From positions 1-32,310 of the forward strand of contig JAJAZB010000314.1 of the NCBI GenBank assembly GCA_026785975.1: 32,310 nt of DNA, written 5' to 3'. The position numbers were made by a program, and so were the translations under genes. The notes below the pieces were generated by a model, which searched no databases, was not told the origin of the DNA, and saw only the letters and a program-made list of their open reading frames with translations. Numbering within the stretch: the first letter of the stretch is position 1; every line of letters begins with the position of its first letter. The stretch is from Cytophagaceae bacterium. GTDB lineage: Bacteria; Bacteroidota; Bacteroidia; Cytophagales; Spirosomataceae. Shown piece after piece: positions 1-32,310 of this stretch.

Positions 1-266
1 CCATTCACGAAGATGTAATTCGTTCGGGCGGGCCGATTTGTTTCGCGCAAATGATTATAAACGGGCAGACGTACCGGGCGTATCGGTTGGTTGTTGAATA
101 ATTCCGGCAGCAGTTCAAAAGTCGCTTTAGTCCCATAAGGAATGGCATCCTGATTGCTGTACGTGGGGCGCCAGTCAAGAGGTTTTGGCCGGTAATATTC
201 CACCATTACGAAGGCCAACGTCGTTAGGCCGAGCAGAATGTGGTATTTAGTTGACGAATTTTTCAA
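1..266 (-). CDS. DUF4350-type membrane-anchored protein, N-terminal part only
   Basis: The minus strand reads open from a TTG at 266 to the window edge, so only about 88 N-terminal residues are visible. They show a short basic start (KNSSTKYH), one hydrophobic segment (about residues 9-21) and then the sequence YYRPKPLDWRPTYS, followed by PYGTKATFELLPELF. That pattern is typical of the Bacteroidetes DUF4350 proteins encoded right after DUF4129 genes, usually ahead of MoxR-type ATPase and DUF58 genes. The function is unknown; these operons are thought to serve the cell envelope. The start lies 10 nt after the DUF4129 stop, so the two are probably co-translated. There is no ATG nearby, so the TTG start is a best guess. 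The family call comes from residue pattern and gene order, not from an alignment. Confidence 0.6.
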   Translation of the reverse strand, partial: MKNSSTKYHILLGLTTLAFVMVEYYRPKPLDWRPTYSNQDAIPYGTKATFELLPELFNNQPIRPVRLPVYNHLRETNRPARTNYIFVN

Positions 267-276
267 CGTAAAAAAG

Positions 277-996
277 TTAACGTCGTACCGCCGACAAGGT
301 TTGTTCAAAGGCTTCAAAACCCCGGCGTATTCCCTCAAACTGGGCCGATTCGAGCGGAAAGCCACCATACCAAACGTACTCGAATTGGGCCGTAATGCGC
401 TCAAAATCGGGGCGGAGCGTCTTGGGTTTTAACTCATCGACGTACGCACGATTGGTCTTATTCGGCTGCCAGTCAATCAAAGCCTGATCCGTCAGGGTTT
501 TCAGGGTTTTCAAATAATAAAGCCGCACGGCCAGTCGAAACTGTTCACGTGAACGTGCCGTGGCGATTTCTTCGTCAAAAGCAATGGCGTGAATGTTATC
601 GGTTTCAAGTGAATAAGGCACCTGAGATTCAGCCGCGCCGCGCCGCCATAGGCCCATTTTATCCATACCCAGCAATTTAAACGCAACAAATACGGCCACC
701 CCAACGACAAGGGCGATTGTCAACCAATCCCGGGTCGTTTCAAACTCCGGGTTGTACAACCAATCCTTAATCCAGCGCAGAAAACGCATTAACAACTGGC
801 CCAGGAAGCTATCCGCCGGTTGAATGTCCTGTCCGTATTGGTAAGCCCGGTCGTTGTACAGGCGCTCCCAAGTCGCCGCATCGGGACGGCGCACCATAAT
901 CGGGGAGCGGTCTGACGGCAGGGGTGGCACCGTAGCCTCACCACCCGTCACGACGAACAACAGCAGGATAAATAGTTTAATAATCGGCTTCATCAT
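277..996 (-). CDS. DUF4129 domain-containing protein
   Basis: A 239-residue protein with an N-terminal signal peptide (KPIIKLFILLLFVVTGGEA), a periplasmic stretch of about 65 residues, one membrane helix (LTIALVVGVAVFVAFKLLG, roughly residues 91-109) and a cytosolic C-terminal domain. The C-terminal part (LAVRLYYLKTLKTL, then DWQPNKTNRAYVDEL, ending in FEYVWYGGFPL) is the DUF4129 signature. No enzymatic role is known. In Bacteroidetes it usually sits between a SpoIIM-like gene and DUF4350, as here. Two adjacent ATGs (996 and 993) could each start it. The 215-nt spacer from the preceding gene is filled by the inverted heptad repeats described at 1007-1225, which is unusual for an otherwise tightly packed operon. 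Confidence 0.8.
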   Translation of the reverse strand: MMKPIIKLFILLLFVVTGGEATVPPLPSDRSPIMVRRPDAATWERLYNDRAYQYGQDIQPADSFLGQLLMRFLRWIKDWLYNPEFETTRDWLTIALVVGVAVFVAFKLLGMDKMGLWRRGAAESQVPYSLETDNIHAIAFDEEIATARSREQFRLAVRLYYLKTLKTLTDQALIDWQPNKTNRAYVDELKPKTLRPDFERITAQFEYVWYGGFPLESAQFEGIRRGFEAFEQTLSAVRR

Positions 997-1006
997 GGAA
1001 TAGCTA

Positions 1007-1225
1007 AGAATAGTGGATAGAGGAAAGAGGTTAGATTTTTATTTTACTCTATCCTCTATCTGTATTGGGTCACGAGGTTGTACCCGAAACTTTGCCAAAG
1101 TTTTAGAACCGGGGCGCGTAGCCTTTGGCAAAGTTGGCGCAATCTAACCAGTGTATAACCTCGTGAACCAATACATCTATCCTCTATTCTCTAACCTCTG
1201 TCCTCTCCCCTCTATTCTCTATTTT
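1007..1225. repeat. Inverted heptad-repeat arms in an intergenic spacer
   Basis: The left arm (1007-1034) is four 7-nt units: AGAATAG TGGATAG, then AGGAAAG AGGTTAG. The right arm (1177-1225) is seven units: CTATCCT CTATTCT, CTAACCT CTGTCCT, CTCCCCT CTATTCT, CTATTTT. The arms are largely complementary, so the spacer can fold into one long hairpin. The right arm runs into the membrane-protein gene and supplies its last codons (ENRE and the TAG stop at 1212-1214). The left arm begins 10 nt outside the DUF4129 start codon. Confidence 0.75.
1062..1174. repeat. Nested inverted repeat with AACTTTGCCAAAGTT palindrome
   Basis: Inside the heptad arms lies a second inverted repeat: 1062-1083 pairs with 1153-1174 (20 of 22 positions complementary). 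Within that, a third pair (1088-1100 and 1123-1135, AACTTTGCCAAAG, perfect over 13 nt) carries the near-palindrome AACTTTGCCAAAGTT. The same palindrome with matching flanks recurs at 3989-4036, so it looks like a dispersed repeat inserted into this spacer. Confidence 0.7.
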
Positions 1226-2117
1226 CTTCTTCGTCATGGGTTGTCGTTAAACGTTGGGGAGCCTGGCCAATCTGCCCGATGTCATTTAAAAGCCCTACCC
1301 CTTCTTTTTTCTCGACCAAATTGTAGTACTGAAAAGCAACAGCGAGCACGACCAGCGATTGTAACAACACGGTACCCACGGTTGAAATCATGGTTGTGAT
1401 AATAAAGCCAATCGTCAAATCGCCGGGTAAGACCTGGAACATTTTCAACATCGAGAGAATACCCGCTGGCAACTGAAAAACGTAGCCGACGATGGCCGCA
1501 ATGAAATACGTGACAATCAGTATCCCAAACGTGGACCACCATTTTCCCGAGATCAAATTGAAGGGCCGACTGAGCGCGGTGCCCAAAGACGCATTTTCCT
1601 GAACAAGCACCATGAAACTTAAGGAAAGCACGACGCTGATGTAGATACCTGGGAAAAACAAGAGAAACAACCCGATCACAGTCAGGCATAAAGACACGAG
1701 GGCCAGACCAAAGCCAGACAGGAGATGCTGACGAACCCGCTGCCAAACCTGGGCTACCGCCGGGGGGCGATTACCGGCCACCTCGTATTCAACCAGAAAG
1801 GCGCAAACCGTCAGCGTCATCATAATTCCCGACAGCGCCGTTAAGCCCAGCAATACCCAATAATCGGGCGAGAAGAATTGACTGTAAATTTGGGACATTG
1901 GGTTTGTACGCTGGCCCGAACTGGGATTGGGCCCCAGCAAGGAAAACAGTTTGGATTGGTACAAACCACCAACCACGCCCGCGACCAGGGCAATCGGAAC
2001 GACCAGATAAACCAGGCACGTAATCAGGGGTTTGGCGTTCTGAACGGCAAACTGAAACGTCGCGTTAATTTTTTGGCCGAAATCTCGTTCCCGGCGTAGT
2101 TCAATGGGGGGATTCAT
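1212..2117 (-). CDS. Multi-pass membrane protein of the SpoIIM/DUF4129 operon
   Basis: A 301-residue integral membrane protein with about six hydrophobic segments, among them LITCLVYLVVPIALVAGVVG, YWVLLGLTALSGIMMTLTV, LVSLCLTVIGLFLLFFPGIY, WWSTFGILIVTYFIAAIVGY and TVLLQSLVVLAVAFQYY, and a short charged cytosolic tail. The motif GIYISVVLSLSFMVLVQE followed by a LSRPFNLISGKWW-like segment resembles the family sometimes labelled glycerophosphoryl-diester phosphodiesterase membrane domain; no catalytic residues are evident and the function is unknown. The ATG at 2117 gives MNPPIELRRERDFG; the longer reading frame upstream lies inside the SpoIIM gene and is a shadow. It overlaps the SpoIIM gene by 17 nt, implying translational coupling. 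Its final codons are made of the heptad repeat. Confidence 0.7.
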   Translation of the reverse strand: MNPPIELRRERDFGQKINATFQFAVQNAKPLITCLVYLVVPIALVAGVVGGLYQSKLFSLLGPNPSSGQRTNPMSQIYSQFFSPDYWVLLGLTALSGIMMTLTVCAFLVEYEVAGNRPPAVAQVWQRVRQHLLSGFGLALVSLCLTVIGLFLLFFPGIYISVVLSLSFMVLVQENASLGTALSRPFNLISGKWWSTFGILIVTYFIAAIVGYVFQLPAGILSMLKMFQVLPGDLTIGFIITTMISTVGTVLLQSLVVLAVAFQYYNLVEKKEGVGLLNDIGQIGQAPQRLTTTHDEEENRE

Positions 2118-3066
2118 GGGATGGTGGGGAGGAATGGTTGAGTTGAATGGGGTAAAGCACAAAATACCAGACAATAAACAGCGCCGATGCGGCAATAATA
2201 CTGCCGCTGACGGCCCAATGCAGCGGCAAACGCGTAACAAAACTCTCCAGAAAACCCGCCGTGATAAAAATGGGCACCAGGCCAACGGCAATTTTCATCC
2301 CCTGTTTAGCTCCTTTTTGAAACGAATATAGCCGGGGGTACGTACCGGGAAACAACAAGCTGTTGCCCATCACCAACCCGGCGCAACCCGCGATGACGAT
2401 GGCCGAAATTTCGAGGGTACCATGAATCCATATTGTGAGGGCCGAGGTGAGGAGTAGCCCTTTTTGGTAGAAAAAAGCCTGAAAAGCGCCCAACATCACA
2501 CCGTTCTGAAACAACACCCAGACCGTTCCGACCGAGAAAAGGGCACCCAGCACGAAGGCGATAAAGGCCACCCGGATGTTGTTGAACGTAATGGCCAGAA
2601 ACATCAGCGAGGCGTTATTGCTTTTATAAACGGCCATCGGGTCGCCCCGTTCAATGTTTTCCAACGTTTGGTTGACGTAGGCATCACCCAAAATCAGGCG
2701 CACAAACGTGTCGTCGTGCAAAGCAGACACGGCACCCAGCGCGGTGGCCGCCAAAAAAATCAGGAACGAAATCAGGAGCTGCCGGTGGGAGGATTGAAAT
2801 AATCGGGGAAGTTCTTCCCGCCAAAACCGGGCAAAGCGCCCCCGCTCTTCGCGACGGTTCCGGTAGATTTGCTGATGAAAACGGGCGGTCAGGGTGTTGA
2901 GGTACCGCGTGACGGGCGCACCGGGGTAAAACGTCCGCGCGTAGGCCAAATCATCGGTCAGTTCCACGAAACGCTCCGACAGCACGTTGGGGTCCGTCGC
3001 CCGCGCATCCTGCTCGATGGTTTTCCACTTGTCGGCATTCTGACGAATAAAAACAGCTTCACGCAT
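2101..3066 (-). CDS. SpoIIM-like (stage II sporulation protein M family) membrane protein
   Basis: A 321-residue protein. The first 115 residues are charged and predicted cytosolic (REAVFIRQNADKWKTIE). They are followed by several membrane helices, including LLISFLIFLAATALGAVSAL, a long IRVAFIAFVLGALFSVGTVW segment and ALFIVWYFVLYPIQL. The stretches GAFQAFFYQKGL and WIHGTLEISAIVIAGCAGL, with the conserved HGxxE, are the hallmark of the SpoIIM/DUF95 family. The organism need not sporulate: this family is widespread in non-sporulating Bacteroidetes, where its role is unclear. I chose the ATG at 3066 (MREAVF), which has a purine-rich GGAG just upstream, over an in-frame start at 3099. It appears to be the first gene of the minus-strand envelope operon. 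Confidence 0.82.
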   Translation of the reverse strand: MREAVFIRQNADKWKTIEQDARATDPNVLSERFVELTDDLAYARTFYPGAPVTRYLNTLTARFHQQIYRNRREERGRFARFWREELPRLFQSSHRQLLISFLIFLAATALGAVSALHDDTFVRLILGDAYVNQTLENIERGDPMAVYKSNNASLMFLAITFNNIRVAFIAFVLGALFSVGTVWVLFQNGVMLGAFQAFFYQKGLLLTSALTIWIHGTLEISAIVIAGCAGLVMGNSLLFPGTYPRLYSFQKGAKQGMKIAVGLVPIFITAGFLESFVTRLPLHWAVSGSIIAASALFIVWYFVLYPIQLNHSSPPSHESPH

Positions 3067-3100
3067 GGAGGAGAAAACAACTTTTGGTAGTGGAATCAAA

Positions 3101-3155
3101 AAGTTGATACTGAAGCAGGATCAACTTGGATAGACAGTTTTTAACTACAAAGATG
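3101..3155 (-). promoter_or_regulatory. Possible promoter and leader hairpin of the SpoIIM operon
   Basis: On the minus strand an 8-nt inverted repeat (AAGTTGAT at 3101-3108, ATCAACTT at 3120-3127) sits in the presumed leader. The octamer CATCTTTG (3148-3155) resembles the Bacteroidetes -7 element TAnnTTTG with one mismatch. No convincing TTG at -33 was found, so the promoter call is weak. Confidence 0.3.
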
Positions 3156-3197
3156 CGAATCAACTATTTGTTTTCCAGAGTCCTGAACAACGCTCAA

Positions 3198-3902
3198 TCA
3201 TTCCCTCGTCGGCACATCCCCGTAGGCATGAATCTTCCCGCAAATTAAGCGTAGCGAACTTTCCAGGTCGCCACCGGCCGTCCTAAACGAATCGGCATCG
3301 ATGGTCAGCGGCGCACCGAGTACCACGAGCGGAGCGCCATATTCCGGGCAGCGAATGGCCTGCTCCAGGCTTAGCCCACCAACCGCCTGCACCGGAACGC
3401 GCACGGCCTGAACCACTTCGCGGAGCTGGTCGAGCGGGCTGGGCATCCGGTGGCCCCGGGCCGCAATTCCCCGGCGCTCGTCGTAGCCGATGTGGTGAAT
3501 CACGAAATCACAACCCAGGTCTTCGAGCCATTTGGCCCCTTCGATCATGTCGGGGCAAACCATGTTGTCGCCCATGACCTGAACCCCGAAATCACGACCA
3601 GCCTTCACAACGCATTTGATGGTTTCGGCGTGGGCGCGGGCCATGACCACCACGTGCGTGGCCCCGGCTTTGGCCATCATCTCGACCTCCAGATACCCAC
3701 CATCCATGGTTTTGAGGTCGGCCACGATGGGCACGTTCGGGAAGGCTTCCCGCAGTTTCCGAACGCCGTGCAACCCTTCGGCGAGAATCAGCGGTGTGCC
3801 CGCTTCCAGCCAATCGACCCCCGCCCGCATAGCCATCGCGGCGGTTTCGAGGGCTTCGTCGATGCTGGTTAGGTCCAGTGAAATTTGAACGATGGGTTTC
3901 AT
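3198..3902 (-). CDS. 3-hexulose-6-phosphate synthase / 3-keto-L-gulonate-6-phosphate decarboxylase family protein
   Basis: A 234-residue single-domain TIM-barrel enzyme of the orotidine-5'-phosphate decarboxylase superfamily. The DxKxxD motif of the family is seen as D62, K64 and D67 in VADLKTMDGG. Further matches are VDWLEAGTPLI near the N-terminus, the phosphate-binding segments QAVGGLSLEQA and VVLGAPLT, and FVIHHIGYDER. Members either condense formaldehyde with ribulose 5-phosphate or decarboxylate 3-keto-L-gulonate 6-phosphate; sequence reading alone does not settle which. No partner phosphohexulose isomerase or ascorbate-pathway gene is adjacent, so the substrate is open. I chose the ATG at 3902 (MKPIVQISLD) because the family begins there; the in-frame extension to 4025 runs through a repeat element and has no family support. 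Confidence 0.75.
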   Translation of the reverse strand: MKPIVQISLDLTSIDEALETAAMAMRAGVDWLEAGTPLILAEGLHGVRKLREAFPNVPIVADLKTMDGGYLEVEMMAKAGATHVVVMARAHAETIKCVVKAGRDFGVQVMGDNMVCPDMIEGAKWLEDLGCDFVIHHIGYDERRGIAARGHRMPSPLDQLREVVQAVRVPVQAVGGLSLEQAIRCPEYGAPLVVLGAPLTIDADSFRTAGGDLESSLRLICGKIHAYGDVPTRE

Positions 3903-3988
3903 GAAAACAGAGGGTATGGTTTTCGGAAAATCGACTCCGGGCCGACTGATGCGCAACGGTCTCCGATTTACTACTCTTTTTTGTAATC

Positions 3989-4036
3989 GTACCTGAAACT
4001 TTGGTAAAGTTTTGAACTTTGCCAAAGTTGACGCGT
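3989..4036. repeat. Second copy of the AACTTTGNNAAAGTT dispersed palindrome
   Basis: AACTTTGGTAAAGTT (3997-4011) and AACTTTGCCAAAGTT (4015-4029) lie side by side. The left flank GTACCTGAAACTTTGG matches GTACCCGAAACTTTGC at 1080-1095, and the right flank AAAGTTGACGC matches AAAGTTGGCGC at 1130-1140. It lies in the divergent spacer between the hexulose-phosphate-synthase-like gene and the phosphatase gene. Immediately after it, TAGTTTTTAAAAAACTA (4039-4055) is another near-palindrome directly before the phosphatase start codon. Confidence 0.65.
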
Positions 4037-4059
4037 CATAGTTTTTAAAAAACTATTTT

Positions 4060-5454
4060 ATGAACCTTCTATTTAAGCACACCGCCTGGTTTTCCTGTAT
4101 TTTCTTTACGTTGCTTATCCCGGCCGGAGCCCAACACAAAGAATATCCGGCCTCGGCCTACCCCGACCGGTTGATCCTGGGCTGGCAGGAATCACCCGCC
4201 GTTTCGCAATCGGTCAATTGGCGAACGGATTCGACCGTCGTGAACGCCGTTGGGGCCATTGCCGAAGCCGATCCTTCCCCCGATTTTGTCAAAACGGCCA
4301 CGCTCGTACCCGCCACAACGGAGTCCGTTTTGATTGAAGGCAAGCGGGTGCAGTACCATGCCGTGCATTTCAAAAACCTGAAACCAGGAACGCAGTACGG
4401 CTACCGCGTGGGCGACGGTACGCACTGGAGCGAGTGGTTTCATTTTAAAACCGCCCGGAATCGCCCGGCTCCGTTCTCGTTTTTGTACTTCGGCGACGCC
4501 CAGAACGACATTCGCTCGCTGTGGTCGCGGGCCATTCGGGGGGCGTATTCCGCCTTGCCCAACGTACAGTTTATGCTTCACGCCGGTGACCTCATCAACA
4601 ACGCCAACGCCGACTGGCAGTGGGGCGAGTGGTTTGAGGCCGGTGGCTGGATCAACGGCATGGTGCCGACCCTGGCCACGCCCGGCAATCACGAGTATTT
4701 TGCGGATAAAAGCGGGCAGCGTCGCGTTTCTCAGCACTGGCGGCCTTCGTTTGTGCTCCCGGAAAATGGCCCCGACCGCTTGAAGGAAACGGCCTATTTC
4801 TTTGATTATCAGGGCGTTCGTTTTATATCCTTGGATTCGCAGGCCGCTCTGCTCGATTCGACCACCCTGAATCAGCAAGCCGATTGGTTGCTGCGGGTGC
4901 TGGCCGCGAATCCCGCCCGCTGGACGGTTGTCATGCACCACCACCCCATTTTTTCGACGGCTAGCGGGCGGGATAACGACGAATGGCGGAATCGGATGGA
5001 GCCGATTTACCGAAAATACGGCGTCGATCTGGTCTTGCAGGGCCACGACCACACCTACGGCCGGGGCTTGAATATGCCACTGGGCACGAGCCGTAAAAAT
5101 CCCGACGGTCCCGTTTACGTGGTATCCGTAAGTGGCCCCAAAATGTACACCATCGACTTGCAGAACTGGATGGATCGGGCGGCTTCGAATACGCAACTGT
5201 ACCAGACTATTTCGGTGGATGGCGACAAACTTTCCTACCAGGCCTTTACCGTAACGGGCCAACGCTACGATGCGTTTGAACTGATTAAAAACCGGAATGG
5301 CCGCAACACCCTCAACGACCAGGCACCGACGCTGCCGCCCGAGCGGCTCGATTTGCCCGCTGACGCGCAGCGAACGTACAAACCGGCGCAGTTGCAGAAA
5401 TATAAAACCCGGTTTCAGGAATACAAAGCCCGGAAAGCAGCCGAAAAGAAGTAG
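4060..5454 (+). CDS. Secreted purple-acid-phosphatase-like metallophosphoesterase
   Basis: A 464-residue exported enzyme. A signal peptide (TAWFSCIFFTLLIPAGAQ) is followed by an N-terminal fibronectin-like domain (about residues 30-130, containing LKPGTQYGYRVGDG) and a calcineurin-like metallophosphatase domain. The metal-binding blocks are all visible: FGDAQND (about 144), HAGDLINN (about 175), GNHEY (about 208), MHHHPIF (about 292) and GHDHTYGRG (about 327). Such proteins hydrolyse phosphate monoesters or diesters in the periplasm or outside the cell; the substrate cannot be read here. The C-terminal 60 residues are a lysine/proline-rich tail without recognisable domain. It is transcribed away from its neighbour on the left and looks monocistronic, followed by a 154-nt spacer before recJ. 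Confidence 0.88.
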   Translation: MNLLFKHTAWFSCIFFTLLIPAGAQHKEYPASAYPDRLILGWQESPAVSQSVNWRTDSTVVNAVGAIAEADPSPDFVKTATLVPATTESVLIEGKRVQYHAVHFKNLKPGTQYGYRVGDGTHWSEWFHFKTARNRPAPFSFLYFGDAQNDIRSLWSRAIRGAYSALPNVQFMLHAGDLINNANADWQWGEWFEAGGWINGMVPTLATPGNHEYFADKSGQRRVSQHWRPSFVLPENGPDRLKETAYFFDYQGVRFISLDSQAALLDSTTLNQQADWLLRVLAANPARWTVVMHHHPIFSTASGRDNDEWRNRMEPIYRKYGVDLVLQGHDHTYGRGLNMPLGTSRKNPDGPVYVVSVSGPKMYTIDLQNWMDRAASNTQLYQTISVDGDKLSYQAFTVTGQRYDAFELIKNRNGRNTLNDQAPTLPPERLDLPADAQRTYKPAQLQKYKTRFQEYKARKAAEKK

Positions 5455-5608
5455 CGCCGCTCGGCCAACCTGACGATGGTCAGACGGAACGTCGGACCTG
5501 AAATCCCGGCCAGGAGAAGTAGTTTTTTTAGGGAAAATCCTAAACAGCCGCTCAGTAAATTAACGTTGCGGCTCCGCGATTTTTCTCTTTCTTCGTTACT
5601 TTGCGAAC

Positions 5609-7318
5609 ATGACCGAAAAACGCTGGCTCTACAAACCCCTCCCCCAATCGCCCGACGACCTGGCCTGCGTGGATAGCCTCTGCCTTTCACTCAACATTGA
5701 GGCCAGTCTGGCAACGATGCTCTGGCAGCGCGGAGTGACTTGTTTTGATGAAGCCCACTCGTTTTTTCGCCCCAGTCTCGACGGTCTGCACGACCCGTTT
5801 TTGATGCGCGACATGGACCGCGCCGTGGCCCGGCTCGAAGAGGCGTTTGGCAGTGGGGAGCGGATTTTGGTGTACGGCGATTACGACGTGGACGGCACGA
5901 CGTCGGTGGCGTTGTTTTACGGGTTTCTGAAAACCCTTTACGACGAGGTCGAATTTTACATTCCCGACCGCTACAAAGAAGGCTACGGCGTGCAACCGGC
6001 GGGCATCGAGTACGCCCGTGCCAATCGGTTTTCGCTCATCATCACGCTCGACTGCGGGATCAAATCGGTCGAGTTAATCGCTCTGGCGCAGGAGTACGGC
6101 ATTGACTTCATTATTTGCGACCACCACCGCCCCGGCTCCGACCTACCTCCCGCTGTGGCCGTGCTCGACCCCAAACGCGCCGACTGCGAATATCCCTACA
6201 AAGAACTGACGGGCTGCGGCGTAGGCTTCAAACTGCTCCAGGCGTTTTGCCAGAACAACAACATTCCGGCGACGCGGGCTTTTGAATACCTCGATCTGGT
6301 GGCCGTCAGTATTGCCGCCGACATCGTACCGATTACGGGCGAAAACCGGATTCTGGCGTTTTATGGCCTGAAACGGTTGAATGAAAGCCCCCGGCAGGGC
6401 TTGAAAGCCTTGATTAAAGTGGCGGGTTTCCAGAAAAATCTCGATATCTCGAATGTTGTCTTTGGCCTGGGACCCCGGATCAACGCGGCCGGGCGGGTCA
6501 AACACGCCAATGCTTCGGTGGAGTTGCTGCTCTGCGAGGATGAGGAAAAAGCCGATGGCTTTGCCCAGGTTATCAACGTCCACAACACCGACCGCCGCGA
6601 TTTCGACGTCCGCATCACCCAGGAAGCGCTGACGATGATCGAGTCGGACGGGTACATGAATTCGAAAAGTACGGTGTTGTACAAAAATGACTGGCACAAA
6701 GGCGTCATCGGAATTGTGGCCAGCCGCTGCATCGAAAAATACTACCGGCCCACCATCATCCTGACGGCCTCGCAGGATAAAGTCGCCGGTTCGGCGCGGT
6801 CGGTGGCCGGGTTCGACGTGTACGAGGCCATCGAAGAATGCGCCGATTTGCTGGAACAGTTCGGCGGACACATGTACGCCGCCGGGTTAACGCTGAAGGT
6901 CGAAAATGTTCCCGCGTTCCGGCAACGATTTGAAGAAGCCGTCACCCGCCGCCTTAAGCCCGACCAGCTTTTGCCGCTCATCGACGTGGATTTGCGCCTG
7001 CCGTTGGGGCAGATTTCCGAAAAGTTTTACCGGATTATGAATCAAATGGAGCCGTTTGGCCCACAAAATATGTCACCGGTATTCGTCGCCAAGCGGGTAA
7101 GGCTGCGCGGTTTGCCCCGGATTATGAAGGAAAAACACCTGCGCATCGACGTGGTTCAGGAGGGTTCACCGGTCTTTGCCGTGATTGGCTTCGGTATGGC
7201 GCATTTTTATGAATCATTATTGACCCATCCCACGTTTGATATTTGTTATCAACTCAGCATCAACGAATACAAAGGCCAGCGAACGCTGCAATTGATGCTG
7301 AGGGATATTAAATTTTAA
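5609..7318 (+). CDS. recJ: Single-stranded-DNA-specific exonuclease RecJ
   Basis: A 569-residue protein of normal length for RecJ, the 5'-3' ssDNA exonuclease of recombinational and mismatch repair. DHH-family motifs are complete: YGDYDVDGTTS (about residues 88-98), LDCGIKS, CDHHRPGSDLPPA (about 169) and GCGVGFKL. The DHHA1 region carries GPRINAAGR, GVIGIVASR and the GSARSVAGFDVYEAI to GGHMYAAGL blocks. A C-terminal OB-like domain is seen around RLRGLPRIMKEKHLRIDV. The ATG at 5609 is preceded by TTACTTTGCGAAC, a TAnnTTTG-like element so close to the start that the mRNA could have almost no leader. lptB follows in the same direction, separated only by a heptad hairpin. Confidence 0.95.
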   Translation: MTEKRWLYKPLPQSPDDLACVDSLCLSLNIEASLATMLWQRGVTCFDEAHSFFRPSLDGLHDPFLMRDMDRAVARLEEAFGSGERILVYGDYDVDGTTSVALFYGFLKTLYDEVEFYIPDRYKEGYGVQPAGIEYARANRFSLIITLDCGIKSVELIALAQEYGIDFIICDHHRPGSDLPPAVAVLDPKRADCEYPYKELTGCGVGFKLLQAFCQNNNIPATRAFEYLDLVAVSIAADIVPITGENRILAFYGLKRLNESPRQGLKALIKVAGFQKNLDISNVVFGLGPRINAAGRVKHANASVELLLCEDEEKADGFAQVINVHNTDRRDFDVRITQEALTMIESDGYMNSKSTVLYKNDWHKGVIGIVASRCIEKYYRPTIILTASQDKVAGSARSVAGFDVYEAIEECADLLEQFGGHMYAAGLTLKVENVPAFRQRFEEAVTRRLKPDQLLPLIDVDLRLPLGQISEKFYRIMNQMEPFGPQNMSPVFVAKRVRLRGLPRIMKEKHLRIDVVQEGSPVFAVIGFGMAHFYESLLTHPTFDICYQLSINEYKGQRTLQLMLRDIKF

Positions 7319-7391
7319 GGAGTGCGGGGTCAGGAGCGAGGAGTGAATTTAGCAACCTCCTCACTCTTCGCTCCTGACTCCTCACTCCTGA
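7318..7391. repeat. Inverted heptad-repeat hairpin between recJ and lptB
   Basis: The left arm starts with the last base of the recJ TAA stop: AGGAGTG CGGGGTC, then AGGAGCG AGGAGTG (7318-7345). The right arm (7357-7391) is CTCCTCA CTCTTCG, CTCCTGA CTCCTCA, CTCCTGA. Arms 7318-7347 and 7360-7389 are complementary at 26 of 30 positions. The lptB ATG follows at 7396. Essentially the whole intergenic spacer is this structure. Confidence 0.85.
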
Positions 7392-7395
7392 CCGA

Positions 7396-8127
7396 ATGAT
7401 TTTACGCACGGAAAACCTGGTTAAAAAATACGGCTCCCGCCTGGTGAACGACAACGTGAGTTATCAGGTGGCGCAGGGCGAAATCGTCGGCTTGCTTGGC
7501 CCGAACGGGGCGGGCAAAACTACGTCGTTTTACATGGCGACGGGCCTGATCAAACCCAACAGTGGCAAAGTGTACATCGATGACCTCGACGTGACCGATT
7601 TGCCCATGTACAAACGCGCCCGGCTGGGCATTGGCTATTTGGCGCAGGAGGCTTCGGTGTTTCGCTCGCTGACCGTCGAGGAAAATATTATGGCGGTGCT
7701 CGAATTCAGTAGTTTGTCCAAAGTGGCGCAACGCGAGAGAATGGAGTCGTTGCTGGAAGAATTTACGCTCACCCAAGTCCGAAAAAATAAAGGCATGGTG
7801 CTGTCGGGCGGCGAACGTCGCCGGACGGAGATTGCGCGGGCGCTGGCCGTTGACCCGAAATTTATCCTGCTCGATGAGCCTTTTGCGGGCGTGGATCCCA
7901 TCGCCGTCGAGGAGATTCAGAGCATCGTAGCCAAACTGAAATTCCGCAACATCGGCATCCTGATTACCGATCACAACGTCGACGAAACCCTTTCCATCAC
8001 CGACCGGGCCTACCTGCTTTTTGAAGGAAAAATCCTCCGCGCCGGTACGCCCCAGGAACTGGCCGAAGACCCCGTGGTGCGGCGGGTGTACCTGGGTAAG
8101 CACTTTGAGTTGAAACGGAAGATTTAG
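7396..8127 (+). CDS. lptB: LPS export ABC transporter ATP-binding protein LptB
   Basis: A 243-residue ABC ATPase of LptB length, the cytoplasmic motor of the Lpt machine that extracts lipopolysaccharide from the inner membrane. Walker A is [16 protein letters not shown] (about residues 34-49), the Q-loop region is [15 protein letters not shown], the ABC signature is [15 protein letters not shown] (about 135-149), and Walker B is [13 protein letters not shown]. The switch histidine is in [12 protein letters not shown]. The LptB-typical C-terminus [15 protein letters not shown] is present. The membrane partners LptF/G are not in the window. The sequence of the last seven residues (FELKRKI) is encoded a second time at 8552-8572, beyond the neighbouring gene remnant. 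Confidence 0.93.
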
Positions 8128-8189
8128 TATTGGCAGGCTGCCATTCAGCGATGTACTGCTTCATAACCTGTACACAGCTGATTTACACC

Positions 8190-8525
8190 ATGAAAACGCT
8201 ACGCAAAGTCAAAAGCAAGCGGCAGTCCCCCGAGTTTTGGAACGAACACAGGCTGAAGGTGGCCATTGAAGAAGTAGACCGCAGTGCGATGTCCGCCGAA
8301 AAGCGGCTGGCTTACGAGATGCTGATTGCTCAGAATGCAGTAGCGGTATACGGTGAGAAGAAGAAAATTGAGGATGCCAGGCAAGAAGAAAATTTAGCGG
8401 TAAAAATGGATGTTGTTAAGAAAGCGCTTTTGCGAGGAAAATTATCCATAGAAGAAATTGCTGAAGATAATGCTGTCTCCACCGACTTCGTTCTCGACGT
8501 TCAAAAGCAACTCAGGGAGAAGTAA
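8190..8525 (+). pseudogene. C-terminal remnant of a PD-(D/E)XK nuclease family transposase (Rpn/PDDEXK_2 type)
   Basis: A 111-codon frame from the ATG at 8190 (a TTG at 8130 would extend it). It begins MKTLRKVKSKRQSPEFWNE and contains VDRSAMSAEKRLAYEMLI, followed by a charged coiled segment (KKKIEDARQEENLAVK) and KALLRGKLSIEEIAEDNAVS. This order (a 'SxExRxAYE' block, an acidic-basic helix, then a short 'LAxGxxxEEIAexxxLS' helix) is the usual C-terminal tail of Rpn-like recombination-promoting nucleases / PDDEXK-family transposases, which are normally about 250-300 residues. The N-terminal nuclease domain is absent, so I read it as a truncated mobile-element relic. Its base composition is more A-rich than its neighbours. 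It might still be translated. The family call rests on pattern recognition. Confidence 0.5.
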
Positions 8526-8551
8526 CGAAAGGCATTATCAACACTCCGGCT

Positions 8552-8574
8552 TTTGAGTTGAAGCGGAAAATCTA
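8552..8574 (+). repeat. Duplicate of the lptB 3' end
   Basis: TTTGAGTTGAAGCGGAAAAT at 8552-8571 repeats the end of lptB (TTTGAGTTGAAACGGAAGAT). Both encode FELKRKI; the three differences within those codons (AAA/AAG, AAG/AAA, ATT/ATC) are all synonymous. The second copy has no gene around it that I recognise. Confidence 0.65.
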
Positions 8575-8664
8575 TGCGTTTGAAGGTTTGAAGCGGACGC
8601 CGCGCGGCTTGAGAAGGTTTAGAGCCTGATTGAATTACCTTCAAACCCTCAAACTTCAAACCTA
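8575..8664. repeat. Imperfect inverted repeat between convergent lptB-side and recO genes
   Basis: GTTTGAAGGTTTGAAG on the left faces CTTCAAACCCTCAAAC and a further CTTCAAACC on the right (about 8640-8662), with units spaced 7-8 nt apart. A perfect GCCGCGCGGC palindrome (8599-8608) sits between. The right arm ends at the recO stop codon (8665-8667). It can serve as a bidirectional terminator for the convergent genes. Confidence 0.5.
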
Positions 8665-9351
8665 CTACCGCATCACCTCCTGCACCACCGCCAGGGATTT
8701 GATTTCGCCGAGGCCGTCGGCGTGGAGTTCATAAAATTTCAACAGGACTTCAAGCAGGTAATTCCGCATGGAGCGGTCCATGCGCAGGGCTTGGTCGTAC
8801 TGGGCCGAAGTCAGTTCGTTGAGTAGCCGAATGGCTTCATCATCAAAAACCGGAAAACCCTGTTCGCTGAGTTGCTCGGCAATTTCCTCGCCGCGCTGGG
8901 GGGCAAAACCCAGGAAAAAAGCTAGTTGCATCAGGAAAATCAGGTGGAAATTTTCGTACTGACTTTTGGCTTCGTCCAGCCAGATGACGGACTGGTTCAG
9001 GAACTTGAATAACGCCGGATTGCCCGTCTCTTCCTTCAGCGTTTTGCTTAAAATTTCCGTTAAAAACAGCGCAATCACCGACTTGGCGATTTCAAACGGA
9101 ATGCTGCTGAACGGGTAGTTGCACTTCATTTCCGACAAGCGCTGAATACCCCCCGAATCTTTGTGGTACACGACCAAATCGAGTAAAGTCAGGGGTTGGA
9201 AAAGGGCGGCTTTATTGCGTCCTTTTGCCGAGCGGACGCCATTTTCGATGTACGATTGCAGGCCAAACTCTTCGGTGTAAATTCTAACGATGACGGACGT
9301 TTCGCGGTAGCGCAGGTTATTGAGTACAAGGCCACGGGTTTTTTGAAGCAT
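8665..9351 (-). CDS. recO: DNA repair protein RecO
   Basis: A 228-residue protein of RecO length. RecO works with RecR (and RecF) to load RecA on SSB-coated single-stranded DNA. The N-terminal OB-fold start is typical (KTRGLVLNNLRYRETSVIVR, then YTEEFGLQSYIENGVRSAKG, with FQPLTLLDLVVYHKDSGGIQ). The helical C-terminal part contains FHLIFLMQLAFFLGFAPQ, usual for Bacteroidetes RecO. No zinc-cysteine cluster is seen. It is a single gene on the minus strand, separated from DUF1501 by a terminator. Confidence 0.9.
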   Translation of the reverse strand: MLQKTRGLVLNNLRYRETSVIVRIYTEEFGLQSYIENGVRSAKGRNKAALFQPLTLLDLVVYHKDSGGIQRLSEMKCNYPFSSIPFEIAKSVIALFLTEILSKTLKEETGNPALFKFLNQSVIWLDEAKSQYENFHLIFLMQLAFFLGFAPQRGEEIAEQLSEQGFPVFDDEAIRLLNELTSAQYDQALRMDRSMRNYLLEVLLKFYELHADGLGEIKSLAVVQEVMR

Positions 9352-9383
9352 GAATCGGGGGTTATCTGAAACAGGAAGTTAAG

Positions 9384-9415
9384 GAAAAATAACAACTTTT
9401 CCGGATAATTTACAA
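9384..9415 (-). promoter_or_regulatory. Candidate recO promoter
   Basis: On the minus strand TTG (9415-9413) is followed after 21 nt by TATTTTTC (9391-9384), a 7-of-8 match to TAnnTTTG. It lies 33 nt upstream of the recO ATG. This is pattern matching only. Confidence 0.35.
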
Positions 9416-9418
9416 CAC

Positions 9419-9452
9419 AAAAGGCCCTCGCGAGTACTTGGGAGGGCCTTTT
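9419..9452 (-). terminator. Rho-independent terminator after DUF1501
   Basis: AAAAGGCCCTC (9419-9429) pairs perfectly with GAGGGCCTTTT (9442-9452), loop 12 nt. In minus-strand direction it follows the DUF1501 stop at 9484 by about 32 nt and continues into a T-rich tail, so it most likely ends the DUF1800-DUF1501 transcript. Confidence 0.75.
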
Positions 9453-9483
9453 GCTTTATTTACTTCGCGCTGAGTGAGTCCGC

Positions 9484-10671
9484 TCAAACGGCCAGTTTCT
9501 CAAACTTCTTCCCCAAAATCACCTCCGACGGCGTACCGAGCCAGCCATCGAGCAGGCTGGCGTAGAGGCGACGAAAATCGACGCTGTATTTCAAATCTCC
9601 TTCGTCGAGGTTGGTCAGATCAGGCCCCGCGTTGTGGATACCCCTGCCTTCTTCGCTGATCAGAAAGGCGTTGTTGGCCGTGCCGTGGTCGGTGCCGTTG
9701 GAGGCGTTCTGCTTCACCCGACGCCCAAACTCACTAAATGTCAGCACTTTGATTCGCTTCATTTGCCCGTTTTGCTTCATGTCGCCGACAAACGCGTGCA
9801 TCGCTTCGGCGTACTGGCGCAGCAAGCGTTCCTGCTGATTGGCCTGGTTGACGTGCGTATCGAAGCCCGACAACGAGACGTAATACACGTTGGTCACCAC
9901 GCCCGAGCCGATGAGTTCGGCCACCGTTTTCATCCGCCGACCCAGTTCGCTCTCGGGGTAGCTGGCGCTGGTTTTGAAGACCTTTGATTTCTCGTAAATT
10001 GATTCCGCCGACGAAAGGGTTTCGGAAAGCGTTTTGTAGAGGTAATCCACTTCGGCAAATTCCGCGTGGTTGGTTTGGGCTAACTGCTGGTAAAAGCGGT
10101 TTTGGGTCTGGTTGTACAACTTCTGCGGATTTTGCACGGCCATACCCTTCACGCGTTCGCCCTTCATCGCCAGGCTCAGGGTATCGTCGACTTCGAGCGC
10201 GTCGTAGGGTGCGCAGGTGCCGTTGCAACGGGCATCGAGGTAGCGCCCCACCCAGCCGCTACTCAGGTACTGGTTGGACTCGGAGGCGGTATGCCAGATG
10301 TCCATCGAGCGGAAGTGACTGCGGTCGGGATTGGGGTAACCCACGTTGTTGATCACCGTCACGTGCCCGTCGTCGTACAGGGCCTTTAATTTTTCGAGGG
10401 CCGGGTTGAAGCCCAGTTCGTCGTTGAGCTTCAGCACGTTTTCGGACTGAATGGCCAGCCGGGGCCGTTCGCGGTAATAAATATCATTGCGAAACGGCAC
10501 CACGGTGTTTAGCCCATCATTGCCCCCCGACAGTTGCACGACGACGAGTACCTGATTCGTCAATGGTTTGACACCCAGTTGACTGCGCTCGTACGCCTTC
10601 AAAAAATCGGGAATAAGCAGGCTACCGACCGTGGCCAGCGCCGAGTTTTGGAGGAAGTTTCTACGGTTCAT
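9484..10671 (-). CDS. DUF1501 domain-containing exported protein
   Basis: A 395-residue protein with a twin-arginine signal (MNRRNFLQNSALATVGSLL), so it is probably folded in the cytoplasm and exported by Tat. The hallmark VVVQLSGGNDGLNTVVPF (about residues 43-60) and the later blocks SHFRSMDIWHTA, GFDTHVNQANQQERLL, LTFSEFGRRVKQNASNGTDH and GTANNAFLIS identify the DUF1501 family. This family is remotely related to the alkaline phosphatase/sulfatase fold, with conserved Asp/His that could bind metal. The activity is unknown. It is encoded directly after a DUF1800 gene; the two families are nearly always paired, pointing to a shared process. The spacer between them is a long inverted repeat. 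Confidence 0.88.
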   Translation of the reverse strand: MNRRNFLQNSALATVGSLLIPDFLKAYERSQLGVKPLTNQVLVVVQLSGGNDGLNTVVPFRNDIYYRERPRLAIQSENVLKLNDELGFNPALEKLKALYDDGHVTVINNVGYPNPDRSHFRSMDIWHTASESNQYLSSGWVGRYLDARCNGTCAPYDALEVDDTLSLAMKGERVKGMAVQNPQKLYNQTQNRFYQQLAQTNHAEFAEVDYLYKTLSETLSSAESIYEKSKVFKTSASYPESELGRRMKTVAELIGSGVVTNVYYVSLSGFDTHVNQANQQERLLRQYAEAMHAFVGDMKQNGQMKRIKVLTFSEFGRRVKQNASNGTDHGTANNAFLISEEGRGIHNAGPDLTNLDEGDLKYSVDFRRLYASLLDGWLGTPSEVILGKKFEKLAV

Positions 10672-10683
10672 AATTTCAATGAG

Positions 10684-10776
10684 TGAATGCGGTCCGCCGC
10701 GCGGGTGAATGACCGAATGATAGAATAGGAAATGCCTTTTTATTCAATCATTCGGCCGCGCGGCGGAACGCATTCA
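10684..10776. repeat. Long inverted repeat between DUF1800 and DUF1501
   Basis: TGAATGCGGTCCGCCGCGCG at the left (10684-10704) is complementary to 10756-10776 at 20 of 21 positions, and 10713-10727 pairs with 10741-10755 at 13 or 14 of 15. Together they form one extended stem with an 8-nt bulge and a 13-nt loop. GAAT words recur every 8 nt. The structure fills the spacer from 9 nt past the DUF1800 stop to 12 nt before the DUF1501 start. Confidence 0.75.
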
Positions 10777-10784
10777 GAATTAGT

Positions 10785-12221
10785 TTAACATAATTGATAT
10801 TCCGGCAACGTCATGATTGCCAGGGCCATGTCGCGCACGGGGTTTTCGTTGGCTTTTTTCAAAATCAAATCGCGCTGGGCCGGGGCCAGCGGGTGCTGGA
10901 GCAGATATCCGCTCAAGGCATCGAGGAGAGCCTGCCCGCGTAGGCCGTTGAAGGCCGTTTCAAAGGCGGGCCAGTCGACGGAGGCATTCATGATTTTTCC
11001 GTCTTTTTGCGACAGGTGTTCGGTATTCACATCCCCATCTTCTTTAGCCTTGAAATTCAACTGAGCACCTCGTAGAATAATCTCGGGAAGTTTCATGCGC
11101 AGCAGCAGGCTCGACGAGTCGATCCAGGCGCGGCCACCGGGCCAACCCGCGACGTTGGGTGGATAAAACAGCACCTGATCGAGGGCTTTTTGAATGACCA
11201 GTACCGACTGCTTACCGCCGTACTCCACGCCAAAACTCCGTTGTAACCCCGCCAGCAATTCAACCGGCGATTTGATTTTGACGCCGACGTTACGCGGTTC
11301 GTAAAACCAATCGGCGGTGAAAATCGTCCGCATCAGGTCGGTGATGTCGTAGTCGGTGCGGTGGAAACGTTGGGCTAAATCGCGGACGTGCGACTCGTGC
11401 GGGGTATCGTTGACGAAATAGCGGTAAATTTTCGTGACCAGAAACCGGCTGGTTTCGGGGCGGTCGAGAATCAGTTTAAGGATGTCTTCGCCTTTGAAAT
11501 TTCCCGTTTTACCAAAAACCGTTTTGACGCCTTCGTCGTGGTGAATTTGCCAAAAAACGGCCTCGCCCGTCAGCGGATTGAAGCCCCAACCCGTGAAGGC
11601 CCGCGCGGCTTCTTTGATGTCGCGCTCGGTGTAGTTGCTTCTTCCCAACGTGAACAACTCCATGACTTCCCGCGCGAAATTTTCGTTGGGGCTTTGCTTT
11701 TTATTTTGCTGATTGTTCAAAAACTGTAGCATCGCCGGGTCCCGCGACACGGCCAGCAGGAGGTCGCCAAACTTGCCCAGCGCGTGTTGCCGCAGCACGT
11801 TGTTTTGCTGCTGGACAAACGCCGGATTGAGTACCCGGCAGGCAAAATGCCCGTGCCAAAACAGCGTCATTTTCTCGCGTAGCGCACTTTCTCCCGCGCC
11901 CATCCGAGTCAACCACTGGTAGTTGAGATCACCGATTTTACCCCGGTTTTCCTTAATTAAATCCTTGAGCATTTCGCGTTTTTCGGCGGTGGGCATTTGG
12001 TCGCGTCGGCTCACCATGTCACGGAGGGCCTTCCGGTTGTAGCCCGGTTCCCCGGCCGTTTCGTGTTCCAGCGGCTGGAACTGCTGAGCATCCCGCACGA
12101 GTTGGCCGACGAGTTGGCCAATCGACTTTTTGCTGGCTGCCTGCACGTCCTGCGGCGTGGCTCCGAAGCCCGCCCGCCAGAACAAGTGCTGTATTTTCGT
12201 TTGTTGAGTCATTTCCCGCAT
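10785..12221 (-). CDS. DUF1800 domain-containing protein
   Basis: A 478-residue protein of the DUF1800 family. It starts with QHLFWRAGFGATPQDV and carries MTLFWHGHFACRVLN and the family signature NENFAREVMELFTLGRSNY. These are followed by IKEAARAFTGWGFNPLTG, DILKLILDRPETSRFLV and YPPNVAGWPGGRAWIDSS. No function has been established. Its constant partner is DUF1501, here downstream on the same transcript. Unlike its partner it shows no clear signal peptide, so the two may act in different compartments or it may be exported another way. The ATGs at 12221 (MREM) and 12212 (MTQQ) are both possible starts. Confidence 0.87.
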   Translation of the reverse strand: MREMTQQTKIQHLFWRAGFGATPQDVQAASKKSIGQLVGQLVRDAQQFQPLEHETAGEPGYNRKALRDMVSRRDQMPTAEKREMLKDLIKENRGKIGDLNYQWLTRMGAGESALREKMTLFWHGHFACRVLNPAFVQQQNNVLRQHALGKFGDLLLAVSRDPAMLQFLNNQQNKKQSPNENFAREVMELFTLGRSNYTERDIKEAARAFTGWGFNPLTGEAVFWQIHHDEGVKTVFGKTGNFKGEDILKLILDRPETSRFLVTKIYRYFVNDTPHESHVRDLAQRFHRTDYDITDLMRTIFTADWFYEPRNVGVKIKSPVELLAGLQRSFGVEYGGKQSVLVIQKALDQVLFYPPNVAGWPGGRAWIDSSSLLLRMKLPEIILRGAQLNFKAKEDGDVNTEHLSQKDGKIMNASVDWPAFETAFNGLRGQALLDALSGYLLQHPLAPAQRDLILKKANENPVRDMALAIMTLPEYQLC

Positions 12222-12327
12222 ATCCCGACAAAATATTTTTCTTCTAGGATGCGTTAACGGCTATTTCGTTTAACCTGAATTTTTATTAAAAGATGTTAAC
12301 TTGCCGTTCCTACAAACCGCTTTAATC

Positions 12328-13197
12328 ATGTTTTTACGAAGTATTATCGTACTGGCCACGCTCTGTTTGCTTTCGTTTTGCCAGAAAAAAGATAACCTGC
12401 CCCCCGCCCCCGGCCCGGCTACGGGTACCGTACCGGCTGCCCCGGCACCGACCTACTCATTCGACGAAAAGCCCATTTGGGCCGACGAGTTCGATGAGGC
12501 CGGCTTGCCCGACGCCAAACGCTGGGGTTACGACGTGGGTGGTAGCGGTTGGGGCAACAACGAGTTGCAATTTTACACGGAAAAAAAGTCGGAGAATGCC
12601 CGCGTCGAAAACGGAAATCTCGTCATCGAAGCGCGGAAGGAACCCGTCGGCAACCGCGCCTACTCCTCGGCCCGACTGGTGACGAAGGGCAAAGGCGATT
12701 TTACGTACGGGCGTTTTGAAGTGCGGGCCAAATTGCCCAAAGGCCGGGGTACCTGGCCCGCCATCTGGACGCTCGCCAGCCAGAGCAGCTACGGCAGCAA
12801 TTACTGGCCCGACAACGGCGAAATCGACATCATGGAGCACGTGGGTTTCGACCCCGGTCGTGTACACGTTAATGTGCATACGAAGGCGTTCAACCACGCC
12901 ATCAAAACCAATAAAGGCAGTAATACCCTCGTGCCGGATTTCGCGGAAACTTTCCACGTGTACCGCGTGGACTGGACGCCCAGCGACATGAATTTTTTCG
13001 TGGATGACAAAGCGATTTTCCGCTTCGAAAATTCGGGCAAGGGTTGGGCGGAATGGCCCTACGACAAGCCGCAACACCTACTGCTCAACATCGCCGTGGG
13101 TGGCAATTGGGGCGGGCAGCAAGGTGTAGACGATAGTATTTTTCCGCAACGCATGGAAGTGGATTACGTGCGGGTGTATAAGTTGGTGACGAAGTAA
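12328..13197 (+). CDS. GH16 family endo-beta-glucanase, predicted lipoprotein
   Basis: A 289-residue secreted glycoside hydrolase. The ATG at 12328 gives MFLRSIIVLATLCLLSFCQK, a type II signal with a somewhat unusual lipobox (LSFC, Cys18). A proline/alanine-rich linker (about 24-42) leads to the catalytic domain. The GH16 active-site motif is complete: GEIDIMEHVG with nucleophile E165, helper D167 and acid/base E170. Other family blocks are WADEFDEAG, DVGGSGWGNNELQFYT, RFEVRAKLPKGRGTWPAIW and LLLNIAVGGNWGG. This arrangement is that of beta-1,3- or beta-1,3-1,4-glucanases (laminarinase/lichenase type). A start at 12301 is possible but would disrupt the signal peptide. It stands alone, convergent with ileS. 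Confidence 0.9.
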   Translation: MFLRSIIVLATLCLLSFCQKKDNLPPAPGPATGTVPAAPAPTYSFDEKPIWADEFDEAGLPDAKRWGYDVGGSGWGNNELQFYTEKKSENARVENGNLVIEARKEPVGNRAYSSARLVTKGKGDFTYGRFEVRAKLPKGRGTWPAIWTLASQSSYGSNYWPDNGEIDIMEHVGFDPGRVHVNVHTKAFNHAIKTNKGSNTLVPDFAETFHVYRVDWTPSDMNFFVDDKAIFRFENSGKGWAEWPYDKPQHLLLNIAVGGNWGGQQGVDDSIFPQRMEVDYVRVYKLVTK

Positions 13198-13198
13198 T

Positions 13199-13335
13199 TT
13201 TTTTGTCTGAACCAGGATTGGCCGGGATTTAAGGATTTACGGGATGGTCGATTCTTCAGGATAATTGACTCCTAAATTCTGAATTTATATCCTGTAAATC
13301 CTTAAATCCCGGCCAATCCTGGTTCAGACAAAAAA
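13199..13335. terminator. Long near-perfect hairpin between convergent GH16 gene and ileS
   Basis: Arms 13199-13245 and 13289-13335 are complementary at 46 of 47 positions, with a 43-nt loop. Each arm starts or ends in a run of T/A, so it can terminate transcription from both sides. The words GGATT recur every 8-10 nt in the arm (AGGATTGGCCGGGATTTAAG). The stem is far longer than a normal terminator and has the same build as the other repeat-based spacers in the window. Confidence 0.75.
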
Positions 13336-13352
13336 GACAATCCAGACAATGA

Positions 13353-16300
13353 TCAAACAACCTCTACTCTCACTTCCAATTGGTACTCATCCATGTCGAC
13401 GACTACGGCATCGTGGAGTTCGGGGAGGAAATTGAGGCTCAACGCCTGGGTTTCAGTGCAGATGTATTCGCGGTTGGCTTCGAGGGCGGTTTTCACTAAT
13501 TCTGCGGGCGTTTTTACCGAAATAGTAATTCGGTCGGTCACGTCAAAACCCTGATCCTTACGCACATTCTGAATCCGGTTGACGAAATCGCGGGCGATGC
13601 CTTCGTGGCGCAAATCGTCAGTGAGGGTTACGTCGAGGGCAACCGTCAATCCAGCTTCCTGGGCGGTTAAAAAACCGGGCAAATCCTCGCTCTGGATTTC
13701 AACGTCTTCAAGGTTAATTAGAAATTGGAAATTGGAAATTAGAAATTGACCATTCTTCTCCAATTCCGCAATGTCCGTGGCGGTCATGGCCTGAATGCCA
13801 TTGGCGACTTCCTTCATTTTCGGCCCGAATTTTGGCCCCAGGGTTTTAAAATTCGGCTTTACCTTTTTGTTCAAAATTCCCGAGGCGTCGTCCAGGTACT
13901 CAACGGCTTTTACGTTGACTTCGGCTTTAATCAGGTCTTCAACGCGAGCCAATTGGCGCTTCACATCAGCGTTGAGTACCGGAATCAGTACCCGCGAAAG
14001 TGGCTGCCGCACCTTGAGCCGGTTCACTTTACGGATCGAATGCACGAGCGACGAAACCCGTTGGGCTAAATCCATCGAAGCCTCCAGTTCGGGGTCGATG
14101 TGTTCGCTTTCGGCCGGGTGCAGGGTCGTTAGGTGGACGGACTCGTGGCGCAACGGCGAGCGCATGGCTTTGGCCTTGCCCCGAATGTGATTAGTCATGT
14201 TGCGGTACAGCCAATCGGCGTAAAACGGCGCAATGGGCGACATCAACTGGGAAACCGTCACCAGGCAATGTTGCAGGGTTTCGTACCCGGCGCGTTTGTC
14301 TTCCGTCAGGCCGCCCCGCCAGAAACGCCGCCTCGACAAGCGCAAATACCAGTTGGAAAGCTGATCGGTCACAAAATCCTGAATGGCCCGGCCCGCTTTG
14401 GTCACGTCGTAATCTGCGTAAAACGCATCGACATCTTTAATCAGCGAGTTCAATTTCGACAAAATCCAGCGGTCGAGTTCGGGGAGTTTTTCGTGGGGGA
14501 GGCGGTCAAACTCATTGAGTTCGTAACCGTCGACGTTGGCATAGAGCGCAAAAAACGCGTAGGTGTTGGTGAGGGTACCAAAAAACTTATTGCGCACTTC
14601 CGTCACGCCGTCGAGGTTAAACCGCAGGTTGTCCCAGGGGTTGGCGTTGGTGGCCATGTACCAGCGCACCGGGTCGGCCCCGTACTGATCCAGGGTTTTA
14701 AACGGGTCGGCCGCGTTGCCCAGGCGCTTCGACATTTTGTTGCCGTTTTTGTCGAGTACCAAGCCCGTCGACAACACGTTTTTAAACGCAACCGAATCAT
14801 TTAACAACGTGGAAAGGGCGTGGAGGGTAAAGAACCAACCCCGGGTTTGATCGACGCCCTCCGAGATGAAATCGGCGGGGTAGCTTTTTTCAAAAATCTC
14901 CTTGTTTTCAAACGGGTAGTGCCATTGCGCGTACGGCATCGCGCCCGAATCGAACCAAACGTCAATGAGGTCGAGTTCGCGAGTCATGACTTTCCCGGAG
15001 GGTGAAACCAGATAGATTTCATCGACGTAGGGGCGGTGGAGGTCAAGGGCCTCACCCCCCGGCCCCCTCTCCGATGGAGAGGGGGTGCGCTGATGGAGGA
15101 GTTTTTCGGCTTCGGCCTGGATGCTGTTTTTTACCCGTTCCGTTTCATTCAGGACTTCTTCGTTTGTAAACCGAATGACGTCAAACCCGGCTTCTTTCAA
15201 ATACTCGGTTCGAGCCTGATCGTACTGCGGATAATCTGCCGTTTGATGAATTTCTCCATCCACTTCCACAACTAGACGAGCGGGTATCGAAACAAAATCG
15301 GCGATGTATACGCCAATGGCGTACTGACGCCGGAATTTCACCCCTAAGTTGTTATTGCGTACGACCTGCCATAGCGTATCTTCAGCTTTAGTCGGTGCTT
15401 TCCGATTCGAGCGTCCATATTCCTTCAGAATCCGCCAAGCATCTTCGTTAGCCGTAAACACATTATCCACCAAGGCATTACCCCCCTCTCCATCGGAGAA
15501 GGGCCGGGGGTGAGGCTTTGTGCGGCTACCCACGATTTTCGCCAGAAACATCTCATTCGCCGCCCGTTGCTCCTCGCTCAGTGCGTCGTCTTTCAGCGCG
15601 TGTTTGATGCTGCTTTCCAGTTCAGCAATCGAGCCGATGCACACTTCCTCGCCATCCTCACTGCGCCAGATGGGTAGTGGCGTTCCCCAGTAGCGACTCC
15701 GGCTCAGGTTCCAGTCTACGAGGTTTTCGAGCCAGTTGCCAAACCGCCCCGTACCCGTGCTTTCGGGCTTCCAGTTGATGGTTTTGTTGAGCGCAATCAG
15801 CTTGTCCTTTACCGCCGTGGTGCGGATAAACCAACTGTCGAGCGGGTAGTAGAGCACCGGCTTGTCGGTGCGCCAGCAGTGCGGGTACGGGTGATCGAAT
15901 TTTTGGACGTTAAACGCCTTATTTTCCGTCTTCAATTTGATGCCGATGCGCTCATCGACCGAGAGGTATTTCTCCCGCGCCTGCTTTACCCGTTCGGCTT
16001 CTTTTTCCTCGTCCGACAGGTATTGTTCTTTCACAAATTCCCCGGCGAAGTCGGTGATCTCCGCCACAAACCGGCCCCGCTTGTCCACGATGGGCACCTC
16101 CTTACCAGTTTCGTCCTTCACCATGATCGACGGAATGCCGGTTTGCCGGGCCACCCGGAAGTCATCCGCCCCGAAGGTGGGCGAGGTGTGAACGACGCCG
16201 GTACCGTCCTCGGTCGTGACAAAATCGCCGGAAATCACCCGGAAAGCAGGCAGAGTGCCCGGCCGGATTTCGGGCGTGACGTAAGGCAATAACTGCTCGT

Positions 16301-17264
16301 ACTCGACGCCTTCGAGGTGTGCGCCTTTGATATTCATCACTACGGTCCAGGGAATGAGTTTGTCGCCGTCGTGGTAGGTTGTGAAATCGGCGTCCTGGCC
16401 TTTTTCGCTGAAATACGCCAACACGCGGTCTTTGGCCAGCACCACGTTGACGGGCAGGTAGGTGTAGGGGTTCAGGGTTTTGACCAACGCGTAGTCAATG
16501 TTTTTGCCCACGGTCAGGGCCGAGTTGGCGGGTAACGTCCAGGGCGTGGTCGTCCAGGCCAGGATATACACGTAATTGGTGCTGGCGGCGTCGAAGAGGT
16601 AGGCCGATTTGCCGGTGAGTTTCACCTTAAACTGCGCCACGATGCTCACGTCCTTGATTTCCTTGTACGTGCCGGGCATATTCAACTCGTGGGAACTCAA
16701 GCCCGTACCCGCCGCCGGAGAGTACGGCTGAATGGTGTAACCCTTGTAAAGTAAACCCTTGTTGTACAGTTCCTTGAGCAGGTACCACAGCGTTTCGATG
16801 TACTCGTTTTCATAGGTGACGTACGGGTGCTCAAGGTCCACCCAGTAGCCCATACGCTCGGTCAGGGTGTTCCACTGGTCGGTAAATTTCATGACCGCTT
16901 CCCGGCACTTCTGGTTGTAGTCGGCGATCGAAATAGTTTTGCCAATATCTTCCTTCGTGATGCCCAACTCCTTTTCCACCTGCAATTCGATGGGCAGGCC
17001 GTGGGTATCCCAACCGCCTTTGCGCTTCACCTGATTGCCTTTGAGGGTTTGATAGCGGCAAAAAACGTCCTTGATGGTCCGGGCCATGACGTGGTGAATC
17101 CCCGGCGAGCCATTGGCCGAAGGCGGGCCTTCGTAAAACGTAAAGCTGGGCTGGCCCTCCCGCTGGCTAACCGACGCTTCAAAAATGCCATTCTCTTGCC
17201 AAAACGCGAGAATTTCATCGGCCACGGCGGCGTAATCGAGGGCTTTGTATTCGTTAAAGTTCAT
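13353..17264 (-). CDS. ileS: Isoleucyl-tRNA synthetase with an inserted DUF559 nuclease domain
   Basis: A 1303-residue class I synthetase that charges tRNA-Ile. The HIGH-type motif is in PSANGSPGIHHVMART, the editing-domain entry in LAWTTTPWTLPANSALTVG, the isoleucine-pocket region in DLIDVWFDSGAMPYAQW, and KMSKS appears as KMSKR (about residue 842). The anticodon-binding domain follows, with RRRFWRGGLTEDKRAGY. Bacteroidetes IleRS is usually about 1130-1150 residues; the surplus is an in-frame insert at about residues 584-739, between GSRTK and LDLHRPYVDEIYL, described separately. A small low-complexity piece (QFLISNFQFLIN) near residue 1175 comes from a heptad tract. The ATG at 17264 (MNFNEYKALDY) matches the family start; an upstream GTG would add a leader-derived 22 residues. 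It must be functional, since no second ileS is visible here. Confidence 0.93.
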   Translation of the reverse strand: MNFNEYKALDYAAVADEILAFWQENGIFEASVSQREGQPSFTFYEGPPSANGSPGIHHVMARTIKDVFCRYQTLKGNQVKRKGGWDTHGLPIELQVEKELGITKEDIGKTISIADYNQKCREAVMKFTDQWNTLTERMGYWVDLEHPYVTYENEYIETLWYLLKELYNKGLLYKGYTIQPYSPAAGTGLSSHELNMPGTYKEIKDVSIVAQFKVKLTGKSAYLFDAASTNYVYILAWTTTPWTLPANSALTVGKNIDYALVKTLNPYTYLPVNVVLAKDRVLAYFSEKGQDADFTTYHDGDKLIPWTVVMNIKGAHLEGVEYEQLLPYVTPEIRPGTLPAFRVISGDFVTTEDGTGVVHTSPTFGADDFRVARQTGIPSIMVKDETGKEVPIVDKRGRFVAEITDFAGEFVKEQYLSDEEKEAERVKQAREKYLSVDERIGIKLKTENKAFNVQKFDHPYPHCWRTDKPVLYYPLDSWFIRTTAVKDKLIALNKTINWKPESTGTGRFGNWLENLVDWNLSRSRYWGTPLPIWRSEDGEEVCIGSIAELESSIKHALKDDALSEEQRAANEMFLAKIVGSRTKPHPRPFSDGEGGNALVDNVFTANEDAWRILKEYGRSNRKAPTKAEDTLWQVVRNNNLGVKFRRQYAIGVYIADFVSIPARLVVEVDGEIHQTADYPQYDQARTEYLKEAGFDVIRFTNEEVLNETERVKNSIQAEAEKLLHQRTPSPSERGPGGEALDLHRPYVDEIYLVSPSGKVMTRELDLIDVWFDSGAMPYAQWHYPFENKEIFEKSYPADFISEGVDQTRGWFFTLHALSTLLNDSVAFKNVLSTGLVLDKNGNKMSKRLGNAADPFKTLDQYGADPVRWYMATNANPWDNLRFNLDGVTEVRNKFFGTLTNTYAFFALYANVDGYELNEFDRLPHEKLPELDRWILSKLNSLIKDVDAFYADYDVTKAGRAIQDFVTDQLSNWYLRLSRRRFWRGGLTEDKRAGYETLQHCLVTVSQLMSPIAPFYADWLYRNMTNHIRGKAKAMRSPLRHESVHLTTLHPAESEHIDPELEASMDLAQRVSSLVHSIRKVNRLKVRQPLSRVLIPVLNADVKRQLARVEDLIKAEVNVKAVEYLDDASGILNKKVKPNFKTLGPKFGPKMKEVANGIQAMTATDIAELEKNGQFLISNFQFLINLEDVEIQSEDLPGFLTAQEAGLTVALDVTLTDDLRHEGIARDFVNRIQNVRKDQGFDVTDRITISVKTPAELVKTALEANREYICTETQALSLNFLPELHDAVVVDMDEYQLEVRVEVV
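13714..13748. repeat. Heptad tract inside the ileS coding region
   Basis: The plus strand shows AATTAGA AATTGGA, AATTGGA AATTAGA, AATTG in exact 7-nt register. On the coding strand it is read in frame as QFLISNFQFLIN near the C-terminus of IleRS. It resembles the heptad arms in the spacers but without an inverted partner. It probably forms a tolerated loop. Confidence 0.65.
15050..15088 (+). repeat. Left boundary palindrome of the DUF559 cassette
   Basis: The sequence CCTCACCCCCCGGCCCCC, then TCTCCGATGGAGAGGGGG, places a hairpin (CCCCCTCTCC-GAT-GGAGAGGGGG) next to a CCTCACCCCCC arm at the outer end. It is the inverse of 15478-15515 with only a few differences, and of the same family as the two copies at 19561-19651. 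Confidence 0.8.
15478..15515 (-). repeat. Right boundary palindrome of the DUF559 cassette
   Basis: The sequence ACCCCCCTCTCCATCGGAGA, then AGGGCCGGGGGTGAGG, mirrors the left copy, with the TGAGG end pointing outward. The hairpin core is CCCTCTCC-ATC-GGAGAAGG. Confidence 0.8.
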
Positions 17265-17285
17265 GGGAATTGCCTGTAAAAAAGA

Positions 17286-17320
17286 GGACGGATTTCTGGT
17301 GAAACCCGTCCGCTTCGGAC
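17286..17320 (-). promoter_or_regulatory. Leader terminator/antiterminator candidate upstream of ileS
   Basis: On the minus strand the ileS leader contains GTCCGAAGCGGAC (17320-17308), a perfect small hairpin. It overlaps GGACGGGTTTC-ACCA-GAAATCCGTCC (17311-17286), an 11-bp stem with one G-U pair followed at once by TCTTTTTT. The second has the form of an intrinsic terminator 22 nt ahead of the start codon. Both hairpins need the GGAC bases at 17311-17308, so they are mutually exclusive. This suggests transcription attenuation of ileS. No T-box elements are seen. Confidence 0.5.
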
Positions 17321-17329
17321 TTAGTGGCA

Positions 17330-17337
17330 CAAAGTTA
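17330..17337 (-). promoter_or_regulatory. ileS: ileS promoter -7 element
   Basis: TAACTTTG on the minus strand is a perfect TAnnTTTG match. About 20 nt further upstream is TTC instead of the preferred TTG. A start of transcription near 17323 would give a leader of about 60 nt beginning with the GTCCG hairpin. Confidence 0.55.
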
Positions 17338-17477
17338 CGCGATTTGAAGCGGTTTTAGAATGGTGCTTTTTTCGCCCCTCCCGTTTCGTTCGGATCGCTT
17401 TCGCTTTCGCTGTACGCATCAACCGGTTAAGCCCACGTCGCTATGTCCTTTTTTCTGCTTTTTTTTGTAAAACTTCG

Positions 17478-18065
17478 TTGAACCCCTCGTCTCTGAGAAG
17501 ACAAGCCATAAATACTTCGCATCTTCTGCTCTTCGTTGCCGCCGGACTTGTCCTAATTGAAATTCAACCTCGTTCAATTTGGAACAACCGGCCCTCCACT
17601 CATCGCCAATTTATAGCCCGCCAAGATTCTCTTCCGGGTTCAACCAAGGGTGAAGAACGCGAAATTGGTGGCGTCAGGCTATGTTGATGCCCGCCGGGAC
17701 AATTCCAGATGGGTAGCCCGTCCAACGAACCAGTGCGGCGGTACGATGAAACCCAGGTTGCAGTGACGCTCACCCGAGGGTTTTGGATGGGTAAATATGA
17801 GGTGCCGCAGGGACAATGGAAACGAGTGATTGGCGAGTACCCGGATACGCTTCGGGTAGGGATCGGGGATGACTTTCCCATGCACACAGTTAGTTACATC
17901 GAGGCGGAAGGCTTCTGTCGAAAGCTAACGAGCAAGCCCGCGCGTCGGGGCGGGGCCTGGATCGAGGAGGGATGTACCTGCCGATCGGCCTACCGAATCC
18001 GGTACGAACCCGAGCGGCGGTCCGATCACATTGGCTTTCGCATTGCCATTGCCCGGACTCGTTAG
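17478..18065 (+). pseudogene. Broken SUMF1 / formylglycine-generating-enzyme family gene
   Basis: The reading frame begins at a TTG (17478) with a signal-like stretch (HLLLFVAAGLVLIEIQ) and reaches STKGEEREIGGVRLC. There it meets a TGA (17685-17687), where the family usually has tryptophan, and then continues in the same frame as CPPGQFQMGSPSNEP, VAVTLTRGFWMGKYEVPQGQ and AEGFCRKLTSKP. It next jumps directly to RRGGAWIEEGCTCRSAYR and SDHIGFRIAIAR, the extreme C-terminal blocks. The central part of the domain (normally about 100 residues with the RLPTEAEWEYA and GNVWEW blocks) is missing. One nonsense change plus a large internal deletion make it non-functional. Such proteins are secreted; some modify sulfatases, many have other or unknown roles. 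The lesions imply relaxed selection. Confidence 0.8.
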
Positions 18066-18112
18066 CCAAAATTCACTTTCCAGGCAACCCAATCGCTGCT
18101 GAGCGATTATTC

Positions 18113-18658
18113 TTACTTCAACGGCACCGAAACCCGGGTTGCATCCCAGGCCAGTACCATCGCCGGGACGCTTTCGTCGAAGGAGATGGTGAATTGTTCC
18201 AGCGGCGGGTTTTGCACCTCGACGGGCACCTGGATTTGTAGCACGTCGGCCTCGGCTTCGCGGCTGGCCACTTGATCGAAGTTTACACCCCAGGAGTATT
18301 GCTTGCCGTTGAAAATCACCGTCCAGGTGTCTTTTTCGGGAATCGTCCAGAGCGTGTATTTTCCGGCGGGCAGGGGTTTGCCACCAATCGTTAGGTCTTT
18401 GTTGGTGGTGAAGGTAGTCGCTTCGTTGGCACCCGTCCGCCACACCTTACCGTAAGGCTCAAGACCGCCGAAAATCACCCGGCCCTTTTTGGAGGGACGA
18501 TTGTAAAACACCGAGATTTCAGCGCCGTTCTGCTTGTACTCGACGGTGGCTTCGGGGCTGGCCTTCTTGGTGTTGGCCTGAATGACTTTAAACGCAACGA
18601 ACAGCAACACGACCAGAACACCAACGACGATGCCGGTCAATTTTAAGGCTTTTTTCAT
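18113..18658 (-). CDS. DUF2911 domain-containing membrane-anchored protein
   Basis: A 181-residue protein with an N-terminal anchor (LTGIVVGVLVVLLFVAFKVI) and a periplasmic DUF2911 domain. The blocks ISVFYNRPSKKGRVIFG, GLEPYGKVWRTGANEATT, LPAGKYTLWTIPEKDTW and VIFNGKQYSWGVNFDQ are characteristic of this Bacteroidetes family, whose function is unknown. It is convergent with the broken SUMF1-family gene (47 nt apart) and divergent from rpmH. No operon partners are visible. Confidence 0.85.
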   Translation of the reverse strand: MKKALKLTGIVVGVLVVLLFVAFKVIQANTKKASPEATVEYKQNGAEISVFYNRPSKKGRVIFGGLEPYGKVWRTGANEATTFTTNKDLTIGGKPLPAGKYTLWTIPEKDTWTVIFNGKQYSWGVNFDQVASREAEADVLQIQVPVEVQNPPLEQFTISFDESVPAMVLAWDATRVSVPLK

Positions 18659-18773
18659 GAAAACGGGTGGGTTAAAAAAAGTTGTGGGTAAATGCGTTTG
18701 CTAAGAAACCAAAATTTTTACTGTTCCGCAAGTGCGCTTCGGCTGTCCGTCCGACTTTTTCCAAGTATCCCTC

Positions 18774-18803
18774 TTGCCTTCCGTAAAAATTTTTCTACCT
18801 TTG
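18774..18803 (+). promoter_or_regulatory. rpmH: rpmH promoter
   Basis: TTG at 18774-18776 and TACCTTTG at 18796-18803, separated by 19 nt, fit the Bacteroidetes primary sigma factor consensus exactly. The rpmH ATG is 45 nt downstream, leaving a leader of about 38 nt. Confidence 0.75.
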
Positions 18804-18848
18804 CCAGCCCAAATTGACACTACACGCCGACACTAATTCGATACGTTC

Positions 18849-19007
18849 ATGAAAAGGACTTTTCAACCTTCCAACCGCAAGCGTCGCAACAAACATGGCT
18901 TTCGCGAGCGCATGAGCACCGCCAATGGTCGCCGGGTTATTACTGCCCGCCGCGCCAAAGGCCGCTGGAAACTCACCGTTGCCGACGAGAAACGCCACAA
19001 GCAGTAG
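18849..19007 (+). CDS. rpmH: 50S ribosomal protein L34
   Basis: A 52-residue, strongly basic protein that begins [20 protein letters not shown] and continues with [20 protein letters not shown], the universal L34 sequence. L34 is a component of the large ribosomal subunit. It lies upstream of rnpA as in most bacteria. Its TAG stop codon lies inside the left arm of the heptad hairpin at 19003-19087, so the 3' end of the gene is part of the structure. The C-terminal tail [10 protein letters not shown] is of ordinary length. Confidence 0.97.
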
Positions 19008-19087
19008 TAAAAAGATAAAAGTGAAGAGTGAAAAGTTAATTGTGGAAATTCTAACTTTTCACTCTTCACTTTTATCTTTTTACTACT
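19003..19087. repeat. Perfect 36-bp inverted heptad repeat between rpmH and rnpA
   Basis: Arms 19003-19038 and 19052-19087 are perfectly complementary over 36 bp, with a 13-nt loop. The left arm reads in 7-nt units AGTAGTA AAAAGAT, AAAAGTG AAGAGTG, AAAAGTT. It includes the rpmH stop codon and ends 9 nt before the rnpA ATG. The right arm is followed by TTTT, so it could also act as a strong attenuating terminator before rnpA. Confidence 0.85.
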
Positions 19088-19096
19088 TTTTATTTG

Positions 19097-19504
19097 ATGC
19101 GCGAAACATTTAAGAAGGCCGAACGGCTTTCGAGCAAAAAGATTATTGAACGGCTTTTTGCGAAGGGTAGCGCGGAAACCATCTCGGTTTTCGGCTACCC
19201 TTTTCGTGTTTTGTACCTTTCCGGGGCAACGCCGCCCGATGCTGCCCCGGTTGAACCCCAACCGCCCGCCATCCTGATTTCAGTGTCGAAGCGGTATTTT
19301 AAGAAAGCCGTCGATCGTAATCTCATCAAACGCCGCATCCGCGAGGCTTACCGCCGCAACAAAGGGCTGCTTTTTGAAGGAACCGCCGCCCATCCAGCTA
19401 CCGACATCGCCCTGATTTACGTGGCCAAAGAAAAAATATCGTTTGATGCGTTAGAAAAAAAGCTGAAATTCGTTCTAAAACAGATTGCCAAAGCGACCGT
19501 GTGA
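19097..19504 (+). CDS. rnpA: Ribonuclease P protein component
   Basis: A 135-residue basic protein, the protein subunit that assists RNase P RNA in maturing tRNA 5' ends. The start is typical (RETFKKAERLSSKKIIERLF). The RNR signature region is VDRNLIKRRIREAYRRNK (about residues 72-89), preceded by ILISVSKRYFKKA. The ATG at 19097 is preferred over a TTG one codon earlier. The rpmH-rnpA order is conserved, but the two genes are separated here by a very strong hairpin. The usual next genes (yidD, yidC) are absent; a paired palindrome follows instead. Confidence 0.95.
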   Translation: MRETFKKAERLSSKKIIERLFAKGSAETISVFGYPFRVLYLSGATPPDAAPVEPQPPAILISVSKRYFKKAVDRNLIKRRIREAYRRNKGLLFEGTAAHPATDIALIYVAKEKISFDALEKKLKFVLKQIAKATV

Positions 19505-19534
19505 TTTTGTGAATGATTTTTGCAGCAACTCTGT

Positions 19535-19666
19535 TAGGACTATCGCTCACGGGGCCTGGAGCCTCCCCCCCGGCCCCTCTCCGGTGGAGAGGGGTGACTC
19601 AGAAACCTGGATTACCTCCCCTCTCCACCGGAGAGGGGCCGGGGGTGAGGCTAAGCGAAAGTCCTA
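19535..19666. repeat. Paired palindromic element (empty counterpart of the DUF559 cassette ends)
   Basis: Two inverted copies of the palindrome that bounds the DUF559 cassette lie at 19561-19596 (CCCCTCTCCGGTGGAGAGGGG core) and 19614-19651 (CCCCTCTCCACCGGAGAGGGG core). Their CCTC/GAGG arms face outward and a 17-nt spacer separates them. An outer inverted repeat encloses the pair: TAGGACTATCGCT (19535-19547) against AGCGAAAGTCCTA (19654-19666), 12 of 13 complementary. The orientation equals that in ileS, but no gene lies between. It could also terminate the rnpA transcript. Confidence 0.8.
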
Positions 19667-19720
19667 TCTGTACGATTCCTGTTCTCTTTTTTTAGAAATC
19701 TTGTTTTGACCGACATTTCC

Positions 19721-21379
19721 ATGAAACGCCGTTCCCTCAAACTCCTCCTGCTGACCGGCCTGACCGGAATCGGCCTCACGTTCGCTTCGTTCACCGATCC
19801 TGGTGATCGCTTTTTTGAGATTGCCAAAAACCTGGACATTTTCGCTACCCTGTTTAAGGAACTCAATACGTACTACGTCGACGAGATCAACCCCAACAAA
19901 ACGATGCGCGCCAGCATTGAGGCCATGCTCAAATCGCTCGATCCGTACACCAACTACTTCCCGGAAGACGACATTGAGGATTACATGACCATGACCACTG
20001 GCAAGTACAACGGCATCGGGGCGCTCATTGGCACCCGGCAGGGGCAGCACCTGGTCATGATGGTGTACGAGGAAACGCCCGCCGAAAAAGCGGGTCTGAA
20101 AATTGGCGACGAAATTCTGAAAATCGACGGGGTGGATTTGAAAAGTCGGCCCGGCCTCGACATTGGCAAACTGCTGAAGGGCCAAACGGGTACGTCGGTA
20201 AAACTGACCGTAAAACGCTACGGTCAGCAATCCAGTGAAGAACTATCGGTGGGCCGCGACGTGGTCAAAATGACCAACGTGCCCTACTACGGCATGGTTT
20301 CGGACGAAGTGGGCTACATCGACTTGAAGGATTTTACCAACACGGCTTCGCGGGAAGTACGGGCGGCATTCCAGGATTTGAAGGGCAAGGGCATGAAGAA
20401 ACTCATCCTCGACCTGCGCGACAACCCCGGCGGATTGCTCAACATGGCGGTGGATATTTCCAACGTGTTTATTCCAAAAGATGCCGAAGTCGTGAGTACC
20501 AAAGGCAAAGTGACGGAGTGGAACAAAACCTACACGGCACTCAATCCGGCGATGGACGCCGAAATGCCCTTGGTCGTCCTGACCAACAGCCGCAGCGCCT
20601 CAGCCGCTGAAATCGTGGCCGGTGTGATCCAGGATTACGACCGGGGCGTATTGGTCGGACAGCGCAGTTTTGGCAAAGGATTGGTACAGGTTACCCGCGA
20701 TTTATCGTACAATTCCAAGTTGAAAGTGACCACGGCCAAGTACTACATCCCGTCGGGGCGTTGCATTCAGGCCATTGATTACAGCCACCGCAACCCGGAT
20801 GGTTCCGTGGGCAAAATTGCGGATTCGTTGAAGGCCGCCTTCAAGACCAAAAACGGGCGGGCGGTGTACGACGGGGGCGGCATTGCGCCCGACGTGGACG
20901 TTGAAAAGATGGTCCCCGCAGCGGTCACGGCCAGCCTGATGCAAAAAGGGCTGCTTTTCGACTACGCCAACAAGTACCACCACGACCATCCGACCGTTAA
21001 GCCTGCCCGCGAGTTCTTTTTATCCGACACCGACTATCAGGGTTTCACCAAGTGGCTGGCCGACAAGGAGTACGATTACACGACGCAGGTCGAGCGGGAG
21101 TTTGACGAATTAGAGGCCTCGGCTAAAAAGGAAAAATACTACGACGGCGTCCAGGAGCAATTGAAGTCGCTCCGTACAAAGTTATCGCACAGCAAAGAAA
21201 CCGATTTGCAAAAGTTCAAGGACGAAATCAAGTACCAATTGGAGCAGGAGATTGTGGTGCATTATTATTTGCAAAAAGGCGTTCGTGAGCTTTCTTTCGC
21301 CAAAGACCCGGAAATCCAAACTGCCGTTAAACTCTTCGCCGATATGCCCCGGTATCAAGCGATCTTGAAAGGAAAGTAG
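19721..21379 (+). CDS. C-terminal processing peptidase, S41 family
   Basis: A 552-residue exported serine protease. The signal or anchor (LKLLLLTGLTGIGLTFASF) is followed by a helical segment, a PDZ domain (about residues 80-165, with GIGALIGTRQGQHLVMMV and EETPAEKAGLKIGDEILKI) and the S41 catalytic domain. The latter carries LKGKGMKKLILDLRDNPGG, the serine motif NSRSASAAEIVAGV (about residues 289-302) and the lysine motif QRSFGKGLVQ (about 320), the Ser-Lys pair of CtpA/Prc enzymes. These proteases trim or degrade periplasmic proteins at their C-termini. I prefer the ATG at 19721 (MKRRSL) over an in-frame TTG at 19706. tsaB follows after a 97-nt spacer that is one long perfect hairpin. Confidence 0.92.
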   Translation: MKRRSLKLLLLTGLTGIGLTFASFTDPGDRFFEIAKNLDIFATLFKELNTYYVDEINPNKTMRASIEAMLKSLDPYTNYFPEDDIEDYMTMTTGKYNGIGALIGTRQGQHLVMMVYEETPAEKAGLKIGDEILKIDGVDLKSRPGLDIGKLLKGQTGTSVKLTVKRYGQQSSEELSVGRDVVKMTNVPYYGMVSDEVGYIDLKDFTNTASREVRAAFQDLKGKGMKKLILDLRDNPGGLLNMAVDISNVFIPKDAEVVSTKGKVTEWNKTYTALNPAMDAEMPLVVLTNSRSASAAEIVAGVIQDYDRGVLVGQRSFGKGLVQVTRDLSYNSKLKVTTAKYYIPSGRCIQAIDYSHRNPDGSVGKIADSLKAAFKTKNGRAVYDGGGIAPDVDVEKMVPAAVTASLMQKGLLFDYANKYHHDHPTVKPAREFFLSDTDYQGFTKWLADKEYDYTTQVEREFDELEASAKKEKYYDGVQEQLKSLRTKLSHSKETDLQKFKDEIKYQLEQEIVVHYYLQKGVRELSFAKDPEIQTAVKLFADMPRYQAILKGK

Positions 21380-21475
21380 GGCAATTTAGGGCATAGAGCA
21401 TAGGGCAGAGGGCATAGTTGGCTTACGCAAATTTAACTATGCCCTCTGCCCTATGCTCTATGCCCTAAATTGCCC
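21379..21475. repeat. Perfect 41-bp inverted heptad repeat between ctp and tsaB
   Basis: Arms 21379-21419 and 21435-21475 are perfectly complementary over 41 bp, loop 15 nt. The left arm contains heptads TTAGGGC ATAGAGC, ATAGGGC AGAGGGC, ATAGTT. It starts with the last base of the protease TAG stop and ends one base before the tsaB ATG (21477). The spacer contains nothing else. Confidence 0.9.
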
Positions 21476-21476
21476 C

Positions 21477-22160
21477 ATGCCCTTACTTCTTTCCCTCGAA
21501 ACCTCCACCCGCGTCTGTTCCGTAGCCTTGCACCAGCATGGCGTTTTGCTGGCCTGCTACGAGTTGCTGACTGAAAAATCGCATTCGGGAATGCTGACAA
21601 CGTTGGTGCAACAGGTCGTTGAACACGCCGGGGTTTCGTTGAATCAGCTTGACGCCATCGCGGTCGCCAAAGGCCCGGGTTCGTACACGGGTTTGCGCAT
21701 CGGGGTTTCAACCGCCAAAGGACTTTGTTACGCCCTTGAAAAGCCCTTGATTTCGGTCAATACCCTCGAAGCGATGGCCTCACAAATCCGCGATTTTATG
21801 CCGGTTGAAGCGCTGCTTTGTCCCTTGCTCGACGCCAGACGCATGGAAGTGTACTGTGGTTTGTTCGACACGCAGTTGAATATCGTTGAACCCACGCAGG
21901 CCAAAATTATGGATGAATCGGCCTTTGCCAGTTATCTTTCTGACCGACCTATTTTCTTCTTCGGCGAAGGCGCGGCTAAATGTCAGCCGCTGTTGAGCCA
22001 ACACCGCAACGCCCACTTTCCCACCACGCTGGTTTATCCCAGTGCCCGCACTATTGGCCTATTGGCTACGCGAGCCTACCAAAACGGCCTGTTTGAAGAC
22101 GTAGTGACCTTCGAACCTTTTTACCTGAAAGAATTTCTTGTTGCCAAAAAGAATACGTAA
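21477..22160 (+). CDS. tsaB: tRNA threonylcarbamoyladenosine biosynthesis protein TsaB
   Basis: A 227-residue ASKHA-fold protein, the scaffold partner of TsaD in making the t6A modification at position 37 of ANN-decoding tRNAs. The N-terminal phosphate-1-like motif LLSLETSTRVCSVAL and the central block AKGPGSYTGLRIGVSTAKG, followed by NTLEAMA, are diagnostic. I chose the ATG at 21477 (MPLLLSLET). The in-frame start at 21453 lies inside the hairpin arm and would add the repeat-derived MLYALNCP. With the hairpin arm ending one base before the ATG, the start codon could be buried in RNA structure. Confidence 0.95.
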   Translation: MPLLLSLETSTRVCSVALHQHGVLLACYELLTEKSHSGMLTTLVQQVVEHAGVSLNQLDAIAVAKGPGSYTGLRIGVSTAKGLCYALEKPLISVNTLEAMASQIRDFMPVEALLCPLLDARRMEVYCGLFDTQLNIVEPTQAKIMDESAFASYLSDRPIFFFGEGAAKCQPLLSQHRNAHFPTTLVYPSARTIGLLATRAYQNGLFEDVVTFEPFYLKEFLVAKKNT

Positions 22161-22178
22161 GCGGGGGAAGAGGGCATG

Positions 22179-22325
22179 AAAAAGCGCCGAGGCAAAGCCC
22201 CGGCGCAATGAAGAATCAGATTCTTCAGAACTTGTTTTATAAAATTGATAGGGTACCTAAAAGAAGCAAGCCGCGCCGCCGCGCTGGTATCTCCCTCAGT
22301 GGCTTATGGTTGACACCAATTGCAT
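22179..22325 (-). ncRNA. Candidate small RNA ending at a terminator
   Basis: On the minus strand a -7-like TACTTTTA (22337-22330) is followed by a stable hairpin (ACACCA..TGGTGT, 22330-22313), a GC-rich middle (GCGCGGCGGCGCGG) and an intrinsic terminator (22206-22184, then TTTTTC). A short frame, MQLVSTISH, begins in the hairpin and may be chance. The -33 element is poor. No known RNA family is recognised. Confidence 0.25.
22184..22206 (-). terminator. Intrinsic terminator, minus strand, first of two
   Basis: GCGCCG (22184-22189) pairs with CGGCGC (22201-22206), with partial pairing inside. In minus-strand direction the stem is followed by TTTTTC. On the plus strand there is no T-run, so it does not terminate tsaB efficiently by itself. 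Confidence 0.65.
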
Positions 22326-22407
22326 GGTGTAAAAGTAAGGAAATTTGGTTGATTGTTTGAACAGTGATTAAATATTCAATGCACTTTGGATAAAAATCAA
22401 CACAAAA

Positions 22408-22435
22408 AAGCGCCGAAGTAAAACTCCGGCGCTTT
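22408..22435 (-). terminator. Intrinsic terminator, minus strand, second of two
   Basis: AAAGCGCCG (22408-22416) pairs with CGGCGCTTT (22427-22435). On the minus strand it is followed by TTTTTTGTG when the A-run at 22404-22409 is counted. It shares its stem sequence with the terminator at 22184-22206, suggesting a tandem duplication. Confidence 0.7.
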
Positions 22436-22701
22436 GGTACCCTATCAGATAACTTTGGTGAAAATCCGACCTACCACAGTCAGAATTAAACCAAGGGGTA
22501 TAAATTAATCCGGCCAGGCCGGGTTCATTTCTCAGAAACAACCTCAACGCGGGGTCAAGATCATCCTATAATTTATGGCGGTATGCACTAAATTAATGGT
22601 ATCCCTGAATAGCAGAATCCCATTTCAAGGGTATATCAAAGCTGATACCCTAAATGTAACCTACCCGAGCAAAAAAAATTTTAAAAGGCCAGGCGATTGG
22701 G

Positions 22702-22866
22702 TTAAAATTGAGCACCTGGTCGGACGGTGAAGTGAGTGATTTTGGTTGGAATTTCAACCAAATTGGTTTGGGAAGATGAAAGAGCGGTTCCTGAAAAGGC
22801 CCCTTTTAACTCTAGAAACGACAGTTTTAACGCGCGTATCAAGGTTTCCGTGCTAAACTGACTCAT
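22702..22866 (-). CDS. Possible small protein downstream of iclR (54 residues)
   Basis: An ATG 12 nt after the iclR stop opens a 54-codon frame, MSQFSTETLIRALKLSFLEL followed by KGAFSGTALSSSQ and ending TVRPGAQF. It would be co-transcribed with kduD and iclR. I recognise no family. The stretch EIPTKITHFTVRPGAQF contains the palindrome at 22742-22761, which suggests that at least part of the frame is regulatory DNA or a chance frame. Confidence 0.2.
   Translation of the reverse strand: MSQFSTETLIRALKLSFLELKGAFSGTALSSSQTNLVEIPTKITHFTVRPGAQF
22742..22761. promoter_or_regulatory. 20-nt palindrome, possible operator
   Basis: TTGGTTGGAATTTCAACCAA reads the same on both strands except for one central symmetric pair (18 of 20). 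Its size and symmetry fit a dimeric repressor site, but it lies 118 nt beyond the iclR stop and no promoter is evident next to it. Confidence 0.3.
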
Positions 22867-22878
22867 CGCGAAAGTCCT

Positions 22879-23619
22879 TTACGTTCCGGGTAATCGTTGG
22901 GAAATCGCTTCGGCGGCTTTTCGCAGGGCAACCACGATTTCTTTTTTGCGTTGGGTGCTACAGCGAATTTCGGGCAGAAAAATGCTCAGAGCGGCCACGA
23001 CCTGCGGCCCGTTGCGAATCGGCACGGCGAGGCCGATGATATGGCTCCGGGAATGAGTCGGTGCGAATTCGTCGGTGCGAATTTTTTGCAAAGCCACTTC
23101 CAGCCCGGCGGCACTGCTGGCTTCGGGCCAGATTTCTTCCGCTGGAAATCCGTTCGTTTGCAAAAAAGCCTCCCGCTCTTTGTCCGGCAGGTAGGCTAAC
23201 AGCAGTCGCCCGGTGGCCGTTTCGTACACGCTACGCTCGGTGCGGCTGCGTACCTGCAAATCCTGGTCGGAGTTGACCAGGTGCAGGATGTACCGCTTCT
23301 GGTTGCGGAGTACGCCCAACAATGAAGTTTCGTTGAGGTTCGCCGTGAGGTTTTCCATCGCGTCTTTGGCCGCCACCACCAGGTTTTGCCCGTAGGCCTG
23401 GCTACCCGTCAGGTTGTAGGCCATCGGCCCGAGGCGGTAGCCTTTTTTCCGCCCTACGTGTTCGAGGTAATTCTTCTCAACCAGCGTTCGCAAAATGTTG
23501 GCGCAGGTAGCTTGATTCAATTGAAGCGCCTCAGCGATTTCAGTTAGTGTGAACGCCCGCGACTGGTCGCGGGCCACAAACTCCAAAATGTCGAAGGCTT
23601 TGACGATGACGAGAACCAT
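22879..23619 (-). CDS. IclR-family transcriptional regulator
   Basis: A 246-residue regulator. The N-terminal winged helix-turn-helix covers KAFDILEFVARDQSRAFTLT, EIAEALQLNQATCANILRTL and EKNYLEHVGRKKGYRLGP. The C-terminal ligand domain follows (ENLTANLNETSLLGVLRNQK, ETATGRLLLAYLPDKEREAF, SRSHIIGLAVPIRN). IclR members near uronate genes (KdgR type) sense 2-keto-3-deoxygluconate-like intermediates. Being in the kduD transcript, it probably controls kduD and possibly the divergent susC locus. I chose the ATG at 23619 (MVLVIVKAFD); an upstream frame start at 23709 would translate the heptad hairpin. Confidence 0.88.
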   Translation of the reverse strand: MVLVIVKAFDILEFVARDQSRAFTLTEIAEALQLNQATCANILRTLVEKNYLEHVGRKKGYRLGPMAYNLTGSQAYGQNLVVAAKDAMENLTANLNETSLLGVLRNQKRYILHLVNSDQDLQVRSRTERSVYETATGRLLLAYLPDKEREAFLQTNGFPAEEIWPEASSAAGLEVALQKIRTDEFAPTHSRSHIIGLAVPIRNGPQVVAALSIFLPEIRCSTQRKKEIVVALRKAAEAISQRLPGT

Positions 23620-23630
23620 ATTTTTTAGGA

Positions 23631-23709
23631 GTGCCGCGTGCGAAGTGCTTGGTGCAGAGTTAAAAAACAAAGGCTTCGCGCTCTGCACCAAGTACTGCGC
23701 ACGAAGCAC
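23631..23709. repeat. Inverted heptad repeat between kduD and iclR
   Basis: The left arm is GTGCCGC GTGCGAA, GTGCTTG GTGCAGA (23631-23658). The right arm is TCTGCAC CAAGTAC, TGCGCAC GAAGCAC (23682-23709). CTTGGTGCAGA against TCTGCACCAAG is perfect and the rest is largely complementary, with flanking T6/A6 runs. It lies between the kduD stop (23717) and the iclR start (23619). Confidence 0.82.
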
Positions 23710-23716
23710 TAAAAAA

Positions 23717-24487
23717 TTACCTTCCCATCCACCCGCCGTCCACCGTCAGGATGGTGCCGTGGACGTAATCGGAGGCGGCAGAAGCCAGAAAAACCGTTGG
23801 GCCAGCAAAATCTTCGGGCTGGCCCCAACGGCCCGCCGGGATGCGGGCGAGAATGGACTGGCTGCGCTCGGCGTCGGCTTGCAGGGCGGCGGTGTTGTCG
23901 GTGGCGATGTAGCCGGGCGCGATGGCGTTCACGTTCACGCCTTTTCCGGCCCATTCATTGGCCAGCGCTTTCACTAGGCTGCCAATGGCCCCCTTGCTGG
24001 CGGCGTAACCCGGCACGTTGATGCCGCCCTGAAAGGTGAGCAACGAGGCGGTGAAAATGATTTTCCCCGCCCCCCTCGCCACCATTTCTTTCCCAATTTC
24101 CCGGCTTAATACGAACTGCGCATTGAGGTTGGTTTCGATCACCGCATCCCAAAACTCGTCGGGGTGTTCCGCAGCGGGTTTGCGCATGATCGTGCCGGCA
24201 TTATTGACGAGGATGTCGATTTTCGGGAAATCCTGCTTCACCTGGCTGATGAAACCGTGCAGGGCGGCGCGGTCAGCAAAATCACAGGCGTAGCCTCGAA
24301 ACTGCCGACCCAAGGCGGTGACTTCCTTTTCTACAGCACTGCCGCTCGCTTCGAGCGTGGCCGACACGCCGATGATGTCGGCTCCGGCTTCGGCCAGGGC
24401 CAGGGCCATCGCTTTGCCGATGCCGCGTTTGCAGCCCGTCACGAGGGCCGTCTTTCCAGTCAGGCCGAATTGGGATTGAAAGCTCAT
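23717..24487 (-). CDS. kduD: 2-dehydro-3-deoxy-D-gluconate 5-dehydrogenase (KduD-like SDR)
   Basis: A 256-residue classical short-chain dehydrogenase. The NAD-binding motif is TGCKRGIG (residues 17-24), then NNAGTIMRKPAAEHPDEFW and the catalytic YAASK (Y161, K165). The C-terminal portion GYIATDNTAALQADAERS, IPAGRWGQPEDFAGP and SDYVHGTILTVDGGW is that of KduD, which interconverts 2,5-diketo-3-deoxygluconate and 2-keto-3-deoxygluconate in pectin and uronate breakdown. The usual partner isomerase KduI is not in the window. It is the first gene of a minus-strand unit with iclR and is divergent from susC, which supports a joint uronate role. The exact substrate is inferred from similarity. Confidence 0.8.
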   Translation of the reverse strand: MSFQSQFGLTGKTALVTGCKRGIGKAMALALAEAGADIIGVSATLEASGSAVEKEVTALGRQFRGYACDFADRAALHGFISQVKQDFPKIDILVNNAGTIMRKPAAEHPDEFWDAVIETNLNAQFVLSREIGKEMVARGAGKIIFTASLLTFQGGINVPGYAASKGAIGSLVKALANEWAGKGVNVNAIAPGYIATDNTAALQADAERSQSILARIPAGRWGQPEDFAGPTVFLASAASDYVHGTILTVDGGWMGR

Positions 24488-24541
24488 ACTTGATTATTGT
24501 GATTGTAAAAGTAAAAGGAAAACTGCAGAATCAGCTACCCG

Positions 24542-24554
24542 TTCCCGATGGGAA
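24542..24554. promoter_or_regulatory. Small palindrome in the kduD-susC divergent region, possible operator
   Basis: TTCCC-GAT-GGGAA is a perfect 5-nt inverted repeat located 55 nt upstream of kduD and 230 nt upstream of susC. An IclR or other dimeric regulator could bind here. There is no direct evidence. Confidence 0.3.
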
Positions 24555-24695
24555 ATTTCAGAGCTAATTTTTCTGTATTTGTAATTATTCCTTGACTTAT
24601 TGGGCATTATGTCTTGGAAAAGATAGGGCCGTTGCAAAATTCCAAGCAGGCCGCTGCATCGGATAGTCTCACAAAAAATATTTATCGTCCAAGTC

Positions 24696-24726
24696 TTGGC
24701 AAAGATAAAAATTACAAATACTATTG
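24696..24726 (+). promoter_or_regulatory. Candidate susC promoter
   Basis: TTG (24696-24698) and TACTATTG (24719-24726) are separated by 20 nt and match the Bacteroidetes consensus at 7 of 8 positions in the -7 element. The susC ATG is 58 nt downstream. Confidence 0.5.
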
Positions 24727-24784
24727 CAATGTGAAACAATATATTCACAATGATAAAGCATTTCTAAACCTACTGAAGCCAAAC

Positions 24785-27700
24785 ATGAAAAGTACAGCTA
24801 CTTTTTTCGGCCAGGCACTACGGGGAGCGTTGCTCGTATTGGTGAGCCTGGGGCACCTGCTGGCGCAATCAGGAACGGCGGTGACCGTCACATCGGTGAC
24901 CGGGAGGGTTTCCGACGAAACTGGTAAAGGTTTACCGGGTGTAAACGTAAAGGTGAAAGCCTCGACCGTCGGGGCGACGACCAACGGGGAGGGCACCTAC
25001 CGGCTGGCGCTGCCCGCCGGGGCAAACACGCTCGTGTTTTCGTTCGTGGGCTACCAGACGCAGGAAATGGCCATCGGCAACCGGGCCACGCTCGACTTGG
25101 CGATGGTGCCCGAGGCCAATTCGCTCAGCGAAGTGGTGGTAGTGGGCTACGGCACTCAGCAGCGAAAGGATTTGACGGGGGCTATCGCGTCGGCCGACTT
25201 AGTGGCCTTTAAAGAAGCCCCTAACGTGAGTATCCTTCAATCGTTGAAGGGGTCACTGCCGGGGCTGACCATCGGCCAAACCAACCGAGCGGGCGACGAA
25301 GCCTCGATCAACATTCGGGGTACGTCAACACTTAATGGCAATACGGCCCCCTTAATAATCGTGGACGGGATTATCTTCAACGGTCGCCTTTCCGACATCA
25401 ACCCCGCTGATGTAGCCAGTGTCGATGTCCTGAAAGACCCCAGCAGTAAGGCGGTGTACGGCTCGCAGGCGGCCAACGGCGTTGTCCTGATCACCACCAA
25501 AACAGGCCGAGCCGCTACAAAACCATCCATCACGTATTCAGGGAGTTACGCCATTTCGTCGCCAACCATTAATGCTAAATTATTGCGTCGGGACGCGTTT
25601 CTGGAAAAAATCAGGGACATCAATTACTTGACGGCCTTCACCAAAGAATCGGGCTATACGGCCCCAAACCCGGCCTGGACGTTTGCCAACTCGGAGTTGT
25701 TTCCCATCTCGCTGGCGGGTGCCAACTCAACCAACGACTACGACTGGTACGGCGAACTAACGCAGGATGCTTCGATTCAGAGCCATAACCTCAGCATTTC
25801 GGGCGGGTCTGACAAGACCAACTACTTTATGTCGGGCGGCTATACGAACGAGAAAGGACTGATCAAAAATGATGATTACGCCCGCTACACGGTCCGTATC
25901 AACTTAGACACCGAAGTGACCAAGTGGCTGACGCTGGGAGCCAATACGTCGGGGTCGTTTACGAATTTTTTTAAAGATGCGCCCGACATGAACTCCATCG
26001 TGGGAACAAACCCGCTGGTGCTGCCACGAGATGCCAACGGTAATTTCATCATCAATCCCATTGGCGATTTTAATGTAAATCCGTTTCTGGCGGCTGAAAA
26101 CGACCGCTACGAAGTGCAGAGCCGCTTAGTGGGTAATTTTTACGGCATCGTGCGGATTCCGAGTGTTCCGGGTTTTAGCTACCGGCTGAACTTCGGCAAC
26201 AACCTCAAGTACTTCAAAAACTACACGTCGAGCATTTATGGGGCGGGCCTGACGGGTTCGGCAGCTAAAAACGACGCGACGCAGTATGAGCAAACGCTCG
26301 ACAATATTCTAAACTACACCCGCAGTTTTGGCAAGCACAATATCAACGCGACGGCGGTGTACGGCTATAATACGGCCAATTTTAACCGCACGGTGGCCTC
26401 AGGTACGGGTTTCTCCGACCTGAACCTGTCGTACAACAGTTTGCAACAGGCTGAAGTACAGAAAATTTCGTCAGAAGCGTGGGAAGAGGCCCTACTGTAC
26501 CAAATGGGTAGTATAGCCTATAACTATGGCAGTAAATACCTCATCAAAGCCACCGTTCGGCGAGATGGGTTCAGCGGTTTCTCGCAGAATAATAAAACGG
26601 GTATTTTTCCGTCTATTGGGCTTGGCTGGGTTATTTCGGAGGAAAAGTTCTTTAAAATACCCGCCATTAACTTCCTGAAAATCAGAGGTAGTTACGGCGA
26701 AAACGGCAACAAAGTGGGCCGCTACAGCTCGCTGGCGCGGGTGTCGGCCACCGATGACTCGAAATACGTCTTTGGTGACGGCGGACTGACGGCCATTGGG
26801 CGGTCGGTGTCGTCGCTGGCCAACAGCGACCTGAGATGGGAACGTACCCGGGGTATCAACATCGGCCTTGACTTTGCCCTGTTGAATAGCCGCATCGACG
26901 GGAACGTGGAGTTTTACAACTCGAATACCAACGATCTGTTGTGGCAACAAACGCTGCCCCAAACGTCGGGCTTCTCTAATGTGTTCACTAACCTGGGGCA
27001 AATCAACAACACCGGCTTTGAGTTCATGCTGCACGGTCAGCCCGTGCGAAGCAAAGATTTTGTCTGGGACGTAACGCTCAACTTTACCCAAAACCGCAAT
27101 AAGGTGGTCAGGATTCTGGGCGAAGACAAAAACAACGACGGCGTAGAAGACGACCTCATAGCGAGCGGCCTGTTTATTGGCCGGCCAATCGGTACTATTT
27201 ACGACTATAGAACACAAGGAATTTACCAGTTGGCCGACGAAAAACTGGCTGGATTTCAAGCGGGTACGTACCGCATCGAAGACGTCAATAAAGATGGAAA
27301 AATTACGCCCGCCGACGACCGGCAGATTCTGGGTAACACAGAGCCTGGGTATTCGTTCGGGATTCAGAATACCGTCTCCTACAAGCAGTTTACGCTGCGG
27401 GCGTTTATTAACTCCATTCAGGGCGGCAATAACAGCTACCTGAGTCCCAATTTTCCCTACGCCTATAACGGTACGCCCGGGCAGGCTACCAATGCAAACT
27501 GGTTCGATTTCTCCGATTACTGGTCGCCCCGCAACCCCAGCGGCATTCACCCCAACGCGTGGGTGCCAACGCCCGCCGGTGGGCGCGAGTACGTACAGCG
27601 CAATTTTGTGCGGTTGCAGGACATTTCCCTGTCATATACCCTGACGGACCAGATTGCGAAAAAAATTGGCGCGGCCAACTGCAAACTGTTCGTAAGCGGC

Positions 27701-27871
27701 AAAAACCTCCTGACGTTCACGAACTGGAAAGGCTGGGACCCCGAAACCAACACCACACTGTTTCCGGTGGGGGGCCCGGCGGGGGGCGTCAGCACCGCCC
27801 TGGGCGTTACGTCGATCAATGCTTTCCCCGTCCTAAAATCGTATTCGTTTGGTCTTGACATCACGTTTTAA
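24785..27871 (+). CDS. SusC/RagA-family TonB-dependent outer membrane transporter
   Basis: A 1028-residue outer membrane protein. A signal peptide (ALRGALLVLVSLGHLLAQ) is followed by a carboxypeptidase-like regulatory domain (about residues 40-115, VTGRVSDETGKGLPGVNVKV to VFSFVGYQTQEMAIG). Then come the SusC-type plug (SEVVVVGYGTQQRKDLTGAI, with VDGIIFNGRLSDINPADVAS and GVVLITTKTG) and the beta-barrel. The barrel ends with SYSFGLDITF, a terminal aromatic residue as expected for outer membrane insertion. It imports oligosaccharides bound by its SusD lid. I chose the ATG at 24785 (MKSTATFFGQ); the open frame back to 24614 contains the promoter. The substrate is probably a uronate-containing oligosaccharide, judged from kduD and the beta-helix neighbour. 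Confidence 0.93.
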   Translation: MKSTATFFGQALRGALLVLVSLGHLLAQSGTAVTVTSVTGRVSDETGKGLPGVNVKVKASTVGATTNGEGTYRLALPAGANTLVFSFVGYQTQEMAIGNRATLDLAMVPEANSLSEVVVVGYGTQQRKDLTGAIASADLVAFKEAPNVSILQSLKGSLPGLTIGQTNRAGDEASINIRGTSTLNGNTAPLIIVDGIIFNGRLSDINPADVASVDVLKDPSSKAVYGSQAANGVVLITTKTGRAATKPSITYSGSYAISSPTINAKLLRRDAFLEKIRDINYLTAFTKESGYTAPNPAWTFANSELFPISLAGANSTNDYDWYGELTQDASIQSHNLSISGGSDKTNYFMSGGYTNEKGLIKNDDYARYTVRINLDTEVTKWLTLGANTSGSFTNFFKDAPDMNSIVGTNPLVLPRDANGNFIINPIGDFNVNPFLAAENDRYEVQSRLVGNFYGIVRIPSVPGFSYRLNFGNNLKYFKNYTSSIYGAGLTGSAAKNDATQYEQTLDNILNYTRSFGKHNINATAVYGYNTANFNRTVASGTGFSDLNLSYNSLQQAEVQKISSEAWEEALLYQMGSIAYNYGSKYLIKATVRRDGFSGFSQNNKTGIFPSIGLGWVISEEKFFKIPAINFLKIRGSYGENGNKVGRYSSLARVSATDDSKYVFGDGGLTAIGRSVSSLANSDLRWERTRGINIGLDFALLNSRIDGNVEFYNSNTNDLLWQQTLPQTSGFSNVFTNLGQINNTGFEFMLHGQPVRSKDFVWDVTLNFTQNRNKVVRILGEDKNNDGVEDDLIASGLFIGRPIGTIYDYRTQGIYQLADEKLAGFQAGTYRIEDVNKDGKITPADDRQILGNTEPGYSFGIQNTVSYKQFTLRAFINSIQGGNNSYLSPNFPYAYNGTPGQATNANWFDFSDYWSPRNPSGIHPNAWVPTPAGGREYVQRNFVRLQDISLSYTLTDQIAKKIGAANCKLFVSGKNLLTFTNWKGWDPETNTTLFPVGGPAGGVSTALGVTSINAFPVLKSYSFGLDITF

Positions 27872-27885
27872 GTCCTGCTACACAG

Positions 27886-29592
27886 ATGAAAAACTACTTT
27901 ATTAACATAGCCCTACTGGCCGGTGCGCTGCTGGTCAGCGCCGGTTGCAAGGAAGACGCATTTCTGGAAGAAGTGCCGCTGGATTTTTACAGCCCCGAAA
28001 ACTCGTTTATCACCGAAGGCAACTTCAACGCGGCCCTCACCGATTTATACACCCGGGTTCGGGCTATTCAAAGCGTCGATGGCGGGGCTAATCTTTATTC
28101 GGAAGTGTTAGGTACGGATATTGCCTTCAACGCCCGGTTAGACCAGGCTCGCTTAGGGAGTTATGCGGTATCGCTGACACCTCAGGGGGATATACCGAGA
28201 CAGCACTGGGTTCGGTGGTACAAAATTATCTCGAACGCCAACACCATTATTTCGCGGCTGGGTACGTCAAACCTGACCGAAGCCCAGAAGAAGGTGATTG
28301 GTGCCGAAGCGCGGTTGTTCAGAGCCTACGCTTACCATAAACTGGTGCATTTGTATGGCGGTGTGCCCCTGATTACGGAAGAGGTAACGAGCCCTAAAAG
28401 TAATTTCACCCGGGCCCCGAAAGACGAAGTGCTGAAGCAAATCATTGCCGATGCCACTGATGCCGCTGCCAATCTGCCCGCCATTGATGCCGTGCGGGAT
28501 GGTAAGCTGAGTAAGGCGGTAGCCAACCACCTACTGGCAGAGACCTATATCGTGTTGAAAGATTACGATAAAGCGATTGCGGCTGCTACGGAAGTAATTG
28601 AGAAGTCGAGCCTGAGACTCATGACCGAGCGGTTTGGTAGCCTCAGAACGCAGCCCGGCGACGTGTTCTACGATTTATTCCGGGTGGGCAACCAAAACCG
28701 TAAGTCGGGCAATATGGAAGCTATCTGGGTGATCCAGTACGAGTTAGACGTAATCGGGGGCGGGCTGACCTCATCGGGCAGCCCCTTGAATAACCTCGAA
28801 CGGGTGGTTTCGCCAGCGGTTTTCTCGATCTCTGATCCCAGTGGCCGGGCTGCCCTGCTCGACAATGCGTCGGCATCTACGCTCAACAGCGGAGGACGGG
28901 GCGTGTCGTTCGTTCGCCCATCCGATTATTACCTGTACGACGTATGGGGCTTGGACCCTAAAAAAGACAATCGCAAGCTCGATGCGTCTGTGACCGATCT
29001 CCGTACCTCGCCGTTCAACATCGTGCGCGATTTTGTTTATACCAACCCGGCTTCGCCCAATTTCGTGGGCAAAAGCCTGATCGATTTCCCGGCCCCCAAC
29101 TGGGTGTCGGCTACTTGGCGCTGGTATCCGTACCCCTCGAAAGTGACAACCCCCGGTCAGCATCCAGCGGGCCTTATTGCCGACGCGACCAAACAGACGC
29201 TGCGGAACACGGCTGGGGCCACGTTCCGGGATATGTACCAGATTCGGCTGCCCGAAACCATCCTGCTTCGGGCCGAAGCGCATCTGCTGAAAGGCAATAC
29301 CACGCAGGCCGCTGCCGACATCAATCTGATTCGCAACCGGGCCAAAGCCAAGCCCGTATCCCCCGCTGAGGTAACGCTCGACTATATTCTGGACGAACGG
29401 GCGCGGGAGCTGATTTTTGAGGAAGACCGGCGGGTAACGTTGTCAAGAATGGGCAAATTGGTGGAACGAGTGAAAAAATACAACCCGCTCAATTCTCCCA
29501 ATATCCAACCTTTCCACTCCCTGTTCCCAATACCGTTCTCCGAAATCGAAGCGAACAAAGACGCGAAACTGGAACAGAATCCGGGCTATTAA
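27886..29592 (+). CDS. SusD/RagB-family surface lipoprotein
   Basis: A 568-residue lipoprotein. The signal NIALLAGALLVSAGC puts the lipidated cysteine at residue 21. The N-terminal SusD region (FLEEVPLDFYSPENSFITEG, then NFNAALTDLYTRVRA) is followed by TPR-like segments (EARLFRAYAYHKLVHLYGGV, then PLITEEVTSPKSN). The typical C-terminal block RLPETILLRAEAHLLKGNTT, ADINLIRNRAKA and LDYILDERARELIFEEDRR is also present. It binds glycans at the cell surface and forms the lid of the SusC channel. The start is 14 nt behind susC, so the two are co-transcribed. A terminator-like hairpin follows. Confidence 0.93.
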   Translation: MKNYFINIALLAGALLVSAGCKEDAFLEEVPLDFYSPENSFITEGNFNAALTDLYTRVRAIQSVDGGANLYSEVLGTDIAFNARLDQARLGSYAVSLTPQGDIPRQHWVRWYKIISNANTIISRLGTSNLTEAQKKVIGAEARLFRAYAYHKLVHLYGGVPLITEEVTSPKSNFTRAPKDEVLKQIIADATDAAANLPAIDAVRDGKLSKAVANHLLAETYIVLKDYDKAIAAATEVIEKSSLRLMTERFGSLRTQPGDVFYDLFRVGNQNRKSGNMEAIWVIQYELDVIGGGLTSSGSPLNNLERVVSPAVFSISDPSGRAALLDNASASTLNSGGRGVSFVRPSDYYLYDVWGLDPKKDNRKLDASVTDLRTSPFNIVRDFVYTNPASPNFVGKSLIDFPAPNWVSATWRWYPYPSKVTTPGQHPAGLIADATKQTLRNTAGATFRDMYQIRLPETILLRAEAHLLKGNTTQAAADINLIRNRAKAKPVSPAEVTLDYILDERARELIFEEDRRVTLSRMGKLVERVKKYNPLNSPNIQPFHSLFPIPFSEIEANKDAKLEQNPGY

Positions 29593-29614
29593 TTCATTCG
29601 TAGGTTGGTGTCGA

Positions 29615-29649
29615 TGGAACGGCCCGGCTTTGTGGCCGCTCCATTTTTT
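29615..29649 (+). terminator. Intrinsic terminator after susD
   Basis: TGGAACGGCC (29615-29624) pairs with GGCCGCTCCA (29634-29643) at 9 of 10 positions, loop 9 nt, followed by TTTTTT (29644-29649). It stands before the next gene on the same strand and could reduce expression of the downstream genes relative to susCD. Confidence 0.65.
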
Positions 29650-29670
29650 CACTCTCTATTTTCGCTACCC

Positions 29671-30981
29671 ATGAACTGCAGTCTGCTTTGTCAATTTATT
29701 TTGGTGCTGCTGTTTTCACCGGGCATGATGGCGCAATCAGCACATGAGTTTCCCGCCTATTCGGGGCAGGCACTCGTGCCCGTCGTGAAAGTCAGTTCGG
29801 GGCGCACCATCCACCGGTTTTTCGATACCTCGCCGTTGAGTCCGTCGGGACGGTATTTGGCCCTGTTTCGCTTTCCGCAGGAAACCCGCTCGCCCCAACC
29901 CGGCGAGGTGGGCGAGGTGATTTTGGTGGATCGGCAAACCGGGCAGGAACGCGTCGTGGCTCAATCGCGGGGTTGGGAAATGCAACTCGGGGCCAACGTG
30001 CAGTGGGGCCGTACCGACGAAGAACTCTATTTCAACGACGTGGACACAACCACCTGGCAGGCCTTCGCCCTGCAACTGAACCCGCTGACCGGCCAAGCCC
30101 GGCGCATGGGCGGTACCGTGTTCATGGCCTCACCGGACGGGACGAAACTCGCCACCTACAACCTTATTTCTTCCCGCCGGGCGCAGGCGGGTTACGGGGT
30201 GGTCGTGCCAAAAGACCGGGTGGTTCGGAACGTCGGGCCGGTCGAAGCGGACGGCATCGACGTGGTGAATACCGCAACGGGTCAGGCGCAACGGGTAGTG
30301 ACGATTCGCCGGATTTACGAAAAAACGGTTCCGAGCATCGCCATCGCCAACCCTCAGGAGTTTGAATACTACTGTTTTCAGGTGAAGTGGAATCCGCAGG
30401 GCACCCGTTTACTCACCACCATGCAGTGGGCACCGCTGACGGGTGGGCCGCGCCGCCGGGCTGTCATTACGATGCGCCCCGACGGTTCCGACCTCCGCAC
30501 CGCCATCACGCCCGACCAGTGGGCGAAGGGCGGGCACCACATCAACTGGACACCCGACGGCGAACACCTGTCGATGAACCTGAACGTGGACGGAAAACCG
30601 GGTCTGGAAATCATCACCGTCCGGTACGACGGCAGCGACTTGAAAACGGTCTTTTCGCCCGGTTCCGGCCATCCGTCGTTTCAGACCGGCGGCTTGCCGT
30701 TTATGGTCACGGACGCGTATCCGGGCGAGTTGGGTCTGACCGAAGGCTCCGTGCCCATCCGGCTGATGAACGTGCAGACCGGCACCGAGCAAACCCTCGT
30801 GAGCATTTTTCTCTCGAAAGCCGAGGGTGAATTCCGCATCGACGCCCACCCTGCCTGGGACCGGTCGGGACGCTACGTGATTTTCAACGGCTTCACGGAC
30901 GGTACTCGGGGGGTGTTCCTGGCGGATGTGACGAAACTACTGGGCTTGCCTGCGCCGAAGGCGGTTTCGGGTGGCCGGTAA
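29671..30981 (+). CDS. Secreted beta-propeller protein (TolB/WD40-like; possibly PL22 oligogalacturonide-lyase-like)
   Basis: A 436-residue exported protein with signal peptide MNCSLLCQFILVLLFSPGMM followed by AQSA. The body is repeated propeller blades of the form 'SPSGRYLALFRFP', 'MASPDGTKLATYN', 'WNPQGTRLLTTMQW', 'WTPDGEHLSMNLN' and 'DRSGRYVIFNGF'. Histidines in GGHHINWTPDGEH, GSGHPSF and RIDAHPAWDRSG are placed as metal ligands are in periplasmic or cytoplasmic oligogalacturonide lyases (PL22), which share this fold and cleave unsaturated digalacturonate to feed KduI/KduD. That would fit the nearby kduD, but the identification is by resemblance only. A generic TolB-like propeller is the alternative. 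I chose the ATG at 29671 because it yields the signal peptide. Confidence 0.6.
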   Translation: MNCSLLCQFILVLLFSPGMMAQSAHEFPAYSGQALVPVVKVSSGRTIHRFFDTSPLSPSGRYLALFRFPQETRSPQPGEVGEVILVDRQTGQERVVAQSRGWEMQLGANVQWGRTDEELYFNDVDTTTWQAFALQLNPLTGQARRMGGTVFMASPDGTKLATYNLISSRRAQAGYGVVVPKDRVVRNVGPVEADGIDVVNTATGQAQRVVTIRRIYEKTVPSIAIANPQEFEYYCFQVKWNPQGTRLLTTMQWAPLTGGPRRRAVITMRPDGSDLRTAITPDQWAKGGHHINWTPDGEHLSMNLNVDGKPGLEIITVRYDGSDLKTVFSPGSGHPSFQTGGLPFMVTDAYPGELGLTEGSVPIRLMNVQTGTEQTLVSIFLSKAEGEFRIDAHPAWDRSGRYVIFNGFTDGTRGVFLADVTKLLGLPAPKAVSGGR

Positions 30982-31065
30982 ATGAAAGTAGGTTATAAAT
31001 AAGTGTGTGTTTTTAGACTGTCTTTCTGGTTAACTTTTCTGATTTTTTTGCAAAAAAGTACTCCC

Positions 31066-32310
31066 GTGAAAAATAATTTTTTTGTAGTTACATCACTTTC
31101 ACTGCTGCTCCTCAGTTTTTACGCTTGTAAAAAAGAGGATAATGCGGGCGTGGTTCCGCCCGTAGTTCCGCCAGCGGGAGTCGTAAAAACATTTTATGTT
31201 TCTACCGCCACGGGGGACGACAGCCGAACCGCTGAACAGACGAAGAAGGCCAGTACGCCCTGGAAGACGATTCAAAAAGCGGCCAATTCCGTACCCGGAG
31301 GTTCCACAGTGATTATTGCCGGAGGAACGTATGTCGAAAAAGTATCCATTCCAACCTCCTGCAACGGCACCCCGACGGAGCGTACTGTTTTTAGAAATAA
31401 AGAAAATGAATCGGTTGTTTTGGACGGGAAAAATACCGGTAGTCAATACGAGGGATTGTTTAAATTAGTGGGGAATGAATACGTGGTGGTGAAGGGAATC
31501 ACCGTGCAAAATGGCTATTGGTACGGCTTCTCCGGCGAAGGCTCGAAAAACATCACCCTCGATAGTTGCAGCACTTTCAACACGCGGGCTTCGGGCATTT
31601 ACGTCAAGACTAGTTCGGAGGTAACCATCACCCGGAACAACATCCGAAAGGCCTGTCAGGAACTAACCCGCGACAGCTTTGGCAATGGTTCGCAGGAATG
31701 CATCAGCGTGGTGATGGTCGACGGGTTTAAAATAGCCAACAACGAAGTGTGGGACACGTCGCAGGTAGGCGATGCCGGAGGCGAGGGAATCGATGCCAAA
31801 AGCGGTTCGAACAACGGCGAAATAGCGAACAACTACGTACACGACATCGCCCGGCTGGGTATTTACGTGGATGCCGGCAGCAAAGACCAGTTCAACGTCC
31901 GGGTGCATTCAAACCGGGTTTTCAACACGGGAGGTATGAGCGTCGCCGGTGAAATCGGAGGCCATGTCCACGAGATCTATTTCTACAACAATGTCGTGAA
32001 AGACAGCAAAAGCTCCGGCTTGACGTTCCAGGCGATTGGCAACGGGAAATACACCAACGTGTACGTGGTCAACAACACGTTTTACAACAACGCCCTGAAT
32101 GGTTTTGCGGGGGATGTTGGCAACTACAGCAAGAATACCGGCAACAGCAATCTCGTAATCCGAAACAATATTTTTTACAACAAAATAAGCAATTCCCGCT
32201 TCTCGATTTGGCACGACCTCGCCCAGCCGCACGTCATCAGTAACAATTTGTATTTCGATTTCAAACCGAGCAACAACAGCAGCAATAGTTTCAACGCCGC
32301 TAAACTAACC
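31066..32310 (+). CDS. Right-handed parallel beta-helix lipoprotein, C-terminus beyond the window
   Basis: An open frame of 415 codons from a GTG at 31066 to the window end, without a stop. The start VKNNFFVVTSLSLLLLSFYA plus Cys21 is a lipoprotein signal followed by a proline-rich linker (VVPPVVPPAG). Then comes FYVSTATGDDSRTAEQTKKA, the 'xPWKTIQKAAN...GSTVIIAGGTY' start block of secreted beta-helix enzymes, and many short rungs (KNITLDSCSTFNT, VTITRNNIRKA, GEIANNYVHDIARLGIYV, HEIYFYNNVVKDSK). Polysaccharide lyases (PL1, PL6, PL9) and some glycosidases have this architecture. I cannot assign a family or catalytic residues. Its position behind susCD suggests surface cleavage of the imported polysaccharide. 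Confidence 0.72.
   Translation, partial: MKNNFFVVTSLSLLLLSFYACKKEDNAGVVPPVVPPAGVVKTFYVSTATGDDSRTAEQTKKASTPWKTIQKAANSVPGGSTVIIAGGTYVEKVSIPTSCNGTPTERTVFRNKENESVVLDGKNTGSQYEGLFKLVGNEYVVVKGITVQNGYWYGFSGEGSKNITLDSCSTFNTRASGIYVKTSSEVTITRNNIRKACQELTRDSFGNGSQECISVVMVDGFKIANNEVWDTSQVGDAGGEGIDAKSGSNNGEIANNYVHDIARLGIYVDAGSKDQFNVRVHSNRVFNTGGMSVAGEIGGHVHEIYFYNNVVKDSKSSGLTFQAIGNGKYTNVYVVNNTFYNNALNGFAGDVGNYSKNTGNSNLVIRNNIFYNKISNSRFSIWHDLAQPHVISNNLYFDFKPSNNSSNSFNAAKLT

Follow-up and report, generated by a model that had tools for sequence, protein, structure and literature searches.

A 115-bp MITE-like element with a 7-bp-periodic TA target, probably inserted into an older heptad hairpin of a Cytophagaceae bacterium

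Bacterial MITEs, including RUP, Correia, ERIC, QMITE and others, have been reviewed (PMC10969869). In the IS481 family, most members produce 6-bp duplications (PMC10045372), and IS481 prefers the target NCTAGN (PMC3053399); a duplication range has also been given for IS1202 (PMC10045372). Insertion sequences are also known to insert into REPs (PMC1525189). Among tandem repeats, TAACTGA heptads have been found in Beggiatoaceae, Cyanobacteria and some Bacteroidetes, and 7 nt is the commonest unit in most genomes surveyed for repeats of 5-11 nt (PMC4679880). Here, a spacer is described in which a mobile element of the first kind stands inside a repeat of the last kind.

The window, that is, the whole stretch of 32,310 nt that was analysed, corresponds to contig C314 in a draft assembly of 4.93 Mb (523 contigs; completeness 88%), and this genome is the sole representative of its genus in the collection used for comparison. 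A SpoIIM-domain gene precedes a membrane-protein gene (1212-2117, minus strand, ATG at 2117, stop TAG at 1212-1214), and the next gene on the same strand encodes a DUF4129 protein (277-996). The spacer between the last two, 215 bp long, contains the nested repeats. All three pairs claimed by the original prediction were recovered by repeat search: an outer pair at 1007-1035/1190-1218 (29 nt, 86%), a middle pair at 1061-1083/1153-1175 (91%), which measures 23 nt rather than the 22 nt first given, and an inner pair at 1088-1100/1123-1135 (13 nt, 100%). A further inverted repeat, I3, lies at 1016-1029/1047-1060. In the outer hairpin, the G-first, purine-rich arm AGAATAGTGGATAGAGGAAAGAGGTTAGA (1007-1035) belongs to a heptad class listed genome-wide, and the pyrimidine heptads occupy 1048-1060 (TCTATCC TCTATC, left of the insertion, from the sequence and I3) and 1176-1223 (TCTATCC TCTATTC TCTAACC TCTGTCC TCTCCCC TCTATTC TCTATT, the pyrimidine-rich arm, from the sequence and repeats D1 and I1). 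The flanking array reaches about 1223, which corrects earlier coordinates.

The right arm enters the membrane-protein gene. Its codons N-R-E-stop (1212-1223) consist of heptad sequence and the protein ends in HDEEENRE, so that the arm does supply the last codons and the stop, as had been proposed. Orthologs of the membrane protein were found in 93 of 223 family genomes, and among 69 orthologous spacers most C-termini are a short acidic stretch followed by F or Y (DEG-x-F/Y-stop, REEEF-stop); where the DUF4129 gene comes next, its likely start (predicted) is tens of bases from the preceding stop or overlaps it. Where relatives normally finish with an aromatic residue and a stop, the window gene has N-R-E-stop from the right arm. 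Spacers of related genera either lack both layers or carry other heptads. A period-7 tract stands near the end of the orthologous gene in 6 of the 69 relatives, and no tract of period 5, 6, 8 or 9 was found at the orthologous region in any of them. Since the units in these six differ from TCTATCC, this gene end was probably colonised by heptads on several independent occasions. The locus documents gene-end erosion by heptad repeats, in which a stop codon is now heptad sequence.

Positions 1061-1175 form a MITE-like, multi-copy element of 115 bp with the TIRs TGTATTGGGTCACGAGGTTGTAC (1061-1083) and GTATAACCTCGTGAACCAATACA (1153-1175). Its 23-bp ends, TGTATTGGKTCACGAGGTT...CCAATACA, are 91% complementary and carry the termini TGT...ACA (TGTATTGG...CCAATACA). 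A search of the own genome with 1061-1175 gave 18 two-ended copies and five truncated at contig ends; full copies are 88-99% identical. In all, the element stands at 22-23 places, in both orientations. For the 17-nt end TGTATTGGKTCACGAGG, 41 occurrences were counted at up to two mismatches, essentially all of them marking the end of a copy. The flanking sequence differs from copy to copy. Among the 18 copies with both ends, nine show an exact 6-bp target duplication and another five show one with a single mismatch (14/18), and comparison of left with right flanks of these 18 gave no consistent fit for lengths of 4, 5, 7, 8 or 9. Copies, ends and duplications are thus direct observations in the assembly. 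In the window, the duplication is TCTATC (NNTANN) at 1055-1060 and 1176-1181. Deleting the 115 bp and one duplication (121 bp) rejoins TCTATCC TCTATCC TCTATTC in phase, and an empty allele, free of the 115 bp, would be expected to read ...CTATCCTCTATCCTCTATTC....

Four copies (L010, L013, L014 and L018) have no matching duplication. Their junctions show the central TA in all cases and the outer TA in most, which suggests recombination between copies or chimeric assembly; these copies lie near contig ends of the draft and may be chimeric. At C413:1-337 (L165/L018), an 88-bp perfect inverted repeat surrounds the element and includes apparently unique sequence; this contig start is probably an assembly fold-back. 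Outside the genome, the scanned GTDB species gave 37 matches of the 17-mer, which are chance-like and show no paired ends at the spacing of the element. The TIR sequence was not found in plasmids, and the 223 family genomes gave matches to the core of the element only, in one other genus.

The constant part of the element is a core palindrome, AACTTTGCCAAAG...CTTTGGCAAAGTT (1088-1135). All copies in which the whole core is preserved carry the AACTTTGCCAAAG pair, single changes allowed, and the innermost pair of the window therefore arrived with the element; a separate insertion of this pair at the locus is ruled out. Palindromes related to the core stand alone on C91, C404, C2, C211, C156 and C159, so the core may be a palindrome of greater age that became enclosed by the element ends. 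Another genus carries a 90%-identical core that has no element ends. Between the core halves lies a 14-nt GC box, CGGGGCGCGTAGCC (1110-1123), which is also found in TTTGAAG-type heptad tracts. Such boxes (CGGGGCGCGTAGCC, GGTCCGCCGCGCGG) recur in AT-rich heptad tracts and palindromes (L177, L178, L183, L184, L192), placed as if inserted between units.

Empty sites exist elsewhere in the genome. An intact 38-bp palindrome, GCTCCGTAGCGTAGGGTTTAAACCCTACGCTACGGAGC, lies at C105:3325-3362 and C212:5-42, and the element splits the same palindrome at its centre, TTTAAA, in L011, L012, L014 and L021-L023, with the TTTAAA duplication read on both sides in L012 and on one side in L011, L014 and L021-L023. 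Three states of the palindrome are seen (C105, C212, L121, L123, L126, L128): empty, bearing a 15-nt insert ACTGCGCGTCGGCGG, and split by the MITE. Longer repeats (TTATTCCCTTTCGGGTGA...) in turn enclose it. Taken together, the copies, ends, duplications and empty or split palindromes give the anatomy of a MITE. The element is shorter than about 400 bp and has no ORF of transposase size, as MITEs are, and it shows TIRs, a duplication of fixed length and dispersed copies at unrelated sites. A transposase-bearing pair of its TIRs was not found in the assembly; as the assembly is incomplete, this missing autonomous partner is weak evidence. Many accepted MITEs have no known autonomous partner.

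The outer heptad hairpin appears from sequence comparison to be a separate and older kind of feature. Two samples of the own genome gave 8 and 18 period-7 tracts, whereas no other lag in the range 4-12 gave more than 3, with lag-7 and hairpin thresholds chosen during the analysis, and period-7 tracts occur in relatives as well. The CTATCC-type heptad has 91 matches in the genome, and CTATCC-type hairpins (a minus/plus pair) stand free of the MITE at no fewer than 16 loci, hand-counted from the match list (e.g., C263:10872-11015). The element is likewise missing from heptad hairpins built of many other units, for example at 7318-7389, 19003-19087 and 21379-21475 of the window. Conversely, the element occurs outside heptads (e.g., L002, L006, L009 and L012). 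The two layers are therefore observed to be independent, and the expectation that inner element and outer hairpin are separable was borne out. Furthermore, the 6-bp duplications and the empty palindrome copies show insertion, which supports the proposal that the inner element inserted into the hairpin. The insertion point, placed in the loop by the original prediction, falls in loop-side pyrimidine heptads and not in a heptad-free loop.

Heptad hairpins have a strict polarity, with the G-rich arm first, which is unusual. G exceeds C in the 5' arm of all 19 heptad hairpins that show a difference (19:0), against 94:58 for other hairpins; the purine arm comes first in 16 of 16 element-free CTATCC-type hairpins, and the G-rich arm comes first in the three relatives' heptad hairpins (L215, L225, L232). 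Long near-perfect arrays of GAATGCT and ACTGATA units stand at contig ends (L203:9260-9339 on C162, L209:1-121 on C320) and likely break the assembly there. For 19535-19666, where the same relation had been suggested, the nested palindromes were confirmed, and the region holds neither the 115-bp element nor heptads; a relative of its outer palindrome (GACTTTCGCTTAGCCTCACCCCCGG) lacks the inner CCCCTCTCCACCGGAGAGGGG part in L154:65-141. Another dispersed palindrome (GTCTGAACCAGGATTGGCCGGGATTTAA...) lies on two contigs, at 13199-13335 of the window and in L169:1499-1601.

What connects the two layers is the target of the element. The 40 element/target junctions, among them those of copies with no matching duplication, were read away from the element: TA stands at bases 3-4 in 39 and at bases 10-11 in 34, against a background of 3.3% of dinucleotide positions. 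Read directly from the junctions, the target is thus TA-N5-TA-N5-TA, with the central TA flanked on each side by a cut 3 bp away. A 614-kb sample of the own genome contains 54 such sites outside the element, of which 31 (57%) lie in heptad tracts, and among TA triplets spaced by 4-12 bp the 7-bp spacing is the commonest (64, against 17-52); this sample of about 0.6 Mb, on which the heptad statistics rest, includes element-bearing contigs, and unbiased contigs gave a like picture. Nine of the 18 insertions fall in heptad tracts, compared with 0.5% of random positions, and no insertion was found in the TA-less heptads TTTGAAG and AGTGAAA. As most target sites lie in heptads, the nesting is explained by the target alone and recognition of hairpins is not needed. 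This periodic 7-bp rule is the unusual feature of the system and a new result.

The nested structure is best read as two stacked events, an older heptad hairpin and a later MITE insertion guided by the TA-N5-TA-N5-TA preference, to which a probability of roughly 0.88 is given. A degenerate hairpin of 7-bp repeats (TCTATCC class) would have arisen between the co-directional genes and, in doing so, would have taken the place of the upstream gene's final codon and stop. In a second step, the non-autonomous 115-bp MITE (TGT...ACA) would have entered the pyrimidine heptads, where a 6-bp staggered cut would have duplicated TCTATC. The transposase, most likely a DDE enzyme of IS481 type acting in trans, would favour TA-N5-TA-N5-TA and cut symmetrically about the middle TA; because each heptad unit offers one TA, the motif is repeated and the element accumulates in heptad arrays. 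The order of events at the window locus is one that we infer. Palindrome-in-heptad nesting in this lineage is hereby explained by a mobile element whose target shares the 7-bp period of the repeats. Tandem 7-mers are widespread and poorly understood intergenic repeats of bacteria, and the rule ties them to a transposon family, giving a testable connection and a predictor of insertion sites.

The enzyme that moves the element is probably an IS481-type transposase, to judge from the ends. The sequence TGTATTGGTTC agrees with IS481-type ends (TGT[AG]RTGG[TC]TC...) at all but one fixed position. In the same bacterial family, nine IS481-model loci (L327-L333, L342, L353) have TGT..TGG[TC]TC ends paired around a transposase gene, and the motif TGTnnTGGYTCnnnAGnT, whose design took the MITE partly into account, marks those gene ends and matches the MITE with no mismatch. 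The 6-bp duplication fits the majority length of the IS481 family. The readable duplications of the relatives' IS481-type elements are mostly 7 bp, not 6 bp, as in the sister-genus elements with the TIR TGTGATGGTTCATAACATTCGCTACA (L328, L330, L332, L333: TCATATT, TTTTAAG, CATCATG, TGTAATG). Searches of the own assembly gave no NF033577 match for an IS481 transposase at E<=1e-10 (88% complete) and no PF00665 (rve) match at E<=0.01 (523 contigs, several of which break inside the element). Since the transposase is missing from the assembly, the element is classed as resembling IS481 ends and not as an IS481 member. Ends of the form TG(T)...(A)CA, with 5-6 bp duplications in some members, are found as well in families such as IS1202/ISAba32, IS21 and Tn7/Mu-like elements. 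Mobilisation by an enzyme of such a family is a lesser prospect, with a minor but real share of the probability; the shared type of ends and duplications and the IS481 gene's absence from the assembly speak for it, while the first 16 nt of the element resemble IS481-type TIRs of the same bacterial family.

The nested hairpin might instead be kept as an RNA structure inside an operon, acting as an attenuator, mRNA stabiliser or processing site. The folding energy of minus-strand RNA from 997-1225 is -87.4 kcal/mol, whereas dinucleotide shuffles give -51.7 +/- 4.6 (z = -7.8), and since none of 200 shuffles matched this energy the structure is far beyond chance. The genes are co-directional and, in many relatives, close or overlapping, so that the insert uncouples the membrane-protein and DUF4129 genes. 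Against such a role, relatives have no orthologous hairpin, the heptads of their spacers differ and seem independently gained, and an Rfam search gave a sub-threshold match only and no curated RNA family. A retained RNA function is thus unlikely, and we infer that the nested structure has no further function.

Recognition of DNA hairpins or cruciforms by their loops, as for insertion sequences in REPs, is a somewhat less probable account still and a less likely targeting rule than TA spacing. Several sites do lie in hairpins, either heptad hairpins or the midpoint of the 38-bp palindrome, and there is the REP precedent (PMC1525189). However, L002, L006 and L009 have no detectable hairpin and match TA-N5-TA-N5-TA completely or almost so, the fraction of insertions in heptads (50%) is close to the 57% expected from the motif alone, and heptads that lack TA have received no insertion. 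More speculative is a mechanistic coupling in which heptad arrays would be both a safe harbour for IS481-type elements and partly the product of a transposase with a 7-bp period, as related TGT...ACA elements that make 7-bp duplications, like those of sister genera, would leave tandem 7-mers behind if they inserted and excised again and again; this is given little credence. That heptads, element and core form one composite repeat, spread or copied as a unit, can be dismissed despite the perfect nesting and single rod fold at the window locus, since each copy has different flanks, half of them lie outside heptads, the heptad class occurs at least 16 times with no element, and each layer is found independently.

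Under the two-event reading, the element defines a new family of MITEs that stands within repeats of a familiar type, and it is ordinary in kind. With the IS481 family (NF033577; IS481 of Bordetella pertussis) it shares TGT...ACA ends and a 6-bp duplication with a central TA; unlike that family, it has neither a transposase gene nor a partner in the assembly, and its target is extended to TA-N5-TA-N5-TA. The IS481-type elements of sister genera have the TIR start TGT..TGG-TC in common with it and differ in their readable duplications, mostly 7 bp against 6 bp. Like RUP, Correia, ERIC and QMITE, it is short and non-coding, has TIRs, TSDs and tens of copies and may fold as an RNA hairpin, whereas its periodic target is unusual and its TIR pair is absent from the other GTDB species scanned and from plasmids. 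IS1397 and ISPpu9 (PMC1525189, PMC8450116) are likewise mobile elements found repeatedly inside intergenic palindromic repeats, but the preference here is accounted for by spaced TA rather than by REP sequence conservation or a loop. REP/RAYT repeats (a 20-40 bp palindrome with a GTAG/GGAG tag, in inverted pairs, with a Y1 transposase) differ from this 115-bp element with TSDs. Finally, cyanobacterial STRRs and TAACTGA repeats are intergenic tandem 7-mers as well; in contrast to these, the heptads here comprise many unrelated 7-mers with unit variants, often form hairpins in which the G-rich arm is always 5', and serve as landing sites of a MITE.
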